A stretch of 64,000 bases of DNA, taken from a virus. Of this stretch, positions 1 to 64,000 are shown one piece after another. The DNA lies in the IMG/VR virus record IMGVR_UViG_3300047445_000406, positions 1-64,000 of that record; one strand, given 5' to 3'. A model generated the notes under the pieces. The model searched no databases. It was not told where the DNA came from and saw nothing but the letters and a program-made list of their open reading frames with translations. The position numbers were made by a program, and so were the translations under genes. Position 1 is the stretch's first letter. The number at the start of each line of letters is the position of its first letter.

Positions 1-554
1 AGAATCATTTTTGGTACGTGCCAGCCTTCTTCCACGTTGAAGGGTACGAATTTCTTCAGGGTGCCGACGGCAGCATTGCCAGTGGTGAAGATCTCACCCT
101 GCCATTCCTTCTTGGCCGGGTTCATGCAGGCCACGCGGATGCGCACCAGGCGATTGGCTTCCATGCGGATGCGCTTGCGCTTCTGGTTGTCGGTTTCGGC
201 CGGGGCAAACTTGACAGAATCGTCGTCGGTGTTCTCGATGGCGGTCACGGCGCCGGAGACGACCGGGGCCGGCTCAGCGGAACCTACCGGATTGTCTTCA
301 AAGGTCTGCTCTGCAGCCGTGGTCTGTGCAGTGGATGCAGCAGCAGCAGGCATGCCGGCCGGTTGGGTTGGATTGGCTTCTGCATTCAGGTGGGCAGTGA
401 TCTTCTCGCGCAGTTTGGGGGCGGAGATCGATGGATGGAAGGTCAGGCCCAACAGATTGGCACGCGCCTTCAGCGCTTCCAGATCATCTTCTTGGGTCAG
501 GGCAGCCGGATCCTGGTCCAGCTGGTTCAGGGTGTCATTGGTTTGGTCGCTCAT
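1..554 (-). CDS. virion-type protein with HeH/LEM-like motif (3' end off window)
   Basis: The gene starts at 554 and remains open to the left edge (184 codons seen, no stop), so the C-terminus is missing. Residues about 25-52 (LKARANLLGLTFHP..., then KLREKI) resemble the short HeH/LEM helix-extended-helix module found in phage structural and termination proteins. An Ala/Pro/Thr-rich linker follows, then a basic segment (QKRKRIRMEANRLVRI) and a folded-looking end. It lies 77 nt downstream of the capsid gene on the same strand, the position of N4 gp55/gp54. A virion or DNA-associated role is inferred from position; I do not recognise the family firmly. Confidence 0.6.
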   Translation of the reverse strand, partial: MSDQTNDTLNQLDQDPAALTQEDDLEALKARANLLGLTFHPSISAPKLREKITAHLNAEANPTQPAGMPAAAASTAQTTAAEQTFEDNPVGSAEPAPVVSGAVTAIENTDDDSVKFAPAETDNQKRKRIRMEANRLVRIRVACMNPAKKEWQGEIFTTGNAAVGTLKKFVPFNVEEGWHVPKMI

Positions 555-631
555 TGCAGTTCTTTCTTTGGTCAGCGGTTAGGAGTTCAAGTAAAAAGGA
601 GGAGGCCGGAGCCCCCTCCTTCAAGCCAGGA

Positions 632-2044
632 TTACAGCTTGGCAGCGGTCAGGATCAGGCCGATACGTTCAGGACGCAGGGCCATGAAGCCGTAGTACCA
701 CTTGATCGACATGAAGCCGGTTTCACCGTAAGGATCGTTACGGTCGGCGGTTTCCTCGCCTGGCTTCTTGTTGAAGATCTTGAACTTCACGGTCTTGCCG
801 TCGGTCTGGAAACCGATGGTGGTGAACGAACCGTCACCGATGGCCAGCATCGGGAACACGTCGTAGCGGCCGTTGGTTTCATAGCAGATGGCGTCGCCCG
901 AAGCGTCGGCACCAGCACCGGCCCACTTCATCATTTCCGGCACCACGACCACACGCCAGTTGTCGACTGCACCGCGTTCACCGGTGAAGGTGTTGCCGCC
1001 TGCCGAGTACTTCTGGACCGGGATGAAAGCACGCTCGTTGTGCAGGTCTTTCATTGCCATCAGGGTCGGCACCAGCTCGGAACCGCAGTAGATCACACGG
1101 GCCGCGGAGATGGTCTTGGTGTCGACCAGACGGGTACCGGTGATCGCCGTGGTGTGCTTCGGCGTGCGGTTGTTGTCCAGGTCGATGGCCAGGTGCATCA
1201 GGTCGCTGTACGACACCAGGTCATCGGAACCGATGGAGTCCTTGGAGGTCGCATTGCCGGCGTAACGCAGCACGCCAGCGGCGGTCAGCAAGTCGATCTG
1301 CAGCGCGTCTTCAGTGATCTCCGATGCGCCGTTGATCATCTCACGCGACACGTGACGGTCCAGGTCGGCGTCGGTATCGAAGTCCAGGGATTCCTGGGTG
1401 TACTCATCGAAGAAGCCGAACTTCTCGAAGGTACCTTCCAGTTCCACACGCTTGAAACCCACGCGGTTGACACGGCCACCGGTTTCCGACAGCACAGGCA
1501 GCTTGCCGGAGATGGTACCCACGTCTTTGGACGAGCCGTACAGGTTACCGGAGCCTTGCAGCACCACGGCGCCCAGGTTCAGGGCGGTGATGGCGTTGGC
1601 CTTGGCGACGGAAGCCACCTTGAACTGAGACTTGGACAGGGTCACGGTGGCAAAGCCCACACCCGCAGAACCGTCGGCACCAGCAACTGCAGTCACGCCG
1701 TCGGCGTTGTCGGCCAGGGCGGCAGCCGCAGCAGCTTTACCGGCGTTGGCGACGGACAGCACCAGGCGCGGCATGGTGACGTAGTACTGGGCATTGGTGA
1801 TGGCCACGCCGGCAGCGTCGATACCCTGGTCGTTGATGTTGGCGTCATCCAGCAGCGGGATGTAGTGGTACTGCTTGATCTTCTTGCCGAAGTTCTTCGG
1901 CATGGAGCGCACGTCGGCGAGCTGGGTAAAGTATTGCTCTTTACGCGCCTCGATCAGTGCTTCCTTGTAGTAGTAGTGGGTCTGCAGCTGCGTGCCGATG
2001 GACGATGGATCGCCATTAGCTGGATCGTTATATTCGCGTCCCAT
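632..2044 (-). CDS. major capsid protein, N4-gp56 family
   Basis: A 470-residue protein forming the icosahedral head. The N-terminus ([11 protein letters not shown]..., [32 protein letters not shown]) and the end ([12 protein letters not shown]) fit the N4-gp56 major capsid family, whose HK97-fold members are about 400-480 residues. The family is known mainly from N4-like phages and some prophages. It is preceded on the same strand by a scaffold-like acidic protein and followed by another virion-type gene, the usual order in this group. Likely a late gene read from the promoter region upstream of the portal. Confidence 0.9.
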
Positions 2045-2057
2045 GGTTCAGTTTCCT

Positions 2058-3398
2058 TTAGAAGTTGGGTTTGAGTTTGGCAAATTCTTCGTCAGGCAAA
2101 GACAGTGGATCGAAATCCATCTTGGCTTTGCCGGTCGGTGCGGCGCCTTTGGCCGGAGCCGCAGCACGACGCTGTTCTTCACGTTTGCTGTCATCCGCCT
2201 TCTTCGGTGATGGCTGAACGACGGTCTTCGCCACGGTAGTTTGTTGCCCACCTGCGCCCGGCTGGCCGGCCGGATTCAAGATGTGGTCAAACTTACCGTC
2301 CGCTGCCATCGCATCCCCAACTTGCCGGTATGCTTCCAGATCAGACAAACCATTCAGGCCGCCAAACAGCTTCTTGCGTTCCATTTCCGTTGCGATCAGA
2401 TCGTAGATACCGGACTCCATGTGCCCGTTAATGACCTTCAGCATTTGCGGATGTCCTGCAATCATCTGCTTGCTCTTGGCATCCCACTGGTTGCCCACCA
2501 GGTCGAGTGTCGCATCGCGCTTGGGAGAGTCTTTCATCTCATCCAGCACTTGGTCGAGTTCGACTTCGGTGTCATGCACCTTGTGGTTGCCAGGCGTGTA
2601 ACCGCCTGCCTTTTCCGCGGAGATATCCAGGGGATCGATCCCCGCGTCTTTTACCAGCTTGCTGATCGCTTCCGGGTTTTTCTTGTCCAGATCGATCAGG
2701 AAGCTCAGTTTGGTGGGATCCAGGAGAGCGTTGTTCTCCAACATCTTCAGGATCGCCAGGTGAGGCTTCATGCCGGCCATCTTCTTGTTGTAGTTGGCTC
2801 CCATCTGCATCAGGCGACGGGCTTCATCCACACTCTCAACTTTGATGTCACGGCCATTGGCTTTGAAGGGCTTCAGCAGCTCTTCATATTGCGTTTTGTA
2901 GTCCACGACTCCGGCCGCGTCCGCCTTACCCTGCGGGTCGGCGGCCTTGCCGTCGTTAGCACCTTCAGTACCCTTTCCAGCCGGGTCTTGCTCGCCGGCC
3001 TTAGTGTCCTGTTTTACAAATTTGCCATCGGGACCACGCTTGGCAGCACCGTCACCATTAGCATTCGCGTCATCCGCAGCCTTGCCAGCAGCCGGATCGG
3101 CGCCTTCCGTGCCTGCCTGTGCAGCTTGCGCTGCCGCTTCTTCTGCTGCTTTGCGGGCTGCTTCTTCATCGTCATCGCCTTCGTTGGTGGCATCGGCGTT
3201 GGCAGCTGCAGCCTGGGCAGCAGCGTCTTCAGCAGCCTTGCGCTCTTCCTCTTCACGGGCCAGACGCGCTGCCTCATCCTCATCGGAGGAGGTGCTGCTG
3301 GCAGCCGGTGCGGAGAAGGAACCGCCCTGCTTCATGAACTCCTCATCGGAGAGTTCGAGGACCGAACTTTGATCCTGGTCTTGGTTATCGCCGGCCAT
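2058..3398 (-). CDS. scaffold-like acidic/alanine-rich protein
   Basis: 446 residues. The first about 150 are very low complexity (Ala/Glu/Asp/Lys, e.g. AARLAREEEERKAAEDAA), predicted coiled coil or disordered. The middle (about 170-380) looks helical and folded (TQYEELLKPFKANGRDI, DEARRLMQMGANYNKKM). The end (DPLSLPDEEFAKLKPNF) echoes the start (LELSDEEFMKQGG). The position between portal-proximal genes and the capsid gene, the charged composition and the length suit a head scaffolding protein (N4 gp57 position). The function is inferred from context and composition, not from a catalytic motif. Confidence 0.6.
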   Translation of the reverse strand: MAGDNQDQDQSSVLELSDEEFMKQGGSFSAPAASSTSSDEDEAARLAREEEERKAAEDAAAQAAAANADATNEGDDDEEAARKAAEEAAAQAAQAGTEGADPAAGKAADDANANGDGAAKRGPDGKFVKQDTKAGEQDPAGKGTEGANDGKAADPQGKADAAGVVDYKTQYEELLKPFKANGRDIKVESVDEARRLMQMGANYNKKMAGMKPHLAILKMLENNALLDPTKLSFLIDLDKKNPEAISKLVKDAGIDPLDISAEKAGGYTPGNHKVHDTEVELDQVLDEMKDSPKRDATLDLVGNQWDAKSKQMIAGHPQMLKVINGHMESGIYDLIATEMERKKLFGGLNGLSDLEAYRQVGDAMAADGKFDHILNPAGQPGAGGQQTTVAKTVVQPSPKKADDSKREEQRRAAAPAKGAAPTGKAKMDFDPLSLPDEEFAKLKPNF

Positions 3399-3745
3399 TA
3401 TTCAGCCTCCTCTTGTTCGATCTCCTGCTTCTGCGCTTCGGCATCGGCGATCGAGCGTTCCGCGTCACGGCCTTTAAAGGCCACCACGTCAAGGAAGGTC
3501 TTGAACGAACCCACACCGTCGATGTCGCGCAGGATGCCGGCCTGTTGCAGGGGCTCCTGCAGCTGGGGGTCACCGCGCAGGTGCACCAGACGGATGGCTT
3601 CGTCTTTCAGGTAGCCTTCGATGACTACCTTCTTGAAGTCCGGGTTGGTCAGCAGGCGAGCCAAGGCTTTGCCCACCTCCAGGGTTTCCTTGGCCGATTC
3701 GATCTGGCGATCCAGCGCGGCAAGTTGTTGTTCGTTGTCGGTCAT
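3398..3745 (-). CDS. small helical protein between portal and scaffold
   Basis: 115 residues, mostly helical and charged (LAALDRQIESAKETLEV, LARLLTNPDFKKVVIEGYL) with a Gln/Glu-rich end. Its stop shares a base with the start of the scaffold-like gene, so the two are translationally coupled. Equivalent to the small gene next to the portal in N4-like genomes (gp58 position). Probably a head-assembly accessory; no motif identifies it. Confidence 0.65.
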   Translation of the reverse strand: MTDNEQQLAALDRQIESAKETLEVGKALARLLTNPDFKKVVIEGYLKDEAIRLVHLRGDPQLQEPLQQAGILRDIDGVGSFKTFLDVVAFKGRDAERSIADAEAQKQEIEQEEAE

Positions 3746-3829
3746 GGTTTTCTACTAGTGCTTTCTAAAAGGTAATAGAAGTGTTTCGTCGCTACTATAG
3801 CTAAAAATCAACTTATCGCAAAGAAATAT

Positions 3830-6013
3830 TTACTTGCCCTTTGGTTTGCGCAGTTCCAGGTAGTGTTCCAGCATCTTCAGTCCGCCTTGAGCACGGGCTT
3901 GCTCTCCTTGTTTCTGGAGATCGCGCTCTTGCTTGACACCGGATTCCTGCTCAACGAAGTCCAGGTTCTGTTGGTCAGTAGCCGAATTGAGGTTTGCTGC
4001 CTTGGCACCTTCGGTAACCGTCTTGGCATCTGCCAAACCAGCTTCCTTGAGCGTTTTCTCCGCTTTGGCACGGATCTCAGCAATCTCAGCCTCGATCTTG
4101 GCGATCTCCAGCTCCTGCATCTTCTGTGCAACAGGATCTGGTTCTGGCTTGAACGACTCAATACGCTTGGCAAGGTCCGGCATTTTGCGCAATTTGGCGA
4201 TGTCGGACAGGATCATCTTGGCCAAGCCAGGATCGGCAGTGTTGCCCATGGTTTGGAGCATGAAAGCCAGCTCTGAAGCCTTGTGCTCGTCTTCCTCAGC
4301 CGTGCTGATGGACAGCTTGAGGTCGAAGTTGCCGGCCAGGTCATCGCGTTTGATGGCCACGTAGTCTTCATCGGTGACCCGGATCACCTCTTCCTCGCTC
4401 AGCCACTCGCTGTTCATGGCGATGATCTTGCGGCCGATCTCGATAATGCCGGCCGACAGGCGACGCAGGATGCCCAACTCACGCTTGGAGGCCGCATCCA
4501 GTGCACCACGCACGCCAGCCGCAACATCGCCGAGGGAGGCGCCGGAAACGCCCTGGCTGAAGCTGCGCACACCGGTCAGCGATTCCGCTTCCTGGTTCAT
4601 CAGCTGCGTCATGACAATGGCCGACTGCGGGATTTCCGGGTAGGTGTGGGTGTACACGCCCTGGCGAGGATCCACATTGCCGTTGAACTCGTAATCCAGG
4701 CCTTTCTCGAACTTGCGCTTGTTGGTCGCATCGAGCATGTCCTTGCGCATGCCGGTCTGGCTGTTGGCCGACTTGCCCATCAGGTCGATCATGCCGCGCA
4801 TCACGGCACCAAGGATCTTCTGGTTTTCTTCCAGCAGGGCGCCGTCCGGCTCGCCATAGTTAGAGTTCCGTACCGGCAGGTACTTGACGATCACATACGG
4901 CAGTTTCTTGTCCGGGAAGGGCAGCTTCTCCATGCGGATGATCTGGTTGCCCACCCAGGTGGCCAGGATCGGTTGCACGATGCCGGTGTTGTCGATGTCC
5001 CAGAAGCCAGAGAACTCATAGGCCACGAATTTGGTGCGGGGCTGGTCCTGGAAGTTGAAATTCGACACGCCCAGGCTGGCGGCATGGTCCGGTTCAGCCA
5101 GCGGGCTGTTCTGGTTGACCATGATCTTATCCAGGTTCTTGTAGCGGCCGTCCTCCTTCAGCGTTGACAGGTAGGTTTCAAAGCTGTGGATGATGAACTG
5201 GGCCTTATCGACCTTGCCCTTGGCCATCGGATCGATGACCACATTGCGGAAGTCGCAGATTTCCACGGTCGGCTTGTTGCACAAGACCTTCTTCTTCTCC
5301 GTGGTCTGCCAGTCACCATCCTGCAGGATTTCCGGACGCACCGGTGTGCCCTGTTCCGCCGTCATGCGCAGGGCTTCCTTCATTTCATCGGGGACTTCAT
5401 CACGGAAACGGCGTGGATCCTGCACCTTCATCTGCATCAAGGCCTGGATGGCCGGCGCAAATTCAGGATCCAGCACGTACTGCACCGGCGGGGCTTGTTC
5501 CTGAGAGACTTCGGCCCGGTATTCCCAGCCGAGTTTAACGATGATCGTGCCCTCATCGACGCCGGTACGCACGTATTCATCAATGAATTCCTGCTTGTCG
5601 AAACAGGTATTGAACTGGTGATTGAGCACCAGCTGGTTCTGCTGGGCTGCACCGCGATCGGCCCAGGTCACTGGCGCCACGTTGTACACATCCTCGGTGC
5701 TGAGGAAAGGCTCGGACAGGGCGGCATACCGCCACTCGGCCTGTTTGCGGATCAGCTTGGGCTGGACCGAGGAGCTGCCCTTCACTGGTTTGATGGCGGC
5801 CTTGCCTTGCACATGCAGGTTATCCAGCCAACTCTCGATCTTGCTCTTCTGCACCTGGTGCAGGTCGCGGGAATCCTCCAGATGCTGCTTGAGCTGCATC
5901 AAGGTGGGCTCGTTTGCCCAATCGGTGAGCTTGGTGACGCTGTTCTCTTCCCTTTTCGGGGAATCATCCGTCACCTCTGCTTCATCGTTGGTATTGATCT
6001 CAGCTTCAGCCAT
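3830..6013 (-). CDS. portal protein, N4 gp59-like
   Basis: 727 residues, the length class of the large N4 portal (gp59). It forms the dodecameric ring at the head vertex through which DNA is packaged. An acidic N-terminus is followed by DNA-ring type helices (LKQHLEDSRDLHQVQKSKIE), the core (QAEWRYAALSEPFLSTED, ICDFRNVVIDPMAKG, YVIVKYLPVRNSNYGEP), and a long Ala/Glu/Lys coiled coil near the end (ELEIAKIEAEIAEIRAKAEK), as in the extended barrel of podovirus portals. It heads the minus-strand capsid operon behind a good sigma70-like promoter (6054-6083). Confidence 0.85.
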   Translation of the reverse strand: MAEAEINTNDEAEVTDDSPKREENSVTKLTDWANEPTLMQLKQHLEDSRDLHQVQKSKIESWLDNLHVQGKAAIKPVKGSSSVQPKLIRKQAEWRYAALSEPFLSTEDVYNVAPVTWADRGAAQQNQLVLNHQFNTCFDKQEFIDEYVRTGVDEGTIIVKLGWEYRAEVSQEQAPPVQYVLDPEFAPAIQALMQMKVQDPRRFRDEVPDEMKEALRMTAEQGTPVRPEILQDGDWQTTEKKKVLCNKPTVEICDFRNVVIDPMAKGKVDKAQFIIHSFETYLSTLKEDGRYKNLDKIMVNQNSPLAEPDHAASLGVSNFNFQDQPRTKFVAYEFSGFWDIDNTGIVQPILATWVGNQIIRMEKLPFPDKKLPYVIVKYLPVRNSNYGEPDGALLEENQKILGAVMRGMIDLMGKSANSQTGMRKDMLDATNKRKFEKGLDYEFNGNVDPRQGVYTHTYPEIPQSAIVMTQLMNQEAESLTGVRSFSQGVSGASLGDVAAGVRGALDAASKRELGILRRLSAGIIEIGRKIIAMNSEWLSEEEVIRVTDEDYVAIKRDDLAGNFDLKLSISTAEEDEHKASELAFMLQTMGNTADPGLAKMILSDIAKLRKMPDLAKRIESFKPEPDPVAQKMQELEIAKIEAEIAEIRAKAEKTLKEAGLADAKTVTEGAKAANLNSATDQQNLDFVEQESGVKQERDLQKQGEQARAQGGLKMLEHYLELRKPKGK

Positions 6014-6032
6014 GGTTGTCCTGGGGTTAAGT

Positions 6033-6061
6033 TTGAATTACACGTTAGCAAGCATTATCAT
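6033..6061 (+). promoter_or_regulatory. sigma70-like promoter for dut
   Basis: TTGAAT (6033-6038), a 17-nt spacer, then TATCAT (6056-6061), 33 nt before the dut start. It overlaps the minus-strand promoter for the portal operon. Such a promoter would be read by host RNA polymerase. Confidence 0.5.
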
Positions 6062-6083
6062 ATACAACATTTCTCCCTGTAAA
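6054..6083 (-). promoter_or_regulatory. sigma70-like promoter for portal/capsid operon
   Basis: On the minus strand TTTACA (6083-6078), an 18-nt spacer and GATAAT (6059-6054), about 40 nt before the portal start. N4 late genes are read by host sigma70 polymerase assisted by phage SSB, so this is a candidate late promoter. It is divergent with, and overlaps, the dut promoter. Confidence 0.5.
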
Positions 6084-6093
6084 GGAACTTCCA

Positions 6094-6516
6094 ATGAACA
6101 TTCTCCCGCTGCACTCCCGTTTCGAGATGCCTACCCGTGGTTCCGACCACGCTGCCGGCTATGACATCGCCATGCCGAATGACGGTTTCGTGCTGCATGG
6201 CGTAGCCCAGAAAGTGGCCCTGGGCTTTGCGGCCGAGGTACCCGAAGGCTATATGGCCATGCTGCTGCCACGCTCCGGGATTGGCTTCAAGAAGGGGGTC
6301 GAGCTGCACAATACGGCCGGCATCATTGATGCGGACTACCGCGGCGAGTGGTTCGCCAGCCTGCACATCAAGACCGGCATCCGTTTCGACTGGCTGGCCG
6401 GCGAGAAGCTGCTGCAGTTTATCCTGGTTCCGATTCACACTCCGATTCTGGAGCGTGTAGACTCCATTTCCGATACCCTACGTGGTGCCGGGGGTCTGGG
6501 TTCTACCGGTAAATAA
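6094..6516 (+). CDS. dut: dUTP diphosphatase
   Basis: 140 residues, the normal length of a trimeric dUTPase (dUTP to dUMP + PPi; keeps uracil out of DNA and feeds ThyX). Motifs in order: AAGYDI (motif 1), PRSGIG (motif 2), GIIDADYRGEW (motif 3, catalytic Asp), a diverged motif 4 (GEKLLQFILVP) and a C-terminal GGLGSTG (motif 5, P-loop-like lid). AAAGGAA precedes the start. It sits on the opposite strand to the late genes on both sides, with its own promoter and a terminator after the next gene. Confidence 0.93.
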   Translation: MNILPLHSRFEMPTRGSDHAAGYDIAMPNDGFVLHGVAQKVALGFAAEVPEGYMAMLLPRSGIGFKKGVELHNTAGIIDADYRGEWFASLHIKTGIRFDWLAGEKLLQFILVPIHTPILERVDSISDTLRGAGGLGSTGK

Positions 6517-6536
6517 CTGTTTTTAAAGGAGAAACC

Positions 6537-6779
6537 ATGTCTGACAAGCGTACCCTGGTGTTTGCCTACACTGCTCCCTTTGCCATGTACCCGGAATTCG
6601 TCAATGTCTCCGGCCAGGACAATGGTTCGACCATCATGACCGTCCGTACCCAGGGTGATCAGATCCCCAGCAAGATCAACCTGCCGCCCGACCAGTGCCT
6701 GTTGCTGGGCCAGGCCTTGATCCAGCGTGCGGAAGAAGTACTGGGCGTGACCAGAGACACAAAGGACACCGCAGGTTAG
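6537..6779 (+). CDS. small protein co-transcribed with dut
   Basis: 80 residues, not recognised. It begins 20 nt after dut behind AAAGGAG. The sequence looks like a small beta-rich fold (TLVFAYTAPF, GSTIMTVRTQGDQI) ending in a helix (LLGQALIQRAEEVLGV). The start is unambiguous. It forms a two-gene operon with dut that ends at the terminator 27 nt downstream. Confidence 0.7.
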   Translation: MSDKRTLVFAYTAPFAMYPEFVNVSGQDNGSTIMTVRTQGDQIPSKINLPPDQCLLLGQALIQRAEEVLGVTRDTKDTAG

Positions 6780-6805
6780 TGTTCACTAACTTATCACCCA
6801 AAAAG

Positions 6806-6838
6806 AAGCCCCCAAGGTGTTATCCGAGGGGGCTTTTC
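6806..6838. terminator. bidirectional intrinsic terminator
   Basis: Perfect 8-bp stem AAGCCCCC (6806-6813) / GGGGGCTT (6828-6835) with a T run after it and an A-rich run before it, so it can stop both the dut operon (+) and the gp67-like/terminase operon (-). Confidence 0.85.
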
Positions 6839-6916
6839 AAGAGGGATGTCAACTTTACAGAGAGGAATCTTTAATATAAACCAAGATTCCTGCTTGTCAA
6901 GATTGATTCAAACGAA

Positions 6917-7690
6917 TCACACGAAGCCCCGTTCTTCAAACTTGCCCTCCGCCCCCCGCTGCTGCACTTCCATGCCATCCATCTTCAGGCGAGCACACTC
7001 GTTCTCGTACTTGGCGGCGTAGGTATTGCCGGCATTGAACTCCTGTCCCAGACCCACCGGATTGTTGGCTCGGCTGGCCACGTAGTACAGCAGCGCCGTC
7101 AGGTGCGAGTAGGGCAGTTCGATCTCCAGGCGATCGGGATCGAAGGCACCCACGTTAGGGTCAATCAGCGCGTGATTGGCCCGGTACACCACACTCAAGC
7201 CAGAGGTGAGCAACTGGGTGGGCAGGGACGGGTTTTGCGTCACGATCGACAGCGGCACCTCCAACCGGTTCATGGCCGAAGTCAGCAGCGAATGCGGCTG
7301 GTCCAGGCGGTTGAGCGGCAGCTCATAGTCGCCATCGGTGTACACCCGCGTGATCAGCAGCACGTCATCGCGGAAAGGATCGGCCAGCGAATCCAGAATG
7401 TAAGGCATGGGTGCTGCAGGAGCGGGTGGGATGGTGGGCTTGTACTTGGTCACTGCCCGTTTACTGGTCAGCAGGTAGCTGGTGGTGGGGCCATCCGGGT
7501 CCAGATCCAGCACCAGGCGTTTGACCCGCAGCTCGAAGCGCGTAAACAAGTCCGTCAGGCCCAGGTTCACGTGCGACAGCACCTTGTCGATGGCGTCGTC
7601 GGTGTCAATAATCCCCTGGCCGGCGCCGAAGTTCAGCTGGCTGAACTCGGCCGCCTTCAGGTGGTTGAAAATCTCTTGTAGTTTCATCAT
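6917..7690 (-). CDS. N4 gp67-like virion protein (head-tail region)
   Basis: 257 residues (about 28 kDa). It lies 6 nt after the terminase gene, as the 30-kDa virion protein gp67 does in N4. The N-terminus is helical (LQEIFNHLKAAEFSQL), followed by a repeated-strand region with LLITRVYTDGDYELPL and ALLYYVASRANNPVGLG, typical of phage head-completion/adaptor proteins. Two tandem ATGs (7690, 7687) follow AAAGGAAG; the second gives the better spacing. Function assigned by position and length. Confidence 0.6.
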   Translation of the reverse strand: MMKLQEIFNHLKAAEFSQLNFGAGQGIIDTDDAIDKVLSHVNLGLTDLFTRFELRVKRLVLDLDPDGPTTSYLLTSKRAVTKYKPTIPPAPAAPMPYILDSLADPFRDDVLLITRVYTDGDYELPLNRLDQPHSLLTSAMNRLEVPLSIVTQNPSLPTQLLTSGLSVVYRANHALIDPNVGAFDPDRLEIELPYSHLTALLYYVASRANNPVGLGQEFNAGNTYAAKYENECARLKMDGMEVQQRGAEGKFEERGFV

Positions 7691-7696
7691 CTTCCT

Positions 7697-9412
7697 TTAA
7701 ACGATGTAGTTGCTGATGCGATTGACTGGTTCTTCGTGGTCTTCCAGTTCCCATACCTCGCCGTCGGAGGTCTGTACCGTAGCTTCCTCAGAAGGGCGCC
7801 AGGCATTGAGCAACGGCAATTGCGAAATAGTATCAATAAAGTCATCGTGTTTCGACTTGAAACCAGATTGCGAAGCCAGGGAAAGCTCGGTCACGGCCTC
7901 GACCATGATGTGCCCGGTCTTCATCTCCTGGGGGAAATACATCTTGCCCAGCTTGAACAGGGGCAGGGCCACGTTGAAGCGCTGCAGCTTGTTGGTCGTG
8001 GGCCGGATACCGGGCTCGTTCTTGTTGCCCTCGGAGGCGAAGGTGAAGTAGACGTTGCGTTCCAGCTGCTGCTCCTGAATCCAGGGAATGAAGCCGGCCT
8101 GCTGCCCGGTGACCTCGATGCCCACCGAAGACGGCTTGTAGATCTGGCACAGGCGGAACAGGTCGTTCATGGTTTTACCCATGTCCTGGCGGGCGCAGAT
8201 GCCATCCACCCAGAACCAGTCGCCGGCATGGTTCAGTGCCCATACCGAAATCACGCTGTAATCGGAACTCTGCTTGGCCGAGGTGGCGAAGTCGGTGGTG
8301 ATGTAGAAATTGAAGCGGCCCTTGTGGGCCAGCACATGCTCCCGCTTGTACCACTTGATTTCCGAGTCCAGCACCAGGCGGTCTTCCTCGCTCATGATGC
8401 GCAGCATCAGCTCCTGGTTGAAGGTGTCCACCTTGCCCAGCTTGACTGCCGTGTCGTACTGGGTCTTCACGTAGTCATAGGTGAAACGGTCGGGCCAGCT
8501 GCCACGAAATTCCTCCCGTGTGCACGGGTACTGCTCGCACACCGGGAATACATTCACGGCCCAGGCGCCGGACTCCACTGCCTTGTACAAGGGATCCTTG
8601 GCGTTGAACGGAGTACCGGACCAGATGATCATGTTCTGCTTCGGATGCAGCGCATAGTTGACCGCCTTGTACACGGTGTCCTCTACCGCGGCAATCACCG
8701 TCGCCGAGCGTGCATCCTCATCGCTGATCAAGTCATCCAGTATGGCCAGTTGCGGACGCTGGCCCAGTTCCTTGGCACCGCGGACACCGGTCTTGGCACC
8801 ATAGCCTTTGACGATGAATACATTGCCGGACAGGTTCTTAAACTCCCAGCGGATGTCGGTGAACTTGGCTTCCGGGATGTACTGGCGCAGGAAGTCGGAA
8901 TTCTCATAGCGGAACTCCAGGTTCTTGCGCATGTTCTTGACGCCGTTCTCGATCGAGTCTGACACATACAGGGCCAGGTTCACCTTGCCGAAACCAGGAA
9001 TCTCACCATACACGCCGATGAACAGGCACAGGTACTCACCCATCACAGTGGTCTTGGCAATACCCCGGTGGCACAGGTTCAGAACACGGGCGCCCCGGTG
9101 CGTCAGGGTGTCCAGCATCTTGTAGTGGACGATCGGGGTCTTGTTCTCCTCCCCATCGACACCATTCACCAGCTTGATGAAGTTGACGAACTCCAGAGCA
9201 AACAGGGACGGGACATAGTTCAAGTCCACCTTGTAGTCGGTGGCATTGAGGTAATCCTCCACCTTCCACGGTGTGTCATCGGCATGGAAGCCGTACCTGG
9301 CTTTACTGATGGCCTTGTGCGCAGCGGCGGCCGCCAGGCCAGACGCAAGCACGGCAGACACCGGGTCGGTGGGATTGGTTTCCGGGTAAATGGAATGTAG
9401 GTTCCTGCTCAT
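7697..9412 (-). CDS. terminase large subunit, N4 gp68-like
   Basis: 571 residues. The motor cuts concatemers and pumps DNA into the prohead. ATPase: atypical Walker A CHRGIAKTT (residues 114-122), Walker B LAILDDL (about 222-228), coupling motif WSGTPF (about 264). RNase-H-like nuclease: TTDFATS with Asp374 and SSDYS with Asp384, followed by GIEVTG. All key acidic residues are present. Its start overlaps the stop of the upstream membrane gene by one base and the gp67-like gene follows closely, so these are one packaging operon. Confidence 0.9.
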   Translation of the reverse strand: MSRNLHSIYPETNPTDPVSAVLASGLAAAAAHKAISKARYGFHADDTPWKVEDYLNATDYKVDLNYVPSLFALEFVNFIKLVNGVDGEENKTPIVHYKMLDTLTHRGARVLNLCHRGIAKTTVMGEYLCLFIGVYGEIPGFGKVNLALYVSDSIENGVKNMRKNLEFRYENSDFLRQYIPEAKFTDIRWEFKNLSGNVFIVKGYGAKTGVRGAKELGQRPQLAILDDLISDEDARSATVIAAVEDTVYKAVNYALHPKQNMIIWSGTPFNAKDPLYKAVESGAWAVNVFPVCEQYPCTREEFRGSWPDRFTYDYVKTQYDTAVKLGKVDTFNQELMLRIMSEEDRLVLDSEIKWYKREHVLAHKGRFNFYITTDFATSAKQSSDYSVISVWALNHAGDWFWVDGICARQDMGKTMNDLFRLCQIYKPSSVGIEVTGQQAGFIPWIQEQQLERNVYFTFASEGNKNEPGIRPTTNKLQRFNVALPLFKLGKMYFPQEMKTGHIMVEAVTELSLASQSGFKSKHDDFIDTISQLPLLNAWRPSEEATVQTSDGEVWELEDHEEPVNRISNYIV

Positions 9413-9594
9413 TATCGGCAGCCCTTTCCAAAGCAGATGTCCAGGCCCAGGCCAAACATGGCACCGCCCACAATCAAGGCCAGCACCCAGTTGAAATCGG
9501 AAGCCAGAAAAACAAACATGCCAACTACCAGGGCCGGTACCAGGGAAAACAGGATGCCGGCCAGGATGGCTTCGGTACGCCGACTCAGCTTCAT
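9412..9594 (-). CDS. small two-helix membrane protein
   Basis: 60 residues: a basic N-terminus (KLSRRTE) then two hydrophobic segments (ILAGILFSLVPALVVGMF; WVLALIVGGAMFGLGL) and a short Cys/Lys tail. It overlaps the gp69-like gene upstream by 4 nt and the terminase start by 1 nt, so it is translationally coupled within the packaging operon. Not a known terminase component; a membrane role in late infection is possible. Confidence 0.65.
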   Translation of the reverse strand: MKLSRRTEAILAGILFSLVPALVVGMFVFLASDFNWVLALIVGGAMFGLGLDICFGKGCR

Positions 9595-10439
9595 GCCCGG
9601 CCTCCTACAATCTCCGCTTCACCCATCTCAATCACCAGGCGCTGCTCGGCTGCATGCTGGGCATTGATGGCGCCGGAAGCGATCGCTTTACGCTGGGCCT
9701 CGGCCAGTTCCATCGTGGTTTCCCGCAGTGCCTTAATGGCATCGTTCTCCTTGACGGCAATATCCATCTCGATCTTCTTGACTTCCGGAGGACGGAGTTG
9801 GGTGAGCACGGAATTTAAGGCATCGGCCCGGACCTTCTCCGATTGAGCGGAGAGCCCCAATTCAAACTGGGCATTCAAGGCTCGCTGGTACATGTCCTGG
9901 TTCAGGACGTGCACCGGGATCAGGGTCTGTTCAAAGATCAGGTTGACCAGCTTGCCCTTGTTGTACGCCGACACATAGGAGGCAATGTCCTTGGGGGATA
10001 CCCCAGCTGCCACAAAGCCCTGGTACTTGTCCGGGAAGGTCTTCATGTAGGCCTCGATATTGGAGGAGCCCATCAGCTTGTGGCTGACGTACTTCACTGC
10101 ATCGAGGTACTGCTCGATCTTGAACTTCCCATCCTGCATGACACGGGTATAGGACAGCAGGTTGTCACGGTAATGCTCGAACTCCCCAGGGTTGGAGAGC
10201 GTGGCATTGATCTGGTCCACCAGCTGCTGGTTCAGGGACTTCTTCACCTTGTCAGGCAAGACTGCCCGGAACTGTTCCAGACTCAGTGAGAGTGGATTGG
10301 CAGGGGATACGGTAACGACTGCAGGAACAGTGACGCTTGCTGCTGGTTCAACCACATGAGCATCAGCCACGGTTGGATTGGAAGCAGTAGGAGCTGTAAC
10401 TGTTGCTCTATTATTTGGGTGGTCATCGAAGATGGACAT
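9591..10439 (-). CDS. N4 gp69-like protein, possible small terminase partner
   Basis: 282 residues from the ATG at 10439, chosen because AAGGTAAG lies just upstream; an upstream in-frame start at 10490 lacks a site. The N-terminal about 80 residues are Ala/Thr/Pro-rich. The rest is helical (LSLEQFRAVLPDKVKKSL, EVKKIEMDIAVKENDAIKAL), with a coiled-coil end. It is the first gene of the packaging operon, immediately before the large terminase, where N4 has gp69. A small-terminase role is a position-based guess. Confidence 0.6.
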   Translation of the reverse strand: MSIFDDHPNNRATVTAPTASNPTVADAHVVEPAASVTVPAVVTVSPANPLSLSLEQFRAVLPDKVKKSLNQQLVDQINATLSNPGEFEHYRDNLLSYTRVMQDGKFKIEQYLDAVKYVSHKLMGSSNIEAYMKTFPDKYQGFVAAGVSPKDIASYVSAYNKGKLVNLIFEQTLIPVHVLNQDMYQRALNAQFELGLSAQSEKVRADALNSVLTQLRPPEVKKIEMDIAVKENDAIKALRETTMELAEAQRKAIASGAINAQHAAEQRLVIEMGEAEIVGGRA

Positions 10440-10491
10440 GGCATGACTTACCTTATTGAAGGTTGACCTTATGGCGCTGCTTCGCAGCACC

Positions 10492-10512
10492 TATACCAAC
10501 TGCGTTGGTATA
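10492..10512. repeat. perfect 9-bp inverted repeat with 3-nt loop
   Basis: TATACCAAC / GTTGGTATA around TGC. A second short hairpin (GCTGC / GCAGC, loop TTC, 10476-10488) lies 3 nt upstream. Neither is followed by the CATG...TGG tract of the four early-promoter hairpins, so they may be an operator, a cruciform or a divergent promoter type. Confidence 0.6.
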
Positions 10513-10722
10513 TCGGGTGTATATGGTTGCCATGGTACCTGAATGTCTGAAAACAATGTTGACAAAAAACATGTTGTCAGAAAGAAACGAAGGGTTGGTA
10601 CAAATATTGCTAGAAAATAAACGGAAGGGTCTGGCAGATTTTCTTACCTGGGTACAGGTGCAGTACTGACAGCTTGAGGACAAAAAACAAAACTACCCCC
10701 CCCCTACTTCAACTACCTACCC

Positions 10723-10750
10723 CACTGGCCTACGGCCATGCACTGGATGG
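10723..10750 (+). promoter_or_regulatory. N4-type hairpin early promoter, copy 1
   Basis: TGGCC TAC GGCCA hairpin (10726-10738) followed by TGCACTGGAT. It aligns without gaps to three other copies over the pattern TNCGSSCATGSNSTGGW. The predicted start is near 10743, 53 nt before the first early gene. The loop (TAC) is the odd one of the family. Confidence 0.55.
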
Positions 10751-10795
10751 ATTGATCATCCATTCTTCATTCATCTCTAACGTTAGGAGTTCACC

Positions 10796-11020
10796 ATGTT
10801 CACTGCCATTGGTTCTGCCATCATTCAATTCTGTGCTGCTGTCTCTACCCTGTTTGCTGCTGCGGAGAAGGGTGCTAAAGCCCTCGATCACCTCGCTGGC
10901 TGGAGTGAAGAGACTGCTGGTGCTTTCGCTGATGAAGCCCGTATCACCCGTCGCGCTAAGCTCAATGCCCTGCGTTCCCAGACTGGTGTGACTGAAGCTG
11001 AAGTGGCTATCCCTCAGTAA
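10796..11020 (+). CDS. small early protein with hydrophobic N-terminus
   Basis: 74 residues, first gene of the early region. The N-terminal 25 residues are hydrophobic (FTAIGSAIIQFCAAVSTLFAAA), followed by an amphipathic helix and a charged helix (DEARITRRAKLNALRSQ). Start supported by TTAGGAG. Not recognised. Such leftmost N4-like genes are typically host-takeover proteins and differ between phages. Confidence 0.7.
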   Translation: MFTAIGSAIIQFCAAVSTLFAAAEKGAKALDHLAGWSEETAGAFADEARITRRAKLNALRSQTGVTEAEVAIPQ

Positions 11021-11027
11021 TCCCTTG

Positions 11028-11060
11028 GCCATCACCCTCACCGGTGGTGGCTTTGCTTTC
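11028..11060 (+). terminator. possible weak terminator
   Basis: GCCATCACC / GGTGGTGGC stem (one G-T pair, 6-nt loop) followed by TTTGCTTTCT, directly after the first early gene. The T tract is interrupted. Confidence 0.35.
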
Positions 11061-11120
11061 TACACAACACACTTCTACACACGGAGACAGTGCCATCCAA
11101 TGCCCATGCCATCGACTACT

Positions 11121-11148
11121 CATTGCCCTTCGGGCATGGAGTGGAATA
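11121..11148 (+). promoter_or_regulatory. N4-type hairpin early promoter, copy 2
   Basis: TGCCC TTC GGGCA hairpin (11124-11136) then TGGAGTGGAA. The loop TTC (template GAA) is one of the N4 vRNAP promoter loop types. The predicted start is near 11141, 54 nt before the next gene. Confidence 0.65.
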
Positions 11149-11194
11149 CAGTTGATCCTGTATTAATTTCAAATGAATAACATTGGAGAACAGC

Positions 11195-11470
11195 ATGATC
11201 ATTTCCCGTACTGAACGTAAGTGGACCATCGTGATGGCAGTGCTGATGTTGCTGGCAGCTGTCTCTTACCTGATCGTCATCGATGTTCAAGTGCTGCCTG
11301 AAAGTGGCATTACGTGGAGTCAGCTGAAACTGGGAGATCTGATCTTCCTGCTGATTCCGGCACTGATGCTGGTCATCTATGCCACTGCACTGTTGCTATT
11401 CTATAAACAACGTGGCTGGCATCACCTGAACAGCAAGTGCTACCAAGGCAGTAAATTCCCTTGGCTATAA
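11195..11470 (+). CDS. small membrane protein
   Basis: 91 residues from the ATG that follows GGAGAA. Two clear membrane helices (WTIVMAVLMLLAAVSYLIVI; LIFLLIPALMLVIYATALLLF) separated by a short polar loop, and a basic/aromatic tail. Not recognised. An early membrane protein could act on the host envelope or in superinfection exclusion, but nothing in the sequence says which. Confidence 0.7.
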   Translation: MIISRTERKWTIVMAVLMLLAAVSYLIVIDVQVLPESGITWSQLKLGDLIFLLIPALMLVIYATALLLFYKQRGWHHLNSKCYQGSKFPWL

Positions 11471-11477
11471 CGAGGAT

Positions 11478-11500
11478 GAGGTAATGAAAATGATTACCTC
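11478..11500. repeat. 8-bp perfect inverted repeat
   Basis: GAGGTAAT / ATTACCTC with a 7-nt loop directly after a small gene; TATATAGC rather than a T run follows. Could be an operator or a weak RNA stop. Confidence 0.45.
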
Positions 11501-11615
11501 TATATAGCTAAAAGTAGTAAGGGATGGGCCAAAACAGTGTTTCTGGTACATTTCCATCTCTTTCCCTACTACAACTATTTCCTCCCCTAAACCGATACTC
11601 ACCCGTGGTACTAAC

Positions 11616-11633
11616 GGTGTAAGTACTCACACC
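11616..11633. promoter_or_regulatory. 18-bp near-perfect palindrome (operator-like)
   Basis: GGTGT A AGTACT C ACACC is palindromic except for one base pair. It lies in the 190-nt gap between two small early genes, which otherwise holds no gene. Fits a dimeric repressor site; no matching second site was seen. Confidence 0.35.
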
Positions 11634-11660
11634 CTCATAACACTTATCATTTATACATCT

Positions 11661-11777
11661 ATGACTACTAAACTCACCCTGATCGAAAAGATCAAGATCA
11701 CCATCCTGATCGTTGCAGCATCCATTGCCATTGGCAGCCTGTATGCGGCTGTGCACTTCATCATCAAGTTCTGGTGA
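11661..11777 (+). CDS. 38-residue single-span membrane peptide
   Basis: ATG at 11661, stop TGA at 11775. The N-terminus is basic (TTKLTLIEKIK), then one membrane span (ITILIVAASIAIGSLYAAVHFII). The Shine-Dalgarno is weak. The next gene's ATG is 3 nt after the stop, suggesting coupling. Too short for family assignment. Confidence 0.5.
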   Translation: MTTKLTLIEKIKITILIVAASIAIGSLYAAVHFIIKFW

Positions 11778-11779
11778 CT

Positions 11780-12079
11780 ATGACTGCTCACACCATCTAC
11801 GTACACGACTCAGACACTGCTCGTGCTCTGTTTGTTGCAGCGACCATCGCACTCATCAAACAGGGCAAGGTCATCGTCATCGACAGCCTGACCTCCTATC
11901 TCAAAGAGATCGAGGACATGACCTTTCCTGTGCTGATTGATGATGCTTTCTATGATCGTCCTACGCAGCGTGTACGCGACCATGGCAGGCCTCCGGCCAA
12001 GCATAGGTACAAATCCTCATCCCTCAATTTAAATCGTCCTGTGGTGCGTGCTATGCGCTCCGTGAACCGCAATCGTTAA
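11780..12079 (+). CDS. small early protein, unknown
   Basis: 99 residues from the ATG at 11780. N-terminal alpha/beta-like half (TIYVHDSDTARALFVAATIALI, GKVIVIDSLTSYLKEI), then a basic tail rich in Arg/Lys (RVRDHGRPPAKHRYKSS, RAMRSVNRNR) that could bind nucleic acid. Three bases after the preceding mini-gene. Not recognised. Confidence 0.65.
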   Translation: MTAHTIYVHDSDTARALFVAATIALIKQGKVIVIDSLTSYLKEIEDMTFPVLIDDAFYDRPTQRVRDHGRPPAKHRYKSSSLNLNRPVVRAMRSVNRNR

Positions 12080-12089
12080 AGGAATCATC

Positions 12090-12287
12090 ATGCAATCTCG
12101 TAACCAGCTCCAAGGCCGTTACACCGGTGCTTTCCGTGGGCACCATACCCGTGACCATTTCAAGACTGGTCGTCATCTGCGCAGTGTCAGTACCTTTAAC
12201 GCCAATCACACGCAGCGTAAGCAGTGGATGATGATCATGCGTAATCTCAAATCCAAACCACCTGTAGTGGATCCCATCCCTTTCTAA
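12090..12287 (+). CDS. small basic protein
   Basis: 65 residues, strongly basic (Arg/His/Lys throughout, e.g. GRYTGAFRGHHTRDHFKTGR), compatible with nucleic-acid binding. Preceded by AAAGGA; a gap of 10 nt on each side from neighbours. Not recognised. Confidence 0.6.
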   Translation: MQSRNQLQGRYTGAFRGHHTRDHFKTGRHLRSVSTFNANHTQRKQWMMIMRNLKSKPPVVDPIPF

Positions 12288-12296
12288 GGAATCCTC

Positions 12297-12578
12297 ATGT
12301 GCCAATTCTGTGAACAAAAACAAGCAGTACAGGATGTCTGTGAATCCCTTGGTGCTGCCATGACCGGGCTTACGGATATCTCTATGGTCCTTGTGGTCGG
12401 GGATGACCAGTCCGAGCCCATGGCTGAAGTACAGCAACGCTCACACCTGATCTGTGGTGCCCTGAAGCTCATGGGCTTCACGGTGCATCCGCATCGCGGC
12501 AATTTCAAACCACAGCACTTCATCACCGTGCTGTTCCAAACCAATCCGGGATCCAATCCATCCCACTATCGTCACTAG
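12297..12578 (+). CDS. small cysteine-containing protein, unknown
   Basis: 93 residues starting MCQFCEQKQ (CxxC), a middle helix (AVQDVCESLGAAM), an acidic stretch (VVGDDQSEPMAEVQ) and a His-rich end (HPHRGNFKPQHF). The N-terminal CxxC could be half of a metal site but there is no clear partner pair. Start supported by AAGGAAT. Confidence 0.6.
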   Translation: MCQFCEQKQAVQDVCESLGAAMTGLTDISMVLVVGDDQSEPMAEVQQRSHLICGALKLMGFTVHPHRGNFKPQHFITVLFQTNPGSNPSHYRH

Positions 12579-12606
12579 TTCATTCATTAATCTAAGGAGC
12601 TACATC

Positions 12607-12789
12607 ATGTCCATGATCCGCACCCTCATCTGCCTGCCACTCATGGTAATCATGTGGCTCTTGCAGACCTTGTTCCAAGTTGCATCCATCCTTGTCATGC
12701 TCCCAGTGGGCGTGGCAATCGCTATCGCTGTGGGCTGCCTGCATGCCTACGAACACTTCACCAAACCAAAGAAGCAGGAGATCAAATAA
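12607..12789 (+). CDS. small membrane protein
   Basis: 60 residues, hydrophobic for most of its length (LICLPLMVIMWLLQTLFQV; ILVMLPVGVAIAIAVGCL) and ending in a Lys-rich tail. AAGGAG is in front. Its stop overlaps the start of the next gene by one base (TAATG). Unknown function. Confidence 0.65.
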   Translation: MSMIRTLICLPLMVIMWLLQTLFQVASILVMLPVGVAIAIAVGCLHAYEHFTKPKKQEIK

Positions 12790-13052
12790 TGCGCCTATCC
12801 TTTCTCGCACCCAGTGCAAAAGTAGCTAAGCCTGTGCTTACCACAGCACTGGTCAACATCGTTAAGCTGGCCAGCACCATCGGTACTCTGTGCACCAGCA
12901 ACCTGATCATGGATCTGGCTGTAGGCAATCACTACAGCTATCCTGATTACCAGATGCTGTGCAAGTGCCTTGACCGTATCCCTGAAACCGAGAAGGCCTA
13001 TGCTAACAAGGTGCAGGAACATTCCCAACTTTCCCTGATGGAGATCTACTGA
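12789..13052 (+). CDS. small early protein, unknown
   Basis: 87 residues, translationally coupled to the preceding membrane gene. A hydrophobic/helical first half (LTTALVNIVKLASTIGTL) and a polar second half with Cys-Lys-Cys (LCKCLDRIPETEKAYAN). Not recognised. Confidence 0.6.
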   Translation: MRLSFLAPSAKVAKPVLTTALVNIVKLASTIGTLCTSNLIMDLAVGNHYSYPDYQMLCKCLDRIPETEKAYANKVQEHSQLSLMEIY

Positions 13053-13054
13053 TT

Positions 13055-13345
13055 ATGTGCGACCCAGTCCCAAACCATGATCCGAATGACTATGTCATCA
13101 CTGCCTATGACAAACGTTGGATCAGTGCAATGAACCTCAAGTTCACCTCATTAGAAGAACTGCTGGACTACAGCTGGGCACGTGATCTGGAATATCCACA
13201 CGTGAAGTATTATGCCCAGGCCAACGGTCTGGTACTGACTGACCATGATTTCTTCCAAGGCTACAGCGATCGCCAAGCCAAGATGGAAGAACACTTCCGC
13301 ACCGCTGCCGCCGTACAAGGTGGCATCCTGTCCGAGCATTTCTAA
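13055..13345 (+). CDS. small acidic early protein, unknown
   Basis: 96 residues, 2 nt after the previous stop. Acidic and aromatic (CDPVPNHDPNDYVITAYDKR, FTSLEELLDYSWARDLEY, LTDHDFFQGYSDRQ). The acidic, helix-rich character recalls DNA-mimic or inhibitor proteins of phage early regions, but no family is recognised. Confidence 0.6.
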   Translation: MCDPVPNHDPNDYVITAYDKRWISAMNLKFTSLEELLDYSWARDLEYPHVKYYAQANGLVLTDHDFFQGYSDRQAKMEEHFRTAAAVQGGILSEHF

Positions 13346-13372
13346 GCCGGTACCATCTCTGTCCTCTCTGCT

Positions 13373-13400
13373 CTATGGGCTTCGCCCATGGGGTGGATGG
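13373..13400 (+). promoter_or_regulatory. N4-type hairpin early promoter, copy 3
   Basis: The best copy: ATGGGC TTC GCCCAT (13375-13389), stem extendable through G-T pairs, then GGGGTGGAT. The predicted start is near 13393. The 143-nt leader to the next gene contains a long-range 8-bp stem GGTGTGCC (13399-13406) / GGCACACC (13474-13481). Confidence 0.7.
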
Positions 13401-13535
13401 TGTGCCATGTCCCCAATGCCTGCTCGCGCTGTGTGAGCCTTCCTGCCTCCTCTGGTTGCGGGTTGGTGTTGTTGGCACACCTTCTCTCTTTCATCTCCTA
13501 TCTCTATCATCTCTATTCACTGTAAAGGAACCATC

Positions 13536-13865
13536 ATGGCCTTCGATACCAACAACGGCAGCACCGTAACCCGCAATGGCAATAGCAATGCCGGTGCCCA
13601 ATCCTCTGGCAACGACAACTGGAAGGCTGAATCCTTCCTCAACATCTACCTGCCGTCGGCGGGTGGTGGCCGTGTCAAGCTGGGTGCCATCCCGCTGAAG
13701 AAGGACAAGCCACGCGAGAAGCAGCTGTCCGACTGGCTGCGTGAAGACTCCGAAGACAAGGTACGCCTGAACAAGCTGCTGCTGTCCCTGATCATCGAGT
13801 TCAATCCGGCCGAGCAAACCGACGCCAACAACTTCGCGCTGTTCGGCGAAGATCCGGCTGTATAA
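13536..13865 (+). CDS. conserved small phage protein, function unknown
   Basis: 109 residues. The N-terminus is polar and Asn/Gly/Ser-rich and probably disordered. The core (WKAESFLNIYLPS, GRVKLGAIPLKKDKPREKQL, LNKLLLSLIIEFNPAE) follows the pattern of a small beta-rich family I recall from many phages (sequence of the type SFLNIYLP...KLG.IPL). Strong start after TAAAGGAA. It is the only gene between early-promoter copies 3 and 4 and ends at a strong terminator, so it is probably highly expressed. Confidence 0.7.
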   Translation: MAFDTNNGSTVTRNGNSNAGAQSSGNDNWKAESFLNIYLPSAGGGRVKLGAIPLKKDKPREKQLSDWLREDSEDKVRLNKLLLSLIIEFNPAEQTDANNFALFGEDPAV

Positions 13866-13969
13866 GCCTTACCATCATCATCGCCTCAGTAGGGCTGCCC
13901 TCTACCGCATCGGGCGCGTCGGCAGCCTCATACCAAAACCACCATGCAGATAGCATGGGGTTTATGACA

Positions 13970-14010
13970 CCACCATTCCCTTGCGAATCAAGGGGTGGTG
14001 GCTCTTTTTT
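13970..14010 (+). terminator. strong intrinsic terminator
   Basis: A 13-bp stem with one bulge (CCACCATTCCCTTG / CAAGGGGTGGTGG) followed by six T. It closes the transcription unit started at promoter copy 3; promoter copy 4 begins 30 nt later. A second, tract-less hairpin lies at about 13936-13961. Confidence 0.85.
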
Positions 14011-14040
14011 ATTTGACCACAGTAGACAGTTGAGTTACAG

Positions 14041-14068
14041 CATGGGCCTCCGGCCATGGTGTGGTGTA
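14041..14068 (+). promoter_or_regulatory. N4-type hairpin early promoter, copy 4
   Basis: GGCC TCC GGCC with outer CATG/CATG pairing (one bulged G), then TGTGGTG. The loop TCC (template GGA) is the classic N4 vRNAP loop. The predicted start is near 14061, 40 nt before the gp14-like gene. Confidence 0.65.
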
Positions 14069-14100
14069 GCTGGACTCACATTTAAACCAAGGAGTAAATC

Positions 14101-14481
14101 ATGATCTTCGTATTCGGCAGCAATCTCGCAGGTGTCCACGGTGCTGGCGCCGCACGCTATGCACTGGAACATGAAGGTGCAGAGTGGGGCTATGGTGTTG
14201 GCCAGATCGGCAACAGCTATGCCATCCCAACCAAGGATTACAAGATCAACAGTCTGCCCTTGGATATCATCAAGTTTCACGTACAGGTCTTCATCAGCTA
14301 TGCCGATCTACATCCTGAACTGGAATTCAAGGTGACACGCATCGGCTGTGGACTGGCTGGCTTCACCGATGAACAGATCGCACCACTGTTCGAGCGTGCA
14401 CCCAACAACTGCCTGTTTGACACCGCATGGCAGGACTATCTGGATTGCCGTCATTCCCGCAAATACTGGGGCCATCAGTAA
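14101..14481 (+). CDS. macro-domain-like protein, N4 gp14-like
   Basis: 126 residues. The start MIFVFGSNLAGVHGAGAAR is the glycine-rich ADP-ribose-binding-type loop of a macro-related phage family. It continues with YGVGQIGNSYAIPTKD and RIGCGLAGFTDEQIAPLFE. Macro domains bind or hydrolyse ADP-ribose derivatives; activity here is unproven. In N4-like phages this gene (gp14) stands just before the split RNA polymerase, as here. Directly downstream of early promoter copy 4. Confidence 0.85.
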   Translation: MIFVFGSNLAGVHGAGAARYALEHEGAEWGYGVGQIGNSYAIPTKDYKINSLPLDIIKFHVQVFISYADLHPELEFKVTRIGCGLAGFTDEQIAPLFERAPNNCLFDTAWQDYLDCRHSRKYWGHQ

Positions 14482-14493
14482 GTAGGAGCCATC

Positions 14494-14724
14494 ATGTCTA
14501 CTTCTTACTTGTTTCATCCTCAGCGACTTCCACAAATACTGACTGATAAAAAGATACTTCCCAGATTGACACGGGAAGATGACCTACTGTATGCGGACTG
14601 CTACCTGCACACTGAAAACAACGGTCTGTGGTGGAGATACTGGACACAGGGGCATCAGTGGAAGGGTGTCGAATACAAAGATGTACCGGGCGAATTCAAA
14701 GCCCAGCTTTTACTTATCAAATAA
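14494..14724 (+). CDS. small 'KAQ-LL tail' protein A
   Basis: 76 residues, a likely member of the tandem family described at 15638-16991. It ends VPGEFKAQLLLIK after a tryptophan-rich stretch (GLWWRYWTQG). Located between the gp14-like gene and the first RNA polymerase gene, 11 nt before the latter. Good site GTAGGAG. No known function. Confidence 0.7.
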   Translation: MSTSYLFHPQRLPQILTDKKILPRLTREDDLLYADCYLHTENNGLWWRYWTQGHQWKGVEYKDVPGEFKAQLLLIK

Positions 14725-14735
14725 GGAGTTTCACC

Positions 14736-15686
14736 ATGCCCAATATGGATCTTTTGAACCAAGAGTTCAACGAGAAACGGTACAACCGCAAGTACATCGA
14801 CGGTTATATCCGCAAAGAGATCTTGGCTAATCCAGACATGGTGGCCAAGATGCAGGATGGCGTATCCCGGTTAATCCAGTGGATGCAGGGCAGTTACTAC
14901 CCTTCCAAGGACAACCGCATTGCCCAGCTGCGAGGACTGGATCTGCAGGCACTAGTACTGGATGTGTTTGTCGGTGTGGCCTACTGCCAGACGCCGGAGC
15001 TATTCACGTCAGTGACCGCACAGCTGGCGGGCAGGCTGGGTTTCAGCGACAAGACGGCCGCCATTACCACGGTGGCCGAGATCACCGCCATCCTGTGCTA
15101 CACCGATGCCTTCGACATCCGCAAGGCCAGCAAGATGGCCAGCCTTGAGGTAGTTTCCTGCATCCCACTTAGTGTCGGCTTGGTGGACTTCGTCATCAAC
15201 TCCCAGTACCTGCCGCCGATGGTGTGCGAGCCACAGCACCTGAAGCACAACTTCAGCAGTGGCTACCTGACGCACAACGATTCATTGATCCTTGGCGGGC
15301 CGATCAACCACCACGATGGGGACATCTGTCTGGACGTGCTCAACACCATGAACAAGGTGGCACTGAAGCTGGATCTGGACTTCCTGTGCACCGTGGAGGA
15401 AGAGCCCACGTTTGCCTTGGACACCGAAGACAAACGCATGCAGTGGGAGAATTTCAAGAAGCAGTCATATCGCTTCTACGACCTGATACAAAGCCAAGGT
15501 AACCGCTTCTACCTGACGCACAAGGTGGACAAGCGGGGCCGCATCTATGCCCAGGGCTACCACATCACCACGCAGGGTACTGCGTTCAAGAAGGCCATGC
15601 TGGAACTGGCAGAGCCTGAATATATCGAAGGAGTGCCATGTCCAACATGTCCAAGCGCATCTACTACTTCCACGACAAACAGCTGA
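14736..15686 (+). CDS. RNA polymerase II N-terminal subunit, N4 gp15-like
   Basis: 316 residues from the ATG after AAGGAG. It corresponds to the middle part of a T7-type single-subunit polymerase up to the first catalytic Asp: VDKRGRIYAQ (Asp265) matches the T7 Asp537 motif DWRGRVYA, and TTQGTAFKKAMLELAEP matches T7 NPQGNDMTKGLLTLAKG. It must pair with the downstream subunit (17015-18259) to make an active enzyme, which in N4 reads middle genes. The last about 16 residues (VPCPTCPSASTTSTTNS) overlap the next gene's start in another frame and look non-native. Confidence 0.85.
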   Translation: MPNMDLLNQEFNEKRYNRKYIDGYIRKEILANPDMVAKMQDGVSRLIQWMQGSYYPSKDNRIAQLRGLDLQALVLDVFVGVAYCQTPELFTSVTAQLAGRLGFSDKTAAITTVAEITAILCYTDAFDIRKASKMASLEVVSCIPLSVGLVDFVINSQYLPPMVCEPQHLKHNFSSGYLTHNDSLILGGPINHHDGDICLDVLNTMNKVALKLDLDFLCTVEEEPTFALDTEDKRMQWENFKKQSYRFYDLIQSQGNRFYLTHKVDKRGRIYAQGYHITTQGTAFKKAMLELAEPEYIEGVPCPTCPSASTTSTTNS

Positions 15687-15856
15687 TTCCCAAACCAGTA
15701 GAAGGGCAGGAAGCTCATGGATCCTACTGCTTCCGCCCTGATCTGGAACCGGAATGGCTGATCCGAATCACCTATGGTGGCACACCTATGTGGGTATCGG
15801 CCAATGCCTTCGGTATCCCGCCAGAGGTCAAGGCCATGGCCCTCTTACTCAAATAA
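15638..15856 (+). CDS. small 'KAQ-LL tail' protein B
   Basis: 72 residues. It starts inside the 3' end of the RNAP subunit gene (48-nt overlap, other frame) behind GAAGGAG. An aromatic middle (IYYFHDKQL, MWVSANAFG) and the C-terminal family motif IPPEVKAMALLLK. First of five consecutive small genes separating the polymerase halves. Function unknown. Confidence 0.7.
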   Translation: MSNMSKRIYYFHDKQLIPKPVEGQEAHGSYCFRPDLEPEWLIRITYGGTPMWVSANAFGIPPEVKAMALLLK

Positions 15857-15866
15857 AGGAACCAAC

Positions 15867-16076
15867 ATGTCCCTGAAAGTTCAAGCCTTTTACGGTGCCC
15901 AGTACTTGGGCAACGAAACCACGATCGATGATATCGACCGCATGCCGGACGATACCTACCTGCTGATGAATGGTCACTGGTACCAGAAGGTGAACAGTGC
16001 CACGGCACGCATCGCCAAGGTGGATCTGCCAGCGGAGATCAAAGCGCAGCTGGCCCTGTTGGGGATTGCGCCATGA
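15867..16076 (+). CDS. small 'KAQ-LL tail' protein C
   Basis: 69 residues from the ATG after AAAGGAA. Contains YLLMNGHWYQKV (shared NG-x-W-Y element) and ends LPAEIKAQLALLGIAP, the clearest version of the family motif. Its stop overlaps the next start (ATGA). Function unknown. Confidence 0.75.
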   Translation: MSLKVQAFYGAQYLGNETTIDDIDRMPDDTYLLMNGHWYQKVNSATARIAKVDLPAEIKAQLALLGIAP

Positions 16077-16357
16077 ATATCAACAGCAACGGTGAGATCA
16101 GCTTCGCCAATGGAGGCCCGGTCAAGGACTACCACGTGTTCATGGGTACCGAGTATCTGGGTACCTTGGATATGGTCTGGCTGAAAATCTATAACAGTGC
16201 TTTGCTGGTGGATATGAACAAGTACTACCAGACTGCCTTCATCTACCACCACACCAACCGACCAGTGCATTTCAAATGGTGGCGGCCTGATGGGACACCG
16301 CGGAGCAGTGGCGATGTGCCGAAAGCATTCATCGTCATGGCCACGCTGGTGACATGA
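16073..16357 (+). CDS. small 'KAQ-LL tail' protein D (divergent)
   Basis: 94 residues, coupled to both neighbours by 4-nt overlaps. Aromatic core (YHVFMGTEYLGTLDMVWLK, FKWWRPDG). The tail VPKAFIVMATLVT is a degraded form of the family motif. EYLG recalls QYLG of protein C, supporting common descent. Confidence 0.65.
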   Translation: MNINSNGEISFANGGPVKDYHVFMGTEYLGTLDMVWLKIYNSALLVDMNKYYQTAFIYHHTNRPVHFKWWRPDGTPRSSGDVPKAFIVMATLVT

Positions 16358-16722
16358 TGAACCGATCCAACATCCGATGGAGGACATGGATGAACCCAGA
16401 AGACAACAGCATCACAATCAATATGACTTTTGATGACGGAGCAAGCTGCAAATGGTACCTGTTCGTCAACAACAAGTTCATTGGCAGCAGTGATGGCGAC
16501 GGTACCTTGACGGTCAAGGAACTACCACCATACGTAATCCATGTGTGTTATCAGGATCCGAACTTCGGCTACGTCTGGAAGAACCAGTCAAACCAGCCAG
16601 TGAAGCTGAAGGCCTTGCACCCGGAACTTCAGGCAGCAGCTCTACTGCTTGGCTTGAATGATGCGATGGATGCTGCCGTCAATACTGGTGGTGTCAACTG
16701 GCTGAAGAAGAGGCAACCATGA
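16354..16722 (+). CDS. small 'KAQ-LL tail' protein E
   Basis: 122 residues, the longest member. Start taken at the first ATG of the overlap; a second in-frame ATG at 16390 (MNPEDNSIT) follows a GGAGG-like site and may be the true start. Contains KWYLFVNNKFIGSSDGDG and YVWKNQSNQPVKLK, then LHPELQAAALLLGL, the motif with about 29 extra residues after it. Function unknown. Confidence 0.65.
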   Translation: MMNRSNIRWRTWMNPEDNSITINMTFDDGASCKWYLFVNNKFIGSSDGDGTLTVKELPPYVIHVCYQDPNFGYVWKNQSNQPVKLKALHPELQAAALLLGLNDAMDAAVNTGGVNWLKKRQP

Positions 16723-16991
16723 ACAAGTTCATCATCATCACCATGTTCGACCACGAGATCCACGAGTACCCGGAGCATCTCCCCATGCCACTGCCTACCC
16801 ATCTCAGTGTCACCGATGCCTATGGCTACATGGTGAATACCGGGCAGTGGTATCGACTGTGGAAAGGGCTGGAAACCAGCCGTATGTACACTGGCGGCCG
16901 CACCAATTTCATCATGTCCCGCAAATGGGCCGAGCGTCCTCCGGACAAAATACCAGGCCGCATCAAAGCCCAAGTCACCCTACTCGCTTAA
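16719..16991 (+). CDS. small 'KAQ-LL tail' protein F
   Basis: 90 residues, starting in a 4-nt overlap with E. Contains MVNTGQWYRLWKG (compare NGHWYQKV in C and NGLWWRYW in A) and ends IPGRIKAQVTLLA. Last of the five-gene cassette, 23 nt before the second RNA polymerase gene. Function unknown. Confidence 0.7.
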   Translation: MNKFIIITMFDHEIHEYPEHLPMPLPTHLSVTDAYGYMVNTGQWYRLWKGLETSRMYTGGRTNFIMSRKWAERPPDKIPGRIKAQVTLLA

Positions 16992-17014
16992 ACACTTAAA
17001 CCAAGGAACCAATC

Positions 17015-18259
17015 ATGGAACAATTCACCGGCTGGCAGTACATGCTGATCGATCTGGCCAACCATTTTGGTCATGACAAGCTGCTCTTCAGTGAGCGCAT
17101 CAAGTGGGCCGAGGACAACCTCACCCAGTTGGAACAACTCGCTGACCAAGCGGAGAACAAACCGCTGTACCACAAGGCAGTGCAGGCCATACGCAAGGTA
17201 CAGGCTGGTGAGCCCACCGGCCACATGGTCGGTTTCGATGCCTGCTGCTCCGGCATTCAGGTCATGAGTGCGCTCACCGGCTGTATTGCAGGTGCCACCA
17301 ACACCGGGCTGGTGGATCCGAATGTGCGGGCCGATGCCTATGGCCAGCTCACCTCGGTCATGCAAAACCTGCTGGGTTCTGGCTTCGGTGTCTCCCGCGG
17401 CGATGCCAAGCAGGCACTGATGACTTCGTTCTACGGCTCGAAACAGGAGCCGATCAACATCTTCGGTGCCGATACTCCGGAACTGTCGGCCTTCTATCAG
17501 GCCGCAGCAACGATCGCACCGGGTGCATGGGAACTGCTGCAGGATCTCTTGGCTTCATGGCAGCCGTATGCACTGGAGCACCGCTGGAAGCTGCCAGATG
17601 GTTTCGATGCCCGCGTCAAGGTGATGGAGAAACTGGACTCCCGCATCGAAGTCGATGAACTGGACCACGCCACCTTTACCTACGAGTTCTATGAGAACAA
17701 GGGCACCAAGACTGGCCTGTCCAATGTCGCCAACGTGGTGCACAGCGTGGATGCCTACGTGCTGCGCTGCATCCACCGTCGCTGCAACTATGACCGTGAG
17801 ATGGTAGAACAGGCTCACAAGCTGATTTCTTACACCTTGGGCCAGCGGGGCATGCTGCGCTGTGGCCACACCGGTAGCACGGGGGAACACTCCAAGGTGG
17901 ACTACTACGTGGGGCAGATGGATCGCTCTGGCATGGTTGATGTGGTGATCCTGCCCCATCTCACTGAATCCAGTATCCGGACGGTGCCTACGCTGTACCT
18001 ACGTCAGCTGGAAGCCATTTGCCTTACCATGCTGGCTCACAATCCCTTCAACGTAGTCACTATCCACGATGAGTTCAAGTGTGGTCCCAACCACATGAAC
18101 CACCTGCGCCAGCACTACATCAACATCTTCAGTGAACTGGCCGAGAGCCGTCTGCTGGACGATATCCTGTCGCAGCTGCATGGCGTACCGGGCACCTTCC
18201 ACAAGCTGTCCAACACCCTGCCACAACTGATCAAAGGATCCAACTATGCTCTCTCCTGA
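17015..18259 (+). CDS. RNA polymerase II C-terminal subunit, N4 gp16-like
   Basis: 414 residues, the palm and fingers of a T7-type polymerase. GWQYMLIDLANHFG...FSERIKWAEDN aligns with the T7 segment that follows the gp15 end point, so the two genes split the protein cleanly near T7 residue 565. Then GFDACCSGIQ (73-82), GVSRGDAKQALMTSFYGSK with Arg128, Lys132 and Tyr140 (T7 Arg627, Lys631, Tyr639), NVVHSVDAYVLR, and TIHDEF with His351/Asp352 (T7 His811/Asp812). All catalytic residues are kept. Probably transcribes the middle genes. Confidence 0.92.
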   Translation: MEQFTGWQYMLIDLANHFGHDKLLFSERIKWAEDNLTQLEQLADQAENKPLYHKAVQAIRKVQAGEPTGHMVGFDACCSGIQVMSALTGCIAGATNTGLVDPNVRADAYGQLTSVMQNLLGSGFGVSRGDAKQALMTSFYGSKQEPINIFGADTPELSAFYQAAATIAPGAWELLQDLLASWQPYALEHRWKLPDGFDARVKVMEKLDSRIEVDELDHATFTYEFYENKGTKTGLSNVANVVHSVDAYVLRCIHRRCNYDREMVEQAHKLISYTLGQRGMLRCGHTGSTGEHSKVDYYVGQMDRSGMVDVVILPHLTESSIRTVPTLYLRQLEAICLTMLAHNPFNVVTIHDEFKCGPNHMNHLRQHYINIFSELAESRLLDDILSQLHGVPGTFHKLSNTLPQLIKGSNYALS

Positions 18260-18437
18260 AATAGAGAAATACCGGGTAGCTGAACGTGAGCGCTGGCTTA
18301 GCAGCATGACTCCTGCAGATCGGGATCTATGTAACGCATGGCGAGACACCATCATCCAAGTAGGATGGGAAGTGTCTAGGCCTTACCTTGACCAGTTCAT
18401 CATATACATCAGCAACAAATACCTGCTACCTCAGTAA
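18246..18437 (+). CDS. small protein after RNAP, unknown
   Basis: 63 residues, overlapping the end of the RNA polymerase gene by 14 nt. Charged helical N-terminus (EIEKYRVAERERWLSSM) and an aromatic end (YLDQFIIYISNKYLLPQ). Last gene before a strong terminator. Not recognised. Confidence 0.6.
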   Translation: MLSPEIEKYRVAERERWLSSMTPADRDLCNAWRDTIIQVGWEVSRPYLDQFIIYISNKYLLPQ

Positions 18438-18443
18438 AACAGC

Positions 18444-18458
18444 GGGCCGTCCCGGCCC
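18444..18458 (+). repeat. GC hairpin followed by CTTCT
   Basis: GGGCC / GGCCC with a 5-nt loop, then TTCTACGATCC. One of four similar intergenic hairpins (also 21629, 54207, 57503). It stands just before the strong terminator. Confidence 0.45.
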
Positions 18459-18470
18459 TTCTACGATCCG

Positions 18471-18508
18471 TCCCCCTCACTGGAAACAGTGGAGGGGACT
18501 ATTTTTTA
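18471..18508 (+). terminator. strong intrinsic terminator, end of early region
   Basis: A 12-bp stem TCCCCCTCACTG / CAGTGGAGGGGA (one mismatch, one G-T) closed by a GAAA tetraloop and followed by six T. Placed right after the RNAP genes, as expected for the end of the vRNAP-transcribed early unit. Confidence 0.85.
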
Positions 18509-18541
18509 AACCAGCACATTAGAGATCCAAGGAGACAGTCC

Positions 18542-19186
18542 ATGGTCCATGGCAAAGCCCTGATCATCCTGCGCAACGAAGGCCGTGACAGCTATCTGTA
18601 CGGCGACTGCCATATCCAGACCTGCAACTCCAACGGCAAGCCAGGTAATGAGGATGCCTGGCAGTATGCCGACGAAATGCTGAACTGCGATCTGTCCCTG
18701 GCTTTACCAAACAAGGTGAGCCTGGAAGCGGGCGACGCCATCTGGTTGCAGGTAACCTACGAGATCCACTACGTCCGCGGCGATGGCTGGACCACCGATG
18801 ACGATGTGGACGTGTACTTCAACAAGGTGCGGGTGCTGAAGAAGCGCATCGCCAAAGAGAACCGACCGGAGAAGCTGTTGCTGGCCAAGACCCTGCTGAA
18901 CAAGATTGTGGACTACTGCCACACCTTCCCAGGCGACTGGGCCGTCAAAGACCTGGCCAAATTGGCCGGCATGGTTGGCATGCAGGTGGAGCCCTTCCTG
19001 CGCAGCACGCTGGACATGACTTCCCAGGAGCACATCGAAGCCATCCGGAAGAAGCTGCCGGAGGCTTTCCCACGGCCGATCCGAACAGGTCCGATCAAGG
19101 TCGAGACGAACATCCATGGCGCCTGGCGGGTGGTCCCAGATACCACCAAAAAGATGCCAGACAAACAAGAAGTGCCTTATCTGTAG
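18542..19186 (+). CDS. middle-region protein, unknown
   Basis: 214 residues. The N-terminal about 105 residues look beta-rich (KALIILRNEGRDSYLYGD, DAIWLQVTYEIHYVRGDGW). The rest is helical (EKLLLAKTLLNKIVDYCHTF, AVKDLAKLAGMVGMQVEPFL), with a Pro-rich basic end. Not recognised. First gene after the early terminator, behind AAGGAGA. Confidence 0.65.
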   Translation: MVHGKALIILRNEGRDSYLYGDCHIQTCNSNGKPGNEDAWQYADEMLNCDLSLALPNKVSLEAGDAIWLQVTYEIHYVRGDGWTTDDDVDVYFNKVRVLKKRIAKENRPEKLLLAKTLLNKIVDYCHTFPGDWAVKDLAKLAGMVGMQVEPFLRSTLDMTSQEHIEAIRKKLPEAFPRPIRTGPIKVETNIHGAWRVVPDTTKKMPDKQEVPYL

Positions 19187-19273
19187 AAGTTTTGACAACT
19201 TCCGAGGGTGACGCCCAAAACACCCGAACCGATAAGCTAACTTCGCAAAAAATCGATTTTCCTACCATAGACA

Positions 19274-19290
19274 GCCGATATACTATCGGC
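19274..19290 (+). repeat. 7-bp perfect hairpin before DNA-binding-like gene
   Basis: GCCGATA TAC TATCGGC then CTTTCT, 20 nt before the start at 19310. Either a weak terminator for the preceding gene or an operator/translation control hairpin. It lacks the CATG...TGG tract of the early promoters. Confidence 0.45.
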
Positions 19291-19309
19291 CTTTCTCAGG
19301 AGCATAAAA

Positions 19310-20002
19310 ATGGCAGTAGACAACAGTACCAGGAGCCTGGTTTGTGATATTTATGACAAGCGTCGCACTACCATGACAGTCAAGGCCATGGCCCATATGG
19401 CCGGCGTCAGTACCCGTACCTTCAACCGAATCCTGGTGGCCACCGGCCGGGCGACCAAGCACAACCTGGCACTGGATGAAGCCAGGAAGTTCACCAAGGT
19501 GTTGAACAAGTACAACATGCTGGAGCCCAAGGCCTTGGACCAGGCACTGAAGGAATGGTCGGATGGACAAGGTAGACTGTTTAACAACGTCAAGCCCCAT
19601 GTCATGGCGCCGGTGACCGACGGCACTGAATTTTGCCTGGCCGTGTGCTATGCCTTTGACCACCTCTCCGCTGTGGTTTCGCATCAGGAAGGGGACAAGG
19701 TCATCGTGGATCATGAAGCCACGATTAAAGCTACAGAAGCCTCCAGCTTCTTCAAGCTAAAGCTCAAGCCAGCCGAAATCATCAGCGCCATCACCAAGGA
19801 ACAAGTCCAGGCCTACCTGAACAAAGCCAGTGTGGGTGAACTGGCCGGCCTGTTCTATGCCAGTGGCCTGCTGAAGATCGCAGAGATTCACAACACGTCG
19901 GTCATGGCCGGCACCCTCAAACATCAACAGGCTGCCAGGGACGCGGCCCAACCACCAGTGAAGGTGAGCTATGCAGCCCAACCAGTCTACAAAAACGCCT
20001 GA
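19310..20002 (+). CDS. putative helix-turn-helix protein
   Basis: 230 residues behind CAGGAG. Residues about 22-48 (TVKAMAHMAGVSTRTFNRIL) read as a helix-turn-helix: helix, AGVS turn, recognition helix. The middle (HVMAPVTDGTEFCLAVCYAFDHLSAVV) is a separate domain; the end is Gln/Ala-rich. Sequence-specific DNA binding is likely, so it could be a phage transcription regulator. The hairpin at 19274 lies in its leader. Family not recognised. Confidence 0.6.
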   Translation: MAVDNSTRSLVCDIYDKRRTTMTVKAMAHMAGVSTRTFNRILVATGRATKHNLALDEARKFTKVLNKYNMLEPKALDQALKEWSDGQGRLFNNVKPHVMAPVTDGTEFCLAVCYAFDHLSAVVSHQEGDKVIVDHEATIKATEASSFFKLKLKPAEIISAITKEQVQAYLNKASVGELAGLFYASGLLKIAEIHNTSVMAGTLKHQQAARDAAQPPVKVSYAAQPVYKNA

Positions 20003-20183
20003 TACCAAGGCTGAACCGAACATCAAGCCCGTTCCCATGCCAGTCTACCCGACCATGGAATCACTGGGCTCGGTCATTGACCTGGCTTACTCCCAGTTGC
20101 CGGATGTTCCACAGAACAAAGTCATGGCTCTGTTCATGACTTACCACAATACCCTGCTGAAGAAATTGGAGGAATCCCAGTGA
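19971..20183 (+). CDS. small protein, unknown
   Basis: 70 residues overlapping the HTH gene by 32 nt. Pro/Lys-rich N-terminus (NQSTKTPDTKAEPNIKPVP) then a helix-rich end (SVIDLAYSQLPDVPQNKVMA). The next gene's GTG start overlaps its stop. Not recognised. Confidence 0.6.
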   Translation: MQPNQSTKTPDTKAEPNIKPVPMPVYPTMESLGSVIDLAYSQLPDVPQNKVMALFMTYHNTLLKKLEESQ

Positions 20184-20395
20184 GCAACTGTGATCATCGT
20201 AAGAAGAACAAGTCTAAGCATGTTCTATGGGAAGCAATGACCACTGAAGAACTACTCAACATGCTGGGTAAGAAAGGCCGTGCCAAGTCAATCCGCTCTA
20301 TCCTGCGTAAACGAATCCAAGCAGCCAACATCTTGCTGCCTGAAGACAAGAAGATTCCGCTTGGACCGATCAACAAAGGACTTCAACTGTACTAA
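20180..20395 (+). CDS. small basic protein, GTG start
   Basis: 71 residues starting with GTG inside a GTGA overlap behind GGAGG. Highly basic N-terminus (NCDHRKKNKSKH) and a segment EELLNMLGKKGRAKSIRSIL like a small DNA-binding helix pair. Codon use is more AT-rich than neighbours. Not recognised. Confidence 0.6.
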   Translation: MSNCDHRKKNKSKHVLWEAMTTEELLNMLGKKGRAKSIRSILRKRIQAANILLPEDKKIPLGPINKGLQLY

Positions 20396-20403
20396 GAGAG
20401 ATC

Positions 20404-20631
20404 ATGGAAGAAGAGCCAGTGATCATTCAGATGGCTCGATTCATCGTTAAACGCGCCATTGTCAATCTGAAAGTGCCAGACAGACCTACTGGAGAAACCA
20501 AGATCTGCACGTGTTGCAAGCGTAGGTATGATGCAGCCTCGTTTACCTTGAATCCATCTGGATTCCCCCACACTGAAGATTGCTTGTATAAGAAAGCACA
20601 AGCGATCGTCTTACTCGCACCGGAGAAATAA
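20404..20631 (+). CDS. small zinc-finger-like protein with KAQ-type end
   Basis: 75 residues. TKICTCCKRRYDAASF followed by HTEDCLY gives a possible Cys/Cys...His/Cys metal site. The end, YKKAQAIVLLAPEK, resembles the tail of the tandem family at 14.5-17.0 kb. Its stop overlaps the next start (TAATG). Confidence 0.6.
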   Translation: MEEEPVIIQMARFIVKRAIVNLKVPDRPTGETKICTCCKRRYDAASFTLNPSGFPHTEDCLYKKAQAIVLLAPEK

Positions 20632-20912
20632 TGGAACTCAAACCAGAAGACCTGGTGATCGAGCCCTGGAGAAGTCGCGGTATCCGTATTACCCACACGC
20701 CCACCAGTGCCATGGTGATGTGTGATACCGAAGACAACATCAATCGTAACCGCGGCCTGGCGCTGGAAATGCTCCATGCCAAGCTGAAGCACATCGTCGC
20801 ACACCGACCGGAAGGCGCCGTGCAGCTGTGGCTAGACCATGAGACAGGCTTGCTGACCGAGTCCACCACTGGCCGCGGTAGCTGGTACATCCCCTACACC
20901 CCGAAAGGTTAA
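20631..20912 (+). CDS. release-factor (RF-1 domain)-like protein lacking GGQ
   Basis: 93 residues. RGIRITHTPTSAMVMCDTED, then NRNRGLALEMLHAKL, follows the part of bacterial RF1/RF2 domain 3 just after the catalytic loop (IRITHLPTGIVVECQ...NKAKAMxVLxARL). The loop that would hold GGQ is replaced by PEDLVIEPWRSRG, so peptidyl-tRNA hydrolysis by the usual mechanism is not expected. It could bind the ribosome or act on stalled complexes. The similarity is my reading of the sequence and needs a profile search. Confidence 0.6.
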   Translation: MELKPEDLVIEPWRSRGIRITHTPTSAMVMCDTEDNINRNRGLALEMLHAKLKHIVAHRPEGAVQLWLDHETGLLTESTTGRGSWYIPYTPKG

Positions 20913-20916
20913 GCCA

Positions 20917-21411
20917 ATGAATGAACCTCGCAAGCCTATTGTCATCCTGTGCACCGAAGCCCAGGCCAAGCAGTATGGCAAGCTGCTGCAGCACTTCTAC
21001 CAGCTGCCACGCATCCGCCACAACTGGTTTGGTACCCTGGACCTGCCGACCTACGACTCCCTGTACCTGACCCAGAGTAAGGACGTGTTCAAGTCCGTCA
21101 GGGAAATCGACGTAATCCGTACCCTGACCTTCGAGGAAGCAGCCAAGGATTACAACCTGGCCATTCCGCTGACCCGCTTCCGCTTTGGCCGGCCACGTCG
21201 CCCAGGTGAATACCAAACACCAGCCAGTGATCGCAGTCAGGGTGGACGGCGCTGGTGGAATGGTAAGTACTGGTCCAAAGAATACAACCTGCTGTCTCCA
21301 TCCTCGGCAAGGAATAAGCTGGCCGGTGAACGCTCACCAGTGGCCACGCCCAAGAACACCATGTTCCGTGGTCTGATGCAGGCACCAATTTACCTGGATT
21401 CAGTGGGGTAA
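20917..21411 (+). CDS. middle-region protein, unknown
   Basis: 164 residues. The N-terminal half is alpha/beta-like (KPIVILCTEAQAKQYGKLLQ, SLYLTQSKDVFKSVREID). The C-terminal half is basic and low in structure (RFRFGRPRRPGEYQTP, SQGGRRWWNGKYWSKEY). Four bases after the RF-like gene. Not recognised. Confidence 0.65.
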   Translation: MNEPRKPIVILCTEAQAKQYGKLLQHFYQLPRIRHNWFGTLDLPTYDSLYLTQSKDVFKSVREIDVIRTLTFEEAAKDYNLAIPLTRFRFGRPRRPGEYQTPASDRSQGGRRWWNGKYWSKEYNLLSPSSARNKLAGERSPVATPKNTMFRGLMQAPIYLDSVG

Positions 21412-21413
21412 TC

Positions 21414-21620
21414 ATGAGCCTGCGTAATGAAGCCATTTCGATCATCCAGGAACTTTCAACCTACCTACGTGCCCATATTCCGGATCGGAATTGCAGCTGT
21501 CACCTGAGCCCGCCATGCAGTGATTGCATAGACTACGGTGCCCAAAGGTCACTGGCTTCCGATGCCGAAGATCTGGTCAGAAAACTGAAGGCTGCTGAAC
21601 TGATTGATCCTGAAGGTTGA
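21414..21620 (+). CDS. small Cys-cluster protein
   Basis: 68 residues, 2 nt after the previous gene. Contains CSCHLSPPCSDC, four cysteines that may bind zinc, between two helices (NEAISIIQELSTYLRAHI; ASDAEDLVRKLKAAEL). Not recognised. Confidence 0.6.
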   Translation: MSLRNEAISIIQELSTYLRAHIPDRNCSCHLSPPCSDCIDYGAQRSLASDAEDLVRKLKAAELIDPEG

Positions 21621-21628
21621 TCTTCATT

Positions 21629-21643
21629 GCGTCCTCCGGACGC
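21629..21643 (+). repeat. GC hairpin, loop TCC, followed by CTTCT
   Basis: GCGTCC TCC GGACGC, perfect 6 bp, in the 80-nt leader of the AAA ATPase gene. The loop matches the N4-type early promoters, but the downstream tract is TTCTACGTAGC rather than CATG...TGG. Confidence 0.5.
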
Positions 21644-21700
21644 TTCTACGTAGCTTTCCCTTCATCCAACAAACCCATCCAAACCATCATAGGAGCCGTC

Positions 21701-22762
21701 ATGGCCACTGTACTGAAACTCACCCCTTCCCAGGCCCGTAGCGCGATCGTGAAGGCCATCCAGGCCCATCTGGTACCCATGCTGCATGGCAGCCCGGCCA
21801 TCGGTAAATCCTCCATCGTGCACAGCATCGCCGAGGAATTCAACCTGAAGCTGATCGACCTGCGCCTGTCCCAGTGCGACCCGACTGACCTGCTTGGCTT
21901 CCCCACGGTGGTGAGCGGCCGAGCCACCTACACACCGATGGACACCTTCCCGATCGCCGGCGACAACCTGCCGGAGATCCTGGATGCCGACGGCAAGGGG
22001 ACCGGCAAGCACTATGCAGGCTGGCTGCTGTTCCTGGACGAGCTGCCCACTGCTCCCCCTGCAGTACAGGCAGCGGCCTACAAGCTGATCCTGGACCGCA
22101 TGGTGGGCAATCACATGCTGCACAAGAAACTGGCCATCGTCGGCGCCGGCAACCTGGAATCGGACAATGCCCTGGTGAGCCCGATGTCCACTGCCCTGCA
22201 GTCGCGCATGGTGCACCTGCAGCTGCGCATGGATGTGGCCGAATGGCTGGACTGGGCACGCAGCAACAATATCGACTTCCGCATCACCTCGTATGTGGAC
22301 TTCAAGAAGGAAGTGCTGTACACCTTCCAGCCGGACCACACCGACCACACCTATGCCTCGCCCCGCACCTGGCACTTCGCCGACGCCATCATCAAGGTGA
22401 TCAAGACCGTGGAAGACACCGATGCGCAATCGCTGCTGGGCGGCTGCCTGAGCGAAGGCGTGGCTTCGGAGTTCATCGAATTCTGCCGCATCGAATCCGA
22501 GATCCCGAAGATGCGCGACATCATCGCCGATCCGGGCAATGTACGGGTGCCGAGCGAAGCCTCGTTCCTGTACCTGCTGTGCGGCTCGATCGGTGCCAAT
22601 GCGACCAAGGACCACCTGGATGCTGTCGCCACCTACGTGAAACGCTTCCCGGCCGAGTTCCAGGTCATCGGCCTGAAGAACATCGTCAAGCGTGACAACA
22701 CGGCCATGGCCCACCCAGCGATCCAGAAGTGGATTGCCACCTCCGGCGCCAAGCTGTTCTAA
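21701..22762 (+). CDS. MoxR-type AAA+ ATPase, N4 gp24-like
   Basis: 353 residues from the ATG after AGGAGCC; upstream in-frame codons run through the hairpin leader and are rejected. Walker A GSPAIGKSS (30-38), Walker B LLFLDELP (about 108-114) with PPAVQAAAYKLILDR, sensor-like VGAGN. MoxR ATPases remodel partners carrying vWA domains. The vWA/metallopeptidase-like gene at 24936 is the expected partner (N4 gp24-gp25 pair, widely kept in this family). Role in infection unknown. Confidence 0.88.
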   Translation: MATVLKLTPSQARSAIVKAIQAHLVPMLHGSPAIGKSSIVHSIAEEFNLKLIDLRLSQCDPTDLLGFPTVVSGRATYTPMDTFPIAGDNLPEILDADGKGTGKHYAGWLLFLDELPTAPPAVQAAAYKLILDRMVGNHMLHKKLAIVGAGNLESDNALVSPMSTALQSRMVHLQLRMDVAEWLDWARSNNIDFRITSYVDFKKEVLYTFQPDHTDHTYASPRTWHFADAIIKVIKTVEDTDAQSLLGGCLSEGVASEFIEFCRIESEIPKMRDIIADPGNVRVPSEASFLYLLCGSIGANATKDHLDAVATYVKRFPAEFQVIGLKNIVKRDNTAMAHPAIQKWIATSGAKLF

Positions 22763-22772
22763 GGCAAAGACC

Positions 22773-22934
22773 GTGGGTGCGCATTACAAGAACGGGGTGC
22801 CTGTGCCCATCACACGCTGGGAGGGATCCTGGGCGTGGGAGCAGCAACAGGCACGTGAAGCCAAGAAAGAACAAGCCAGAAAGGAGCAGGAACGCTATGA
22901 GAATCACCCAAGGCTTCGTAGCCGTCACCCCTGA
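22773..22934 (+). CDS. possible small protein, GTG start
   Basis: 53 residues from GTG at 22773 (AAGG nearby): YKNGVPVPITRWEGSW then a Lys/Glu helix (EQQQAREAKKEQARKEQ). It overlaps the next gene by 38 nt. The coding look of the first 40 residues and the tight spacing favour a real gene, but it is not secure. Confidence 0.4.
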   Translation: MGAHYKNGVPVPITRWEGSWAWEQQQAREAKKEQARKEQERYENHPRLRSRHP

Positions 22935-23133
22935 CGGTGAATATGTACAGTGGTGGCAACGCAGCACCCATACCGGTTACCGTACCGAGTTTGGCACCAC
23001 CACCAAGATTGATGAGGCGACAGTGAATCCTTATCCCAAGCTGCGTCAGGCAGACGGCATGCCGCAGCACACCTGGGTACCGGTAGAGCTGCGCGTGGAA
23101 GTCGTCTTAAAAGGCTACGGAGTCAAACCATGA
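22897..23133 (+). CDS. small protein, possible distant KAQ-LL family member
   Basis: 78 residues from the ATG behind AAAGGAG. Contains EYVQWWQRSTHTGYRTEFG and ends TWVPVELRVEVVLKGYGVKP, which recalls the W-rich element plus Pro-x-Glu-aliphatic tail of the tandem family at 14.5-17.0 kb. Coupled to the next gene by an ATGA overlap. Function unknown. Confidence 0.6.
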   Translation: MRITQGFVAVTPDGEYVQWWQRSTHTGYRTEFGTTTKIDEATVNPYPKLRQADGMPQHTWVPVELRVEVVLKGYGVKP

Positions 23134-23456
23134 TTACCCAAGCCGACATCGACGCCACCGAGCGCGGTGAAACCATCTGGGGCACCACCCGGTGCCTGCC
23201 GGAGGTATGGGACATCCCGCCTCACTTCCTGATCGACATCTACAACGGCACGTCGTATGGCAGGATGATCATCGCCTGGTATACCGGTGACCCGATCCCT
23301 GACGTACAGGTCACCTTCAATCCTGGCTTCAAAGCCGATGGGCAGGGATTGAAGCAATTCATCATGGCCCACCTGAAGACCATGATCCCCAATCACGATC
23401 ACAAGATCGGGGGTTGTGCCTATCTGCTGTCCCAGGTAATCACCATCAAGGAGTAG
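23130..23456 (+). CDS. middle-region protein, unknown
   Basis: 108 residues in a 4-nt overlap with the preceding gene. ITQADIDATERGETIWG, then PPHFLIDIYNGTSYGRMIIAW and DVQVTFNPGFKADGQG suggest a small alpha/beta fold. Not recognised. Confidence 0.65.
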   Translation: MITQADIDATERGETIWGTTRCLPEVWDIPPHFLIDIYNGTSYGRMIIAWYTGDPIPDVQVTFNPGFKADGQGLKQFIMAHLKTMIPNHDHKIGGCAYLLSQVITIKE

Positions 23457-23459
23457 CAC

Positions 23460-23648
23460 ATGGAAGTCGACAACGTACATCAGCACTTCACCATCCTGAA
23501 ACTGACGGATGAAGAAGCCAACTGGCTGAACGGCGTCATGCAGAATTCCTTGCATGGCGAAGATGAAATCAAGGCAGACCAGGACATGCGTGAGAAATTC
23601 TTCAACGCAACCCGTGCTGTAGCACTCGACTACCGTAGCCCTCGCTAA
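23460..23648 (+). CDS. small acidic protein, unknown
   Basis: 62 residues, 3 nt after the previous stop, with AAGGAG upstream. Acidic helix-rich sequence (LTDEEANWLNGVMQNSLHGE, DEIKADQDMREKFF). Not recognised. Confidence 0.6.
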   Translation: MEVDNVHQHFTILKLTDEEANWLNGVMQNSLHGEDEIKADQDMREKFFNATRAVALDYRSPR

Positions 23649-23760
23649 AACAACATTGTGGTGTCGCATTGTTGCTTGCGTGCTTGAACCCTCAGAAGTT
23701 GTGTACTACTGTGAGATTGTCACACGACACTTTCAACATACAACTTTTCCAGGAGTCAAC

Positions 23761-24066
23761 ATGGGCAATGTCTCTGGCACCCCAACTGCGACGCTCCGAC
23801 AGGCGCTGTACGACCTGCTCGAAGGGGGTAGTTTCCGTTTTGATGTCAAAACCCGTAGTCTCATCAGTGAAGCAGAGAAGGCGCTGCGTGCCACCAAGCC
23901 GATCGCCGTGCATGAACGGGCCGTCGGCCTGTTCTGCTACGACAAAGATGAGCATGCCTTCCTGCCGGTACCAGAAGAGCTGGGGCTGGATGAGTGTGGC
24001 AAGCCGAAACCAGGATGCGAATACCTGTTCCGGCAGCCGGCATCCCTGGTGCAGCTCACTGCATAG
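23761..24066 (+). CDS. middle-region protein, unknown
   Basis: 101 residues from the ATG after CAGGAG. ATLRQALYDLLEGGSFRFD, EAEKALRATKPIAVHER, a Cys/Asp-rich middle (LFCYDKDEHAFLPVPEEL). The 112 nt upstream are gene-free and AT-richer, so a promoter may lie there, but none is clear. Followed by a textbook terminator. Confidence 0.65.
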   Translation: MGNVSGTPTATLRQALYDLLEGGSFRFDVKTRSLISEAEKALRATKPIAVHERAVGLFCYDKDEHAFLPVPEELGLDECGKPKPGCEYLFRQPASLVQLTA

Positions 24067-24088
24067 CTGAAACACCAACCCAGTATAG

Positions 24089-24112
24089 AAGCCACCTTCG
24101 GGTGGCTTTTTT
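24089..24112 (+). terminator. intrinsic terminator with TTCG tetraloop
   Basis: AAGCCACC TTCG GGTGGCTT with a six-T run. Only 17 nt from the next start codon. Confidence 0.9.
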
Positions 24113-24128
24113 CATTTCAGGAGAAACA

Positions 24129-24371
24129 ATGTTTGCATTTATTCGCAAGATGGAGAGCTGGATGGAGCCTCCTAAAACCACCGCATTGGAAGATGCCATT
24201 GCTGGCTTGGCTGATGCCGAGAAGCAAGCACTAACCGAACAAACCATGGCAGAATACGCCGCTGCTGAGGTCATCTGCCACAGGGCAATGGCCGAGTTCC
24301 AGCAGAAACGTGCTGCCCGCCTGCAAGCTTACGTCCACGACAAGACTAATGGCAAGCCGGCACCCGATTAA
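24129..24371 (+). CDS. small helical protein, unknown
   Basis: 80 residues after CAGGAGA. Nearly all helix (LEDAIAGLADAEKQALTEQ, YAAAEVICHRAMAEFQQKR). Might be a coiled-coil partner protein. Not recognised. Confidence 0.65.
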   Translation: MFAFIRKMESWMEPPKTTALEDAIAGLADAEKQALTEQTMAEYAAAEVICHRAMAEFQQKRAARLQAYVHDKTNGKPAPD

Positions 24372-24380
24372 GGAATCGCC

Positions 24381-24860
24381 ATGTCGAACGAACGCACCAT
24401 CACCCTGACCATCCTGGCTTCCCAGAAAGAGCTGGCCCAGAAAATTCTGGAACCTAATCTGGGAAAGCCGGACGATGAAAATGACTTCATCGTCAATGCT
24501 GATCCGGCGCTGCACTATATGCAGTACTACGAAGCCAAGGATGCCCATTTCACCAAACCCCTGGTGGAACTGAAGAATGCCGGCATTGCCTGGGACTATG
24601 AATACAGTCGTGGTGAAGACATGGACAGTCAGCCGGGTGAAGACCATCTGCGCTTTACCGACACCGGTGAAGCCATCATCACCGGCTGGCTGGAAGAGGA
24701 CCAGTACATCTCAGTGCGTGATCTGATGGAAGCCCTGGACCATCCGAGATTGCTGCGTGCACGCATCCTGGAAGCAGACGCCAAGCTGCAGGTGATGTCC
24801 TGGACAGACCAGGAAGAATATGGCAAACGCCACAAGGCAGCGATGTACCTGTCATCGTAG
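24381..24860 (+). CDS. middle-region protein, unknown
   Basis: 159 residues. Starts TITLTILASQKELAQKIL and continues with an acidic middle (DYEYSRGEDMDSQPGEDHL) and helices (VRDLMEALDHPRLLRARIL). Lies between the AAA ATPase and its vWA partner. Not recognised. Confidence 0.65.
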   Translation: MSNERTITLTILASQKELAQKILEPNLGKPDDENDFIVNADPALHYMQYYEAKDAHFTKPLVELKNAGIAWDYEYSRGEDMDSQPGEDHLRFTDTGEAIITGWLEEDQYISVRDLMEALDHPRLLRARILEADAKLQVMSWTDQEEYGKRHKAAMYLSS

Positions 24861-24935
24861 CCAGTACCACCCGTAACATCTCCTTGAGAGGCGTGCCTCC
24901 GGCCGCCCTGATGACTTTCCCCTACCGAGGACACC

Positions 24936-26123
24936 ATGCAAATGAACGATCTCCAGACTGCCCTGGACCGCGCCAAGATTGGCCTGATGCAGACCCGTGA
25001 CAGCGCCTTCTTTACCACCATCGCCTTCAGCCTGAAGCATATCTGGGACGACACCCAGCGCACTGCCTATGTTGATGGCGTACACATGGGCTGGAATCCG
25101 GAGTTCTTCATGAAGATGACCCCGGATGAACGCATCGGTGTGATGGTGCATGAGGCCTGCCACATGGCCTTCGACCACATCGGCCTGCAGCTACTGCACC
25201 CGGACTGGTGCCCGGACCTGTTGAACCAGGCGGCCGACCACGTTATCAACCTGATGCTGAAGGAACGTGGTTTCCAGCTGCCGCATCCGCACCTGGCTGA
25301 GGACCGTTTCAAGGGCATGCACACCGAACAGATCTACAAGATCCTGGCCGATGAAGCGGCCCAGGGCAAGCCCATGCCACAACTGCCGATGGCCGACCTG
25401 CGGCCACCAAAGCCAGGCGATGAACCGGGCGCCGGCAGCGGTCCCAATCCGGGTACCGGCATGACGCCGGAACAGCTGACCAAGCACATCCAGGGCATCA
25501 TCGTGCGTGCCTCGCTCCAGTCGAAAATGGCCGGTGACAAGCCGGGCACCATTCCTGGCGAGATTGAGCTGTACCTGGACAACCTGTTCAATCCCAAGCT
25601 GCCGTGGACCACGCTGCTGCGCCGCTTTCTGACCGAATTCAGCAAGAACGACTACAGCTGGAAGAAGCCGAATCGCCGTTTCTTCCCGGATCATTATCTG
25701 CCATCGCTGTACAGCATGAACCTGACCGAGCTGGACTTCTACGTCGACATCTCCGGATCGGTGGAAGACTACCAGTTCCAAATCTTCGTCTCTGAGATTG
25801 CCGGCGTGATGAAGTTCATGAAGCCAAAGAAGCTGACCATCATCCAGTTCGATACCCGTATCCAGCACGTCAACGAGGTGCGTTCGATCCAGGAACTGAT
25901 GCAGGTCAAATTCCATGGCCGTGGTGGCACCAGTGTGCGCGAGGTCATGGAGCGCATCAGCAAGGAAAAGAAGGCCTTGTCGCTGATCTTCACCGATGGC
26001 GAATTCCACTGGCCCAAGAACCCACCCAAACAACGCATTCTGTGGCTGATCAACGATAACCCCAGACTGCAACCCACCTTCGGCCATACGGTGCACTTCA
26101 GCACCAAGGACTACACCAAATGA
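24936..26123 (+). CDS. metallopeptidase-like/vWA protein, N4 gp25-like
   Basis: 395 residues. The N-terminal domain has a zinc-peptidase helix VHEACHMAFDH (HExxH at 72-76). A Pro/Gly linker (about 150-175) leads to a vWA-like domain with MIDAS DISGS (271-275) and FTDGE (about 353). This domain pair (DUF2201-type) accompanies MoxR ATPases; the gp24-like ATPase at 21701 should act on it. In N4-like phages the pair is conserved; its task in infection is unknown. Its stop overlaps the helicase start. Confidence 0.85.
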   Translation: MQMNDLQTALDRAKIGLMQTRDSAFFTTIAFSLKHIWDDTQRTAYVDGVHMGWNPEFFMKMTPDERIGVMVHEACHMAFDHIGLQLLHPDWCPDLLNQAADHVINLMLKERGFQLPHPHLAEDRFKGMHTEQIYKILADEAAQGKPMPQLPMADLRPPKPGDEPGAGSGPNPGTGMTPEQLTKHIQGIIVRASLQSKMAGDKPGTIPGEIELYLDNLFNPKLPWTTLLRRFLTEFSKNDYSWKKPNRRFFPDHYLPSLYSMNLTELDFYVDISGSVEDYQFQIFVSEIAGVMKFMKPKKLTIIQFDTRIQHVNEVRSIQELMQVKFHGRGGTSVREVMERISKEKKALSLIFTDGEFHWPKNPPKQRILWLINDNPRLQPTFGHTVHFSTKDYTK

Positions 26124-27409
26124 CTTCTACCCTCAACCTAGATACCCTGGTCCTGAATGAGGACCAGGACAGCGCCCTGAACAAGTTCGTGGGTTTCCTG
26201 TGCGACCCGGCCAAGCAGGTATTCCTGTTGGAAGGTTATTCCGGCACCGGCAAGACCACACTGATCCGCAAGCTGATGGACAACCTGCCGCGCTACATCC
26301 GCTCGGTCAAGGCCATCTGGCCGGATTACCCGGAGTATGAAGTGCAGCTGACCGCCACCACCAACAAGGCGGCCGATACCTTCAGCCGTGTTACCGGTAT
26401 GGATGTGCGGACCATCCACAGCTTTCTGGAGCTGCGCATCCATAACGACTTCAAGACAGGCCAGAAGGTACTGGTACCGAAGCGCGAGAACGACTTCAAG
26501 TACAACTACCTGTTGTTCATCGATGAAGCCAGTTACATCAACAGTGAGCTGCTGGGCCTGATCTTCAGCCAGACCAAGGGCTGCAAGATCGTGCTGATGG
26601 GCGATCGCGCCCAGCTGCTGGCACCGAAGTCGCTGGCAGCCCCGGTCTTCCTGGCGGGCTTTGAAGGCGCCATGCTGGAGAAGCCCATGCGCCAGATGGT
26701 GAACGGCGTGCCACAAGCCAACCCGATCACCGACATCGCCACCCTGTTCCGCCACACGGTCAATGGCAGTGACTGGCCCAAGTTCAAGCCCGATGGCCAG
26801 TACGTGCAATATCTGGACCGGGCCGATTTCGAGAGCGAGATCATTGCCGAATTCACCCGGCCTGACTGGCAGTACCACGATTCCAAGGTGCTGGCTTACA
26901 CCAACAACTGCGTGATCGCCTACAACAACGCCATCCGTAACCAAGTGGCCGGCGACCCGCAACTGCAGCCCGGTGACTATGCCGAGAACAACAGCTTCAT
27001 CTCGGTGGGTCACAAGGGCAATATGGCGTCGATCAAGACTGACCAGCTGGTGTACATCAGCGAAATCGAATCCGACTCGCATCACCATGACGTGCTGGGC
27101 AACTGGGTGACCGTGGACGGGCAGATCCGCGTGTTCCACCCGAAGTCGCGCAAGGACAAACAGAAGTACATCAATGAGCAGCGTGCACTGGGCCACTACA
27201 GCCATGTGCGGGAAGCCGAGAACTGGATCGACCTGCGGGCAGTCTTTGCCCAGACGGTCAACAAGGCCCAGGGATCGACTTACGGCACGGTGTTCATCGA
27301 CCTCGACAACATCAAGACCTGCACCAGTGGCAACCAGATAGCCCGCATGATGTATGTGGGCATCTCGCGTGCCACCACCCGCGTGGTCCTTACCGGAGAT
27401 CTGGTATGA
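26120..27409 (+). CDS. Dda/RecD-like SF1 helicase, N4 gp37-like
   Basis: 429 residues. Walker A GYSGTGKTT (about 39-47), Walker B LFIDEAS (about 132-138), GDRAQLLAP (motif III), then the UvrD-C-type end: VNKAQGSTYGTVFID (motif V, about 381) and YVGISRATTR (motif VI, about 413). Length and motif order match phage Dda-type 5'-3' helicases used in replication. It overlaps gp25-like upstream and the next small gene downstream by 4 nt each. Confidence 0.9.
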   Translation: MTSTLNLDTLVLNEDQDSALNKFVGFLCDPAKQVFLLEGYSGTGKTTLIRKLMDNLPRYIRSVKAIWPDYPEYEVQLTATTNKAADTFSRVTGMDVRTIHSFLELRIHNDFKTGQKVLVPKRENDFKYNYLLFIDEASYINSELLGLIFSQTKGCKIVLMGDRAQLLAPKSLAAPVFLAGFEGAMLEKPMRQMVNGVPQANPITDIATLFRHTVNGSDWPKFKPDGQYVQYLDRADFESEIIAEFTRPDWQYHDSKVLAYTNNCVIAYNNAIRNQVAGDPQLQPGDYAENNSFISVGHKGNMASIKTDQLVYISEIESDSHHHDVLGNWVTVDGQIRVFHPKSRKDKQKYINEQRALGHYSHVREAENWIDLRAVFAQTVNKAQGSTYGTVFIDLDNIKTCTSGNQIARMMYVGISRATTRVVLTGDLV

Positions 27410-27777
27410 AAAAGAGCGAAATCCTGCAGCAAGCCAGGAACATGCTGGCACGGGGGACACGGCAAAACATCTGCCATGCCATCAGTGGCGTGGCCTTGTT
27501 GACGCCGGGCGCCCTGAGTCAATGCCTGGAACTGCGTAGCTGGATCAAGGACATGCTGGAAGGCCATGATTACTACCCGATCTGGCTGCGTGTTAAACAT
27601 CCGGATTTCCTGGGTGCCCAGTTCATCAAAGACAACGATGCCGAGCAGATTTTCCTGACCGGCCGTCTGGCTTGGATGGACTGGATGATCCAGTCCTGGA
27701 AGCAGTGGGAGGCAGAGGACGAGCAGCATGCTCCCCGTGGCTGGCCCGAACCCATCAAGAAATTAATTCCTTTTTAG
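27406..27777 (+). CDS. small replication-region protein, unknown
   Basis: 123 residues in an ATGA overlap with the helicase gene. Helical (SEILQQARNMLARGTRQ, ALSQCLELRSWIKDML) with a Trp-rich end (LAWMDWMIQSWKQWEAEDE). Coupling suggests a helicase partner, but there is no recognisable motif. Confidence 0.65.
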   Translation: MKKSEILQQARNMLARGTRQNICHAISGVALLTPGALSQCLELRSWIKDMLEGHDYYPIWLRVKHPDFLGAQFIKDNDAEQIFLTGRLAWMDWMIQSWKQWEAEDEQHAPRGWPEPIKKLIPF

Positions 27778-27786
27778 GAGCACCCC

Positions 27787-28107
27787 ATGAAAAAGATGAT
27801 CCTGGTGTCGTTGACCGACGCCGACGGCGATGCCCATGTCAAGCTGTGCAATGCCTGCGCACTGGAATGGTTCAACTCGCCTTACCCGAGAACAGGTGAG
27901 GAAGTAATACCGGCCGATGTGCTGTTTGGCTTTGAAGAAGCCGTTGATGACGACAGCTTGATGGTGCGTGTTACCTCTGGTTCCGGCGATAACGACCGTG
28001 CCCTGGCTTGCCCAGGCGATGCCATGTCCAGCGTCACCGCAGCTTTCAAATACGCCAAGGCCAACCACATCGACATCGTGGACGAATACCATGGCATGGT
28101 GTACTGA
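27787..28107 (+). CDS. small protein, unknown
   Basis: 106 residues. LVSLTDADGDAHVKLCNACALEWF contains a CxxC, then acidic stretches (FGFEEAVDDDSLMVRV, DIVDEYHG). Good site TAGGAG. Not recognised. Confidence 0.65.
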   Translation: MKKMILVSLTDADGDAHVKLCNACALEWFNSPYPRTGEEVIPADVLFGFEEAVDDDSLMVRVTSGSGDNDRALACPGDAMSSVTAAFKYAKANHIDIVDEYHGMVY

Positions 28108-28122
28108 GGATCGGGTGCTGTC

Positions 28123-28632
28123 ATGGCCATACAAGATCCCCGGCTGAAAGCCAACATGAAGGGGTGGATGTCGCACATCCTGTACGGCCCCTACCACACC
28201 CGCAGAGGAAACCAGTTGGATAACCTGATTGCCCGCAACATGCGGCTGCAAGGCGTCCAATACCAGTGCTTTACCTACCGCGGGGATTACTTCGGCGTGA
28301 TGTATACAGGAGCATTTCTCCGGCCGAAGCTGCATGCAGAGCTGCACCACGAGATGGACGTGTACCTGGCCGAGGAGAATGAGCGCCTGGCCAACGAAAC
28401 ACCCTATGTCGACAACTACATCGTGCGCGTGCTTAACGCCAGCGAGTCCTTTAAAGACTGGCTGAAGTTGCTGCCCGATTCGATGAAGGGGCCGGTGTAC
28501 CAGCTGCTGCAAAGCTTCCAGAGCGACCCGGAAACGCTAACACCTGACCAGGTGGATGCGTTACTGGCGGAAGGTGCCGCCTCGATCCAGAAGATGAAGG
28601 AACGTATGGCGCGCAACCTGCTGCAGTCGTAA
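28123..28632 (+). CDS. replication-region protein, unknown
   Basis: 169 residues between helicase and DNA polymerase. Basic N-terminal half (PRLKANMKGWMSHILYG, NQLDNLIARNMRLQGVQY), helical C-terminal half (KGPVYQLLQSFQSDPE, AASIQKMKERMARNLLQ). Not recognised; position fits N4 gp38-type genes. Confidence 0.65.
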   Translation: MAIQDPRLKANMKGWMSHILYGPYHTRRGNQLDNLIARNMRLQGVQYQCFTYRGDYFGVMYTGAFLRPKLHAELHHEMDVYLAEENERLANETPYVDNYIVRVLNASESFKDWLKLLPDSMKGPVYQLLQSFQSDPETLTPDQVDALLAEGAASIQKMKERMARNLLQS

Positions 28633-28675
28633 CAAAGCAAATTACCAAATCAAGAAACCAAGAAAGGAAACGCCC

Positions 28676-31390
28676 ATGCGGCATCTCATCTTCGAGGAAT
28701 CCCCAACCCACACCTACCCGGTGGCGTTGCTGACCAAGCCCAGTGCCTTCGTCAAAAAGGATCTGGGCTTGCATTATCTGGATCCCTGGAAAACCATGGG
28801 CATCTCCCGCAAGGAGGTGATTGGCTTCACGTTGGAAGTCGATAGCAAGAAGGTGTCCACCACCTTCGCCAAGACTTACCTGAACGACCTGATGCCGGTG
28901 CTAAAGGAGCAGGGCGTGCAGTATCTGTACTGCACCGACTCGACCTACTTCAAGCTGCTGACCAAGCAGGGCAAGGCTGATGTGCACCAGGGCTACGTCC
29001 TACCCTGCAAGCTGGCCGGCTATGAACACATGCACGTGGTGCTGGGCCTGAATCACCAGCAGCTGATCTACAACCCGGACCTGGTGCAGAAGCTGGACCA
29101 GTCCCTGTATGCCCTGGCTTCGCACCTGCAGGGTACCTACGTGGCACCGGGCTCCGGCATCATCCACAAGGGACTGTATCCGAAGACGCTGCAGGAGATC
29201 CGTGACACGCTGGAAGCCCTGAAGAGCTATCCCGAAGTCACCATGGACATCGAGGCGTTCTCCCTGCGCCACTGGAAGGCCGGCATCGGCACCGTGGCCA
29301 TCGCCATCGATGAACACCATGGCGTGACCTTCCCCTGTGATTACGCACCGTATGACGCACCAGTCGAGGTGACGGAAGACGATGAGAAAGGCAAGCCAGT
29401 CAAGAAACTGCTGCACGGCCGCTACGTGAAAAACGATGCGGTGCGGGATCTGCTGCGTGACTTTATCCTGACCTATCCCGGCAAGATCACCTGGCACAAC
29501 GCCACCTATGACGTGAAGGTCTGCATCTTCACCCTGTTCATGGACAGCCTGATGGACACCAAGGGGCTGCTGGATGGTCTGGACGTGATGACGGCCCGCA
29601 TGGATGACACCAAGATCATCGCCTACCTGGCCACCAATTCCTGCGCCGGCAATGTGCTGGGCCTGAAGCCTCTGGCCCATGAGTTCGCCGGCAACTGGGC
29701 CAAGGATGACATCAAGGACATCCGCTTGATCCCGCTGCCGGACCTGCTGCAGTACAACCTGGTCGATGCCTTGTCCACCTGGTTTGTGAAGAAGAAGTAC
29801 ACCCCGATCATGGTGGCCGACCAGCAGGACGATCTGTACCGTTCCCTGTTCATGCCCAGCCTGAAGCTCATCATTCAGATGGAGCTGACCGGCATGCCCA
29901 TGTCGAAAAAGAAAATCGCCGAGGGCAAGGCACAGCTGGAAGCCATCCGCGACAAGCATCTGGCCACCATCGTCCACAACAAGACGATCCAGGCCATGAA
30001 TCTGCTGGTACAGGAGAAGGCCTGGAACCAGGATTACGAGACACGCCTGGCCAAGTCCAAGACCGGCAAGATCAAGGTCAAGTCGCAGGCGGACTTTGCC
30101 CACAAGCAGTTCAATCCGAATTCCGGACCACAGCTGCAGGTGCTGCTGTACGAGCTGATGGGGCTGCCGGTCATCGATCTGACGGACACCAAGCAGCCGG
30201 CCACCGGTGGGGAAACGATCGAGAAACTGATCAACCACACCAATGAGCCCGCCTACAAGGAAATCCTGCAGGCGCTGATCGAATACAGTGCCGTCGTCAA
30301 GATCCTCAACACCTTCATCCCGGCCTTTGAAGGCGCCATCAACCATGACCCGTCTAAACCAGATGAGGTATGGCTGCACGGCTCCTTCAACCTCGGGGGT
30401 GCGGTGTCCGGGCGCCTGTCGTCTTCCGACCCGAACCTGCAGAACATTCCGGCCGGTTCGACCTATGGCAAGCTGATCAAGACCTTCTTTGGCTGGCTGC
30501 AGGGCTGGATCTTTGCCGGGGCTGACTTCAATTCCTTGGAGGATTACATCTCGGCCCTGACCACCAAGGATCCCAATAAGCTGGACGTGTACATCAAGGG
30601 ATTCGATGGTCACAGCCTGCGCGCCGCCTACTACTTCCGTGACCAGCTGATCGCCGAAGGCCTCAACATCGACATCACCGATCCCAAGTCGGTGAACGTG
30701 CTGAAGAAGACCGATCACCCGCTGCGCCAGGAATCGAAGGCACCGACCTTTGCGTTGACCTACCAGGGTACCTACCGCACCCTGATGACCAACCTGGGCT
30801 GGAGTGAAGAGAAGGCCAAGATGATCGAAGCCAACTACCACGTGCTGTACCAGGTATCGGACGAGTACATCGACCGGCGCCTGGCCCAGGCCTGCAAGGA
30901 TGGCTATGTGGAAGTGGCTTTCGGTCTGCGGCTGCGCACACCGATGCTGGCTCAGGTCATCTGGGGATCGTCCCGCATGCCGTCGGAAGCTGCGGCAGAA
31001 GGCCGTACAGCCGGTAACGCCATGGGCCAGTCCTATGGCCAGTTGAATAACCGTGCCGCGGTGGAATTCTGGCAAAAGGTCTGGGCCTCGAAGTACAAGT
31101 ACGACATCCTGCCCTGTGCCCTGATCCATGACGCCATCTACAGCGTCATCAGGGAAGACCTGGAAATCGTCACCTGGGCCAACAAGGAGCTGATCGACTC
31201 CATGCGCTGGCAACAGCTGCCGGAGATCCAGCACCCGACCGTCAAGCTGGGTGCGGCACTCGACCTGTTCTGGCCTGCCTGGCACAACAAAATCACCCTG
31301 CCAAACGATGCCGACCAAGCCACCATTGGCCAGATGTGCAAAGAAGCGTGTGAAGAGTATCTCAATCCAAAAGAAAAGGGAGCAGTGTAA
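28676..31390 (+). CDS. family A DNA polymerase with 3'-5' exonuclease, N4 gp39-like
   Basis: 904 residues; replicates the genome. Exonuclease: Exo I MDIEAF (Asp191), Exo II WHNATYDVKV, Exo III region DTKIIAYLATNS. Polymerase: motif A GADFNSLEDY (Asp near 617), motif B RQESKAPTFALTYQG (about 684-700), motif C LIHDAIY (His818-Asp819). No 5'-3' exonuclease domain. The N-terminal about 180 residues are phage-specific. AAAGGAAA upstream; its last bases overlap the next gene. Confidence 0.95.
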   Translation: MRHLIFEESPTHTYPVALLTKPSAFVKKDLGLHYLDPWKTMGISRKEVIGFTLEVDSKKVSTTFAKTYLNDLMPVLKEQGVQYLYCTDSTYFKLLTKQGKADVHQGYVLPCKLAGYEHMHVVLGLNHQQLIYNPDLVQKLDQSLYALASHLQGTYVAPGSGIIHKGLYPKTLQEIRDTLEALKSYPEVTMDIEAFSLRHWKAGIGTVAIAIDEHHGVTFPCDYAPYDAPVEVTEDDEKGKPVKKLLHGRYVKNDAVRDLLRDFILTYPGKITWHNATYDVKVCIFTLFMDSLMDTKGLLDGLDVMTARMDDTKIIAYLATNSCAGNVLGLKPLAHEFAGNWAKDDIKDIRLIPLPDLLQYNLVDALSTWFVKKKYTPIMVADQQDDLYRSLFMPSLKLIIQMELTGMPMSKKKIAEGKAQLEAIRDKHLATIVHNKTIQAMNLLVQEKAWNQDYETRLAKSKTGKIKVKSQADFAHKQFNPNSGPQLQVLLYELMGLPVIDLTDTKQPATGGETIEKLINHTNEPAYKEILQALIEYSAVVKILNTFIPAFEGAINHDPSKPDEVWLHGSFNLGGAVSGRLSSSDPNLQNIPAGSTYGKLIKTFFGWLQGWIFAGADFNSLEDYISALTTKDPNKLDVYIKGFDGHSLRAAYYFRDQLIAEGLNIDITDPKSVNVLKKTDHPLRQESKAPTFALTYQGTYRTLMTNLGWSEEKAKMIEANYHVLYQVSDEYIDRRLAQACKDGYVEVAFGLRLRTPMLAQVIWGSSRMPSEAAAEGRTAGNAMGQSYGQLNNRAAVEFWQKVWASKYKYDILPCALIHDAIYSVIREDLEIVTWANKELIDSMRWQQLPEIQHPTVKLGAALDLFWPAWHNKITLPNDADQATIGQMCKEACEEYLNPKEKGAV

Positions 31391-31629
31391 TGGGCGAATT
31401 ACTTTTATGTCTGGTCTTCTTTGTGGGCGGCCTTGGTATTGGCATCGGCTGCACCTCACGGGACATCACCAAACCAGCTATCACTTCTGCCATCACGCAG
31501 TGTGCACCCAATGCAAGCCTGGTTGGACTCACCACCAGCGGGACAGGTACCACTGTTACTGCAAAGTGTGGTAACGGGGCAAGCTTTGAAATCGACAATC
31601 GTTATGTACAACAAAAGGAAAAATCGTGA
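31390..31629 (+). CDS. small exported/lipoprotein-like protein
   Basis: 79 residues, one-base overlap with the polymerase gene (TAATG). Hydrophobic start (ELLLCLVFFVGGLGIGIGC) with a Cys at position 21 that could be a lipobox or simply end a membrane anchor. The rest is Thr/Ser-rich with two more Cys (TQCAPNAS, AKCGNGAS). Probably envelope-located. Not recognised. Confidence 0.6.
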   Translation: MGELLLCLVFFVGGLGIGIGCTSRDITKPAITSAITQCAPNASLVGLTTSGTGTTVTAKCGNGASFEIDNRYVQQKEKS

Positions 31630-31859
31630 CCGCTATTACCAACAAACCGCCGACCATGAACCTGTCCAATGTTCCTGAAAACTTCGTGCCATTGACCGAG
31701 CATGAATTCACCAAGGCCTACATCGCTGCCAGAACCGCCGCTGGCGACCACTGGAGCACGCTCGATGTGGTGCGCAGCTGGGCCGCCTACCAGCATGATC
31801 CTGCCGGCCACTTCCTGTCCAAGCCAGAGGTGACCACCACTGGTTTGATCCCGGTGTAG
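31626..31859 (+). CDS. small protein, GTG start, unknown
   Basis: 77 residues from a GTG in a GTGA overlap, AAGGAAA upstream. VPLTEHEFTKAYIAARTAAGDHWS, SWAAYQHDPAGHF. Not recognised. Confidence 0.55.
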   Translation: MTAITNKPPTMNLSNVPENFVPLTEHEFTKAYIAARTAAGDHWSTLDVVRSWAAYQHDPAGHFLSKPEVTTTGLIPV

Positions 31860-31861
31860 TC

Positions 31862-32050
31862 ATGGGCCACGGTCATAGCCCGGCTGCCAAGCGCATCGCA
31901 CAACGGCAGATGGTCCGCAGCGTACCCTGCCCCAAGTGCAGTGCCAAGGCAGGTCAGAAGTGTATTGGCGTGCGGGTGAAAGCCCGTGCTGCCAGCCATC
32001 AGGAACGGTGGGATGCCTACCGTGAGCAGCAAACGAATCAAACCAACTAA
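31862..32050 (+). CDS. small zinc-ribbon DNA-binding-like protein
   Basis: 62 residues. VPCPKCSAKAGQKCIG followed by HQERWDAY matches the compact phage zinc module (CPxCxAxxGxxC...HxxR) found in many phage genomes, sometimes fused to nucleases. Metal binding through three Cys and the His is likely; DNA binding inferred from the family and the basic composition. Confidence 0.7.
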   Translation: MGHGHSPAAKRIAQRQMVRSVPCPKCSAKAGQKCIGVRVKARAASHQERWDAYREQQTNQTN

Positions 32051-32077
32051 ACCAACAACAGAAACGAAGGAGTCATC

Positions 32078-32416
32078 ATGTCCGAAACGCTGCACAAAAA
32101 GGCCGTCGACAAGGCCATCAAATTCCTGCAGGCTGCAGGTGCCAATTACATGATCGAATTCGGCGGTGAGAAATTCACCAACCGCAAGAGCCGTCCCGAT
32201 TACAAGAGCGTCTACGGCCCGCTGCTGGACCAGGCCGAGAAAGATGGCCAGACCACGGTCACCATCCAGGTACCGGCTGAATTCGAGCTGGAAGCCTTCC
32301 GCTCCGCCGTGGCCGGCACGCTGTCGCAACGCTTTGGTCCGGACAGCTCGATGTCCGAAATCAACAAGGAAGCCCACACCGTCACGGTGCTGTGGATTCA
32401 GGATAACCAAGGTTAA
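32078..32416 (+). CDS. conserved-looking protein, unknown
   Basis: 112 residues after GAAGGAG. KKAVDKAIKFLQAAGANYMI, GGEKFTNRKSRPDYKSVYG, VTIQVPAEFELEAFRSAV; compact alpha/beta appearance. Upstream of rIIA. Not recognised. Confidence 0.65.
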   Translation: MSETLHKKAVDKAIKFLQAAGANYMIEFGGEKFTNRKSRPDYKSVYGPLLDQAEKDGQTTVTIQVPAEFELEAFRSAVAGTLSQRFGPDSSMSEINKEAHTVTVLWIQDNQG

Positions 32417-32419
32417 ACC

Positions 32420-32707
32420 ATGAACATTACACCAGAGTCTCCGGTGATTTTCCACTCGGAAGTCGATGGCACCAAATGCCAGATCAAAGTGACCTGGTAC
32501 ATCCCCGCAGTACCGGCCACCGGATTGAGTGGACCCATGGAAGATGCCTGTCCGATGGAGACTTCGGAATTCGAGTTCGAGGTGATCGGGGAACACCGGT
32601 TGGAAACCGATCATTTGAACGGCGTCGTCACGCGTGCTGATGAAGACCGTATCTTCAATGAATTCGAGGCCTACCTCCTCGCCCTCAAACACGACAAGGA
32701 TTTCTGA
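32420..32707 (+). CDS. small protein before rIIA, unknown
   Basis: 95 residues, 3 nt after the previous stop and 2 nt before rIIA. Beta-rich (SEVDGTKCQIKVTWYIPAV, SEFEFEVIGEHRLET) with an acidic helical end (RADEDRIFNEFEAYLL). Tight spacing suggests co-expression with rIIA. Confidence 0.65.
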   Translation: MNITPESPVIFHSEVDGTKCQIKVTWYIPAVPATGLSGPMEDACPMETSEFEFEVIGEHRLETDHLNGVVTRADEDRIFNEFEAYLLALKHDKDF

Positions 32708-32709
32708 CC

Positions 32710-35154
32710 ATGCAAGTCACCCACGTAAACGACCATGTTACCCACGCCGTGATTGGCGGCGCCCAGACCATCGACTTCGGCATCAGCAACAGTGCCGAGT
32801 TCTTCAACATTCTGTCCTCCACCCTGTACAAGGACCAGAAACTGGCGGTGATCCGCGAAGGCCTGTGCAATGCGTGGGACGCCCATATCGAAGCCGGCTG
32901 CACCCATCTGCCGATTGAAGTCATCGTGGATGACACCAAGCTGGTGATCAAGGACTTTGGCCGCGGCATCCACCGTGATGACATCGGCCTGATCTACGGC
33001 ACCTATGGCAACTCGACCAAGAAGAACGATGGCAAGCAGACCGGTGGCTTCGGCCTGGGCTGCAAATCGCCGTTTGCCTACACCGACCACTTCGAGGTTA
33101 TCAGCTGCAATGCCGGCGTGAAGACCATCTACAATATGAGCAAGTCGTCGGCCCAGGTGCAAGGCAAGCCAGGGATCATCCCGATCGCCTCCTTCCCGAC
33201 CGAAGAAAACGGCCTGCAGGTGACTATTCACCTGAAGACACCCGGCGACAGCATTGCCTTCAAGAACCTGATCCAGCGTATCGCCCGCAACGGCGACATG
33301 AACGTCAAGCTCAATGGCGAGCTGCTGGAGAAGCTGGAATTCGATACCAGCAAAGCCAACTACATGATTACCTCGGAAAGTAATCTGGTAGGCATTTCCT
33401 CGCACCGCATCATGGTCCGTTACGGCAACGTGATCTACCCGGTGGAGAAAGCCGGTGAGATCGGCCAGGGGTATGAGAAAGTGATGCAACACCTGGATGA
33501 TCTGCGTGGCTACCATCAGTACAACATCGTGTTCCAGGCACCGCCGAACAGCATCTCGGTGCAGCCTTCCCGTGAAGGCCTGTCGATGCAGGAACACACC
33601 ATCAAGACGCTCAATTCCCTGTTCAATGGCTTCCTGTCCATGCTGAAAAAGGAATTCCAGGGCGAGTGCCACCAGTACGCCGAGAACGTGGTGATCGAAG
33701 CGGTACAGCAACGCCGTGTCGCCGACCTGTTGAAACGTCAAGCCGTGCTGCCGGCCAAGGAATCCACCTTCTATCCAGCCCTGATCAACGATCTGGGTAC
33801 CATGGCCAAACGCTATATGCAGCAGCACTATCCGGCCGGAGCAGACTTCCGCCGCAAGGACATCACCTTCCGCTTAAACCAGATGGTGCAAGCCAGTCTC
33901 CTGGACCGTGGCCTGGTGCAATCCTTCCTGCGCGAGATGCAGGAACTGGACGATAAGCTGCTGTTGTCCAAGACCCGTACCAGCTGGCTGCAGAAGCGGG
34001 TAATCGCGCCGATCCTGGTCAAGATGATGAAGGCCGGCATTGACCATCATCGTCTGTTTGCCCTGGACAGTGATGACTTCAACGCCCCGGATACCTGGCG
34101 CCGCAGTGCTACCCAACCCCTGGTGCGTGCCGATGCCATCAGTCCTCCTGGCTTGCTGGGTTGCCTGCCTTATCTGCGCAACATGGTGGTGGTCACTCAC
34201 AAGCTGAGCAACCTGAATGAACGGGTGGGACGGCATGACACCTACAAGTCCATGGGCGGCTATGGTGGCTACCTGCTGTATAACACTTCCCTGAAACAGG
34301 TCGACAAGGACAAGGCACTGGCCTTCTTCAAAGGCCTGGGCATGACCGTCATCGACCTGACGCAGCGCCAGTCCTGGGAACCGGAGCCGGTGGTCAACAC
34401 TGCGCCGCGCAAGCCACCGAAGGTGGGCTTGCCGGTGCTGTCGTGCATCCAGGATGAGAAGACTGGCCATGTCGATACCAACTGGTCCAAGCTGGAAGAC
34501 GCCAAGCGCATTACTGCGCCGGAGTTCGTGGTCCAGCTGTCGATCCGCAAGGACACCATGTCTGACCGCTTCGAGCCCTTCAACGACAAGGATGTGCTCA
34601 ACATCCTCAAGCTGTATGGCGACAAGGGTGGCATCGTGCACAACAGCACGTTGCATGCCAAGTGGATCAAACAGGGTGCCAAGGACTTCCGGGCATACGT
34701 CGAGGAACAACTGGCCGGCGTGATGATGAACAGTCCGCGCATTGCGGAATACATGCGCTTCAACCGCCATGTGGTGCTGGACAATTCACCGTGGTACAGC
34801 AGCAATTCCAACTACCAACTGGTCAGCCTGGTTTACCGGACCAAGGAATTGCGTGACCTGTTCGGCCTGGTGAACAACCTGACCGAAACGGAACAGATGC
34901 AGGTGAATCTGTATCACCGCATCCTGCATCTGGACCGTCATCGCCTGTCCGTCAAAATGCAGGACTGCGTCAAGCACTTCAAGTCGGTCAAACTGGATCC
35001 GAAGAACCAGGCCATGCTGGATAAGATCGCCCGCAATCCGCTGATCGAGATCATCGACGTGGAAAAGCTGCGCGATACCTTCAAGCCTGATCAAATCCAA
35101 ACCCCGGCAGCCCAGACAGCATTGAAAGTGCTGCTGACAGTGCTGTCCCATTAA
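32710..35154 (+). CDS. rIIA: rIIA-like protein with GHKL ATPase domain
   Basis: 814 residues. N-terminal GHKL fold: N box EGLCNAWDAH (about 51-60), G1 DFGRGIH (about 80), G2 GGFGLGCKSPF (about 112-122), and a transducer-like region. The large C-terminal part has no motif I can name. In T4, rIIA with rIIB protects against lambda Rex exclusion; N4-like phages carry the pair next to DNA polymerase. Followed after 26 nt by the rIIB-like gene. Confidence 0.88.
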   Translation: MQVTHVNDHVTHAVIGGAQTIDFGISNSAEFFNILSSTLYKDQKLAVIREGLCNAWDAHIEAGCTHLPIEVIVDDTKLVIKDFGRGIHRDDIGLIYGTYGNSTKKNDGKQTGGFGLGCKSPFAYTDHFEVISCNAGVKTIYNMSKSSAQVQGKPGIIPIASFPTEENGLQVTIHLKTPGDSIAFKNLIQRIARNGDMNVKLNGELLEKLEFDTSKANYMITSESNLVGISSHRIMVRYGNVIYPVEKAGEIGQGYEKVMQHLDDLRGYHQYNIVFQAPPNSISVQPSREGLSMQEHTIKTLNSLFNGFLSMLKKEFQGECHQYAENVVIEAVQQRRVADLLKRQAVLPAKESTFYPALINDLGTMAKRYMQQHYPAGADFRRKDITFRLNQMVQASLLDRGLVQSFLREMQELDDKLLLSKTRTSWLQKRVIAPILVKMMKAGIDHHRLFALDSDDFNAPDTWRRSATQPLVRADAISPPGLLGCLPYLRNMVVVTHKLSNLNERVGRHDTYKSMGGYGGYLLYNTSLKQVDKDKALAFFKGLGMTVIDLTQRQSWEPEPVVNTAPRKPPKVGLPVLSCIQDEKTGHVDTNWSKLEDAKRITAPEFVVQLSIRKDTMSDRFEPFNDKDVLNILKLYGDKGGIVHNSTLHAKWIKQGAKDFRAYVEEQLAGVMMNSPRIAEYMRFNRHVVLDNSPWYSSNSNYQLVSLVYRTKELRDLFGLVNNLTETEQMQVNLYHRILHLDRHRLSVKMQDCVKHFKSVKLDPKNQAMLDKIARNPLIEIIDVEKLRDTFKPDQIQTPAAQTALKVLLTVLSH

Positions 35155-35180
35155 ATTAAACCACCTCCTGAAAGCACATC

Positions 35181-37313
35181 ATGAGCAAACCAACGACCCG
35201 CATTGTTGCGGCCGTAGTGGATACCCGCAACCTGAAGCTGTACACCGCACTGGGCGAAACCATCCTGATCGAGCAAGGCGATCCCCGCCTGCGTAAGATC
35301 CTGGAAGCGGCCACCCCCCAGCTGGTGAAACAAGGCTACGCCGATGTCGTCATTGAAGAGGGCGAGAACAGCTACGCCGAGTTCGAGCAGCAGGGATCCG
35401 GCGCCGTCCGCTTTTTTCGCATCGCCAAAGACAAGCTGAGCAAGTTCTTCAGCGACAAGGCAGCACAGGTACCGGACACCAGCCCGGTCATGGAAATGTC
35501 GATTGGTAAGGTGCCTGTCCCGGCACCACGCCATCCGTCAGACACCGGCATCATCATGGGTACCACGGCAGAATTGCCAGTGGAACCCAGCCAGGCAATT
35601 CCTGCCCAGTTGATTGCTGATGCTGCCGAAGCCATCGAGCGATTCGGTGATGACGAGCTGGAACGTTTCCGCGATCAGCAGGAAGCTGCTGAAGCCACTG
35701 AGCTGTCCCAGGAACTGTCGACGCTGGAAACGGAAGCAGAGCAGGTGGCCGAGCTGAACAAGGTGGAAGCGGATGCCGACACGGCTCGTGCCATGGCCGC
35801 GGTCAACGAGATCCTGGCCCATGCCACGCCGGTGTCGTCGGCCGAGTTCCATGAACGCGGTATCGCCAAGCAGGGCAATATCCGTGACACCAACGGCCAG
35901 ACGGACAAGCAGCGTGACGATGCCGAGAAGGACAACGCGCCTTCGACCATCATCGCGGTGGTGGACGGTACCACCATCATCCCCGGCATGGAACGCATCA
36001 AGACCCAGTTCGGCCGGGCCGCCAAGATGGGCTCGACCCAGGGTGCAGAAAACTTCCTGCGACGCCTGGGTTCGGTCATCGAACAACGCAGCCACAGTGT
36101 GGAAGACCTGCTGAAGTTCATGGAGCGTGCCGATACACCGATCGCTGATGATGGCTCGATCATCATCTACAAGGTGCTCAAGCGTAAGGGTGGCCGTGAC
36201 AGCGGCAAGTTTGTCGACTGCCATACCAAGCTGGTGGAACAGTGGACCGGTGCCTATGTGTGCATGGATCCATCGCTGGTGGACCACGTGCGCAGCAATG
36301 AGTGCTCGAACGGCCTGCATGTGGCCCGTCGTGGCTACCTGCGTGAGTTCAGTGGTGATGTCTGCGTGCTGGCCAAGCTGGCGCCGGAAGACGTGATCAC
36401 CGTTCCGTCCTATGACGCCAACAAGATGCGGGTCTGTGGCTACCACATCCTGGTGGAACTGTCGGACAAGCAATATCAACTGGTGCGCAACAACAGGCCG
36501 CTCACCGATGACGAAGAAGGCAAGCGTCTGTTGGCAGCGGTCATCGCCGGCAAGCATGTGCGCCGCACCCACGAAGTCCGTATTGGCGGCCATCAAGGCA
36601 CCAACGTCACGGTCAAGGAGCTGTCCGAACAGGAAGCACCGAAACCAGTAAAGACAGCCGATGCGCCAAAGGAAGTGGTGGCCCTGGAAGATCCGCAGAA
36701 AGAGGCGGAAGATAAGCCAGTGGATCCCAAGGCCGTGGTCAAGCAGGTCGACGCCGTGTCCAGGAAAGACCAAGCAGCCAAGTTGTACCTGGAATGGAAG
36801 GCAACTTTGGGTACTGACTTCCATGCTAGTACGGCTGACCGCTTGCGCCAGTTCAAACGTGAGTCCAAAGTCAGCTGGGAGAAGCTGGGCATCACCGATC
36901 CGGAGTTCACCGGCAAAGTGAAACCTGAGCAACTGCTGAAAGGTAAGAACTACGCCAAGAAAAAAGCCAAGATTGAGAAGATCGCAAAAGCTGTGGCGAA
37001 AAAGGCTGCTAAAGTCACAATCCCAACCAACACCAAGGAGAAGACTGTGAACATCGAAACCGCTGACACCCCTGCTTCTATCTCTACCACTGTCTCGCAA
37101 CCGGCCAAGTTCCCAACCATCACCGAAATCACCGTGTCCACCGAATCGGCCCGTGTCCGCATCAGTCAACTGCGTGCCATTGGCCTGGCTTCCACCGGTG
37201 TGCCGGAAGCGATCTACAAGATCAAGCAGCAATCGAAGAAGTCCTGGTCCACCCTGGGCGTCTCCGAAGCAGAAGCTGCTGACATCATGCAGCGGGCCGG
37301 CGTCACCAAGTAA
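35181..37313 (+). CDS. rIIB: rIIB-like protein with repeated C-terminal motif
   Basis: 710 residues. Central rIIB core: SIIIYKVLKRKGGRDSGKFV, VCMDPSLVDHVRSNECSNGL, VLAKLAPEDVITVPSYDANK, RVCGYHILVEL. The N-terminal 250 residues are acidic and helical. The C-terminal end has two copies of a motif, RLRQFKRESKVSWEKLGITD and AIYKIKQQSKKSWSTLGVSE, separated by a Lys/Ala linker. Partner of rIIA by adjacency. Confidence 0.85.
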   Translation: MSKPTTRIVAAVVDTRNLKLYTALGETILIEQGDPRLRKILEAATPQLVKQGYADVVIEEGENSYAEFEQQGSGAVRFFRIAKDKLSKFFSDKAAQVPDTSPVMEMSIGKVPVPAPRHPSDTGIIMGTTAELPVEPSQAIPAQLIADAAEAIERFGDDELERFRDQQEAAEATELSQELSTLETEAEQVAELNKVEADADTARAMAAVNEILAHATPVSSAEFHERGIAKQGNIRDTNGQTDKQRDDAEKDNAPSTIIAVVDGTTIIPGMERIKTQFGRAAKMGSTQGAENFLRRLGSVIEQRSHSVEDLLKFMERADTPIADDGSIIIYKVLKRKGGRDSGKFVDCHTKLVEQWTGAYVCMDPSLVDHVRSNECSNGLHVARRGYLREFSGDVCVLAKLAPEDVITVPSYDANKMRVCGYHILVELSDKQYQLVRNNRPLTDDEEGKRLLAAVIAGKHVRRTHEVRIGGHQGTNVTVKELSEQEAPKPVKTADAPKEVVALEDPQKEAEDKPVDPKAVVKQVDAVSRKDQAAKLYLEWKATLGTDFHASTADRLRQFKRESKVSWEKLGITDPEFTGKVKPEQLLKGKNYAKKKAKIEKIAKAVAKKAAKVTIPTNTKEKTVNIETADTPASISTTVSQPAKFPTITEITVSTESARVRISQLRAIGLASTGVPEAIYKIKQQSKKSWSTLGVSEAEAADIMQRAGVTK

Positions 37314-37336
37314 TCCCACCGTAAAGGAATTTCTTT

Positions 37337-37879
37337 ATGTCTGACCTCAGTGAACTGAATCAGCTCAAACGCCGTCTGGAAGAGGGCGTCATTGTCGTCC
37401 CCTTCTGCACGTGCTGGCTGTTCACCGAGGCAGGCAGGGAAAACCGCAACGGTTACAGCCGGCTGTGGTGGAAGGGCAAGGAACGGATGGCGCACATCCT
37501 GTCCTATGAAGCGCATGTCGGCCCGGTACCCTCTGGCTTGCTGGTGGACCACCGCTGCCGCATGCGCTGCTGTATCAACCCCGACCACCTGGAGCCCGTG
37601 ACGCCACGGGTCAACACCCTGCGCGGTGAAACCCTGTTGTTCGGTCACGGGCGCTGCCCCGTCACCGGCCAAGCCAAGGAGAAAATCCATGTCCTCCCCC
37701 ATACTACACATCCACGCGCCCAAGGCCTCCTACATTGGGCAGGTCCGCAAGAAGGGCTTCAAGCTGTGGAAGACCGTGACACCTTCCATGACCTCATCCG
37801 AATCGGCTTTGAGGCGCCTGGCCACGAAGCTGGGCAACTACGACTACGGCCGTATCGTTATGAGCCAGGAGTTCTATGA
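37337..37879 (+). CDS. HNH homing-type endonuclease, runs into next gene
   Basis: 180 residues as read. HNH_3-type core: GLLVDHRCRMRCCINPDHLE with the paired His and the Asn/His of the motif, then VTPRVNTLRGETLLFGH, typical of free-standing phage homing endonucleases. After about residue 115 the frame continues 190 nt through the next gene (37689-37913) in a different frame, giving an unlikely tail. The native end was probably lost. Located behind rIIB. Confidence 0.75.
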   Translation: MSDLSELNQLKRRLEEGVIVVPFCTCWLFTEAGRENRNGYSRLWWKGKERMAHILSYEAHVGPVPSGLLVDHRCRMRCCINPDHLEPVTPRVNTLRGETLLFGHGRCPVTGQAKEKIHVLPHTTHPRAQGLLHWAGPQEGLQAVEDRDTFHDLIRIGFEAPGHEAGQLRLRPYRYEPGVL

Positions 37880-37913
37880 TCCGGTGGTGGTCTGGGAACT
37901 GAAGAAACCCTGA
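37689..37913 (+). CDS. small protein overlapping HNH gene
   Basis: 74 residues from the ATG with an excellent site (AAGGAGA at about 37676). ASYIGQVRKKGFKLWKTVT, LGNYDYGRIVMSQEFYDPVV. The strong start and normal codon use argue this frame, not the HNH tail, is the ancestral coding frame here. Function unknown. Confidence 0.65.
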   Translation: MSSPILHIHAPKASYIGQVRKKGFKLWKTVTPSMTSSESALRRLATKLGNYDYGRIVMSQEFYDPVVVWELKKP

Positions 37914-37923
37914 AAGGATAATT

Positions 37924-38910
37924 ATGCCCACTACCGAAAACCAGACTACCCAAGGCAAAGCAGAGAGTATTGATACTGTCGATTTCCGTGCACTATTAGC
38001 AGATGTTGTGGAGCATTACTATTACCCGAAGGGTAAAGAAGTAACGAATGCTCTCATCACCCGCATCGAAGCCTGGGGAGAACAGCAGCATGCCATTGGC
38101 CTTGTAGAAGGACAGATGCTGGCCAGGAAAGATGTGGCGCACTATCACGCAGTGGCCCAGAAAGCCAAAGACGGATTGGCGAATTGGGAGCGGATTATTG
38201 AAACAGCTATGGCGCTGGACTACGCCAATCGAGCCATGAAAGCTGAAGCCGAACTCAAGGCCATCGCCGAAAGGCAAGCAGATAGGCTGTCGAAGCTGCA
38301 GCGTTACATTCAGTCGCCGATGCTGAATATACGAGCAGAAACAGAAGGCCCGCTGGTGTTTTTCTCCGATGTTCAGGCCATTCTCTCGCCCGCACAGCAA
38401 GAGCCAGCAAAGTTCCCGCCCTTGGAATTCTCGCACGATGTGTTGGGCAACAAGGTAGCGGCCAGCGCCACCGATGCAGGGCAAGATGAAAGGTCAGCGA
38501 TGCTGGCGCAGATGGAAAAGGATTCGGCATTTATCGACGAAGCGCACCATGGCATCACCAACGGCATTTCTATGCCCGACAAGTACCGCGAGCGCGCCAC
38601 CCCAGCGCAAGCCACGCCAGATGGTGGGCATCCATCCGTTACCAAGCTGTGGAAGAAGTGGATGGTTAAGGAAGGGTTTATCGAAAATCAGCTTGACTCT
38701 GACACTGGCTTCGACTCATCCATCCAGCAAATGCGTCAATGCTATTTGGATGCCTATGCAGCTGGAGCGGCGAGTCTGCAACGCGCTAACCATGCGATAA
38801 GCGATGAGCTGGCCACCTACAAGGCGATGATCGATCTGTATGGTACGCAGCAGTTGGAAGATGCGATCGCTGCTGCCCTTGAAGCAAACCAGCAGGCAAA
38901 GAAACCTTGA
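37924..38910 (+). CDS. large helical protein, unknown
   Basis: 328 residues. Helical N-terminal 150 (VDFRALLADVVEHYYYPKG, AKDGLANWERIIETAMALDY, RQADRLSKLQRYIQSP), a Pro-rich middle (LSPAQQEPAKFPPLEF), then helices (LYGTQQLEDAIAAALEANQ). Phage 'ead/Ea22-like' proteins look broadly similar, but I do not assign it. Codon use is somewhat more AT-rich than its neighbours, suggesting later acquisition. Confidence 0.65.
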   Translation: MPTTENQTTQGKAESIDTVDFRALLADVVEHYYYPKGKEVTNALITRIEAWGEQQHAIGLVEGQMLARKDVAHYHAVAQKAKDGLANWERIIETAMALDYANRAMKAEAELKAIAERQADRLSKLQRYIQSPMLNIRAETEGPLVFFSDVQAILSPAQQEPAKFPPLEFSHDVLGNKVAASATDAGQDERSAMLAQMEKDSAFIDEAHHGITNGISMPDKYRERATPAQATPDGGHPSVTKLWKKWMVKEGFIENQLDSDTGFDSSIQQMRQCYLDAYAAGAASLQRANHAISDELATYKAMIDLYGTQQLEDAIAAALEANQQAKKP

Positions 38911-38920
38911 AAGGAGTGTC

Positions 38921-39436
38921 ATGGATCTCTCACGTGATACCTATGTGCGTTACGTGTGCCCGGACTGCGGCACTGGGGGTTCCCACCCCCAGGCCTTGCC
39001 GGCCCCACTTTGCCACCTGTGCAACTACAAGGTGACGATGGTACGGGAACAAGTTACCATCGGGACTTTCTCACCACCCCGAAAGGAAACGCGCATGATC
39101 TCTCCCACTCCTGGCCGTGTCGTCTGGGTCTACCATGCTGGTGGCTCATCCTTTGTCCTGCCGGATGATGGCCAGCCATGTGCCGGCATCGTGGCCCGTG
39201 TCTGGCATGACCGCATGGTCAACCTGGCCGTATTCGATGCCAATGGCCAGTCCTTCCCCATGACCTCGGTGATCCTGGTACAAGAAGGCGACACCGCCCC
39301 TGAACACGGGGTCTACGCCACCTGGATGCCATACCAGGTTGGACAAGCCAAGAAACACGCTGCAGAAGACGCTGTAAAAATCCTGGGCAGTGCTGATGGT
39401 GTGGTGAAAGCCGACCAGACCGGCATCTACAAATAG
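38921..39436 (+). CDS. zinc-ribbon plus conserved phage domain (internal start possible)
   Basis: 171 residues. Residues about 14-35 form a Cys4 ribbon (CPDC ... CHLC). From Met58 (39092 region, preceded by AAAGGAAA) comes a small domain seen alone in many phages: ISPTPGRVVWVYHAGG, GIVARVWHDRMVNLAVFDANG, WMPYQVGQAKK. The second domain may also be made separately from its own start. Function of both unknown. Last plus-strand gene before the lysis/tail cluster. Confidence 0.65.
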   Translation: MDLSRDTYVRYVCPDCGTGGSHPQALPAPLCHLCNYKVTMVREQVTIGTFSPPRKETRMISPTPGRVVWVYHAGGSSFVLPDDGQPCAGIVARVWHDRMVNLAVFDANGQSFPMTSVILVQEGDTAPEHGVYATWMPYQVGQAKKHAAEDAVKILGSADGVVKADQTGIYK

Positions 39437-39455
39437 CTTTAAACACCCTCCAAAC

Positions 39456-39492
39456 GCTCCAGCTAGGCTTTTCTCCTCATGGCTGGAGCTTT
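39456..39492 (+). terminator. terminator of the middle operon
   Basis: GCTCCAGC (39456-39463) / GCTGGAGC (39482-39489) with an 18-nt loop then TTT and C-rich sequence; 20 nt after the last plus-strand gene. Confidence 0.5.
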
Positions 39493-39507
39493 CCCCCTCC
39501 CCATAAC

Positions 39508-39528
39508 AAAAAACGCCCCGTAGGGCGT
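39508..39528 (-). terminator. terminator of the lysis operon
   Basis: On the minus strand ACGCCC TACG GGGCGT then a six-T run, 26 nt after the Rz stop. Confidence 0.8.
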
Positions 39529-39553
39529 CTCCTGTAGATCCGATCACCCCCTT

Positions 39554-40111
39554 TCAACTGGCCGGCGGCGTGTATGTCTTTACTGGCCCGATGTAGCCGT
39601 GCTCAACGGCCCATTGCTGGACGGCGCGGAGGATTTCAAGGTAGCCGTCGGCTTCGTCGGCGGAATCTTGAAGGTCTTCATCAACCTGTTGCGGAAGTGC
39701 GATCGTGGCGGCAAGGGTGTCGCCAGATCGGCCGGTGCCTGTGGCGTCGGCTTCTGCGGCAAGGTTACTACGTCCGGCACAGGCGGCGGCGTCGATGCGC
39801 AGCCCGCCATTAGCAGTGATAAGACGACGATTATCAGCGCGGGCAGTAGCAAGTTCTGCCTTGGCGGTAACAAGTGCTTCATTGGCTTTCCTTTCGATTT
39901 CATTGTCCTGCTTGACGACGGCGACCACTTCGCCGGTGTGGGCAATGGCCGTCCTGGCCACATTGGAGACACGCTGGTTTTCACGGGTCTGCCAACGGCC
40001 CTTCTCCAGGTCGGACCCCACCTGCTCGCCATAGGCATAGCAGCCCAGGCAAACCAGGATGAAGGCGATGATGCCGCCCAAGGCAGCAATCAGCTTGGCT
40101 TGAATGCTCAT
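39554..40111 (-). CDS. inner-membrane spanin (Rz-like)
   Basis: 185 residues from the ATG that overlaps the endolysin stop (ATGA). One N-terminal membrane span (LIAALGGIIAFILVCLGCYAYG), then a long periplasmic coiled coil (EIERKANEALVTAKAELATARA), and a C-terminal segment with a few more residues (LRAVQQWAVEHGYIGP). Works with the embedded Rz1 lipoprotein to fuse inner and outer membranes in the last step of lysis. Located last in the lysis cassette. Confidence 0.8.
   Translation of the reverse strand: MSIQAKLIAALGGIIAFILVCLGCYAYGEQVGSDLEKGRWQTRENQRVSNVARTAIAHTGEVVAVVKQDNEIERKANEALVTAKAELATARADNRRLITANGGLRIDAAACAGRSNLAAEADATGTGRSGDTLAATIALPQQVDEDLQDSADEADGYLEILRAVQQWAVEHGYIGPVKTYTPPAS
39580..39882 (-). 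CDS. outer-membrane spanin lipoprotein (Rz1), embedded in Rz
   Basis: 100 residues in an alternative frame wholly inside the Rz gene. Start chosen at 39882, 5 nt after AAAGGAAA. Hydrophobic signal (LLLPALIIVVLSLLMAGC) with lipobox LMAGC, then a proline-rich mature part (STPPPVPDVVTLPQKPTPQ), the hallmark of Rz1 o-spanins. The lipobox, Pro-rich linker and position in Rz make this a functional embedded gene rather than a shadow. Confidence 0.82.
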   Translation of the reverse strand: MKHLLPPRQNLLLPALIIVVLSLLMAGCASTPPPVPDVVTLPQKPTPQAPADLATPLPPRSHFRNRLMKTFKIPPTKPTATLKSSAPSSNGPLSTATSGQ

Positions 40112-40749
40112 GCTTGGAAGACCTCCCTGCACAGTTTGGTTTTGGCGACACGCTTGGCAAAGCCTTCAGCGTCCCCCTGCTTCTTGGTTTGGCGGCCGAT
40201 GTTGACCATGTCGCTGATGGCATCGATGTTGCCGAAGTCCGCCAGGCGGTTGCCGCCGTGCTTCCACCAGAACCAGCAAGCCGATTCAGCCGCCCCTTCC
40301 GGGGTGGCCAGGTAATCACCGATGCCCTCCAGTGGGCGGTCCACCGCATCGGCAAAGGCAGCCTGGTTATCCCGCCCGGTAAGCTGAATCCAGCCGGCAC
40401 CGCGGTGCAGCCAGCCATCATCGGTACCCTGGCCGCGGTTGCCCATGCGGTCGCCATACACATAGTTGGCCAGCTTTTGCGGCTGCCGTTCGTACTGGCG
40501 GGCGATCTCTATGGAGGGGAAGCGGAAAGGCCAGACTTGCAGCAGGCGCTCGGCCCGGTAGTTCATGCCTTCGCGGAAGGCGGTCAGGTCATCGGACTCC
40601 ACCAGCAGCTGGCCCATGAAACAAGCCAGACGGGTAGGGGTGTCGATGCCATACAGGTCCAGGTAGCGGTTCAGGATGGTTGCGTAAGACGCAGCCTTGT
40701 TGCCAACCAGAGGAGCAATCCTGCTTAAGGCTTCAGGAGTGACGTTCAA
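40108..40749 (-). CDS. GH19 chitinase-like endolysin
   Basis: 213 residues. Cleaves the glycan strands of peptidoglycan. Typical GH19 lysozyme sequence: CFMGQLLVESDDLTAFREGM with the catalytic Glu, NYRAERLLQVWPFRF, YGDRMGNRGQGTDDGWLHRG, GWIQLTGRDNQAAFADAV, SACWFWWKHGGNRLAD. No signal peptide, so a holin is needed. Overlaps the holin-like gene before it and Rz after it by 4 nt each. Confidence 0.92.
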   Translation of the reverse strand: MNVTPEALSRIAPLVGNKAASYATILNRYLDLYGIDTPTRLACFMGQLLVESDDLTAFREGMNYRAERLLQVWPFRFPSIEIARQYERQPQKLANYVYGDRMGNRGQGTDDGWLHRGAGWIQLTGRDNQAAFADAVDRPLEGIGDYLATPEGAAESACWFWWKHGGNRLADFGNIDAISDMVNIGRQTKKQGDAEGFAKRVAKTKLCREVFQA

Positions 40750-41051
40750 CGTGACCTCCGTTCGTTGGGGATGTTGGTGTGGATGCGCAGGATGGTGCCA
40801 ATACGGCGTTCAGCCAGCAGCAGCAAAGCCAAGCCAGCCAAGGTAATCAGGATGGTGGCCGGTGGCACGTAGCCACGCAGGATGGCCACATTCAAGCTGG
40901 CGGTGCCGACCACCATCAACCAGAAAGCCAGTCGGATTGGCAGGATGCACTGGTGCGACATCAGGTTGAGGACCGACTCGGCACGCCAGAAGATGGTCCC
41001 TGCCAGGGTAAAGCCCAGTACCTGCAGGATCAGGTTTAAGGTAAGGCTCAT
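40746..41051 (-). CDS. holin-like membrane protein
   Basis: 101 residues with about three hydrophobic segments (LNLILQVLGFTLAGTIFW; RLAFWLMVVGTASLNVAIL; ATILITLAGLALLLLAE) and a basic tail (RIHTNIPNERRSR). Directly before the endolysin with a 4-nt overlap. Likely holin or antiholin. Confidence 0.65.
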   Translation of the reverse strand: MSLTLNLILQVLGFTLAGTIFWRAESVLNLMSHQCILPIRLAFWLMVVGTASLNVAILRGYVPPATILITLAGLALLLLAERRIGTILRIHTNIPNERRSR

Positions 41052-41416
41052 TTGGTGTATTCCTCCACTTTCTTGGCAGCGAACTTCATGACGGCCGGAC
41101 CCAGTACACGGTGCGAGGTCAGGCCGACCAATACAGCGATTGGGAGTTGCAGTGCAGAGAAAGTGATGACGCCGCGTACCGTCGAAGAGGTAGCGGCAAT
41201 GGCCGTGGCCAAGGGAGCCAGGTAACCCGCCAGCAAGGCTGCCAGGGCGATCAGGGCCAGACGGCGCCAGATCGATGCAGGCGGGTTATAACTCTGCGCC
41301 CATAAGCCCCCGGCGACGCCGGCAATCAGGACAGCGGGATCCAGTCCTGTCGACACGCCGAAGAGGGTGAGTCCTGCAGCGAGTGCGGTACCGGCAGTGA
41401 CGCTCGGTTCAGCCAT
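41048..41416 (-). CDS. holin-like membrane protein, first lysis gene
   Basis: 122 residues with three hydrophobic stretches (LAAGLTLFGVSTGLDPAVLI; LALIALAALLAGYLAPLA; GVITFSALQLPIAVLVGL) and a basic C-terminus, the layout of phage holins of this size. Overlaps the second membrane gene by 4 nt. Its leader holds an imperfect inverted repeat (41454-41515). Which of the two is holin and which antiholin cannot be told. Confidence 0.65.
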   Translation of the reverse strand: MAEPSVTAGTALAAGLTLFGVSTGLDPAVLIAGVAGGLWAQSYNPPASIWRRLALIALAALLAGYLAPLATAIAATSSTVRGVITFSALQLPIAVLVGLTSHRVLGPAVMKFAAKKVEEYTK

Positions 41417-41453
41417 AATGTTTACCCCTTGTTGTTTGAAATTAACAAGTATG

Positions 41454-41515
41454 GTACCAGAGTAATCTTTCTCTATACAGCAATATGTCTATCAAACCAT
41501 ATTACTCTGTGGTAC
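41454..41515. promoter_or_regulatory. imperfect inverted repeat upstream of lysis cassette
   Basis: GTACCAGAGTAAT (41454-41466) and, inverted, ATTACTC TG TGGTAC (41501-41515), 13-nt arms with a 2-nt insertion in one and a 34-nt AT-rich spacer. Between the tail-operon terminator and the holin start, so it probably carries the lysis promoter and its control. Confidence 0.45.
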
Positions 41516-41527
41516 TAAAAAGTGCTG

Positions 41528-41551
41528 AAAAAATGGCCCCGCAGGACCATT
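41528..41551 (-). terminator. terminator after tail/peptidase operon
   Basis: On minus AATGGTCC / GGCCATT (one bulge) then TTTTTTC, about 30 nt after the C92-like gene stop. Confidence 0.7.
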
Positions 41552-41582
41552 CTTTGAACACTTACAGACTTGGTGAAGCCAG

Positions 41583-42035
41583 TTAAGCGGCCAGCAGGAT
41601 CGGACGCTCCAGCATCCACAGGTGCTGCGGCGTGATGCGCTTGGCGCCGATGCGGAACAGGTCACAGCCACCCTGCTCCAGTGCCCAGGCCACCAGCTCG
41701 CTGCAGAACCAGGACGTGTCATCCGACCAGTCGCGGTGGAAGCCGACGCCGGCCACGCCCAGCCAGTCATAGGGCTTGCCGATCTGGCTGCGCGCTGCTT
41801 CACAGGTACGCCGTTCGTCGGACTCGAACTCCACGATGGCCCAGCGCGAGGAGTCTTTCTTGAATTGATCAAGGCGGGTGTACAGCACCTCGCTCTTGCC
41901 GAACGGATGGGCCACAGCCTGGATCACATAGTCGCCATCGATGATCCCGCAATGGGACCAGGGCGACCACATGGCTGTCCGCAAGGCCACGGAGCCCAGG
42001 TTACGACGACGGGAGAAGATGACGCGGACAGTCAT
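41583..42035 (-). CDS. permuted papain-like (C92/YiiX-type) hydrolase
   Basis: 150 residues. WSHCGIIDGDYVIQAVAHPF (His at about 27) and SWFCSELVAWALEQGG (Cys near 112), with KPYDWLGVAG between, fit the permuted NlpC/P60-like fold of YaeF/YiiX enzymes. In phage tail clusters such proteins may trim peptidoglycan or lipid-linked amide bonds. Substrate not predictable. Next to the tail fibre genes and before the lysis cassette. Confidence 0.7.
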   Translation of the reverse strand: MTVRVIFSRRRNLGSVALRTAMWSPWSHCGIIDGDYVIQAVAHPFGKSEVLYTRLDQFKKDSSRWAIVEFESDERRTCEAARSQIGKPYDWLGVAGVGFHRDWSDDTSWFCSELVAWALEQGGCDLFRIGAKRITPQHLWMLERPILLAA

Positions 42036-42053
42036 GGGTCGCTCCTTAGTTCT

Positions 42054-42731
42054 TTAGTTAATGTTGATGCCGTACCGTTCCGGCCAGCCGGTCATGATGT
42101 TGTAGGCTTCCGGCGTGTCGGAGGCATTGAGCATGGCCCGGTGCTGCTCGGCCCGGATGAACAGGGAAGCGTCCAGTTCCTTGGTGGCCTGCACCACGTC
42201 ATAAGCCAGTTGCACCGTGACCGGAGCGAAGGTACCGCCCATGGTTTTCCACATCACCTGCTGGCCACCGAGCTTGATCGCTTCGTGCATGGGCTTGCCG
42301 TCGGCCAGCAGATCACGCGCCGAATCCTTCAGGCCCAGCCACTTGGTACGCGAAGCACCATCGGTATGAAACCAGGCACCACCCACCTTGACGCCACCAT
42401 CAACACGCGGACCATCCCGTTCCGCCTTGATGGCTTCCCATTTCTGAACCTTGGCGGCCGCACGGGAAGCGGCGATCTGCTCCTGTGGGATGTCCTGCAC
42501 TTCCCACTGCTGCACCCAGTTGCCCAGGGCATCCTGCTGCACGCCGATGCGCACCACCACCTGGTTGATGCCGGGAGTGGGCTGCGGTGATGGCAGCACC
42601 GGATCGGCTGCCAACTCATCCAGCATGGATTGGCTCAGGATGGCCGGCAGCATCTTGGTCGGATGGATGGTATTGCGGAAGTCCTGGTCGGTGACAATGG
42701 CGCCATTGACGCGCAGACGGTATTCGTTCAT
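42054..42731 (-). CDS. tail-fibre-associated protein (DUF4376-like)
   Basis: 225 residues. Short beta-like start (NEYRLRVNGAIVTDQDFRN), Pro-rich middle, then the DUF4376-type region KWEAIKAERDGPRVDGGVKV, AWFHTDGASRTKWLGLKD. Such proteins follow tail fibre genes in many phages and may be assembly factors or fibre parts. 13 nt after the large fibre gene. Confidence 0.7.
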   Translation of the reverse strand: MNEYRLRVNGAIVTDQDFRNTIHPTKMLPAILSQSMLDELAADPVLPSPQPTPGINQVVVRIGVQQDALGNWVQQWEVQDIPQEQIAASRAAAKVQKWEAIKAERDGPRVDGGVKVGGAWFHTDGASRTKWLGLKDSARDLLADGKPMHEAIKLGGQQVMWKTMGGTFAPVTVQLAYDVVQATKELDASLFIRAEQHRAMLNASDTPEAYNIMTGWPERYGININ

Positions 42732-42743
42732 GGGTAGTCCTTA

Positions 42744-44723
42744 TTAAGCGATGGCCAGGTAAATGTAGTTGGCCGCATTCACGTTGAGGTTGGTGGCCGC
42801 CAGTTGGTTGATGATGAAGCCAGAGGCATCTGGATCGATGCTGTCATCGGTGGTGACTTCGGCTGCAGTTCCATTAAGACTGAGATGAGGGTCGTTACCA
42901 GCTACGATGCCACGCACGGTGTCCCACACAAACCAGTCCCCCGTGCTATCGGTACGTTTAATCAGTACAAAGCGAGCACCTGCGGTGAAGCCACAGTTAA
43001 TCGTCTGCGAACTGCCATTACCCACATAGGAACTCACTTTACTAACACCTGCCAGTGTCGCAAATAAATAAGCAACAAAGTTAACACCATTGCCATTGAC
43101 TTCCGGGGCATTACTAACAGTGAATACGCTGGATGTCATACCATCTGTTTTACAGATAGCAGAGTTTTGTACCGCATAGTTCAAGTCGAGATACAGTCCT
43201 TTACTGCTATTACCAGAGTAAGCACCCAAAGAAGCACAGAATACTTGCCAATGATATGTACTATTCCGTGACTTAAAAATGATCATCTCTGGGGGTACAG
43301 CAAGACCATGAGATATTGCCCTTGAAGCATTGCTATTACCTGTATAGCAAACTTCATCCATAAATCCTGGAGCACGTTTGAAGAAGTGATTTATGTACGT
43401 TTGAGCATTCGCATTGACAGAACCGCCAGCCCCATTGATGGTGTATCCATCTGGATTCAGTGTGGAAAGTTGTCCAGTTTCTCCAGTGGTTTCCGCATCG
43501 ATGGTATCGAATTTGAGGCGCGGCGAACCGGTAATATTGGGTAATACCCCACGTAGACGGTCAAAGGTATGCCAATCCGAATCAGAGCCACGGGCACGCT
43601 GTGAACTCCACAACCAGTCCGGAGAAAAGCCTACTCCGGTCACCGTTGCAGCAGCTCCTGTCCCAGTCCTGGCAATGGCGTTATATACCTGGGTGCCGCT
43701 AGTGGGTGGTTTGTTCGGGCGGCGAATCGCTACGTAAATAAACGTAGCACCGGATCCCGACCAAGAAGCGCCGACATTAAATCCAAAAGGCCGTGGACCA
43801 AGACCGTATCCATCGCTCCAGGTGCCTTCTGTGTCAGGTAAGTTTGGAACTATGACCTTGTCACCGCCATCAGCAGGTAAACCCCTGGCGTTATCCAGAA
43901 TAAACCAATTACTGGTATAGCCGGCCGCTTTGCAAAAAACCATTTGTGGTTCCCAGCCCAGCGTCACATCCTGTGCAGTGGATGCGTTGTAATCAAATGA
44001 TCCGCATTGAATCAGACCATCCGCACTGGGATCATGAGCAAACAGATAGGCGACGTAATTGATGCCGTTCGCATTGACGGCAGTAATGTCTACACCACCA
44101 GCATAGACCGTGAATGCGGATGCACTGGTAATGCCGGCGTAACCATTATTAATCGCGGCGGCGCTATTTTCTGCACCGGTGGTGTTAAGGGTCACCGCAT
44201 GGAAAGTGGAGCCATTGCTGTTCCTGCCACGAAGGGTCCAATTGGAGGTGGAATTGAATGCCTTGATGACCACGACCCCGGTACCAATCCCCAGGTTGTG
44301 TGGGATCTGCCTGCCGGAGGTACCGTCACCTGTGTAAGTCACAATGTCAAAAAACTTCGGCGCCTTGCGGAACGTCCAGGAGACATAAGTATTGCCGTTG
44401 ACGTTGATCTTTGCGTAGCTTCCCATCGAGAAGCCATTGCTGTTGAAGGCATTGATGGAAGTGCTGTCGGTAATTTCTGCACCAGTGGTATCCGACCGTA
44501 TCTGTTTATTCACACCCCTGGCCGTATCCACCCAATTATGTTCGGTAGCAATGTCACGGCCTTTAATCCAGACTAGACCACCCTTGCCAGCCAGGTCGAT
44601 GCCATTGTTGATCGACTGGCTGCTACCATTGCCGGTGTAGGTATAAGTCGAGAACACGTCTTCAGCATAAAGCTTAGGACCAGGATTGCCGCTGGAGCCC
44701 AGCACTGCAGCAAGTTTGCTCAT
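42744..44723 (-). CDS. large repeated-domain tail fibre/host-recognition protein
   Basis: 659 residues made of about five to six related segments of about 100 residues, each beginning with a VxYTGNGSSQ-like strand: FSTYTYTGNGSSQSI, FFDIVTYTGDGTSG, FMDEVCYTGNSNAS, VSSYVGNGSSQTI, with WFI/WFVWDT aromatic elements. This fits the DUF7483-type repeats of tail fibres. A 4-nt overlap with the upstream fibre gene. The middle (about 43.0-44.2 kb) is visibly more AT-rich than the surrounding genome, suggesting acquired receptor-binding DNA. Confidence 0.75.
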   Translation of the reverse strand: MSKLAAVLGSSGNPGPKLYAEDVFSTYTYTGNGSSQSINNGIDLAGKGGLVWIKGRDIATEHNWVDTARGVNKQIRSDTTGAEITDSTSINAFNSNGFSMGSYAKINVNGNTYVSWTFRKAPKFFDIVTYTGDGTSGRQIPHNLGIGTGVVVIKAFNSTSNWTLRGRNSNGSTFHAVTLNTTGAENSAAAINNGYAGITSASAFTVYAGGVDITAVNANGINYVAYLFAHDPSADGLIQCGSFDYNASTAQDVTLGWEPQMVFCKAAGYTSNWFILDNARGLPADGGDKVIVPNLPDTEGTWSDGYGLGPRPFGFNVGASWSGSGATFIYVAIRRPNKPPTSGTQVYNAIARTGTGAAATVTGVGFSPDWLWSSQRARGSDSDWHTFDRLRGVLPNITGSPRLKFDTIDAETTGETGQLSTLNPDGYTINGAGGSVNANAQTYINHFFKRAPGFMDEVCYTGNSNASRAISHGLAVPPEMIIFKSRNSTYHWQVFCASLGAYSGNSSKGLYLDLNYAVQNSAICKTDGMTSSVFTVSNAPEVNGNGVNFVAYLFATLAGVSKVSSYVGNGSSQTINCGFTAGARFVLIKRTDSTGDWFVWDTVRGIVAGNDPHLSLNGTAAEVTTDDSIDPDASGFIINQLAATNLNVNAANYIYLAIA

Positions 44724-46024
44724 ACCAGTTTCCCATACAGAGTAGCGCCTGCATCATCGGACCAGATCAGGGCGAAGTCGGTACCGGCCGATTGCAGGGC
44801 CGGACGGTTAATGGAAGTCAGATAGGTGGCGAAGGTTGTGGTCTGCGTACCATCCGGCTTGATCCAGTTGATGGTGGGTAGGGTCACTACTGCCGAGCCG
44901 GCATTCACCAGCTTGAGCTTGATGGCGGTGTCGATGCCGGAGGCAGGCCAATTGGAGAAGGCGATGGTCAGGGCACCGGATACCTGCAGGCGCTGTTCAA
45001 ACGCTGCCTGCACATCAAAGGTAACGGTACCGGTACCGATCGTGCCCTTGTCGATGCGGCTGTGAGTCAGGTTGCCGGTCATATTGCTACCGGCCCGGTT
45101 GACGGTACCGGCTGCCGGATCGACGGTCAGCATGAACTGGGTGGTGGTGATGGCGCGAATGTTGACCTTGTCATTGGCCGCCAGCGTCACCGTGCTACCA
45201 GAGGACACGCCATCGATGATCAGGTTGGCACCAGCGGTGAAAGATGCTGCAGCAGCACAAATCAGGGTACGACGGGCACCGGCCTGCGGTGCTGCCGGGA
45301 AGGCCGTGGTGGTGGCGGTACCGGTCCAGTCGATGTCATTGCCGGCTGCGCCCCAGATGTCAGCGGTGGTTGCGTGCGACGCCACCGTAGCACGGGCCAG
45401 GTTCAGCGCACCGGTCATGGAGCCACCAGCCTTGGCCAGCTTGGTGGCGATGGAATTGGTCACCGTGGTAGCGAAGGCCGGGTCATTGCCCAGTGCTGCC
45501 GCCAGTTCATTCAGCGTATCCAGTGCCGCACCGGCACCATTGATCAGGTTGTTGATCTGCGTGGTGACGTAGGTGATGTCAGCCTTCAGGGCCAATGCCG
45601 CATTGACCGTGGAAGTGGTAGGACGGGCCGCCACATCGGTGGTCAGCGTGTTCAGAGCTGCCGTGGTACCCGCTGCATCAGCCTTGGTGGCCAGTGCCGC
45701 AGTGGTATCGGCCGCATTGGCCTTGTCCATCATCGACAGGGCAGTCACCCTGGCTTCCACCACAGCACCGGTCAGGAACTGGGTACCGACCGCACCTTCG
45801 ATATCGCGCACCACCGTACACTGGTTGCCGGTGTAGGAAGTCACCTTGACCACGGTATGGCCGGACTCGGCGACACCGGACAGGTTGAACACAGTCAGGT
45901 AAATGAATTCGGCACCCGCCAAGGCCGGCAAGCCAGCAGTACTGGCCAGCTGCAGCGTGGTGTCAGTGGTACCAAAGGTGGCAGCCACCGTGGTACGGAA
46001 ATTGTTGACGAACTTTTGCGTCAT
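44720..46024 (-). CDS. tail fibre protein (shaft)
   Basis: 434 residues from the ATG at 46024 that shares a base with the preceding stop; an in-frame start at 46054 is less likely. N-terminal beta domain (QKFVNNFRTTVAATFGTTDT, QCTVVRDIEGAVGT), Ala/Thr-rich helical shaft, the common fibre element ALDTLNELAAALGNDPAFA, and a beta-rich C-terminus (TVTFDVQAAFEQRLQVSGAL). Trimeric fibre part linking the tail to the recognition protein downstream. Confidence 0.75.
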   Translation of the reverse strand: MTQKFVNNFRTTVAATFGTTDTTLQLASTAGLPALAGAEFIYLTVFNLSGVAESGHTVVKVTSYTGNQCTVVRDIEGAVGTQFLTGAVVEARVTALSMMDKANAADTTAALATKADAAGTTAALNTLTTDVAARPTTSTVNAALALKADITYVTTQINNLINGAGAALDTLNELAAALGNDPAFATTVTNSIATKLAKAGGSMTGALNLARATVASHATTADIWGAAGNDIDWTGTATTTAFPAAPQAGARRTLICAAAASFTAGANLIIDGVSSGSTVTLAANDKVNIRAITTTQFMLTVDPAAGTVNRAGSNMTGNLTHSRIDKGTIGTGTVTFDVQAAFEQRLQVSGALTIAFSNWPASGIDTAIKLKLVNAGSAVVTLPTINWIKPDGTQTTTFATYLTSINRPALQSAGTDFALIWSDDAGATLYGKLV

Positions 46025-46350
46025 TACGCCACCTTGAGAGTGAACGGCGGCCAACGCACGCCGAGCGTGTTAATCGGGTCGTAAGTCACCAGGTAAGCCT
46101 TGTAGCGGCCTTTCTGGTCTGCGGTGAGGTCATCACCGATGGTGATTTCCACGATCCCGTTTTCCTTTTCCAGGAACAGGCCGGCATTGCTGTTGGCCAC
46201 ATCGAGATCGGTGAAGCGGATGTCCGGATCACCCTCGGACAGCACCAGCTCATAGCCAGTGACCGAGAGCAGATTGATCGGCTCCCCTGCACGCACCAGT
46301 TGCAGGGAGAACGTGTTGTTCCGGCCTGCGAAAATCGTTTCAGTAATCAT
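46024..46350 (-). CDS. small BppU-like tail protein
   Basis: 108 residues, beta-rich: ITETIFAGRNNTFSLQLVR, GYELVLSEGDPDIRFTD, GIVEITIGDDLTADQKG, YLVTYDP. The pattern resembles the small Ig-like N-terminal domain of baseplate-upper/tail adaptor proteins. Immediately before the fibre gene (1-nt overlap), so probably an adaptor. Confidence 0.6.
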   Translation of the reverse strand: MITETIFAGRNNTFSLQLVRAGEPINLLSVTGYELVLSEGDPDIRFTDLDVANSNAGLFLEKENGIVEITIGDDLTADQKGRYKAYLVTYDPINTLGVRWPPFTLKVA

Positions 46351-46388
46351 GAGGGGAGCCTCCTGCCAGTTGCTTAGGGGTTTAGTGA

Positions 46389-46811
46389 TTAGTCGTTGAT
46401 CTGGAAGAACAGGTCATCGACGGTCACGTTCGCGCCGACACCGGTCACGGTCTTGCCGGTACCGTAGTCACGCGCCATCAGGATGGTGCCACCCAAGCCA
46501 GACGAGTTGGAGATCACTGCCCAGCGCAGCGTGTTCCAGTTGTCGGCAGTGGTGGTCCAGGTCTGGTCGGCCAGTCGAACACGGATGCCACCGGTACCGG
46601 GTTCCACCGTCCAGTCGGCTGGTGCCAGGGTCTTCACCGCGTAGCCGGAACCCGCTTGCACCTGGGCTGCGATGTCGGCCATGGTGGTCGCTTCGGTGAT
46701 GTTGGCCTCATCCTTGAACAGGTGCAGATACAGGTTGGTGGGTGCGGCGCCGCCGCTGAAGTAGGCCGCCAGGACGGCGGTGCGCATTTCTTGGGATACC
46801 AGGTTTGCCAT
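46389..46811 (-). CDS. tail-associated beta protein
   Basis: 140 residues: MRTAVLAAYFSGGAAPTNLY, LHLFKDEANI, GIRVRLADQTWTTTADN, ILMARDYGTGKTV. This type of short protein is common beside fibre genes of podoviruses and prophages. Exact role unknown; a virion decoration or fibre part is likely. Confidence 0.65.
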   Translation of the reverse strand: MANLVSQEMRTAVLAAYFSGGAAPTNLYLHLFKDEANITEATTMADIAAQVQAGSGYAVKTLAPADWTVEPGTGGIRVRLADQTWTTTADNWNTLRWAVISNSSGLGGTILMARDYGTGKTVTGVGANVTVDDLFFQIND

Positions 46812-46835
46812 AATGATTTTCCTTTGGAAGAGAGA

Positions 46836-47957
46836 TTAAATATCCGAGGTCGGATGCTTGATATCGAGCAGCACGGTCGCGGATCGGATTTCCAGCGCCC
46901 AGGTATTGAGCAGCGGATCTTGGAAGCCCTGCACCATCTCACCGTGCAGCGTGCCGGATGCTGCGATACCGCCTTGCAGCAGTGCCTGGGACTTGAGTTG
47001 GCCACCGAGAATCGGGGCAGCGACCGTCACGCCATCGCGCAAGACTTGCGAGGCCGTGATGCCCTTGCCACCCAATACGCAATTGCTGCTGATGCCTTGT
47101 TGCAGCTTGGCTGTGATCTTGAAACCAGCCCCCATGGAGGGATCCTTACCGACCCCGCCGTTGGCGGCCGGCGACAGCAGCTGACCGGCACCGAAGGTCC
47201 AGGAAGTCTGGATGCCGCCATTGCCGACCGGCGAGATCAACAGGCCGCCGCCCATGTCGCAGATGGACAGGATGCCGTGCTGCAGCCTGGCTTCGCAGTC
47301 GAGTTCCTTGCCCAGTTCCCAGGTGCCGAGGATGCCGCCGCGCAGATAGGCCGGATATTTCAAGGAGCCGCCCACCGTGTTACCGGAAACCAGACCACCG
47401 GACAGTGCCCGGCCCAGCTTCATGGCATTGCTGCCGACCTGGCAGGTGGCCTTGACGCCATCGGAAACCAGGACCGTCGAGCCGCGGATGCCACCACCGA
47501 CATAGGCAGTACTGCAAACGCCGCCATTGACGGTGGTGTTGGCTTTGATGGTGCCACCCAGCTGGGTATGCTTGCCCAATTGTGGCGTCTGCAGCAGTAC
47601 ATGGGTGACCAGCTGGCCGCCCACTTCGGATGGACACTTGATGCCCGACTTCAGGGCCGGATCGAAGGACAGCGGCAGGCTATCCAGGGTGTACGAGCTG
47701 TGGATGCCCTGCTGCAGGTTGGCGGTCATGAACAGCTTGCCGCCCATGCCCACCGCTGCGACAGTGCCTCCGCGCAGCTGCGCTGCGACCCGGCCCTGCG
47801 CATCGGACACCGAGAACAGGCCACCCGTCAGGATGGCGCCAGTAATCAGGGCCGAGGAAACCAGGGAAGCACAGGCAATCCCGCCAGACAGCACGGCATT
47901 GTGGCCAGTGTCGGCAGGTCCGTTCAGGTTCGAGGCATTGACGGCAGCATTATTCAT
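46836..47957 (-). CDS. tail protein of tandem ~20-residue Gly-rich repeats
   Basis: 373 residues from the ATG at 47957 (TTAGGAGA in front; a TTG at 47978 would overlap that site). Almost the whole chain is repeats of the form hLxxGIxxxxxLGxxLxxxx, e.g. KLQQGISSNCVLGGKGITAS, VLRDGVTVAAPILGGQLKSQ, YLRGGILGTWELGKELDCEA, RLQHGILSICDMGGGLLISP. I count roughly fifteen or more units. Regular Gly turns and alternating hydrophobics suggest a beta-solenoid rod. Family not recognised. Lies among tail genes. Confidence 0.65.
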   Translation of the reverse strand: MNNAAVNASNLNGPADTGHNAVLSGGIACASLVSSALITGAILTGGLFSVSDAQGRVAAQLRGGTVAAVGMGGKLFMTANLQQGIHSSYTLDSLPLSFDPALKSGIKCPSEVGGQLVTHVLLQTPQLGKHTQLGGTIKANTTVNGGVCSTAYVGGGIRGSTVLVSDGVKATCQVGSNAMKLGRALSGGLVSGNTVGGSLKYPAYLRGGILGTWELGKELDCEARLQHGILSICDMGGGLLISPVGNGGIQTSWTFGAGQLLSPAANGGVGKDPSMGAGFKITAKLQQGISSNCVLGGKGITASQVLRDGVTVAAPILGGQLKSQALLQGGIAASGTLHGEMVQGFQDPLLNTWALEIRSATVLLDIKHPTSDI

Positions 47958-48005
47958 TTCGCTATTGTCTCCTAACAACAGAGTTTAATCAAAGTAATCT
48001 TGCAA

Positions 48006-48470
48006 TCAAGCCACGTTTGGCTTAGGAATATTTTCCTTGACCGCCCGGCAGGCTGCCAGATAGTCCTGCAAGGGTTGCTCATTGCCCATTGATTGGTGGA
48101 CCAGTGCATCAGCCAGGTCCGACAGCGGAGGATAGGCCCGTACCCGGTCGATCCGGCATTGTGTAACCGCATCGGCCTGCTTTTCCGTGGGAGAACGCAG
48201 GTCCAGGGCTTTACGTTGGGGCATGCACCAGGTCCAGCCGACAGGACAGTTGTCCTTGGCCACCTGTTCCAGGGCTGTGTAGGTCCGCAGTTCCCTGGTT
48301 TCCAGGTAGATGTACTGGGTCTGGGCATTGGCCTCACCCACATACAGGTAGTCATCCTGCTGATGCTTGAGCATGAACTCTGGCATCTCGCCGATAAACT
48401 GGATCTGACCATCGACGCCATACTTGGCGAACTTCACCATGGTGCTGTTCATATTGTTCGTGCTGTTCAT
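48006..48470 (-). CDS. tail-fibre assembly/attachment protein-like
   Basis: 154 residues, 4-nt overlap with the large tail protein gene. Beta start (VKFAKYGVDGQIQFIGEMP, DYLYVGEANAQTQYIYLETR) and a helical second half (EKQADAVTQCRIDRVRAY). Resembles the small proteins that accompany tail tip or fibre genes; exact family uncertain. Confidence 0.6.
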   Translation of the reverse strand: MNSTNNMNSTMVKFAKYGVDGQIQFIGEMPEFMLKHQQDDYLYVGEANAQTQYIYLETRELRTYTALEQVAKDNCPVGWTWCMPQRKALDLRSPTEKQADAVTQCRIDRVRAYPPLSDLADALVHQSMGNEQPLQDYLAACRAVKENIPKPNVA

Positions 48471-50053
48471 CGCATCACTCCCAGAACAAGGACGCTCCAG
48501 CGGGCCAGATCCCAGTCACCGAAGGACCAGGTATTGCCCACATAGACGCTGAAGGTATAGGTGCCGGCCGACAGCCGGGTCTTGGAACCAGCCGAATGCG
48601 AGGACGAGATCCCGTTCGGTACCGAGTCATTCCAGAACAGCACTTGCTGGCCATTGGCTTCCACCGTGATGGAGCATTCGCCGGCATGCGACCGGGGATC
48701 CATCGATTGCCAGTTGGCCAGGATGGCCACATCGGTGTCGTAGGGATAGACCACCGTGAAGTTGGCAATGTTTTTCTTGCTGCCCGGCGTGATGAAGGTG
48801 GCCCCACCATAGCCGGAAGTGAAGACCGGAATGGTCACCGCATTACCGGCGATCTTCAGGGTGTCGATGTCGGCGGTGCGGATACGCGCCTTGTCGATAT
48901 ACACGATGCCGGAGTCGATGATGAAGGGTTTGACCTTGTCCGGCCCGGTGCGTCCCACCCAGAAGCGATCGACATCGAAGCCAGCCTCCACCGTGCGGCC
49001 ATCGTTGTAGACGCCGAAGCCACCGATCAGATCATTGACCTGGACCTTGGCCGTGTACAGGGCGCCGATCGAGGTGACCTTGCCATCCAGGGCCGTGACC
49101 TTGGTAGAGAGGCCAATCTGGCCGGTGGCCACATTCCCGTACAGGGACGACTCTACCCCGGTGGTGCGGGAAGCCAGGGCAGTATCGGCATTGGCTCGCA
49201 CCGTCTGCTCATCGCGGATGGTCGCTTCCGCCGATCCGACGCGGGAAGTCAGGGTACTGATCTGGGACGCCATGGCCGAATCGTTGGTCGATCGAACCTG
49301 GGCCTCATTCTGGATGGCAGCCTGGTTGGCACCGGTCTGCACAAACAGGGTGCTGATCTGGCTTGCCTGGGCACTATCACTGGTGACCACGGCTTGCAGC
49401 TGCTGCAGGATCACGGCGAGATTGTTCTCATTGGCTGCTGCCAGGTTGTTCACCATGGTCACAATGGCGGAATCGCCCTCCGTGCGCTGGGTGATCTCCT
49501 GCTGCACAAAGGTCATGGCTTGCTCAGCTCCGGATTGCACCAGAGCGATAGCAGCAGCCAAGGCTTCATTGGAATTGATCCGGTTCTGAATTTCTGCCAG
49601 CAATTGCTGACCTTGCAGGTTGATGCCTGCAATGGATTCCTTCAGGGATTGGGCCAGCACACCGTGATCGATCAAGCCAGTCAAGGACTCCAGTGTCTGC
49701 TCACCGCGTGGGCGAGCAATGGCTGATACCGGGCCGATGGCATCATTCAAGGTACCGTTGACGGTACGAACACGGATCCAGTACCAGTATTCCGTGTCGG
49801 CCGTAGGGTTGAGTGCATCGAAGTAGATGTTGCCACCCACCCGTGCTTGCTCTACCGCTTGCTCAAAAACATTGTTGGTGCCACGATACAGAATCGTGTG
49901 GGCCACTGCTTGCGGATTGACTGTCGGGAAACTCCACGACACGTTAATACCGCCATACACCGAGTTCGCACGCAGCGTCAAGGCGTTGTCCGGATCCCCT
50001 GGTTTGGGACCGGTCCATCCGCCAGTGCCGCAGACGTTGTCTTCGCAGGACAT
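48467..50053 (-). CDS. tail tip protein with Fn3-like domain, coiled coil and DUF1983-like end
   Basis: 528 residues from the ATG at 50053 (GAAGGAG upstream; a GTG at 50062 lies inside that site). Residues about 20-115 look like a fibronectin-III domain (LRANSVYGGINVSWSFP, DTEYWYWIRVRTVNG). Then a 200-residue coiled coil of repeated QISTLFVQTG/ASQISTLTSR type, then YTAKVQVNDLIGGFGVYNDG, RFWVGRTGPDKVKPF, typical of the lambda gpJ C-terminal DUF1983, and a beta-sandwich end. First gene of the tail operon. Confidence 0.75.
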   Translation of the reverse strand: MSCEDNVCGTGGWTGPKPGDPDNALTLRANSVYGGINVSWSFPTVNPQAVAHTILYRGTNNVFEQAVEQARVGGNIYFDALNPTADTEYWYWIRVRTVNGTLNDAIGPVSAIARPRGEQTLESLTGLIDHGVLAQSLKESIAGINLQGQQLLAEIQNRINSNEALAAAIALVQSGAEQAMTFVQQEITQRTEGDSAIVTMVNNLAAANENNLAVILQQLQAVVTSDSAQASQISTLFVQTGANQAAIQNEAQVRSTNDSAMASQISTLTSRVGSAEATIRDEQTVRANADTALASRTTGVESSLYGNVATGQIGLSTKVTALDGKVTSIGALYTAKVQVNDLIGGFGVYNDGRTVEAGFDVDRFWVGRTGPDKVKPFIIDSGIVYIDKARIRTADIDTLKIAGNAVTIPVFTSGYGGATFITPGSKKNIANFTVVYPYDTDVAILANWQSMDPRSHAGECSITVEANGQQVLFWNDSVPNGISSSHSAGSKTRLSAGTYTFSVYVGNTWSFGDWDLARWSVLVLGVMR

Positions 50054-50137
50054 AGAGATCACTCCTTCAGATGAGGTGAGTGCTCACTTTGTAACATCAC
50101 CCATAAAATTGCCCTCTATCATAAAGGATTTACCCCC

Positions 50138-50902
50138 ATGAAAGTTGAATATCAGAATCATTATCTCACTGATATGGACGTTGCGAACTTTGCACGTTTG
50201 TCCTTCGCCAAGCTGGCGGAGAACTTCACCGAAGCCCAGAACCACTCACTGATCAAGTTCCTGGCCCGTGGCATGACCTCCGGCGACTGGGAAGGTCTGA
50301 TCAACCGTATGCTGAGCCTGAACCTGGACAGTGCCAATGCGGAAGAGGCCTTCAAGAAAGCCAAAGACCTGGCCGTCTACCTGCGTAAAATTCCGGAACA
50401 CTGGGTGCCATTCGGCCACCCACATATCAGCCTGCGCATGGAAGCCCCGATCGCCATCGCCCGCCAGCTGTTCAAGCACAAGATCGGCATGGTGGAATCG
50501 GAAGAGAGCCGTCGCTACATCAAGTCCGAGCCGATCATCTTCATCCCGGAGCACTTCCGTGCCGCTCCTGAAGGCAGCATCAAGCAGGGTTCGGCCGGCG
50601 TCCATATCCGCAGTGATGAATGGAAGAAGGTGTACACCGAGGTCACCGCGCATGTGGTGAGCATCTACCTGGACATGATTGCAGACGGTGTGGCGCCCGA
50701 AATGGCCCGCCTGGTGCTGCCACAGGGTGCCGAGGTGCACTGGGCCTTGACCGGTTCGCTGTATGCCTTCGCCAACATGTACAACCAGCGTGCCGACGGC
50801 CATGCGCAGAAGGAAAGCCAGGAGATCGCACGCCAGATTGATGCAATCATCGCCCCGTTGTACCCGGTGTCGTGGGCCGCTCTGACCCGCGGTGACTATT
50901 AA
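50138..50902 (+). CDS. thyX: flavin-dependent thymidylate synthase
   Basis: 254 residues. Makes dTMP from dUMP with FAD and methylene-THF. Signature region (113-127) reads KHKIGMVESEESRRY: the class usually has RHRxxSxNExSxRY; this phage-type variant has Lys for both Arg, Ser for Asn and one extra residue, but keeps the E-x-S-R-R-Y end. PQGAEVHWALTGSLYAFANM matches the second conserved region. TAAAGGA upstream. Works with the dUTPase and RNR genes of the window. Confidence 0.87.
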   Translation: MKVEYQNHYLTDMDVANFARLSFAKLAENFTEAQNHSLIKFLARGMTSGDWEGLINRMLSLNLDSANAEEAFKKAKDLAVYLRKIPEHWVPFGHPHISLRMEAPIAIARQLFKHKIGMVESEESRRYIKSEPIIFIPEHFRAAPEGSIKQGSAGVHIRSDEWKKVYTEVTAHVVSIYLDMIADGVAPEMARLVLPQGAEVHWALTGSLYAFANMYNQRADGHAQKESQEIARQIDAIIAPLYPVSWAALTRGDY

Positions 50903-51031
50903 ATACGCAGCATGACTTGTAGTCGTTAATGAAATAATAACGACCAGAAATATTTGTCATGAGCAATGGTTTTTTCCTGTAGGATTAAAGCCTCACCGTC
51001 TAGTGCTGCCATGCTCGTGACGGATTTCCCC

Positions 51032-51067
51032 GGAGCCTCTGTACCTCGTGCATTGGCTCCTTTTTTT
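51032..51067 (+). terminator. terminator/attenuator in the RNR leader
   Basis: GGAGCC (51032-51037) / GGCTCC (51055-51060) with a 17-nt loop and seven T, 28 nt before the RNR start. A second stem CCGTC/GACGG (about 50996-51023) precedes it. Either it ends the thyX transcript or it attenuates RNR. Confidence 0.7.
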
Positions 51068-51094
51068 CCTCCACTGCAATAAGAGAAAGAAACC

Positions 51095-53623
51095 ATGCAA
51101 ACAACCTCCCCGCGCAATTCCTACCGTACTCCAGCCAGGAGCTACGATCCAGGAATGGGTGAGGCGGTCGCCAATCGCACCGTGAACCGGAAGATCACCA
51201 AGTCTTCCATCCGGCTCGAAGAGATCGACCTGCCTCGTCGTGATGACATTGCCCTCGATGATGAGGTGGCTGCCTACTGTAAGTCGGCCCACATCAAGAT
51301 CGATGGCTACACAGTGGACAAGGGGGATGGTGAGCGGGTCAAGATTACCCTGAACGTGATCGGTGACGTGGTCATCGAAGGCTGGGCCGATGTGGCAGAA
51401 CGTGTTGCCATCGGTAATAGCCTGCTCGAACCACGGCCGGACTTCCGTCAACAGGAATTCGACGCCATGCACCACCACCTGCGTCAAGCCTCCCTCCTGA
51501 TGTCGGGTCGCCATCTGCAGCACGGCGACGCCACCCAACCCACCCGCAACATGGAAGTGTTCACCAACTGCTCCACTTCCGCCATGACCTTCCTGGAGTT
51601 CTACCTGCTGCTCAATGGCTCCGGCGTCGGCCGCTGCTATGACGACGCCATGATGCAGGTGGACTGGCGCCTGATGCCCATCGTGGTCTGCACCATCGAC
51701 GGCTTCCACAAGGATGTCGGCTCCGGCGAGATCAAGCCGTATGCCCGGCGCGATGCCGAGCACATGTATGCCGGCCGCACTCTGCACGTATTCGACGTAC
51801 CGGACAGCCGTGAAGGCTGGGCACAGGCCTTCGAGAAGATCGAAACCATGACCTTTGCCGGCTGCTTCAAGAACGACGTGCTGATCCTGGACTTCTCCAA
51901 TGTCCGTCCACGCGGTGCACCGATCGGCGGCATGCAGGGCCGTCCAGCCTCCGGACCTGGGCCGATGATGGAAGCCATCCGCAAGATGGCAGTCCTGCGC
52001 GATGCCGGCATGGCACCCTGGCGGGCCACCATGTATGCCGACCACTATGCTGCCGAGTGCGTGCTCGTCGGCGGTGCCCGCCGAGCGGCACGCATGGCCA
52101 CGAAGATTTACACCGACCCCTCCATCTTTGGCTTCATCGAGCTGAAGCGCGGCGGCTTCCTATGGTCCTCCAACAATTCGGTGATGGTCGACCTGGCTTT
52201 CTGGGATGCGGTGAAGAAGGTAGCGGAAGCCATGCAGGCCCACTCCTACCAGCTGACCGACAAGGGCATGTTCCATCAACTGGTGGGCAAGGGCCATTTC
52301 ACGCCGGAAGAAGTGCATGCGTGGAAAGTGTTTTCCGCCAGCTGCGAGGCAGCCTACTTCGATGGTACCGGTGAACCTGGTTTCATCACGGTGGAACGCC
52401 TGACCTGGAACGAAGAAGGTGCCGACTTCCTGCTCGATGGTGAGTTCGCCGAAAGCCAGAAGTACCAGCTGACCCAGGAAGGCAAGCAGCTGGCCCGTGT
52501 CCTGGCCCAGGTGTGGTCGCGCATGAAGTACAAGGTGATCACCAATCCGTGCGGTGAGATCGTGCTGAACCTGCTGGGTGCCTACTGCGTCATCGCTGAC
52601 GTGGTGCCCTTCCATGCCGTCAAAGCTCCTCGCCAAGGTACCAAGATGGTTGGCAGTAAGTTGATTCAATACTTGGAGCACAGTGATAGCGATAATGACG
52701 CAGAAGATGCTTTCCGTGTCGCTACTCGTGCCCTGATCCGCACCAACCTGATGGACTCCATGTACGGCAAGGAAGTCAAGCGCACCAACCGCATTGGCGT
52801 CGGCATGACCGGCCTGCATGAATATGCCTGGGCACGTTTCGGCTTCGGCTGGAAAGACCTGGTCAATGAAGCCAAGTCACTGCCGTTCTGGCAGATGCTG
52901 AGCCGTTTCAAGCGTGCCGTACAGGACGAAGCCAAGGCCTATGCTACCGCACTGGGTGTGGCGATACCGCATACCGACACCACCATGAAGCCAGCTGGTA
53001 CCACCTCCAAGCTGTTCGGCCTGACCGAGGGTGCCCACCTGCCTTCCATGCGGGAGTTCCTGCGCTGGGTGCAGTTCCGCAACGATGACCCGCTGATCGC
53101 CACCTACGAAAAGCAGGGTTATCCGGTGAAGAAGCTGCAGTCCTACTCCGGGACCACAGTAGTGGGCTTCCCCACTGTGCCGGCCATCTGCACCCTGGGT
53201 ATGGGCGATGCGCTGGTCACTGCGGCCGAAGCGACGCCAGAAGAGCAGTACGAGTACCTGCGTCTGATGGAGAAGTGGTGGATCACCGGTGTCGCCGAAG
53301 ATGGTGCAACGCCATTGCGCGAAACCGGCAACCAGGTCAGCTACACCCTGAAGTACAACCCGAAAGTGGTGGACTATCGTGCCTTCCTGACCACCCTGCT
53401 GCACGGTCAGTCTTCCATCCGCTGCTGTTCGGTCATGCCGCAGTCCGACACCTCCGCCTACGAGTACCTGCCCGAAGAGCCTGTCACCAAGGCGGTCTTC
53501 GATCAGATCTCGGCTGCCATCCTGCGTGATACCCATGTGCAGGAAGATGTGGGCCAGGAGCACGTGGACTGCAGTACCGGTGCTTGCCCGATCAGTTTCG
53601 GTGCCAACGTCGCCACGGCATGA
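51095..53623 (+). CDS. adenosylcobalamin-dependent (class II) ribonucleotide reductase
   Basis: 842 residues, a single-chain enzyme reducing ribonucleotides to deoxyribonucleotides with vitamin B12. TNCSTSAM (redox Cys159), radical-site loop TNPCGEIVL (Cys486, with the Asn and Glu partners), KPAGTTSKLFGL, and a C-terminal redox pair CSTGAC (C-x4-C, near 829-834) as in monomeric ribonucleoside-triphosphate reductase (RTPR). No iron-centre partner subunit is present or needed. The host or its surroundings must supply B12. Confidence 0.9.
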   Translation: MQTTSPRNSYRTPARSYDPGMGEAVANRTVNRKITKSSIRLEEIDLPRRDDIALDDEVAAYCKSAHIKIDGYTVDKGDGERVKITLNVIGDVVIEGWADVAERVAIGNSLLEPRPDFRQQEFDAMHHHLRQASLLMSGRHLQHGDATQPTRNMEVFTNCSTSAMTFLEFYLLLNGSGVGRCYDDAMMQVDWRLMPIVVCTIDGFHKDVGSGEIKPYARRDAEHMYAGRTLHVFDVPDSREGWAQAFEKIETMTFAGCFKNDVLILDFSNVRPRGAPIGGMQGRPASGPGPMMEAIRKMAVLRDAGMAPWRATMYADHYAAECVLVGGARRAARMATKIYTDPSIFGFIELKRGGFLWSSNNSVMVDLAFWDAVKKVAEAMQAHSYQLTDKGMFHQLVGKGHFTPEEVHAWKVFSASCEAAYFDGTGEPGFITVERLTWNEEGADFLLDGEFAESQKYQLTQEGKQLARVLAQVWSRMKYKVITNPCGEIVLNLLGAYCVIADVVPFHAVKAPRQGTKMVGSKLIQYLEHSDSDNDAEDAFRVATRALIRTNLMDSMYGKEVKRTNRIGVGMTGLHEYAWARFGFGWKDLVNEAKSLPFWQMLSRFKRAVQDEAKAYATALGVAIPHTDTTMKPAGTTSKLFGLTEGAHLPSMREFLRWVQFRNDDPLIATYEKQGYPVKKLQSYSGTTVVGFPTVPAICTLGMGDALVTAAEATPEEQYEYLRLMEKWWITGVAEDGATPLRETGNQVSYTLKYNPKVVDYRAFLTTLLHGQSSIRCCSVMPQSDTSAYEYLPEEPVTKAVFDQISAAILRDTHVQEDVGQEHVDCSTGACPISFGANVATA

Positions 53624-53691
53624 AAGCTGGAATGGCCTGACCTCAAGGTTGGGCCGGTAAACCTGTGGAGTATTTCCTCTAACAGGTAAGC

Positions 53692-53716
53692 CAGGGGCTG
53701 GTACCATGCCAGCCCC
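53692..53716 (+). repeat. hairpin after RNR gene
   Basis: GGGGCTGG / CCAGCCCC, perfect 8 bp with a 7-nt loop, no T run. A second stem ACCTGT/ACAGGT lies just upstream (about 53658-53686). Confidence 0.5.
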
Positions 53717-53744
53717 ACTTATTCCCATCCTGAAAGGACATCAG

Positions 53745-54188
53745 ATGAATGACCGCATTCCCTCGCCGTGCCAGACTAAATCCTGTATCAACATGGCGGC
53801 CCATGCCAGCCCATTTTGCGAAACCTGCATGGTGGTCGGAGGCTACAAGATCAAGCCCGGCCCTGCAACCAGCCCTACCCATCAAGCCCTGACCGAAACC
53901 CTGAACAATTCCAATAACCACCGGAGGCGTACTGACATGACCATGGCTGAAAAATATCCGCAGTACTACAAAGCCATCCCGAACGGCATCACCGAAGCCG
54001 ATACCTACGTCGTGAACAAGATGTTCCCGATCCAGGCCGGTGATGACCCGACCGGTACCGTGCTGCACGCCCGCAAGAAGCTGCTGGTGCCTGGTTGCCG
54101 CACCGGTGGCAAATCGTTCTACGATGACATCAAGGAAGCCCGCGACACGCTGACGCGTTTCCTGGAGCTGATGAAGCCAGAACAGTAA
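53745..54188 (+). CDS. Cys4 module fused to DUF3310-like domain (internal start)
   Basis: 147 residues from the ATG after AAAGGA. Residues about 7-26 hold a Cys4 site (C-x4-C-x10-C-x2-C). After a polar linker a second ATG (53938) has a very strong GGAGG site and begins AEKYPQYYKAIPNGITEAD...RTGGKSFYDDIKEARDTL, which resembles DUF3310-type phage proteins. Two products, full-length and short, are likely. Role unknown; sits in the nucleotide/replication block. Confidence 0.6.
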   Translation: MNDRIPSPCQTKSCINMAAHASPFCETCMVVGGYKIKPGPATSPTHQALTETLNNSNNHRRRTDMTMAEKYPQYYKAIPNGITEADTYVVNKMFPIQAGDDPTGTVLHARKKLLVPGCRTGGKSFYDDIKEARDTLTRFLELMKPEQ

Positions 54189-54206
54189 GCAGAGCACAGT
54201 AACAAG

Positions 54207-54221
54207 GCGCCTTCCCGGCGC
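54207..54221 (+). repeat. GC hairpin followed by TCTTCC
   Basis: GCGCC / GGCGC, 5-nt loop, then TCTTCCGATC. Similar to the hairpins at 18444, 21629 and 57503. Confidence 0.45.
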
Positions 54222-54251
54222 TCTTCCGATCAACTATCCATCGAGGTAACC

Positions 54252-55289
54252 ATGCAACCACGTTACACCAACACATCGGATCTGCCGCTGGCCCTGGCTG
54301 TGTTCCTGGCTTCGGACAGCTACGACTACGACCCCACCCCCAACACCATCTCAGCCACCACGCTGATGAAACCCCTGCGCCAGATCATCCTGTCCGATCG
54401 CCTGGCCAAACTGCCCCCCGGTGAAGTCATCCTGCCGGACATCATGGAACGTGCGGCCAACCGCATGGGCGCCTCCATCCACGACAGCATCGAACGCGTC
54501 TGGAAGGATGAACTGAGCCGCAAGATGGCCCTGCTGGCGCTGGGTATCCCGGCCCAGGTCGGTAACCGTGTCGTGGTTAACCCGACCGACGATTACGTGC
54601 TGAGCCATCCGGACTGCATCCCGGTCTATATGGAGCAGCGTCTGCGTCGCAAGGTCGGCAAATGGACCGTCACCGGCAAGTTTGACTTCGCCGCCGAACA
54701 GCAGGTGCAGGACTTCAAGACCGCCAATGTGCTGTCCTACAAGCAGCAACGCAATGCCGACAAGCAGATCATGCAGGGTTCCCTGTATCGCTGGCTGGAT
54801 GCCAACCCGGAACATGCGGTGCGCAAGATCACGAAGGACGACATGATCATCATGCACATCTTCATGGACTGGATGCGCGCCATGGCCAAGGCCGATCCGA
54901 GCTACCCACAGCACCGCATGCTCAAGCAGGTACTGCGCCTGAAGTCGGAACGCGAAACCGACGCCTGGGTCAAGCACAAGCTGGACCTGCTGGACCAGTA
55001 CTGGGATGCACCGGAAGGTGATATTCCGGAATGCGCCGGCGATGACCTGTGGCGTTCGGATCCGGTCTTCAAGTACTACAAGAACGGCGACATCACGGCC
55101 AAGCGCAGCACCAAGAACTTTGACACCCGTACCCAGGCGTACACCTACATGGCCGTCGATATGGCTGGCCAGGGTGCCGTGAAAGAGGTGCCGGGCATGG
55201 TCAAGGCCTGCGGCTACTGCAATGCCTACGATGGCTGCACCCAGAAGGATCGCCTGATCCTGAACGGAGAGTTCGACCCCAACAACTAA
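54252..55289 (+). CDS. PD-(D/E)XK nuclease, Cas4/RecB-like, N4 gp42-like
   Basis: 345 residues. Nuclease core: TVTGKFDFAAE (Asp near 143) and VQDFKTAN (D-x-K near 154-156), with a preceding helix holding Glu. The C-terminal cysteines CGYCNAYDGC resemble the Fe-S cluster ligands of Cas4/AddB-type exonucleases. Likely a 5'-3' or end-processing nuclease for recombination and packaging-linked replication. Follows the N4 gp42 position before the primase. Confidence 0.75.
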   Translation: MQPRYTNTSDLPLALAVFLASDSYDYDPTPNTISATTLMKPLRQIILSDRLAKLPPGEVILPDIMERAANRMGASIHDSIERVWKDELSRKMALLALGIPAQVGNRVVVNPTDDYVLSHPDCIPVYMEQRLRRKVGKWTVTGKFDFAAEQQVQDFKTANVLSYKQQRNADKQIMQGSLYRWLDANPEHAVRKITKDDMIIMHIFMDWMRAMAKADPSYPQHRMLKQVLRLKSERETDAWVKHKLDLLDQYWDAPEGDIPECAGDDLWRSDPVFKYYKNGDITAKRSTKNFDTRTQAYTYMAVDMAGQGAVKEVPGMVKACGYCNAYDGCTQKDRLILNGEFDPNN

Positions 55290-55326
55290 ACTCCCTCATC
55301 GCAACCTCCTGAAACCAAGGAAGACC

Positions 55327-57483
55327 ATGAAAACCTTTGACGAAATGACCTACCATCCAACGGCTGAACAGTTGGTGAGTATCCTGTGCCAGAAGACACA
55401 GAACTCCAACCCGCTGTTCTTCCGTGTGCTGGTGGGATACTACTTCAGCCTGGTGGCATCCATGATGCGCGCCAGCATTGTCACCCATGACCGGGGTGAT
55501 GTCCCCATTAACCTGTATGCACTGAATCTGGGCACATCCGGATCGGGTAAGGGCTTCTCCACCAACATCGTGGAGAACGAGGTGATCAACCGCTTCCGCA
55601 TGAAGTTCCTGGAAGAGACATTCCCGCTGCTGTCGGAAGACAACCTGCCCAAGCTGTCGCTGAAACGTGCCAACCGCAAGGGGACCGATCCGGACGAAGA
55701 GCTGGTGCGGGTGCAGAAGGAATTCGATTCCCTCGGCTCGCTGGTATTCAGTTTTGATTCCGGCACCAGTCCGGCCGTCAAGCAGCTGCGCCACAAGCTG
55801 CTGATGGCCATGGCCGGCTCGATGAATCTGCAGATCGATGAGATCGGCTCCAACCTGCTGTCCAATGTGGAAGTGCTCAACACCTTCCTGGAACTGTACG
55901 ATGTCGGCCGCGTGAAAACCAAGCTGGTGATGAACACCAGTGAACGTGCCCGCGGTGAAGAGATCGTCGGTAGTACACCCACCAACATGCTGCTGTTCGG
56001 TACACCTTCCAAGCTGCTCGATGGCAGCAAGACGGAAGAAGAACTGTTCTCCATGCTGGAAACCGGTTATGCCCGTCGCTGCTTCTTCGGCTGGAGCCGG
56101 GTGGTCAACGAGCAGCACGAGCTGACTCCGGAACAAGTGTACGACATGATGACGAACAAGCAGACCAACATCTTTCTCGATCAGCTGTCCGATCGCTTGG
56201 AGAATCTGGCCGGCATGATCAACGTCAACAAGCGCCTGGTCATGTCCAAGGACACTGCCCTGCTGGTCATCGAGTACCGCCAGAAGTGCGAGAAGATCGC
56301 ACGGGATCTGCCGGAGCATGAAGAGATCAAGAAGGCGGAAATCAGCCACCGCTACTTCAAGGCACTGAAGCTGGCCGGCGCCTACGCCTTCATTGATGAG
56401 TCGCCGGAAGTCACCACCGACCATTTCTACAATGCCGTCAAGCTGGCGGAAGAATCCGGTGATGCCTTTAACCAGCTGCTGACACGCGACCGTCCTTACG
56501 TCAAGCTGGCCAAGTACATTGCAACGTGCCGGCGTGACGTGACCCAGGCCGACCTGGTGGAAGACCTGCCGTTCTACCGTGGCGCGACCAGCCAGAAGCA
56601 GGAGATGATGACTCTGGCCATCGCCTACGGCTACAAGAACAACATCATCATCAAGAAGGCCTTTGCCGACGGCATCGAGTTCTTCCGTGGTGAGACGCTG
56701 GAGATCACCGACCTGAACAAGATGGTGGTGGCCTACAGCCAGGACTTGGCCGAAGGCTACCAGGGCGAGCAGGCACCGTGGGACAAGCTGCACCGCCTGA
56801 CCCAGGCGCCCGGCCTGCACTGGATCAACCACCATGTCGTCAACGGCCACCGCAGCGAAGACAATGCCATTCCTGGCTTCAATCTGCTGGTGATCGATGT
56901 CGATGACACCTGCAATCTGTCGACGGCCAAGGCGCTGCTGACCGGCTACAAGGCGCTGTTCTACACCACCAAGCGGCACCAGGTGGACGGCAATGGCGAT
57001 CGCTTCCGCATCATCCTGCCGATGAACTACACCTTGAAGCTGGACGCCAAGGACTACAAGGAGTTCATGAAGAACATCTACGAGTGGCTGCCGTTCGAGG
57101 TCGATGACCAGACCGGTCAGCGTGCCCGCAAGTGGATGTCGCATGATGGTCACTACGAGTATCTCGATGGTGATCTGCTGGATGTACTGCCCTTCATTCC
57201 GAAAACCAGTAAGAACGAAGAGCGCAAGGCCCGCCTGCAGGACCAGCAATCGATGGACAATCTGGAACGCTGGGTCATCAACAACATCGGTGACGGCAAC
57301 CGCAACAACATGCTGCTGCGCTACGCCATGATCCTGGTCGATGGTGAATTCACCCTGGAGCAGATCCAGAACGCCGTGGTCAACCTGAACGACAAGCTGC
57401 CTGACAAGCTGGACGAGTCGGAGATCTTCAGCACGATCATGATCAGCGTGACCAAGGCCATCGCCAAGCGTGGTACCCCATAA
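55327..57483 (+). CDS. primase/ATPase, N4 gp43-like
   Basis: 718 residues. N-terminal DUF3987-like P-loop domain: Walker A LGTSGSGKG (about 67-75), FSFDSGTSPAVKQL, QIDEIGSNLL (Walker B-like). C-terminal archaeo-eukaryotic-type primase region: GFNLLVIDVDDTCNL (Asp cluster near 523) and FYTTKRHQVDGNGDRFRIIL. Domain order and length fit the putative primase of N4-like phages. Single long gene with no overlap on either side. Confidence 0.78.
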   Translation: MKTFDEMTYHPTAEQLVSILCQKTQNSNPLFFRVLVGYYFSLVASMMRASIVTHDRGDVPINLYALNLGTSGSGKGFSTNIVENEVINRFRMKFLEETFPLLSEDNLPKLSLKRANRKGTDPDEELVRVQKEFDSLGSLVFSFDSGTSPAVKQLRHKLLMAMAGSMNLQIDEIGSNLLSNVEVLNTFLELYDVGRVKTKLVMNTSERARGEEIVGSTPTNMLLFGTPSKLLDGSKTEEELFSMLETGYARRCFFGWSRVVNEQHELTPEQVYDMMTNKQTNIFLDQLSDRLENLAGMINVNKRLVMSKDTALLVIEYRQKCEKIARDLPEHEEIKKAEISHRYFKALKLAGAYAFIDESPEVTTDHFYNAVKLAEESGDAFNQLLTRDRPYVKLAKYIATCRRDVTQADLVEDLPFYRGATSQKQEMMTLAIAYGYKNNIIIKKAFADGIEFFRGETLEITDLNKMVVAYSQDLAEGYQGEQAPWDKLHRLTQAPGLHWINHHVVNGHRSEDNAIPGFNLLVIDVDDTCNLSTAKALLTGYKALFYTTKRHQVDGNGDRFRIILPMNYTLKLDAKDYKEFMKNIYEWLPFEVDDQTGQRARKWMSHDGHYEYLDGDLLDVLPFIPKTSKNEERKARLQDQQSMDNLERWVINNIGDGNRNNMLLRYAMILVDGEFTLEQIQNAVVNLNDKLPDKLDESEIFSTIMISVTKAIAKRGTP

Positions 57484-57502
57484 ATCCAAACCAGTGAAGC
57501 AG

Positions 57503-57516
57503 GCGCCTCCGGGCGC
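57503..57516 (+). repeat. GC hairpin followed by TTCTTC
   Basis: GCGCC TCCG GGCGC then TTCTTCGATTCC, between the primase gene and the next; a possible weak terminator or processing hairpin. Confidence 0.45.
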
Positions 57517-57542
57517 TTCTTCGATTCCTACAAAGGAAAGTC

Positions 57543-57827
57543 ATGAGCACAGAAAAACGCAAGTACCCCTATAACGCCTGGATGCTGCAGCCCTCCTTTA
57601 AACCAGTGGAAGTACGGGTGGTGAAGCGTGCATATCTGCACAGCTACCACGAGTACGACGAACTGGAATCCGGCAAAACAGTCCACATCAACAACCTGTA
57701 CCCAACCAAAGCAGCCGCCATTGCCTACGGCCGGCAGCAGGTGGAAAAGACCGAAGCCGATCTGGTCAAGCGCCGCGAGAATCTGAACAAGAAAATCGCT
57801 GCCCTCAACAAAGCAGAAGGAAAGTAA
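57543..57827 (+). CDS. small basic protein, unknown
   Basis: 94 residues. FKPVEVRVVKRAYLHSYHEY, ESGKTVHINNLYPTKAAAIA, then a Lys/Glu coiled coil (LVKRRENLNKKIAALNKAE). AAAGGAAAG upstream; 3 nt before the Sak4-like gene, suggesting an accessory. Not recognised. Confidence 0.65.
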   Translation: MSTEKRKYPYNAWMLQPSFKPVEVRVVKRAYLHSYHEYDELESGKTVHINNLYPTKAAAIAYGRQQVEKTEADLVKRRENLNKKIAALNKAEGK

Positions 57828-57830
57828 ATC

Positions 57831-58556
57831 ATGTCCCAAGTGAATGACAACCTGATCCTGATCGTAGGCAAATCGGCTGGCGGCAAATCCGCATCGCTGA
57901 TGGGCCTGAAGGATCCGCAGGGTGTGCTGTACCTGAACTGCGAATCCGGCAAGAAGCTGCCCTTCAAGTCCAAGTTCATCGAGAAGACGGTGACCGATCC
58001 GCTGCAGGTCTATGAAGCGTTCGACTGGGTCGAAGGCCAGCCGCACATCCACACCGTGGTGATCGATACCCAGACCTACCTGATGGACATGTTCGAGTCG
58101 CTGTACGTTATCGGCTCGGCCAATACCCAATCGGCCTGGGGCCAGTACGCCCAGTACTTCAAGAACCTGATGCAGCAGTACGTGGCCAAGTGCTCCAAGA
58201 ACGTGATCTTCCTGGCCCACTCGGCCGACGAGCTGAACAAAGATGACATGGTGATGGAAACCAAGGTACCGGTGAAAGGTAGCCTGAAGAACAACGGCAT
58301 CGAATCCTTCTTCAGCCAGGTCATCTCGGCCAAGAAGGTGCCGATCAAGGTGCTCAAGGATTACCCGAACGCCTTGCTCAACATCTCGGCAGAAGACGAA
58401 GCCCTGGGCTACAAGCACTGCTTCCAAACCAGGCTGACCAAGGACACCGTGGGCGAACGCCTGCGGGGGCCGATGGGCATGTGGATGGTGACGGAAACCT
58501 TCATCGACAACAATGCCCAGCAGGTACTGGACCGTCTGCACCAGTACTACGCATAA
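57831..58556 (+). CDS. RecA-fold ATPase, Sak4-like, N4 gp44-like
   Basis: 241 residues. Walker A VGKSAGGKS (12-20), Walker B HTVVIDTQTYL (about 74), NVIFLAHS (sensor-like). The small single-domain RecA core is that of the AAA_24/Sak4 group, thought to promote single-strand annealing or recombination together with an SSB; the SSB gene is next. Good site AAGGAAA. Confidence 0.78.
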   Translation: MSQVNDNLILIVGKSAGGKSASLMGLKDPQGVLYLNCESGKKLPFKSKFIEKTVTDPLQVYEAFDWVEGQPHIHTVVIDTQTYLMDMFESLYVIGSANTQSAWGQYAQYFKNLMQQYVAKCSKNVIFLAHSADELNKDDMVMETKVPVKGSLKNNGIESFFSQVISAKKVPIKVLKDYPNALLNISAEDEALGYKHCFQTRLTKDTVGERLRGPMGMWMVTETFIDNNAQQVLDRLHQYYA

Positions 58557-58677
58557 AGATTTACCAGCAGCAAATCCTGCAGTACACTGCCTGTCTCTGC
58601 TTCGAGCGGGCAGATACCCCCGGCCACGTTAGTAGCCACTCACATCGAAACAAACCCTGAAAATTAAAGGAAATACC

Positions 58678-59436
58678 ATGAGCCTGCTCAAAAATCTGAA
58701 AACCGACGCTTCCATCGCTGGTGAAAAAGACTCCCTCGGCGGTGGCCGCCTGTTTGAATCCGGCCTGCTGAACATGGCCGTCACCATGGCCTACCTGAAG
58801 GAATCCGACAGCGGCGCCCTGGGCGTGTTCGTCACCCTGAAGAACAAGGCCGACAACCAGGAACTGCGCGTCAGCCAGTACGTCACCTCCGGCAAAGCCA
58901 AAGGCCAGAAGAACACTTACACTGACAAGGACGGCAATGAGCAATACCTGCCTGGCTTCCTGATCATGAACGGCCTGGCCGAGCTGACCACGGGCGTGCA
59001 ACTGTCCGACCTGGAAACCGAAGACAAGCTGGTCAACATCTACAGCGCGGCTGCCAAGGCCGAAGTACCAACCAAGGTACCAGTGCTGACCCAGCTGATC
59101 GGTCAGGAGATCAATGTCGGCGTGGTCAAGCAACGCGTCAACAAGCAGATCAAGAACGATGCCGGCGTATACGTCGACACCAACGACGAGCGTTTCATCA
59201 ACGAAGTCGACAAGTTCTTCTGCGCCAAGGACAAGTTCCTGAACATGACCGTGGCCGAGATCAAGGGCAAAGCGGATGAAGCCAAGTTCTACAAGGACTG
59301 GGCCGAGAAGAACACCGGAAAGCTGATCGACCGCTTCAAGCCAGTCGGTAACGGCACGGCAGGCGCCCCAGCCCGTACAGGTGCCGCTGCAGCCACCGGT
59401 GGCACTGCCAAGCCAGCCTCCTCGCTGTTCGGCTAA
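58678..59436 (+). CDS. ssb: single-stranded DNA-binding protein, N4 gp45-like
   Basis: 252 residues (N4 SSB is of similar length). The central beta-rich region (TMAYLKESDSGALGVFVTL, QELRVSQYVTSGKAKGQ) would be the OB-like fold. A Gly/Ala linker then leads to the tip PASSLFG. In N4 this SSB serves replication and recombination and also activates host sigma70 polymerase at late promoters through its C-terminus. The same SLFG tip occurs in the protein at 61427. Confidence 0.82.
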   Translation: MSLLKNLKTDASIAGEKDSLGGGRLFESGLLNMAVTMAYLKESDSGALGVFVTLKNKADNQELRVSQYVTSGKAKGQKNTYTDKDGNEQYLPGFLIMNGLAELTTGVQLSDLETEDKLVNIYSAAAKAEVPTKVPVLTQLIGQEINVGVVKQRVNKQIKNDAGVYVDTNDERFINEVDKFFCAKDKFLNMTVAEIKGKADEAKFYKDWAEKNTGKLIDRFKPVGNGTAGAPARTGAAAATGGTAKPASSLFG

Positions 59437-59513
59437 TCCCCGAACAACCCCATCACCGGATCACCAGCCTCCGGACCCCCAATAGCTGGACCCGCTACAC
59501 CGTAGTAAACGAG

Positions 59514-59541
59514 CCCCCATGTCCCCTCATGGGGGTTTTTT
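59514..59541 (+). terminator. strong intrinsic terminator after ssb
   Basis: CCCCCATG (59514-59521) / CATGGGGG (59528-59535), perfect 8 bp, 6-nt loop, then six T. Confidence 0.9.
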
Positions 59542-59561
59542 AACCCTCTCTGAAAGAGAAC

Positions 59562-60191
59562 ATGGAAACCAACAACATTCCTCGTGTTACTCCGCCGCAG
59601 ATTCAGGCCTTGATCGACCGTACCGAGTTCCGCTTCCAGGTGGTACCCGGTACCACCACCACGCTGTGCCTGGCACTGCTGGATGGTAAGTTCAACCTGG
59701 CCATTGGCAAGTCGGCCTGTGTCGATGCCCGCCTGTTCGACCAGAAAAAGGGCGAAGAGCTGGCCCACAGGGACTGCTATGCCCAGGCTGTCAACCGTCT
59801 GTGGGAGCTGGAAGGCTACCGTCTGTACCAGCGTCTGCGTGACGAGCCGGAACTGATTGCGGAAATCTGCCACGAAGCCAACCGTGCCTATTGCCAGGCC
59901 ATGGGAGATGAATCCCAGCCCGCCTGGACCGATGCCCCGGAATGGCAGCGTGTATCGGCCCGTAATGGCGTCGAAGCTCACCTGTCCACCGAGATGTCGC
60001 CGGCTGAATCGCATGCCGCCTGGATGACCGAAAAGCTGGCCAACGGCTGGCAGTACGGTGAAGTCAAGGATCCGGTGGCCAAAACCCATCCGTGCATGGT
60101 GCCCTACAGCGATCTGCCGGCCGCACAGCAAGCCAAGGACTTCATCTTCCGCGGCATTGTCAACGCCTTCAAGAAAGGCGGTGCAGCATGA
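59562..60191 (+). CDS. N4 gp49/Sf6 gp66-family protein fused to RyR-type domain
   Basis: 209 residues. N-terminal Gp49/Sf6 gene-66 family: VTPPQIQALIDRTEFRFQVV, TTTTLCLALLDGKFNLAIGK, LWELEGYRLYQRL. From about residue 105 an RyR (ryanodine-receptor-type) domain: EICHEANRAYCQAMGDESQP, WMTEKLANGWQYGEVKD, HPCMVPYSDLP. Both are recurrent in phages; functions unknown. An ATGA overlap with the next gene. Confidence 0.82.
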   Translation: METNNIPRVTPPQIQALIDRTEFRFQVVPGTTTTLCLALLDGKFNLAIGKSACVDARLFDQKKGEELAHRDCYAQAVNRLWELEGYRLYQRLRDEPELIAEICHEANRAYCQAMGDESQPAWTDAPEWQRVSARNGVEAHLSTEMSPAESHAAWMTEKLANGWQYGEVKDPVAKTHPCMVPYSDLPAAQQAKDFIFRGIVNAFKKGGAA

Positions 60192-60805
60192 GCGACCAAC
60201 ACGCCCCGGAAGTCTTCGTGGACAAGACGCCCGACCTGCCCTATGAGTTTGAAGACTTCGGCATGAGCAGCGCTGAGCTGCAGGCCAAGTACTTCGACAG
60301 CAACGAGCACGACTACTACACCACGCCCATGTGGGTGGAAGCCCACAAGGACCAGGCTACGGCCATGCCGTACTGGGACTGGGTGGTGCAGCAGATCGCC
60401 AAGGACGATGCAGCAACCCCTGGCAACGAAGACCTGGACAAGGAATTGACCATCGGCGATACGGCGGCAGCCACCGATCCCAAGCAGGAACTGGTCAGCA
60501 TCGGCAGTATCGATGAATTCGCTGGCTTCCTGGTCAACTGGCATGGCCGTCAGCGTGCCCAGGCGGAACACCTGTTCCAGGTACCTGCGGGTATCGAGAT
60601 CGAAGTGCAGATCGGCCACAACGACACCCCCACCAAGGTGGTGTTGGAAGGCGACAAGCTGCGTGCCTTCCAGGGTGGTGTCTCGGCAGCCCTGAGCCTG
60701 TTCGCTACCCTGCCCTTCGCCTTCATGGCGGTGGACCTGGCAGCACCGGCCGGTGATCAGACTGCTGAAACCGCTGTCGATGGTGAAGGCAGCGATGTCG
60801 GTTAA
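60188..60805 (+). CDS. acidic protein, unknown
   Basis: 205 residues from the ATG overlapping the previous stop. Strongly acidic (DLPYEFEDFGMSSAELQAKY, NEDLDKELTIGDTAAATDP). Middle SIGSIDEFAGFLVNWHGR, a hydrophobic patch ALSLFATLPFAFMAVDL, and an acidic end. The next gene starts inside its 3' end. Not recognised; N4 gp46-48 position. Confidence 0.65.
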   Translation: MSDQHAPEVFVDKTPDLPYEFEDFGMSSAELQAKYFDSNEHDYYTTPMWVEAHKDQATAMPYWDWVVQQIAKDDAATPGNEDLDKELTIGDTAAATDPKQELVSIGSIDEFAGFLVNWHGRQRAQAEHLFQVPAGIEIEVQIGHNDTPTKVVLEGDKLRAFQGGVSAALSLFATLPFAFMAVDLAAPAGDQTAETAVDGEGSDVG

Positions 60806-61400
60806 GGAGCTGATCGTCGTCGGTTTCGACCCGTCGATGAACAACTGGGGCGTCAGCCGGGGCATCATCTCGGTTGACCCTGCCAACCTGCGTAATTCCT
60901 CCCTGCGTGTGTCTGGCTTATCGGTCATCAATCCGGTCAAGCCAGACAGCAAGCAGGTGCGGACCAACAGCAAAGACCTGCTGGCAGCGGAACAGCTGGC
61001 TAGGGGTGCGCTGGAGGCCGCAGCAGGCGCCCAGGCGATCTTTGTCGAAGTCCCGGTCGGTTCCCAGTCCGCCCGCGCGATGGCCTCCTATGGCATCTGC
61101 GTGGGTGTGCTGGGTGCCTTGCGTGCCATGGGCATCCCCTTCTTCGAGGTGACTCCCACCGAGGTGAAGATGGCGTCCGTCGGCAAGAAGACCGCGACCA
61201 AACAGGACATGATCGCCTGGGCACAGGCCCAGCATCCCGAAGCCCCCTGGCCAACCTACAAGGAAAAGGGCATCGAGTACGTGTCTGAAGCCAAGGCCGA
61301 ACACATGGCCGATGCGACCGCAGCAATTTATGCCGGCGTGCGCACGACCACTTTCCAATCCCTGCTACCGATGCTGGTGTCCCAGCTGAAGGTGGCGTAG
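60795..61400 (+). CDS. RuvC-like Holliday junction resolvase
   Basis: 201 residues from ATG 60795 (an upstream ATG at 60780 has no site). RNase-H fold with VVGFDPSMNNWG (Asp12), IFVEVPVGS (Glu about 85), VTPTEVKMASVGKKTATKQD and EHMADATAAIYAG (Asp about 173). These match the acidic tetrad and the TPxxVK motif of RuvC/poxvirus-type resolvases. It would resolve recombination or branched replication intermediates before packaging. Overlaps the preceding gene by 11 nt. Confidence 0.82.
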   Translation: MSVKELIVVGFDPSMNNWGVSRGIISVDPANLRNSSLRVSGLSVINPVKPDSKQVRTNSKDLLAAEQLARGALEAAAGAQAIFVEVPVGSQSARAMASYGICVGVLGALRAMGIPFFEVTPTEVKMASVGKKTATKQDMIAWAQAQHPEAPWPTYKEKGIEYVSEAKAEHMADATAAIYAGVRTTTFQSLLPMLVSQLKVA

Positions 61401-61426
61401 CATTATCTTTAAACCAAGGAAACAAC

Positions 61427-61885
61427 ATGAAACTCCAACTCGAACAAGCAGAAATCGAAAAGGCCGTGCAGGAATACGTGGCCAACCAGGGCATCAAGGT
61501 CGAGGGTAAAACCCTGACCGTGAAGTTCTCCATGACCCGTGGTGAACAAGGCCTGATCGCCGACCTGACCATCGATGAAGTGAAGGCAGATATCAAGCCT
61601 GTCACCCGTGCACCGCGTGCCGGTACGGTGGGTGCCGCCATCGCCAACCAGTCGGCCGGTCAGTCGGGCAAACAGGAAGCCAAACCAGCCCCGACTACCG
61701 CCAAGGAAGCGATCGAGCAAGCCACGGCGGCAGCAGCTGAAGCGGCGGCGGCCCGTACCGAGCAAACTACCGCGGTGGAAACCGAGGAAGCCTCCCAGGC
61801 TGCAGCGGAAGAGACTGCCGGCGAAGCCAAGGAAGAAACCGTATCTGCTCCGGCTGCGGCGCCTGCCAAATCCCTGTTCGGCTAA
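61427..61885 (+). CDS. protein with SSB-like C-terminal tip
   Basis: 152 residues. The first about 70 look folded (LEQAEIEKAVQEYVANQGIK, TLTVKFSMTRGEQGLIADL). The rest is an Ala/Glu/Thr-rich disordered linker (EAIEQATAAAAEAAAARTEQ) ending APAKSLFG, the same last four residues as the SSB at 58678 (PASSLFG). No other protein in the window ends this way. It may bind the SSB's partner. Not recognised otherwise. Confidence 0.65.
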   Translation: MKLQLEQAEIEKAVQEYVANQGIKVEGKTLTVKFSMTRGEQGLIADLTIDEVKADIKPVTRAPRAGTVGAAIANQSAGQSGKQEAKPAPTTAKEAIEQATAAAAEAAAARTEQTTAVETEEASQAAAEETAGEAKEETVSAPAAAPAKSLFG

Positions 61886-61900
61886 GCCACAGGCCAGCAC

Positions 61901-62095
61901 ATGAAAATCCGAGCTATCCTTAAGGGAATCGGCATTGGTGTGCTGGCCATACTCGCCATTGTCGTGGCGATCGTAGGCTTTGTGCTGTCGGCCGTCATGG
62001 GAATTGCAGTATCGCTGGCCGCCATTGGTGCACCGTTCTGCCTGGCCATTGTCATGGCAGTGCACGACTGGGTAACCAGGAAGAAAGAGAAGTAA
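61901..62095 (+). CDS. small membrane protein
   Basis: 64 residues. Two hydrophobic spans (GIGVLAILAIVVAIVGFVL; MGIAVSLAAIGAPFCLAIV) and a Lys-rich tail (TRKKEK). Weak start context. Last plus-strand gene. Unknown; possibly inner-membrane. Confidence 0.55.
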   Translation: MKIRAILKGIGIGVLAILAIVVAIVGFVLSAVMGIAVSLAAIGAPFCLAIVMAVHDWVTRKKEK

Positions 62096-62507
62096 CCGTA
62101 AAGCCCTTGCCGCGGTAAAGAGCAGGGGCAACAAGAAAGCCAACTCCACGCCCAAACATCAGGTAGCAAGCTGAGGGAGCAATCCCATATATGCGCTACG
62201 GGGAGGGTGGACCAGCGGTAGCCGCGGTCATAGGAGTTGGCCTCCTTGTTTATCGAATTGCGGGTGTACTTCACCTGCTCCAGAAAGGTGGCCACAATTA
62301 CGGACTACCCAGCACCTGTGCTGCGCGTACACACCGTTGGAAACAAGCCTTTTGTGCCAGATGACAGGCCTAAACACATCGTCAGGTGAGAGACGCAAAC
62401 ACCTATATGACACAATAGAGTGTCGCCCCGGCAGAGACAACTGCCAGAGGATAACTTCAGAGCATCGAAACTCAAAACAAACACGTCTCGCTGGTCGAGT
62501 TGAGAGA
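62096..62507 (+). other. gene-free structured region, possible non-coding RNA
   Basis: About 410 nt without a credible gene. Several hairpins: GACC(A)GCGG TAG CCGC GGTC (62210-62229), CAGCAC CT GTGCTG (about 62309-62322) and GGCA/TGCC near 62433-62451. It ends at a strong plus-strand terminator, so a transcript probably runs through it. A minus-strand ORF (62295 downward) reads well for its first 30 codons only (FLEQVKYTRNSINKEANSYD) and may be a remnant. No tRNA cloverleaf was found. Confidence 0.4.
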
Positions 62508-62540
62508 GGGGGTGGATCGAAAGACCCACTCCCTTTTCTT
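62508..62540 (+). terminator. intrinsic terminator between convergent operons
   Basis: GGGGGTGGATC GAAA GACCCACTCCC (11 bp, one mismatch, one G-T) then TTTTCTT. It faces the 3' end of the vRNAP gene. Confidence 0.85.
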
Positions 62541-64000
62541 ATTTGAACGGCGACATCAGCGCATTCACCGTGCCCAGTTCATCCAGGGTGGTCACGTACT
62601 TCAGTGCCCCGGTGCTGAACGGATTGCCCAGACGGTGCACGGCAGCTGAGTCCATCAAGGTCGGTACCGCATCGAAGAAGTGCGATCCAATCAGCAGCAT
62701 CAGGGCACGGGCCGGGTTCTCCCGGTACAGGTGCATGATGATCTTCTGGATGCGCAGGTAGTACTTCGAGAAGTACACAAAGCCCATGTCGTTGGCGTAT
62801 TGCAGCAGACGGTGCGATGGCACGTCGTAGTTGATGAACGCATCCGACACCAGCTGGATTGCCTGCTCAGTGCCCATCGGGTTGCGTGCACGGTTGGTCA
62901 TGTGCTGGTACAGCGTGTATCGGGCCACGAAGTCCGACAGCTGGGTACCATACGACAGCGCCTTGTACAGCGGCGTGTCATGCGCAATGACCAGTGTCTT
63001 GGCCGTGTCCACCACATGTGGATTCAGCTTGTCAGTGAACTCGTCCACCTTGCGGGTGAAGCGTCCCTTGAAGCTGTACATGTCATCGTCCGCCGCCACA
63101 TCCTCCACGATGGTTGGCATCAAGCCCGCATCGATCAGCTGGCGTACCGGATTACGCGCCAGGGCATCCTCCAAGATCACCTTCTGGCGTTCCAGCTCAC
63201 GCTGGTTGCCGGCCGGCAGATACTTGGTGGACAGCTGCAGATTGATCCGTTCCAGTGCCTCACTGTCCTTACGGTACGCCAGGGCGCCTTTCATGGCCAC
63301 CCGGTGGTGGCGCAGGATGTCCGGCAACGGTACACCAAACCACAGCAGCTCGGTCATGTTCGAGCTGATATTCCCCATCAGGGTGACCCCTGACTTCACC
63401 ACCATCGTGTCCTTGGCTTCACGCACGAAGGCCTGCCAAATATCCTCCCCCTGACGCAGTCGCAGATTCGCCTTGTCCCCAAAGAAGAACGTCGCCATTT
63501 CCGCCAGCACCCGTGCCACGGCACTGTGCTGCTGCACATCCTTGTCCAGCACATCCGCGATCGACAGCTTGCGGTAACCGAAGTTGATGTCGAGCAGATC
63601 GACCCGCACCATCATGTTGTTGCCACCCCAGATATCCCGCACCGATTGCTTGGTGCTCTCCGGCAGCAGGCGCCAGATCTCACGCAGCTCCGGATCCGTG
63701 CTGTTGGCCCCCACCCGCAGATAGCTGTGGTGACGGGTAGCATATTCCGCATCGTACTGGTCCTTCAAGGCCTGCACCGCCGTGGCATTCTGCTCCTTGG
63801 TCATTTCCTTGTCGAAGATATTGCCCGCCATTTTGCCCAGCAGTTGCTCGAAACGGTTGTCCCGTTCCAGCAAGGTGTCCTTGGTGTTCTCGTTCATCAT
63901 GTAGCGGTAATTCACTACATCACCCTGGGCATTGAGTACCGGTGCCAGGAAGGCACCGCCCACCTTGCGCGGATCGAAGTTCGGATCGGCATTGAACATG
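62539..64000 (-). CDS. C-terminal part of virion RNA polymerase (N4 gp50-like), 5' end off window
   Basis: 487 codons are seen, open through the right edge; the Met at 63999 is probably internal. Helix-rich virion-protein character: MMNENTKDTLLERDNRFEQL, MGNISSNMTELLWFGVPLPD, SYGTQLSDFVARYTLYQHM, FVYFSKYYLRIQKIIMHLY, SPFK end. It converges with the ssb-gp49 block, exactly where N4 has the 3' end of the about 3500-residue gp50, and the N4-type hairpin promoters imply such an enzyme. The catalytic region would lie outside the window, so identification rests on position and appearance. Confidence 0.65.
   Translation of the reverse strand, partial: MFNADPNFDPRKVGGAFLAPVLNAQGDVVNYRYMMNENTKDTLLERDNRFEQLLGKMAGNIFDKEMTKEQNATAVQALKDQYDAEYATRHHSYLRVGANSTDPELREIWRLLPESTKQSVRDIWGGNNMMVRVDLLDINFGYRKLSIADVLDKDVQQHSAVARVLAEMATFFFGDKANLRLRQGEDIWQAFVREAKDTMVVKSGVTLMGNISSNMTELLWFGVPLPDILRHHRVAMKGALAYRKDSEALERINLQLSTKYLPAGNQRELERQKVILEDALARNPVRQLIDAGLMPTIVEDVAADDDMYSFKGRFTRKVDEFTDKLNPHVVDTAKTLVIAHDTPLYKALSYGTQLSDFVARYTLYQHMTNRARNPMGTEQAIQLVSDAFINYDVPSHRLLQYANDMGFVYFSKYYLRIQKIIMHLYRENPARALMLLIGSHFFDAVPTLMDSAAVHRLGNPFSTGALKYVTTLDELGTVNALMSPFK

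Follow-up and report, generated by a model that had tools for sequence, protein, structure and literature searches.

What lies between the two genes of an N4-type RNA polymerase, and do the small open reading frames (ORFs) found there have anything in common? The window analysed here (bases 1–64,000 of a 77,895-base virus record) is, by its gene content, that of an N4-like phage. Both gene models of the N4-type heterodimeric RNAPII, RNAP1 and RNAP2, were matched in it, as were both chains of its solved structure (6dt7). That N4-like phages may carry small genes at the RNAP1–RNAP2 junction has been in print for some time (PMC2784036, 2009; PMC3915230, 2014; PMC4837373, 2016; PMC5418858, 2017), with “zero up to eight” given as their number (PMC5418858). 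The sections of these accounts covered here speak of small insertions, small genes, HNH genes or hypothetical genes, but of no common family or fold and of no copies upstream or downstream of the polymerase genes. A literature search, which mostly did not extend to subscription papers, found the small junction genes nowhere described as one family, and no account of such a family was contained in the covered sections of PMC3715699, PMC6027278 and PMC4193335 or retrieved by word search of PMC7650795. The presence of small genes at this junction is thus known, whereas for their grouping into one family with a shared signature, and with a fold predicted for one member, we found no earlier account.

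The polymerase locus and its small ORFs

The features of the region are listed below by their positions in the window. E-values given for the small ORFs refer to an HMM built from 46 sequences of relatives and containing no window row (leave-window-out HMM).

13536–13865, + strand: homolog of LUZ7 gp14 (PHROG 6271, 1.5e-12; 29% identity, 23/80 columns, E 5e-9)
14494–14724, + strand: family member, 76 aa, ending 11 nt before RNAP1 (E 3.5e-12; AlphaFold2 model)
14736–15686, + strand: RNAP1 (N4 gp15-like), small half of RNAPII (PHROG 2166, 9e-100; 6dt7_A, 2e-29)
15638–15856, + strand: family member, 72 aa (E 9.1e-9)
15867–16076, + strand: family member, 69 aa (E 0.0026; BLASTP 34% identity to L006:6763, E 5e-8)
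16073–16357, + strand: family member, 94 aa (E 0.0043)
16354–16722, + strand: family member, 122 aa, with an extension beyond the tail motif (E 0.0016)
16719–16991, + strand: family member, 90 aa, the least certain of the six (E 0.011)
17015–18259, + strand: RNAP2 (N4 gp16-like), large half of RNAPII (PHROG 2051, 1e-149; 6dt7_B, 3e-58)

The RNAPII genes of N4 are early genes. LUZ7 gp14 is presumably Drc, an ssDNA-binding transcription factor. In the covered part of PMC7845610, LUZ7 Drc is described as interacting with RNAP2 and as taking part in the switch from early to middle transcription. Drc of LUZ7 and its relatives thus resembles the small ORFs in size and region, but it differs from them in having a described role, and the window homolog scored at background level against the family profile (p 0.25, one sequence).

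Residues 6–120 of RNAP2 align weakly with residues 456–582 of T7 RNAP (E 0.1), which places the split of the polymerase near T7 residue 450, and not at about residue 565 as proposed in the initial annotation. The same annotation had the two subunit genes of N4 adjacent, and they nearly are, with 47 bp between them according to the covered part of PMC2784036. In the window, the RNAP1 frame extends 49 nt into the following gene (15638). The five small genes reported for the gap (72, 69, 94, 122, and 90 residues) agree in place and length with the ORF list; their description as overlapping holds for three of the four junctions among them (4 nt each), the first being a 10-nt spacer. An alternative start of the 16354 ORF (ATG at 16390) is possible and would yield 110 aa. 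A scan for sigma-70-like promoters returned 1 where 6.0 were expected, and a script-based search of positions 12,000–17,100 for perfect 7–8 bp hairpins with 3-base loops returned none.

When all 667 window ORFs with a length of 50 aa or more were ranked with the leave-window-out HMM, the six small ORFs took the first six places, and the proposed sixth copy in front of RNAP1 (14494) came out as the best match. The seventh-ranked ORF (E 0.044) lacks the tail and was taken as a chance match. Shuffled sequences reached the real score in 0 of 2000 cases for five of the ORFs and in 1 of 2000 for 16719. Since the HMM was free of window rows, this ranking bears out the suspected relatedness of the genes with the common tail, and the six are treated as one family, with 16719 as the least supported member.

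Distribution among related polymerase loci

Related loci were gathered by RNAP1 and RNAP2 in sets of 24, 53, and 80 (the last being the best 80 of 91 relatives), and 87 of the 88 distinct RNAP2 loci were used, with L007 left out for want of RNAP1. Gap sizes are distances between tblastn alignments, and ORF chains were called automatically. The distance between RNAP1 and RNAP2 ranged from 3 to 4,674 bp and was below 120 bp in 20 of these loci. The same tail was found in many gap ORFs, and an iterated profile matched 119 of 15,324 ORFs (1.05 Mb), distributed over 42 of the 87 loci; 110 of the matches were located in the RNAP gap, eight upstream of RNAP1 (at a distance of up to 276 bp), and one overlapped the start of RNAP2. 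Matching loci carried between one copy (17 loci) and 15 copies (L025), and 45 loci had no match. Of the 212 ORFs called in the gaps of 67 loci, 104 matched the family and 108 did not; the fullest single gap (L108) held 17 ORFs, eight of them matching. The small ORFs found at this position in L076 and L078 share a tail of their own and could not be aligned with the family (probability 0.5%).

Because the iterated profile had been trained on gap ORFs, two-fold cross-validation was performed, in which + strand ORFs of 50–130 aa were scored with an HMM trained on the other loci (the window being tested twice). At p ≤ 1e-5, 109 of the 230 ORFs in the gap matched, compared with 9 of 280 located up to 1 kb upstream, none of 623 at greater upstream distances, 1 of 765 on the downstream side, and 2 of 127 that overlap an RNAP gene. 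A model of all gap members additionally pointed to four likely members 129–572 bp after RNAP2 (L104, L159, L120, and L143; p 1.3e-6 to 2.8e-4) and to two doubtful matches elsewhere (L124:8946-9305, p 1e-4, without tail; L141:1110-1328, p 6e-4).

As the loci were picked by RNAP, proximity to RNAP is partly built into these counts, and a search of whole records served as the control. The profile used for it had 66 rows, including the six window rows as well as LIT1, phCDa, ZC08, and several of the searched records; matches of sequences that are rows of this profile are therefore not independent, whereas the leave-window-out, cross-validation, and no-cultured-row tests are. In the 41 records, 85 matches were found in 20 records, i.e., 64 in the gap, 20 upstream of RNAP1 (17 to 2,883 bp), and one elsewhere (G015:7234-7446, an ORF with a tail-like end). 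Comparison of the gp15–gp16 junction among relatives, as advised in the initial annotation, thus put 84 of 85 whole-record matches in the gap or upstream of RNAP1. The remaining 21 records, LUZ7 and CB1 included, had no match. Both polymerase genes are kept, adjacent to each other, in the match-free relatives L010, L012, L014, L015, L019, and CB1, and both are also kept in LUZ7, the single gap ORF of which did not match the family. Single-member scans of viral contigs with three members, which find close relatives only, retrieved no contigs beyond those of the RNAP scans, and tblastn of three members in a phage collection gave best E-values of 3, 3, and 7. The family is, on these profile matches, not local to the window and occurs across N4-like phages.

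Comparison with known families and cultured phages

The author of the initial annotation did not recognise the family, and no Pfam, NCBIfam, or PADLOC model was common to its members. A single-sequence PHROG search of the six ORFs yielded nothing significant, and the only Pfam match of the six, that of the 16354 ORF to BetaGal_ABD2 (E 0.00028, 22 bits), was below the cut-off of 23 bits. DUF7435 (13.0 bits, cut-off 27, E 0.13) and phrog_1387 (E 0.07) were matched below cut-off by 16719 only. Neither HNH, GIY-YIG, nor other endonucleases were among the matches at E ≤ 0.1 to Pfam and PHROG (50 members) and NCBIfam (66 members), where four of the matched PHROGs carry no description. Four PADLOC defence families were each hit by just one of the 66 members (lowest E 0.0023, for DpdB). 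On these matches, membership in any one known family of defence proteins or endonucleases was rejected.

Cultured phages were tested fairly by searching 1,945 ORFs of 13 of their loci with an HMM into which none of their sequences had entered. All 11 matches at E ≤ 1 belonged to LIT1 (three: ORF18, 5.5e-6; ORF22, 0.029; ORF20, 0.05) and phCDa (eight, of which all but one are annotated; 6.2e-5 to 0.37). The best phCDa matches were gp42 (6.2e-5) and gp40 (0.0028), and the eight weaker matches of the two phages lay between E 0.012 and 0.37. Singly, most of these matches are weak; jointly, they make a convincing case at the sequence level for membership of the LIT1 and phCDa ORFs, because they are confined to two phages and, there, to the gap between the RNAP genes or the region upstream of them. 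LIT1 ORF18, ORF20, and ORF22 (phrog_8585, phrog_8597, and phrog_8144) and phCDa gp39, gp40, gp42, gp43, and gp46 thus resemble the window family and share its site at the RNAP operon, but are annotated as hypothetical and have very low identity to it. PHROGs assigns LIT1 ORF18, 20, 21, and 22 and the LUZ7 gap ORF to families of their own, all of unknown function. ZC08_048 and its ZC03 counterpart carry the tail and are located upstream of RNAP1 (1.2 and 1.9 kb); their kinship is weaker, as they were matched by a profile containing ZC08_048 itself, and with the HMM free of cultured rows neither ZC03 nor ZC08 produced a match at E ≤ 1.

Predicted fold

AlphaFold2 modelled the 14494 protein from 49 family rows with a pLDDT of 90.3 and a pTM of 0.78. 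The model comprises strands 4–8 and 11–16, helix 28–33, strands 37–40, 45–50, and 55–59, and helix 66–75, and we are confident in predicting a single beta-beta-alpha-beta-beta-beta-alpha domain. The tail, P-x-E-h-K/R-x-x-L-L-L, corresponds to the C-terminal helix of the model (block means 97 and 93). Conserved positions among the 49 rows are aromatics at 5, 7, 37, 46, and 56, Pro65 (48/49), Glu67 (34/49), a basic residue at 69 (35/49), and Leu73 (47/49), and entropy is 2.03 bits for residues 61–76 versus 3.02 elsewhere. No catalytic set is visible among the conserved columns (aromatics, hydrophobics, Pro65, Glu67, and Lys/Arg69).

A Foldseek search of predicted viral structures returned Pseudomonas phage proteins in the first four places, two from phCDa and one each from phi176 and ZC08 (E 0.011 to 0.064, none reaching 0.001; probability 0.92 to 1.00), the third match being an 82-aa ZC08 protein (E 0.06). 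By their records, phCDa and ZC08 are Schitoviridae; phi176 and Littlefix (ranks 8 and 12 among the matches) we take to be N4-like. Searches of the PDB gave no match of note: the family profile had no sequence match up to E 10, Foldseek with the 14494 model gave 405 matches at E ≤ 10 (best E 1.1), and VIA-align gave a best Z of 3.7 (rmsd 3.0, 65 residues aligned). In L046, 11 gap ORFs are present, most of them with the tail; AlphaFold2 from their own alignment reached a pLDDT of 52.3, and in profile comparison with the family only the tail aligned (P 1.9e-6, probability 89.7%).

Selection and history of the arrays

Members have a median length of 77 aa. All six Leu codons are used in the motif (67, 65, 63, 56, 46, and 33 times), and selection therefore acts on the protein; the same codon diversity rules out a DNA-level repeat as the source of the shared tail. 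Seventy close pairs (55–97% identity) were found, every one between phages and none within one phage. Their median dN/dS was 0.18 and the maximum 0.65 (65 of 70 pairs, five being saturated), and pN was 0.087 in the tail versus 0.219 in the body, i.e., the sequences of close pairs are under purifying selection.

Within arrays, identity had a median of 22% and a maximum of 41% (193 pairs). Of 89 members of multi-copy arrays, 71 had their best match in another phage and 16 in their own array, two being unclear, and the own-array best matches were confined to L025 (11) and L108 (5). As best matches are mostly in other phages, arrays would consist mostly of old subtypes, with lineage-specific expansion in few phages, and recent local duplication was ruled out as the main source. 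The idea that a diverging cassette had expanded at this site therefore stands as regards a diverging family of variable number beside the polymerase, but not as regards expansion mainly here. Presence or absence of the family changes at least 10 times on an RNAP2 tree of 78 of the 87 loci (calculated with FastTree only, short, long, or broken RNAP2 being left out), and copy number differs between close relatives (two in L013, six in L018, and two in L031). The pI ranges from 4.3 to 11.0 and is mixed within arrays, with 59 of 101 members under 6 and 12 of 101 over 8, and with a span of 4.3 to 9.4 in the L025 array alone. A role as strongly acidic DNA-mimic inhibitors was rejected, the pI not being uniformly low.

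Possible roles

The reading that we prefer, at a probability of roughly 50%, is that of a dispensable, diversified array of small binding proteins of one fold that serve host takeover or counter-defence. The members would be produced together with the RNAPII subunits early in infection, partly via coupled translation. The conserved aromatic core and the helix would constitute a scaffold, and the variable strands, loops, and charges would fit each copy to a separate partner; most likely this is a host protein, to be inhibited or redirected in the course of takeover or counter-defence. As a permissive site, the polymerase operon would allow copies to come and go while essential genes stay intact. 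A binding role is suggested because the conserved residues look structural; different partners per copy are favoured because pI differs within arrays and near-identical copies are absent, and host-facing targets because of the turnover between close phages. The host-takeover regions of large lytic phages such as SPO1 and T4 likewise hold many small, dispensable, diverged early genes. Those genes are mostly unrelated to each other, whereas in the RNAP array one fold seems to recur.

The near-exclusive location at the polymerase could, in terms of gene order, also mean a polymerase-linked role. The members might be accessory factors of RNAPII that bind RNAP1 or RNAP2 through the helix and alter promoter choice or activity, beside the Drc-like factor encoded upstream, and the interaction of Drc with RNAP2 (PMC7845610, in the part covered) is in line with this, as are the positions of the 84 whole-record matches at or upstream of the polymerase and of the four likely copies after RNAP2. 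In the model, the conserved charged pair of Glu67 and Lys/Arg69 in the helix could serve all members for docking instead of belonging to the fold core, and a single partner for all of them would then be favoured. The linkage would, however, be accounted for by tandem copying alone. Both RNAP genes occur without any match in 45 of 87 loci and 21 of 41 records, and because these relatives keep both genes, their RNAPII evidently works without the family. Together with the copy number varying among close relatives, this makes accessory factors an unlikely explanation.

Rather doubtful, too, is a hotspot for mobile cassettes, in which the RNAP junction was opened by homing endonucleases and the small genes came along as passengers, maintained by recombination and not by any function of their own. 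Endonucleases have been reported at or in these genes, and such an insertion has been proposed to have split the polymerase (PMC5418858, in the part covered); moreover, the gaps of L082 and L156 hold a long ORF, HNH-like by eye, beside one family member. Passengers of this kind are difficult to reconcile with the purifying selection in close member pairs and the confidently predicted fold of 14494, and no match of members in Pfam, PHROG, or NCBIfam was named as an endonuclease.

With similarly low odds, the arrays may form an adaptor repertoire, in which every copy would use its C-terminal helix to dock on one shared early component of the phage (RNAPII or Drc) and its variable face to capture a different host protein. 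If so, the phage would add or drop specificities by gain or loss of cassettes at the polymerase operon.

The tail could also be a short linear signal or a device for translation coupling, with gene-end DNA starting the next gene and bodies that are hardly related. An ATGA overlap with the next gene ends 44 of 104 gap members, and an L-G-V-like suffix accompanies 35 of these 44 overlaps versus 3 of 42 gene ends followed by a 0–30 nt spacer; in addition, the L046 and phCDa sets align with the family profile by the tail only. The suffix, however, sits beyond the motif, codon choice in the motif is free, an SD-like word is present in the last codons at only 17 of the 44 overlaps, and the full-length profile as well as the AlphaFold2 model comprise a whole domain. 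From the gene ends, the suffix seems tied to coupled translation and the helix not, and we regard this explanation of the tail as improbable. A gene-dosage array of one function, to which the tandem copies might point, was rejected as very improbable, since no within-array pair exceeds 41% identity (median 22%) and pI is mixed.

Implications

Roughly half of the proteins listed as “hypothetical” at a junction long noted as variable in N4-like phages fall into one recognisable family, cultured phages (LIT1 and phCDa) included. If every copy acts on a host target of its own, the arrays would be a catalogue of small proteins acting on bacterial functions, and their turnover between close phages would point to which copies matter for which hosts.

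RNAP1 end and flanking features of the RNAP genes

Five features in the window are relevant to the junction and to the region upstream of RNAP1:

13536-13865, Drc-like gene, homolog of LUZ7 gp14
13970-14011, G+C-rich imperfect stem followed by a T run, 3' of the Drc-like gene
14736-15686, RNAP1, first of the two RNAPII genes
15638-15856, first small gene of the stretch between RNAP1 and RNAP2 (gap)
17015-18259, RNAP2, second RNAPII gene

The alignment of RNAP1 ended at residue ~301 in most relatives, and the first small gene starts at the same point. This gene is overlapped by the RNAP1 frame for 49 nt (15638-15686), and the overlap looks like a junction scar. The stem and T run were recognized by eye and are possibly a terminator ahead of the RNAP operon; the stem was absent from the output of a scan that covered sigma-70-like promoters.

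Additional matches to the small-protein family

At the phCDa locus (L161), an unannotated ORF between gp46 and gp47 (4247-4477) matched the family at an E-value of 0.06 using the HMM without cultured-phage rows, and at 0.0011 using a profile that includes them. The profile search of 41 whole records yielded one match away from the RNAP genes (G015:7234-7446, i.e., L178 1017-1310; E-value 0.0012), which lies next to a longer ORF in the same orientation, and no match in LUZ7. An upstream ORF of another related locus (L141 1110-1328) was weakly similar to the family, with a single-sequence p-value of 6e-4.

Unusual RNAP loci and other small-ORF arrays

A contig of 914 kb from Xenophilus sp. Marseille-Q4582 (L179) contained N4-like RNAP1 (61% identity) and RNAP2 (54% identity), possibly representing an integrated N4-like prophage. 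The RNAP2 match was broken into two pieces 827 bp apart in L181 (5501-7547) and spread over more than 2 kb in L026, L030, and L043, as if by insertion. The gaps of further N4-like loci (L076, L077, and L078; L147 and L151) were occupied by tandem small ORFs of kinds other than the family, whose common tails, compared by eye, differ from that of the family (e.g., K-M-x-x-L-L-D-E). Upstream ORFs of Pectobacterium phage CB1 (L004 411-1595) and Klebsiella phage P184 (L166 2520-4693) had an L-R-T-x-x-L-L-G-like internal motif in common (by eye), and are perhaps distant or permuted relatives.

Follow-up and report, generated by a model that had tools for sequence, protein, structure and literature searches.

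A resolvase-linked protein with an SSB-like C-terminal tip in N4-like viruses of the Schitoviridae

Introduction

In a 64,000-nucleotide stretch of viral DNA (positions 1 to 64,000 of IMG/VR record IMGVR_UViG_3300047445_000406; hereafter, the window), two proteins encoded near each other, the SSB and a protein of 152 residues, end in the same four residues, SLFG. Does the second protein address the partner of the SSB tip, and in which process? A preliminary description of the sequence had proposed that the two proteins share a domain-linker-tip architecture and a partner, and that the second protein might time the middle-to-late switch of the virus. The source record comprises 77,895 bases and belongs to the Schitoviridae (N4-like).

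Results

Two tip-bearing proteins in the window

The gene order at the locus was primase, Sak4-like ATPase, SSB, gp49/RyR-domain protein, Mu-Gam-like protein, RuvC-like resolvase, the 152-residue protein (here called gp47), a 64-residue hydrophobic open reading frame (ORF), and the convergent virion RNA polymerase (vRNAP) gene. The genes from the ATPase to gp47 lie on the + strand. They encode the Sak4-like single-strand-annealing ATPase, corresponding to N4 gp44 (57831..58556; phrog_124, E=1e-45); the SSB; the N4 gp49/RyR-domain protein between SSB and resolvase (59562..60191; PF13876 and PF02026); the Mu-Gam-like end-protection protein that precedes the resolvase (60188..60805; phrog_15896, E=5e-12); the RuvC-like Holliday junction resolvase, 26 bases upstream of gp47 (60795..61400; phrog_159, E=1e-41); and gp47 itself. 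No further plausible gene with an SSB-like tip was found in the whole 77,895-base record, in which two other LFG-like ends were on ORFs judged to be antisense shadows.

The SSB ORF (58678-59436) encodes 252 residues ending in TAKPASSLFG and was identified as an N4-type SSB by a full-length profile match to phrog_743 (residues 1-252, E=5e-65). Its folded part, residues 1-222 (58678..59343), was OB-like over about 220 residues in an AlphaFold (AF2) model, with pLDDT mostly 88-97 over residues 31 to 220 and a weak Foldseek match to the OB-fold ssDNA-binding protein PrgE. A disordered Gly/Ala/Pro linker (59344..59418; pLDDT 33-43) leads to the tip SSLFG, residues 248-252 (59419..59433; stop codon 59434-59436), which had a pLDDT of about 43. 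In an alignment of 64 SSBs, F251 was invariant and S249 and L250 were nearly so.

The second ORF (61427-61885) encodes a protein ending in PAAAPAKSLFG that is a homolog of N4 gp47, as its profile matches indicate: the N4 gp47 family corresponds to PHROGs 7641, 18842, 7564, 27655, and 33948, and the protein matched 18842, 7564, and 7641. It has the N-terminal family signature QxEIExA...Y ... F..xRGxxGxxA, the C-terminal x-[LIM]-F tip, and the family position just after a Holliday junction resolvase and before the convergent vRNAP gene. The AF2 model, built from an input alignment of 48 relatives taken from related loci, predicted a 50-residue alpha-beta-beta domain (61427..61579) consisting of a helix (residues 7-20) and a beta-hairpin (28-36 and 43-51) with pLDDT of about 86, followed by about 95 disordered residues. 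The Ala/Glu-rich linker (61580..61870) had pLDDT of about 50-57, versus about 75 for the tip block; the tip, SLFG (residues 149-152; 61871..61882; stop codon 61883-61885), is supported by conservation and by co-variation with the SSB tip.

The two ORFs and their ends, SSLFG and KSLFG, were thus exactly as first described, and the proposed common architecture held as a layout. It did not hold as a fold: the models set a 50-residue alpha-beta-beta domain against a 220-residue OB-like one, so that the folded parts, as modeled, are not homologous and the likeness is one of layout and tip only. The possibility that gp47 is itself an SSB was rejected, since the predicted helix and beta-hairpin are not an OB-fold and no SSB profile matched. 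Pfam and NCBIfam gave no match for gp47, a PDB sequence search found no solved relative of either protein, and Foldseek found no match to the gp47 model in the PDB; in BFVD, its matches were gp47 relatives and a RusA fusion. A search for related loci with the window gp47 sequence alone as the query found no relative.

Conservation of the tips

Of the IMG/VR SSB loci, 157 extended 3 kb or more beyond the 3' end of the SSB gene, and all 157 encoded a protein with an SSB-like tip at the gp47 position (148 recognized by the gp47 profile, 8 by position and tip, and 1, L167, by eye with the tip DDPF). The absence of an SLFG-type end from homologs of the 152-residue protein, which would have refuted the original proposal, was thereby excluded. 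In the 48 relatives, S149, L150, and F151 were nearly invariant while most of the chain was variable, placing Ser-Leu-Phe among the most conserved residues of gp47. In total, 66 of 79 nonredundant relatives had [ST][LIM]F within the last 22 residues, for which linker composition predicts a chance occurrence in about 1 in 870 proteins, and all but 2 of the 79 had a looser xLF-type tip. The strict motif had no occurrence in 2,744 linker residues. Elsewhere in the loci, ORFs with such a tip were rare (27 of 3,932) and nearly all spurious. The C terminus of vRNAP was considered as a third tip bearer and rejected: a few contigs end in SLFK or SSIF, without conservation.

Both tips are near-universal in the Schitoviridae. 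In 28 annotated phages, the tip was present at both C termini, with the sole exception of gp47 in the N4 record. That record (EF056009) has one A fewer in a run of A's, and the resulting one-base shift hides the gp47 tip; in the near-identical phage AlfredRasser, the gp47 frame continues to AKPSLFAGLKR. Similarly, in Roseophage DSS3phi2, whose SSB ends in KSSLFDD, the annotated RusA-like protein ends early and the next frame contains a gp47-like stretch ending in PAKKSSIFDVD.

By tblastn, the gp47 family was found in Schitoviridae of Pseudomonas, Achromobacter, Rhizobium, Agrobacterium, Erwinia, Salmonella, Klebsiella, Stenotrophomonas, Xanthomonas, and others. The tblastn search with a hand-made consensus query returned Schitoviridae only, and the result was not used as evidence.

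Co-variation of the two tips

The residues at the Ser position of the two tips were identical within one genome in 27 of 37 lineages (genomes collapsed at 50% SSB identity), versus 16.7 expected (permutation p≤5e-5), and on a tree of Sak4 plus SSB the Ser position changed on the same branch in 7 cases versus 2.0 expected (p=4e-4), clustering and tree lessening the effect of shared ancestry in these statistics without wholly removing it. Same-branch changes were also in excess at the Leu position (4 versus 1.4 expected, p=0.03); for the residue after the Phe, co-change on the same tree was not significant (20 versus 16, p=0.08). The presence of a basic residue after the Phe was correlated between SSB and gp47 (15:1:4:18; Fisher p=3e-6 with 50% clustering).

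Paired substitutions included the following (SSB/gp47): QSDLFL/VLDLFS in Possum, with extra DLF repeats in the gp47 linker; QDNLFM/INLFA in contig L147; VDDLFDEDE/DDLFDT in L141; DDDLFA/STDLFD in L234; GGIFGKKK/SIFSKRKKA in L248; and TGDDPFTM/TEDDPFANFD in L167, where both tips contain DDPF. When Sak4, the SSB, and the gp47 domain were scanned for basic columns tracking acidic tips, the only signal was lineage-specific and confined to Cbunavirus.

The simplest cause of this co-variation would be a common binding site. The preliminary description had suggested checking the tips for co-variation; since they do co-vary and the gp47 end is conserved, a partner common to both tips would be the best reading, and judging from these sequence patterns the two tips probably use one shared pocket.

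Linkage of gp47 to Holliday junction resolvases

The gp47 gene is genetically tied to three types of resolvase. One of two resolvase types, RuvC-like or RusA-like, was recognized in 116 loci, and in 111 of these its gene was no more than 60 bp from gp47; most of the remaining 22 loci had a further RuvC-superfamily protein before gp47, and the two of these that were tested matched phrog_1770. In RHEph16, N38, ort11, ZC03, and contig L135, RusA and gp47 were fused in one polypeptide. No recognized resolvase was found just upstream of gp47 in a few loci (L209, L037, L141, L250, and L055). The order Sak4-SSB-resolvase-gp47 was constant in the sampled genera. Because gp47 is kept while unrelated resolvases are exchanged, and because it fuses to a resolvase, the most fitting interpretation of gp47 is that of a resolvase accessory, which likely functions together with that enzyme.

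Discussion

A model for the shared tip

The best explanation of these findings, to which we give about an even chance of being right as a whole, is that gp47 assists the resolvase and that its tip and the SSB tip dock in one pocket. As an accessory (adaptor) of the phage Holliday junction resolvase, gp47 would stay with the enzyme through its alpha-beta-beta domain, whether encoded by a neighboring gene or, as in several phages, as part of the same polypeptide, and its long disordered linker would offer the C-terminal SLF(G) tip to the pocket shared with the SSB tip. SSB-coated intermediates of recombination and replication would thereby be the sites to which the resolvase is recruited or at which it is handed over. 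The pocket would most likely belong to a protein of phage recombination or replication, the first candidate being the Sak4-like annealase (gp44); in that case, the resolvase would either be delivered to annealed intermediates or be passed on from the SSB.

Sak4 can be put forward tentatively as the receptor of the tips, by analogy with phage HK620, the closest published precedent for this set of genes. There, Sak4 depends on the final six SSB residues to get to SSB-coated ssDNA, and sak4 adjoins ssb (PMC5928155), as the Sak4 gene adjoins the SSB gene in the Schitoviridae, where gp44 is a core protein (PMC7650795). The HK620 tip differs, however, in being NDYPPF, like that of Escherichia coli SSB, and a second tip-bearing protein is not described there (PMC5928155). 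A further elaboration, which we regard as somewhat doubtful, would make gp47 a dedicated mimic of the SSB tip, such that the resolvase shares or takes the SSB-tip pocket on the recombination ATPase in a handoff switch from annealing to resolution; where the tails are basic, such competition could also take place at host RNA polymerase and link recombination with late transcription.

Alternative explanations

In the reading that follows the preliminary description, gp47 would compete with the SSB, or bridge to it, at host RNA polymerase beta-prime and would time the middle-to-late switch. The window SSB is in the same family (phrog_743) as the N4 SSB (gp45), whose tip reads S260-L-F-G-K-K, and PMC2784036, citing Miller 1997, gives S260, K264, and K265 as the residues that activate RNA polymerase, S260 being the Ser of the SLF tip. 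The N4-like lineages with a basic tail after the Phe in the SSB have one in gp47 too. Both window tips, however, stop at SLFG and so are missing the two activating lysines; of the activating residues the window SSB, differing from gp45 by the loss of K264 and K265, retains the Ser only. The lysines occur in part of the family only (Lys at +2 in 30 of 129 SSBs), whereas conservation of the SLF core extends far more widely, and the genetic ties of gp47 are with resolvases and not with genes of transcription. The tip has other jobs as well, since replication and recombination too require the SSB, to judge from the title of Choi 1995 as cited in PMC2784036. The proposed timing role was therefore not borne out, and this explanation is very unlikely: N4-type lineages may have such competition at RNA polymerase, but it is not the parsimonious account of a family-wide tip beside resolvases. 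The tips might instead bind another replisome partner, namely the phage DNA polymerase, primase-helicase, or exonuclease, or the host beta clamp. The clamp-binding motif is QL[SD]LF, and its alternation of S and D falls at the same place as in the tips; Cbunavirus SSBs end in QSDLF or QNDLF, and the SSB of contig L036 ends in QADMFED. The Gln at position 1 of that pentapeptide is nevertheless not a property of the tips: 5 of 129 SSB tips had it at -4, it was absent among the commonest gp47-tip residues, and the scanned gp47 tails contained no Q-x-x-[LMI]-F string. We consider such a partner quite unlikely.

It is also conceivable, if unlikely, that the modeled gp47 domain is itself the receptor, binding the SSB tip on SSB-coated ssDNA, with its own tip a displaced intramolecular mimic that serves autoinhibition or chaining. 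This arrangement would directly explain the co-variation, and in the AF2 models the gp47 tip had a pLDDT of 75 versus 43 for the equally conserved SSB tip. However, R38 of the gp47 domain, invariant in most relatives, is lost in some lineages, including Gamaleyavirus G17 and Cbunavirus, in which the tip is kept, and the tip is also kept in contig L242, whose N-terminal region does not resemble the usual domain. As both linkers are Ala-rich, the two disordered tails might be suspected of having converged by chance or through low complexity, but near-universal conservation, correlated substitution, and the absence of the strict motif from the linkers leave this a negligible prospect.

Relation to known systems and implications

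The principle of exchangeable shared tips is known. In phage T4, gp55, gp33, and gp43 have shared exchangeable C-terminal tips that bind the sliding clamp (PMC2988020). Like the proteins studied here, they are several proteins of one phage with near-identical, interchangeable tips on flexible linkers, addressing one partner and joining replication to another process; their receptor is a phage sliding clamp, however, their output is late transcription, and their sequence is different, whereas gp47 neighbors a resolvase. In phage T7, the SSB gp2.5 has a tail that matches that of the gp4 helicase. The acidic C-terminal tail of gp4 binds basic patches of the gp5 polymerase (PMC12593628), and T7 also has a second replication protein whose SSB-like C-terminal tail docks on a common partner. 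Unlike the acidic, Phe-terminated T7 tails, the tips described here are x-[LIM]-F-[GASN], often nonacidic, and borne by a resolvase-linked protein. The bearer, the motif, and the link to resolvases appear to be new, no paper on them having been found in the open-access literature.

The shared tip probably ties a junction-cutting enzyme to the phage recombination machinery. The gp47 protein looks like a core Schitoviridae protein that pan-proteome surveys passed over because it is short, divergent, and mostly disordered; one such survey lists gp44 and does not include gp47 among the family signature genes (PMC7650795). N4 gp47 belongs to the same family as the 152-residue protein and differs in that its reference record is frameshifted before the tip, a warning of how a one-base shift can conceal such an end. 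Exchanging the correlated tip variants (S to D, N, or DDPF) among phages could reveal the shared receptor. The gp47 protein now has a function to test, and it would be a second ligand of the type of the long-studied N4 SSB activating tail.

Tips of gp47 and SSB in the compared loci

The gp47 gene in the reference record of phage N4 (L006:6679-7113; EF056009 31678-32112) is frameshifted, its A-run being one A shorter than that of the near-identical phage AlfredRasser. Judging from this sequence comparison, the annotated C terminus of N4 gp47 is wrong because of the missing A, and a SLFAGLKR tip is hidden. A frame change is also probable in DSS3phi2, where a gp47-like domain in another frame apparently continues the RusA-like open reading frame (L253:18428-19360) and ends in KKSSIFDVD, matching the SSB end KSSLFDD; this change appears to be a record error or a frameshift.

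The protein at the gp47 position of L242 (7621 onward, + strand) retains SLF tips but has an N-terminal region unlike the usual gp47 domain, and in L167 both SSB and gp47 (7222 and 8863 onward) end in DDPF-type tips, which resemble the bacterial SSB tip. The Possum gp47 linker (L025:6905-7693) contains several additional DLF(A/S) repeats beyond the terminal copy, and EcP1 gp47 contains SLFD twice; the tips of both proteins are predicted to be multivalent. The N terminus of many N4-type SSBs, e.g., MSNLFGNL at L006:5322, likewise has an LFxxL-like motif, similar to the SLFAGL and SLFGNL tails of gp47; the window SSB begins MSLLKNL.

Hairpin downstream of the window SSB

A strong terminator-like hairpin (CCCCCATG...CATGGGGG followed by TTTTTT; window 59514-59541, + strand) separates the window SSB from the gp49-like gene, and SSB may therefore be made in excess over the products of the resolvase and gp47 genes.
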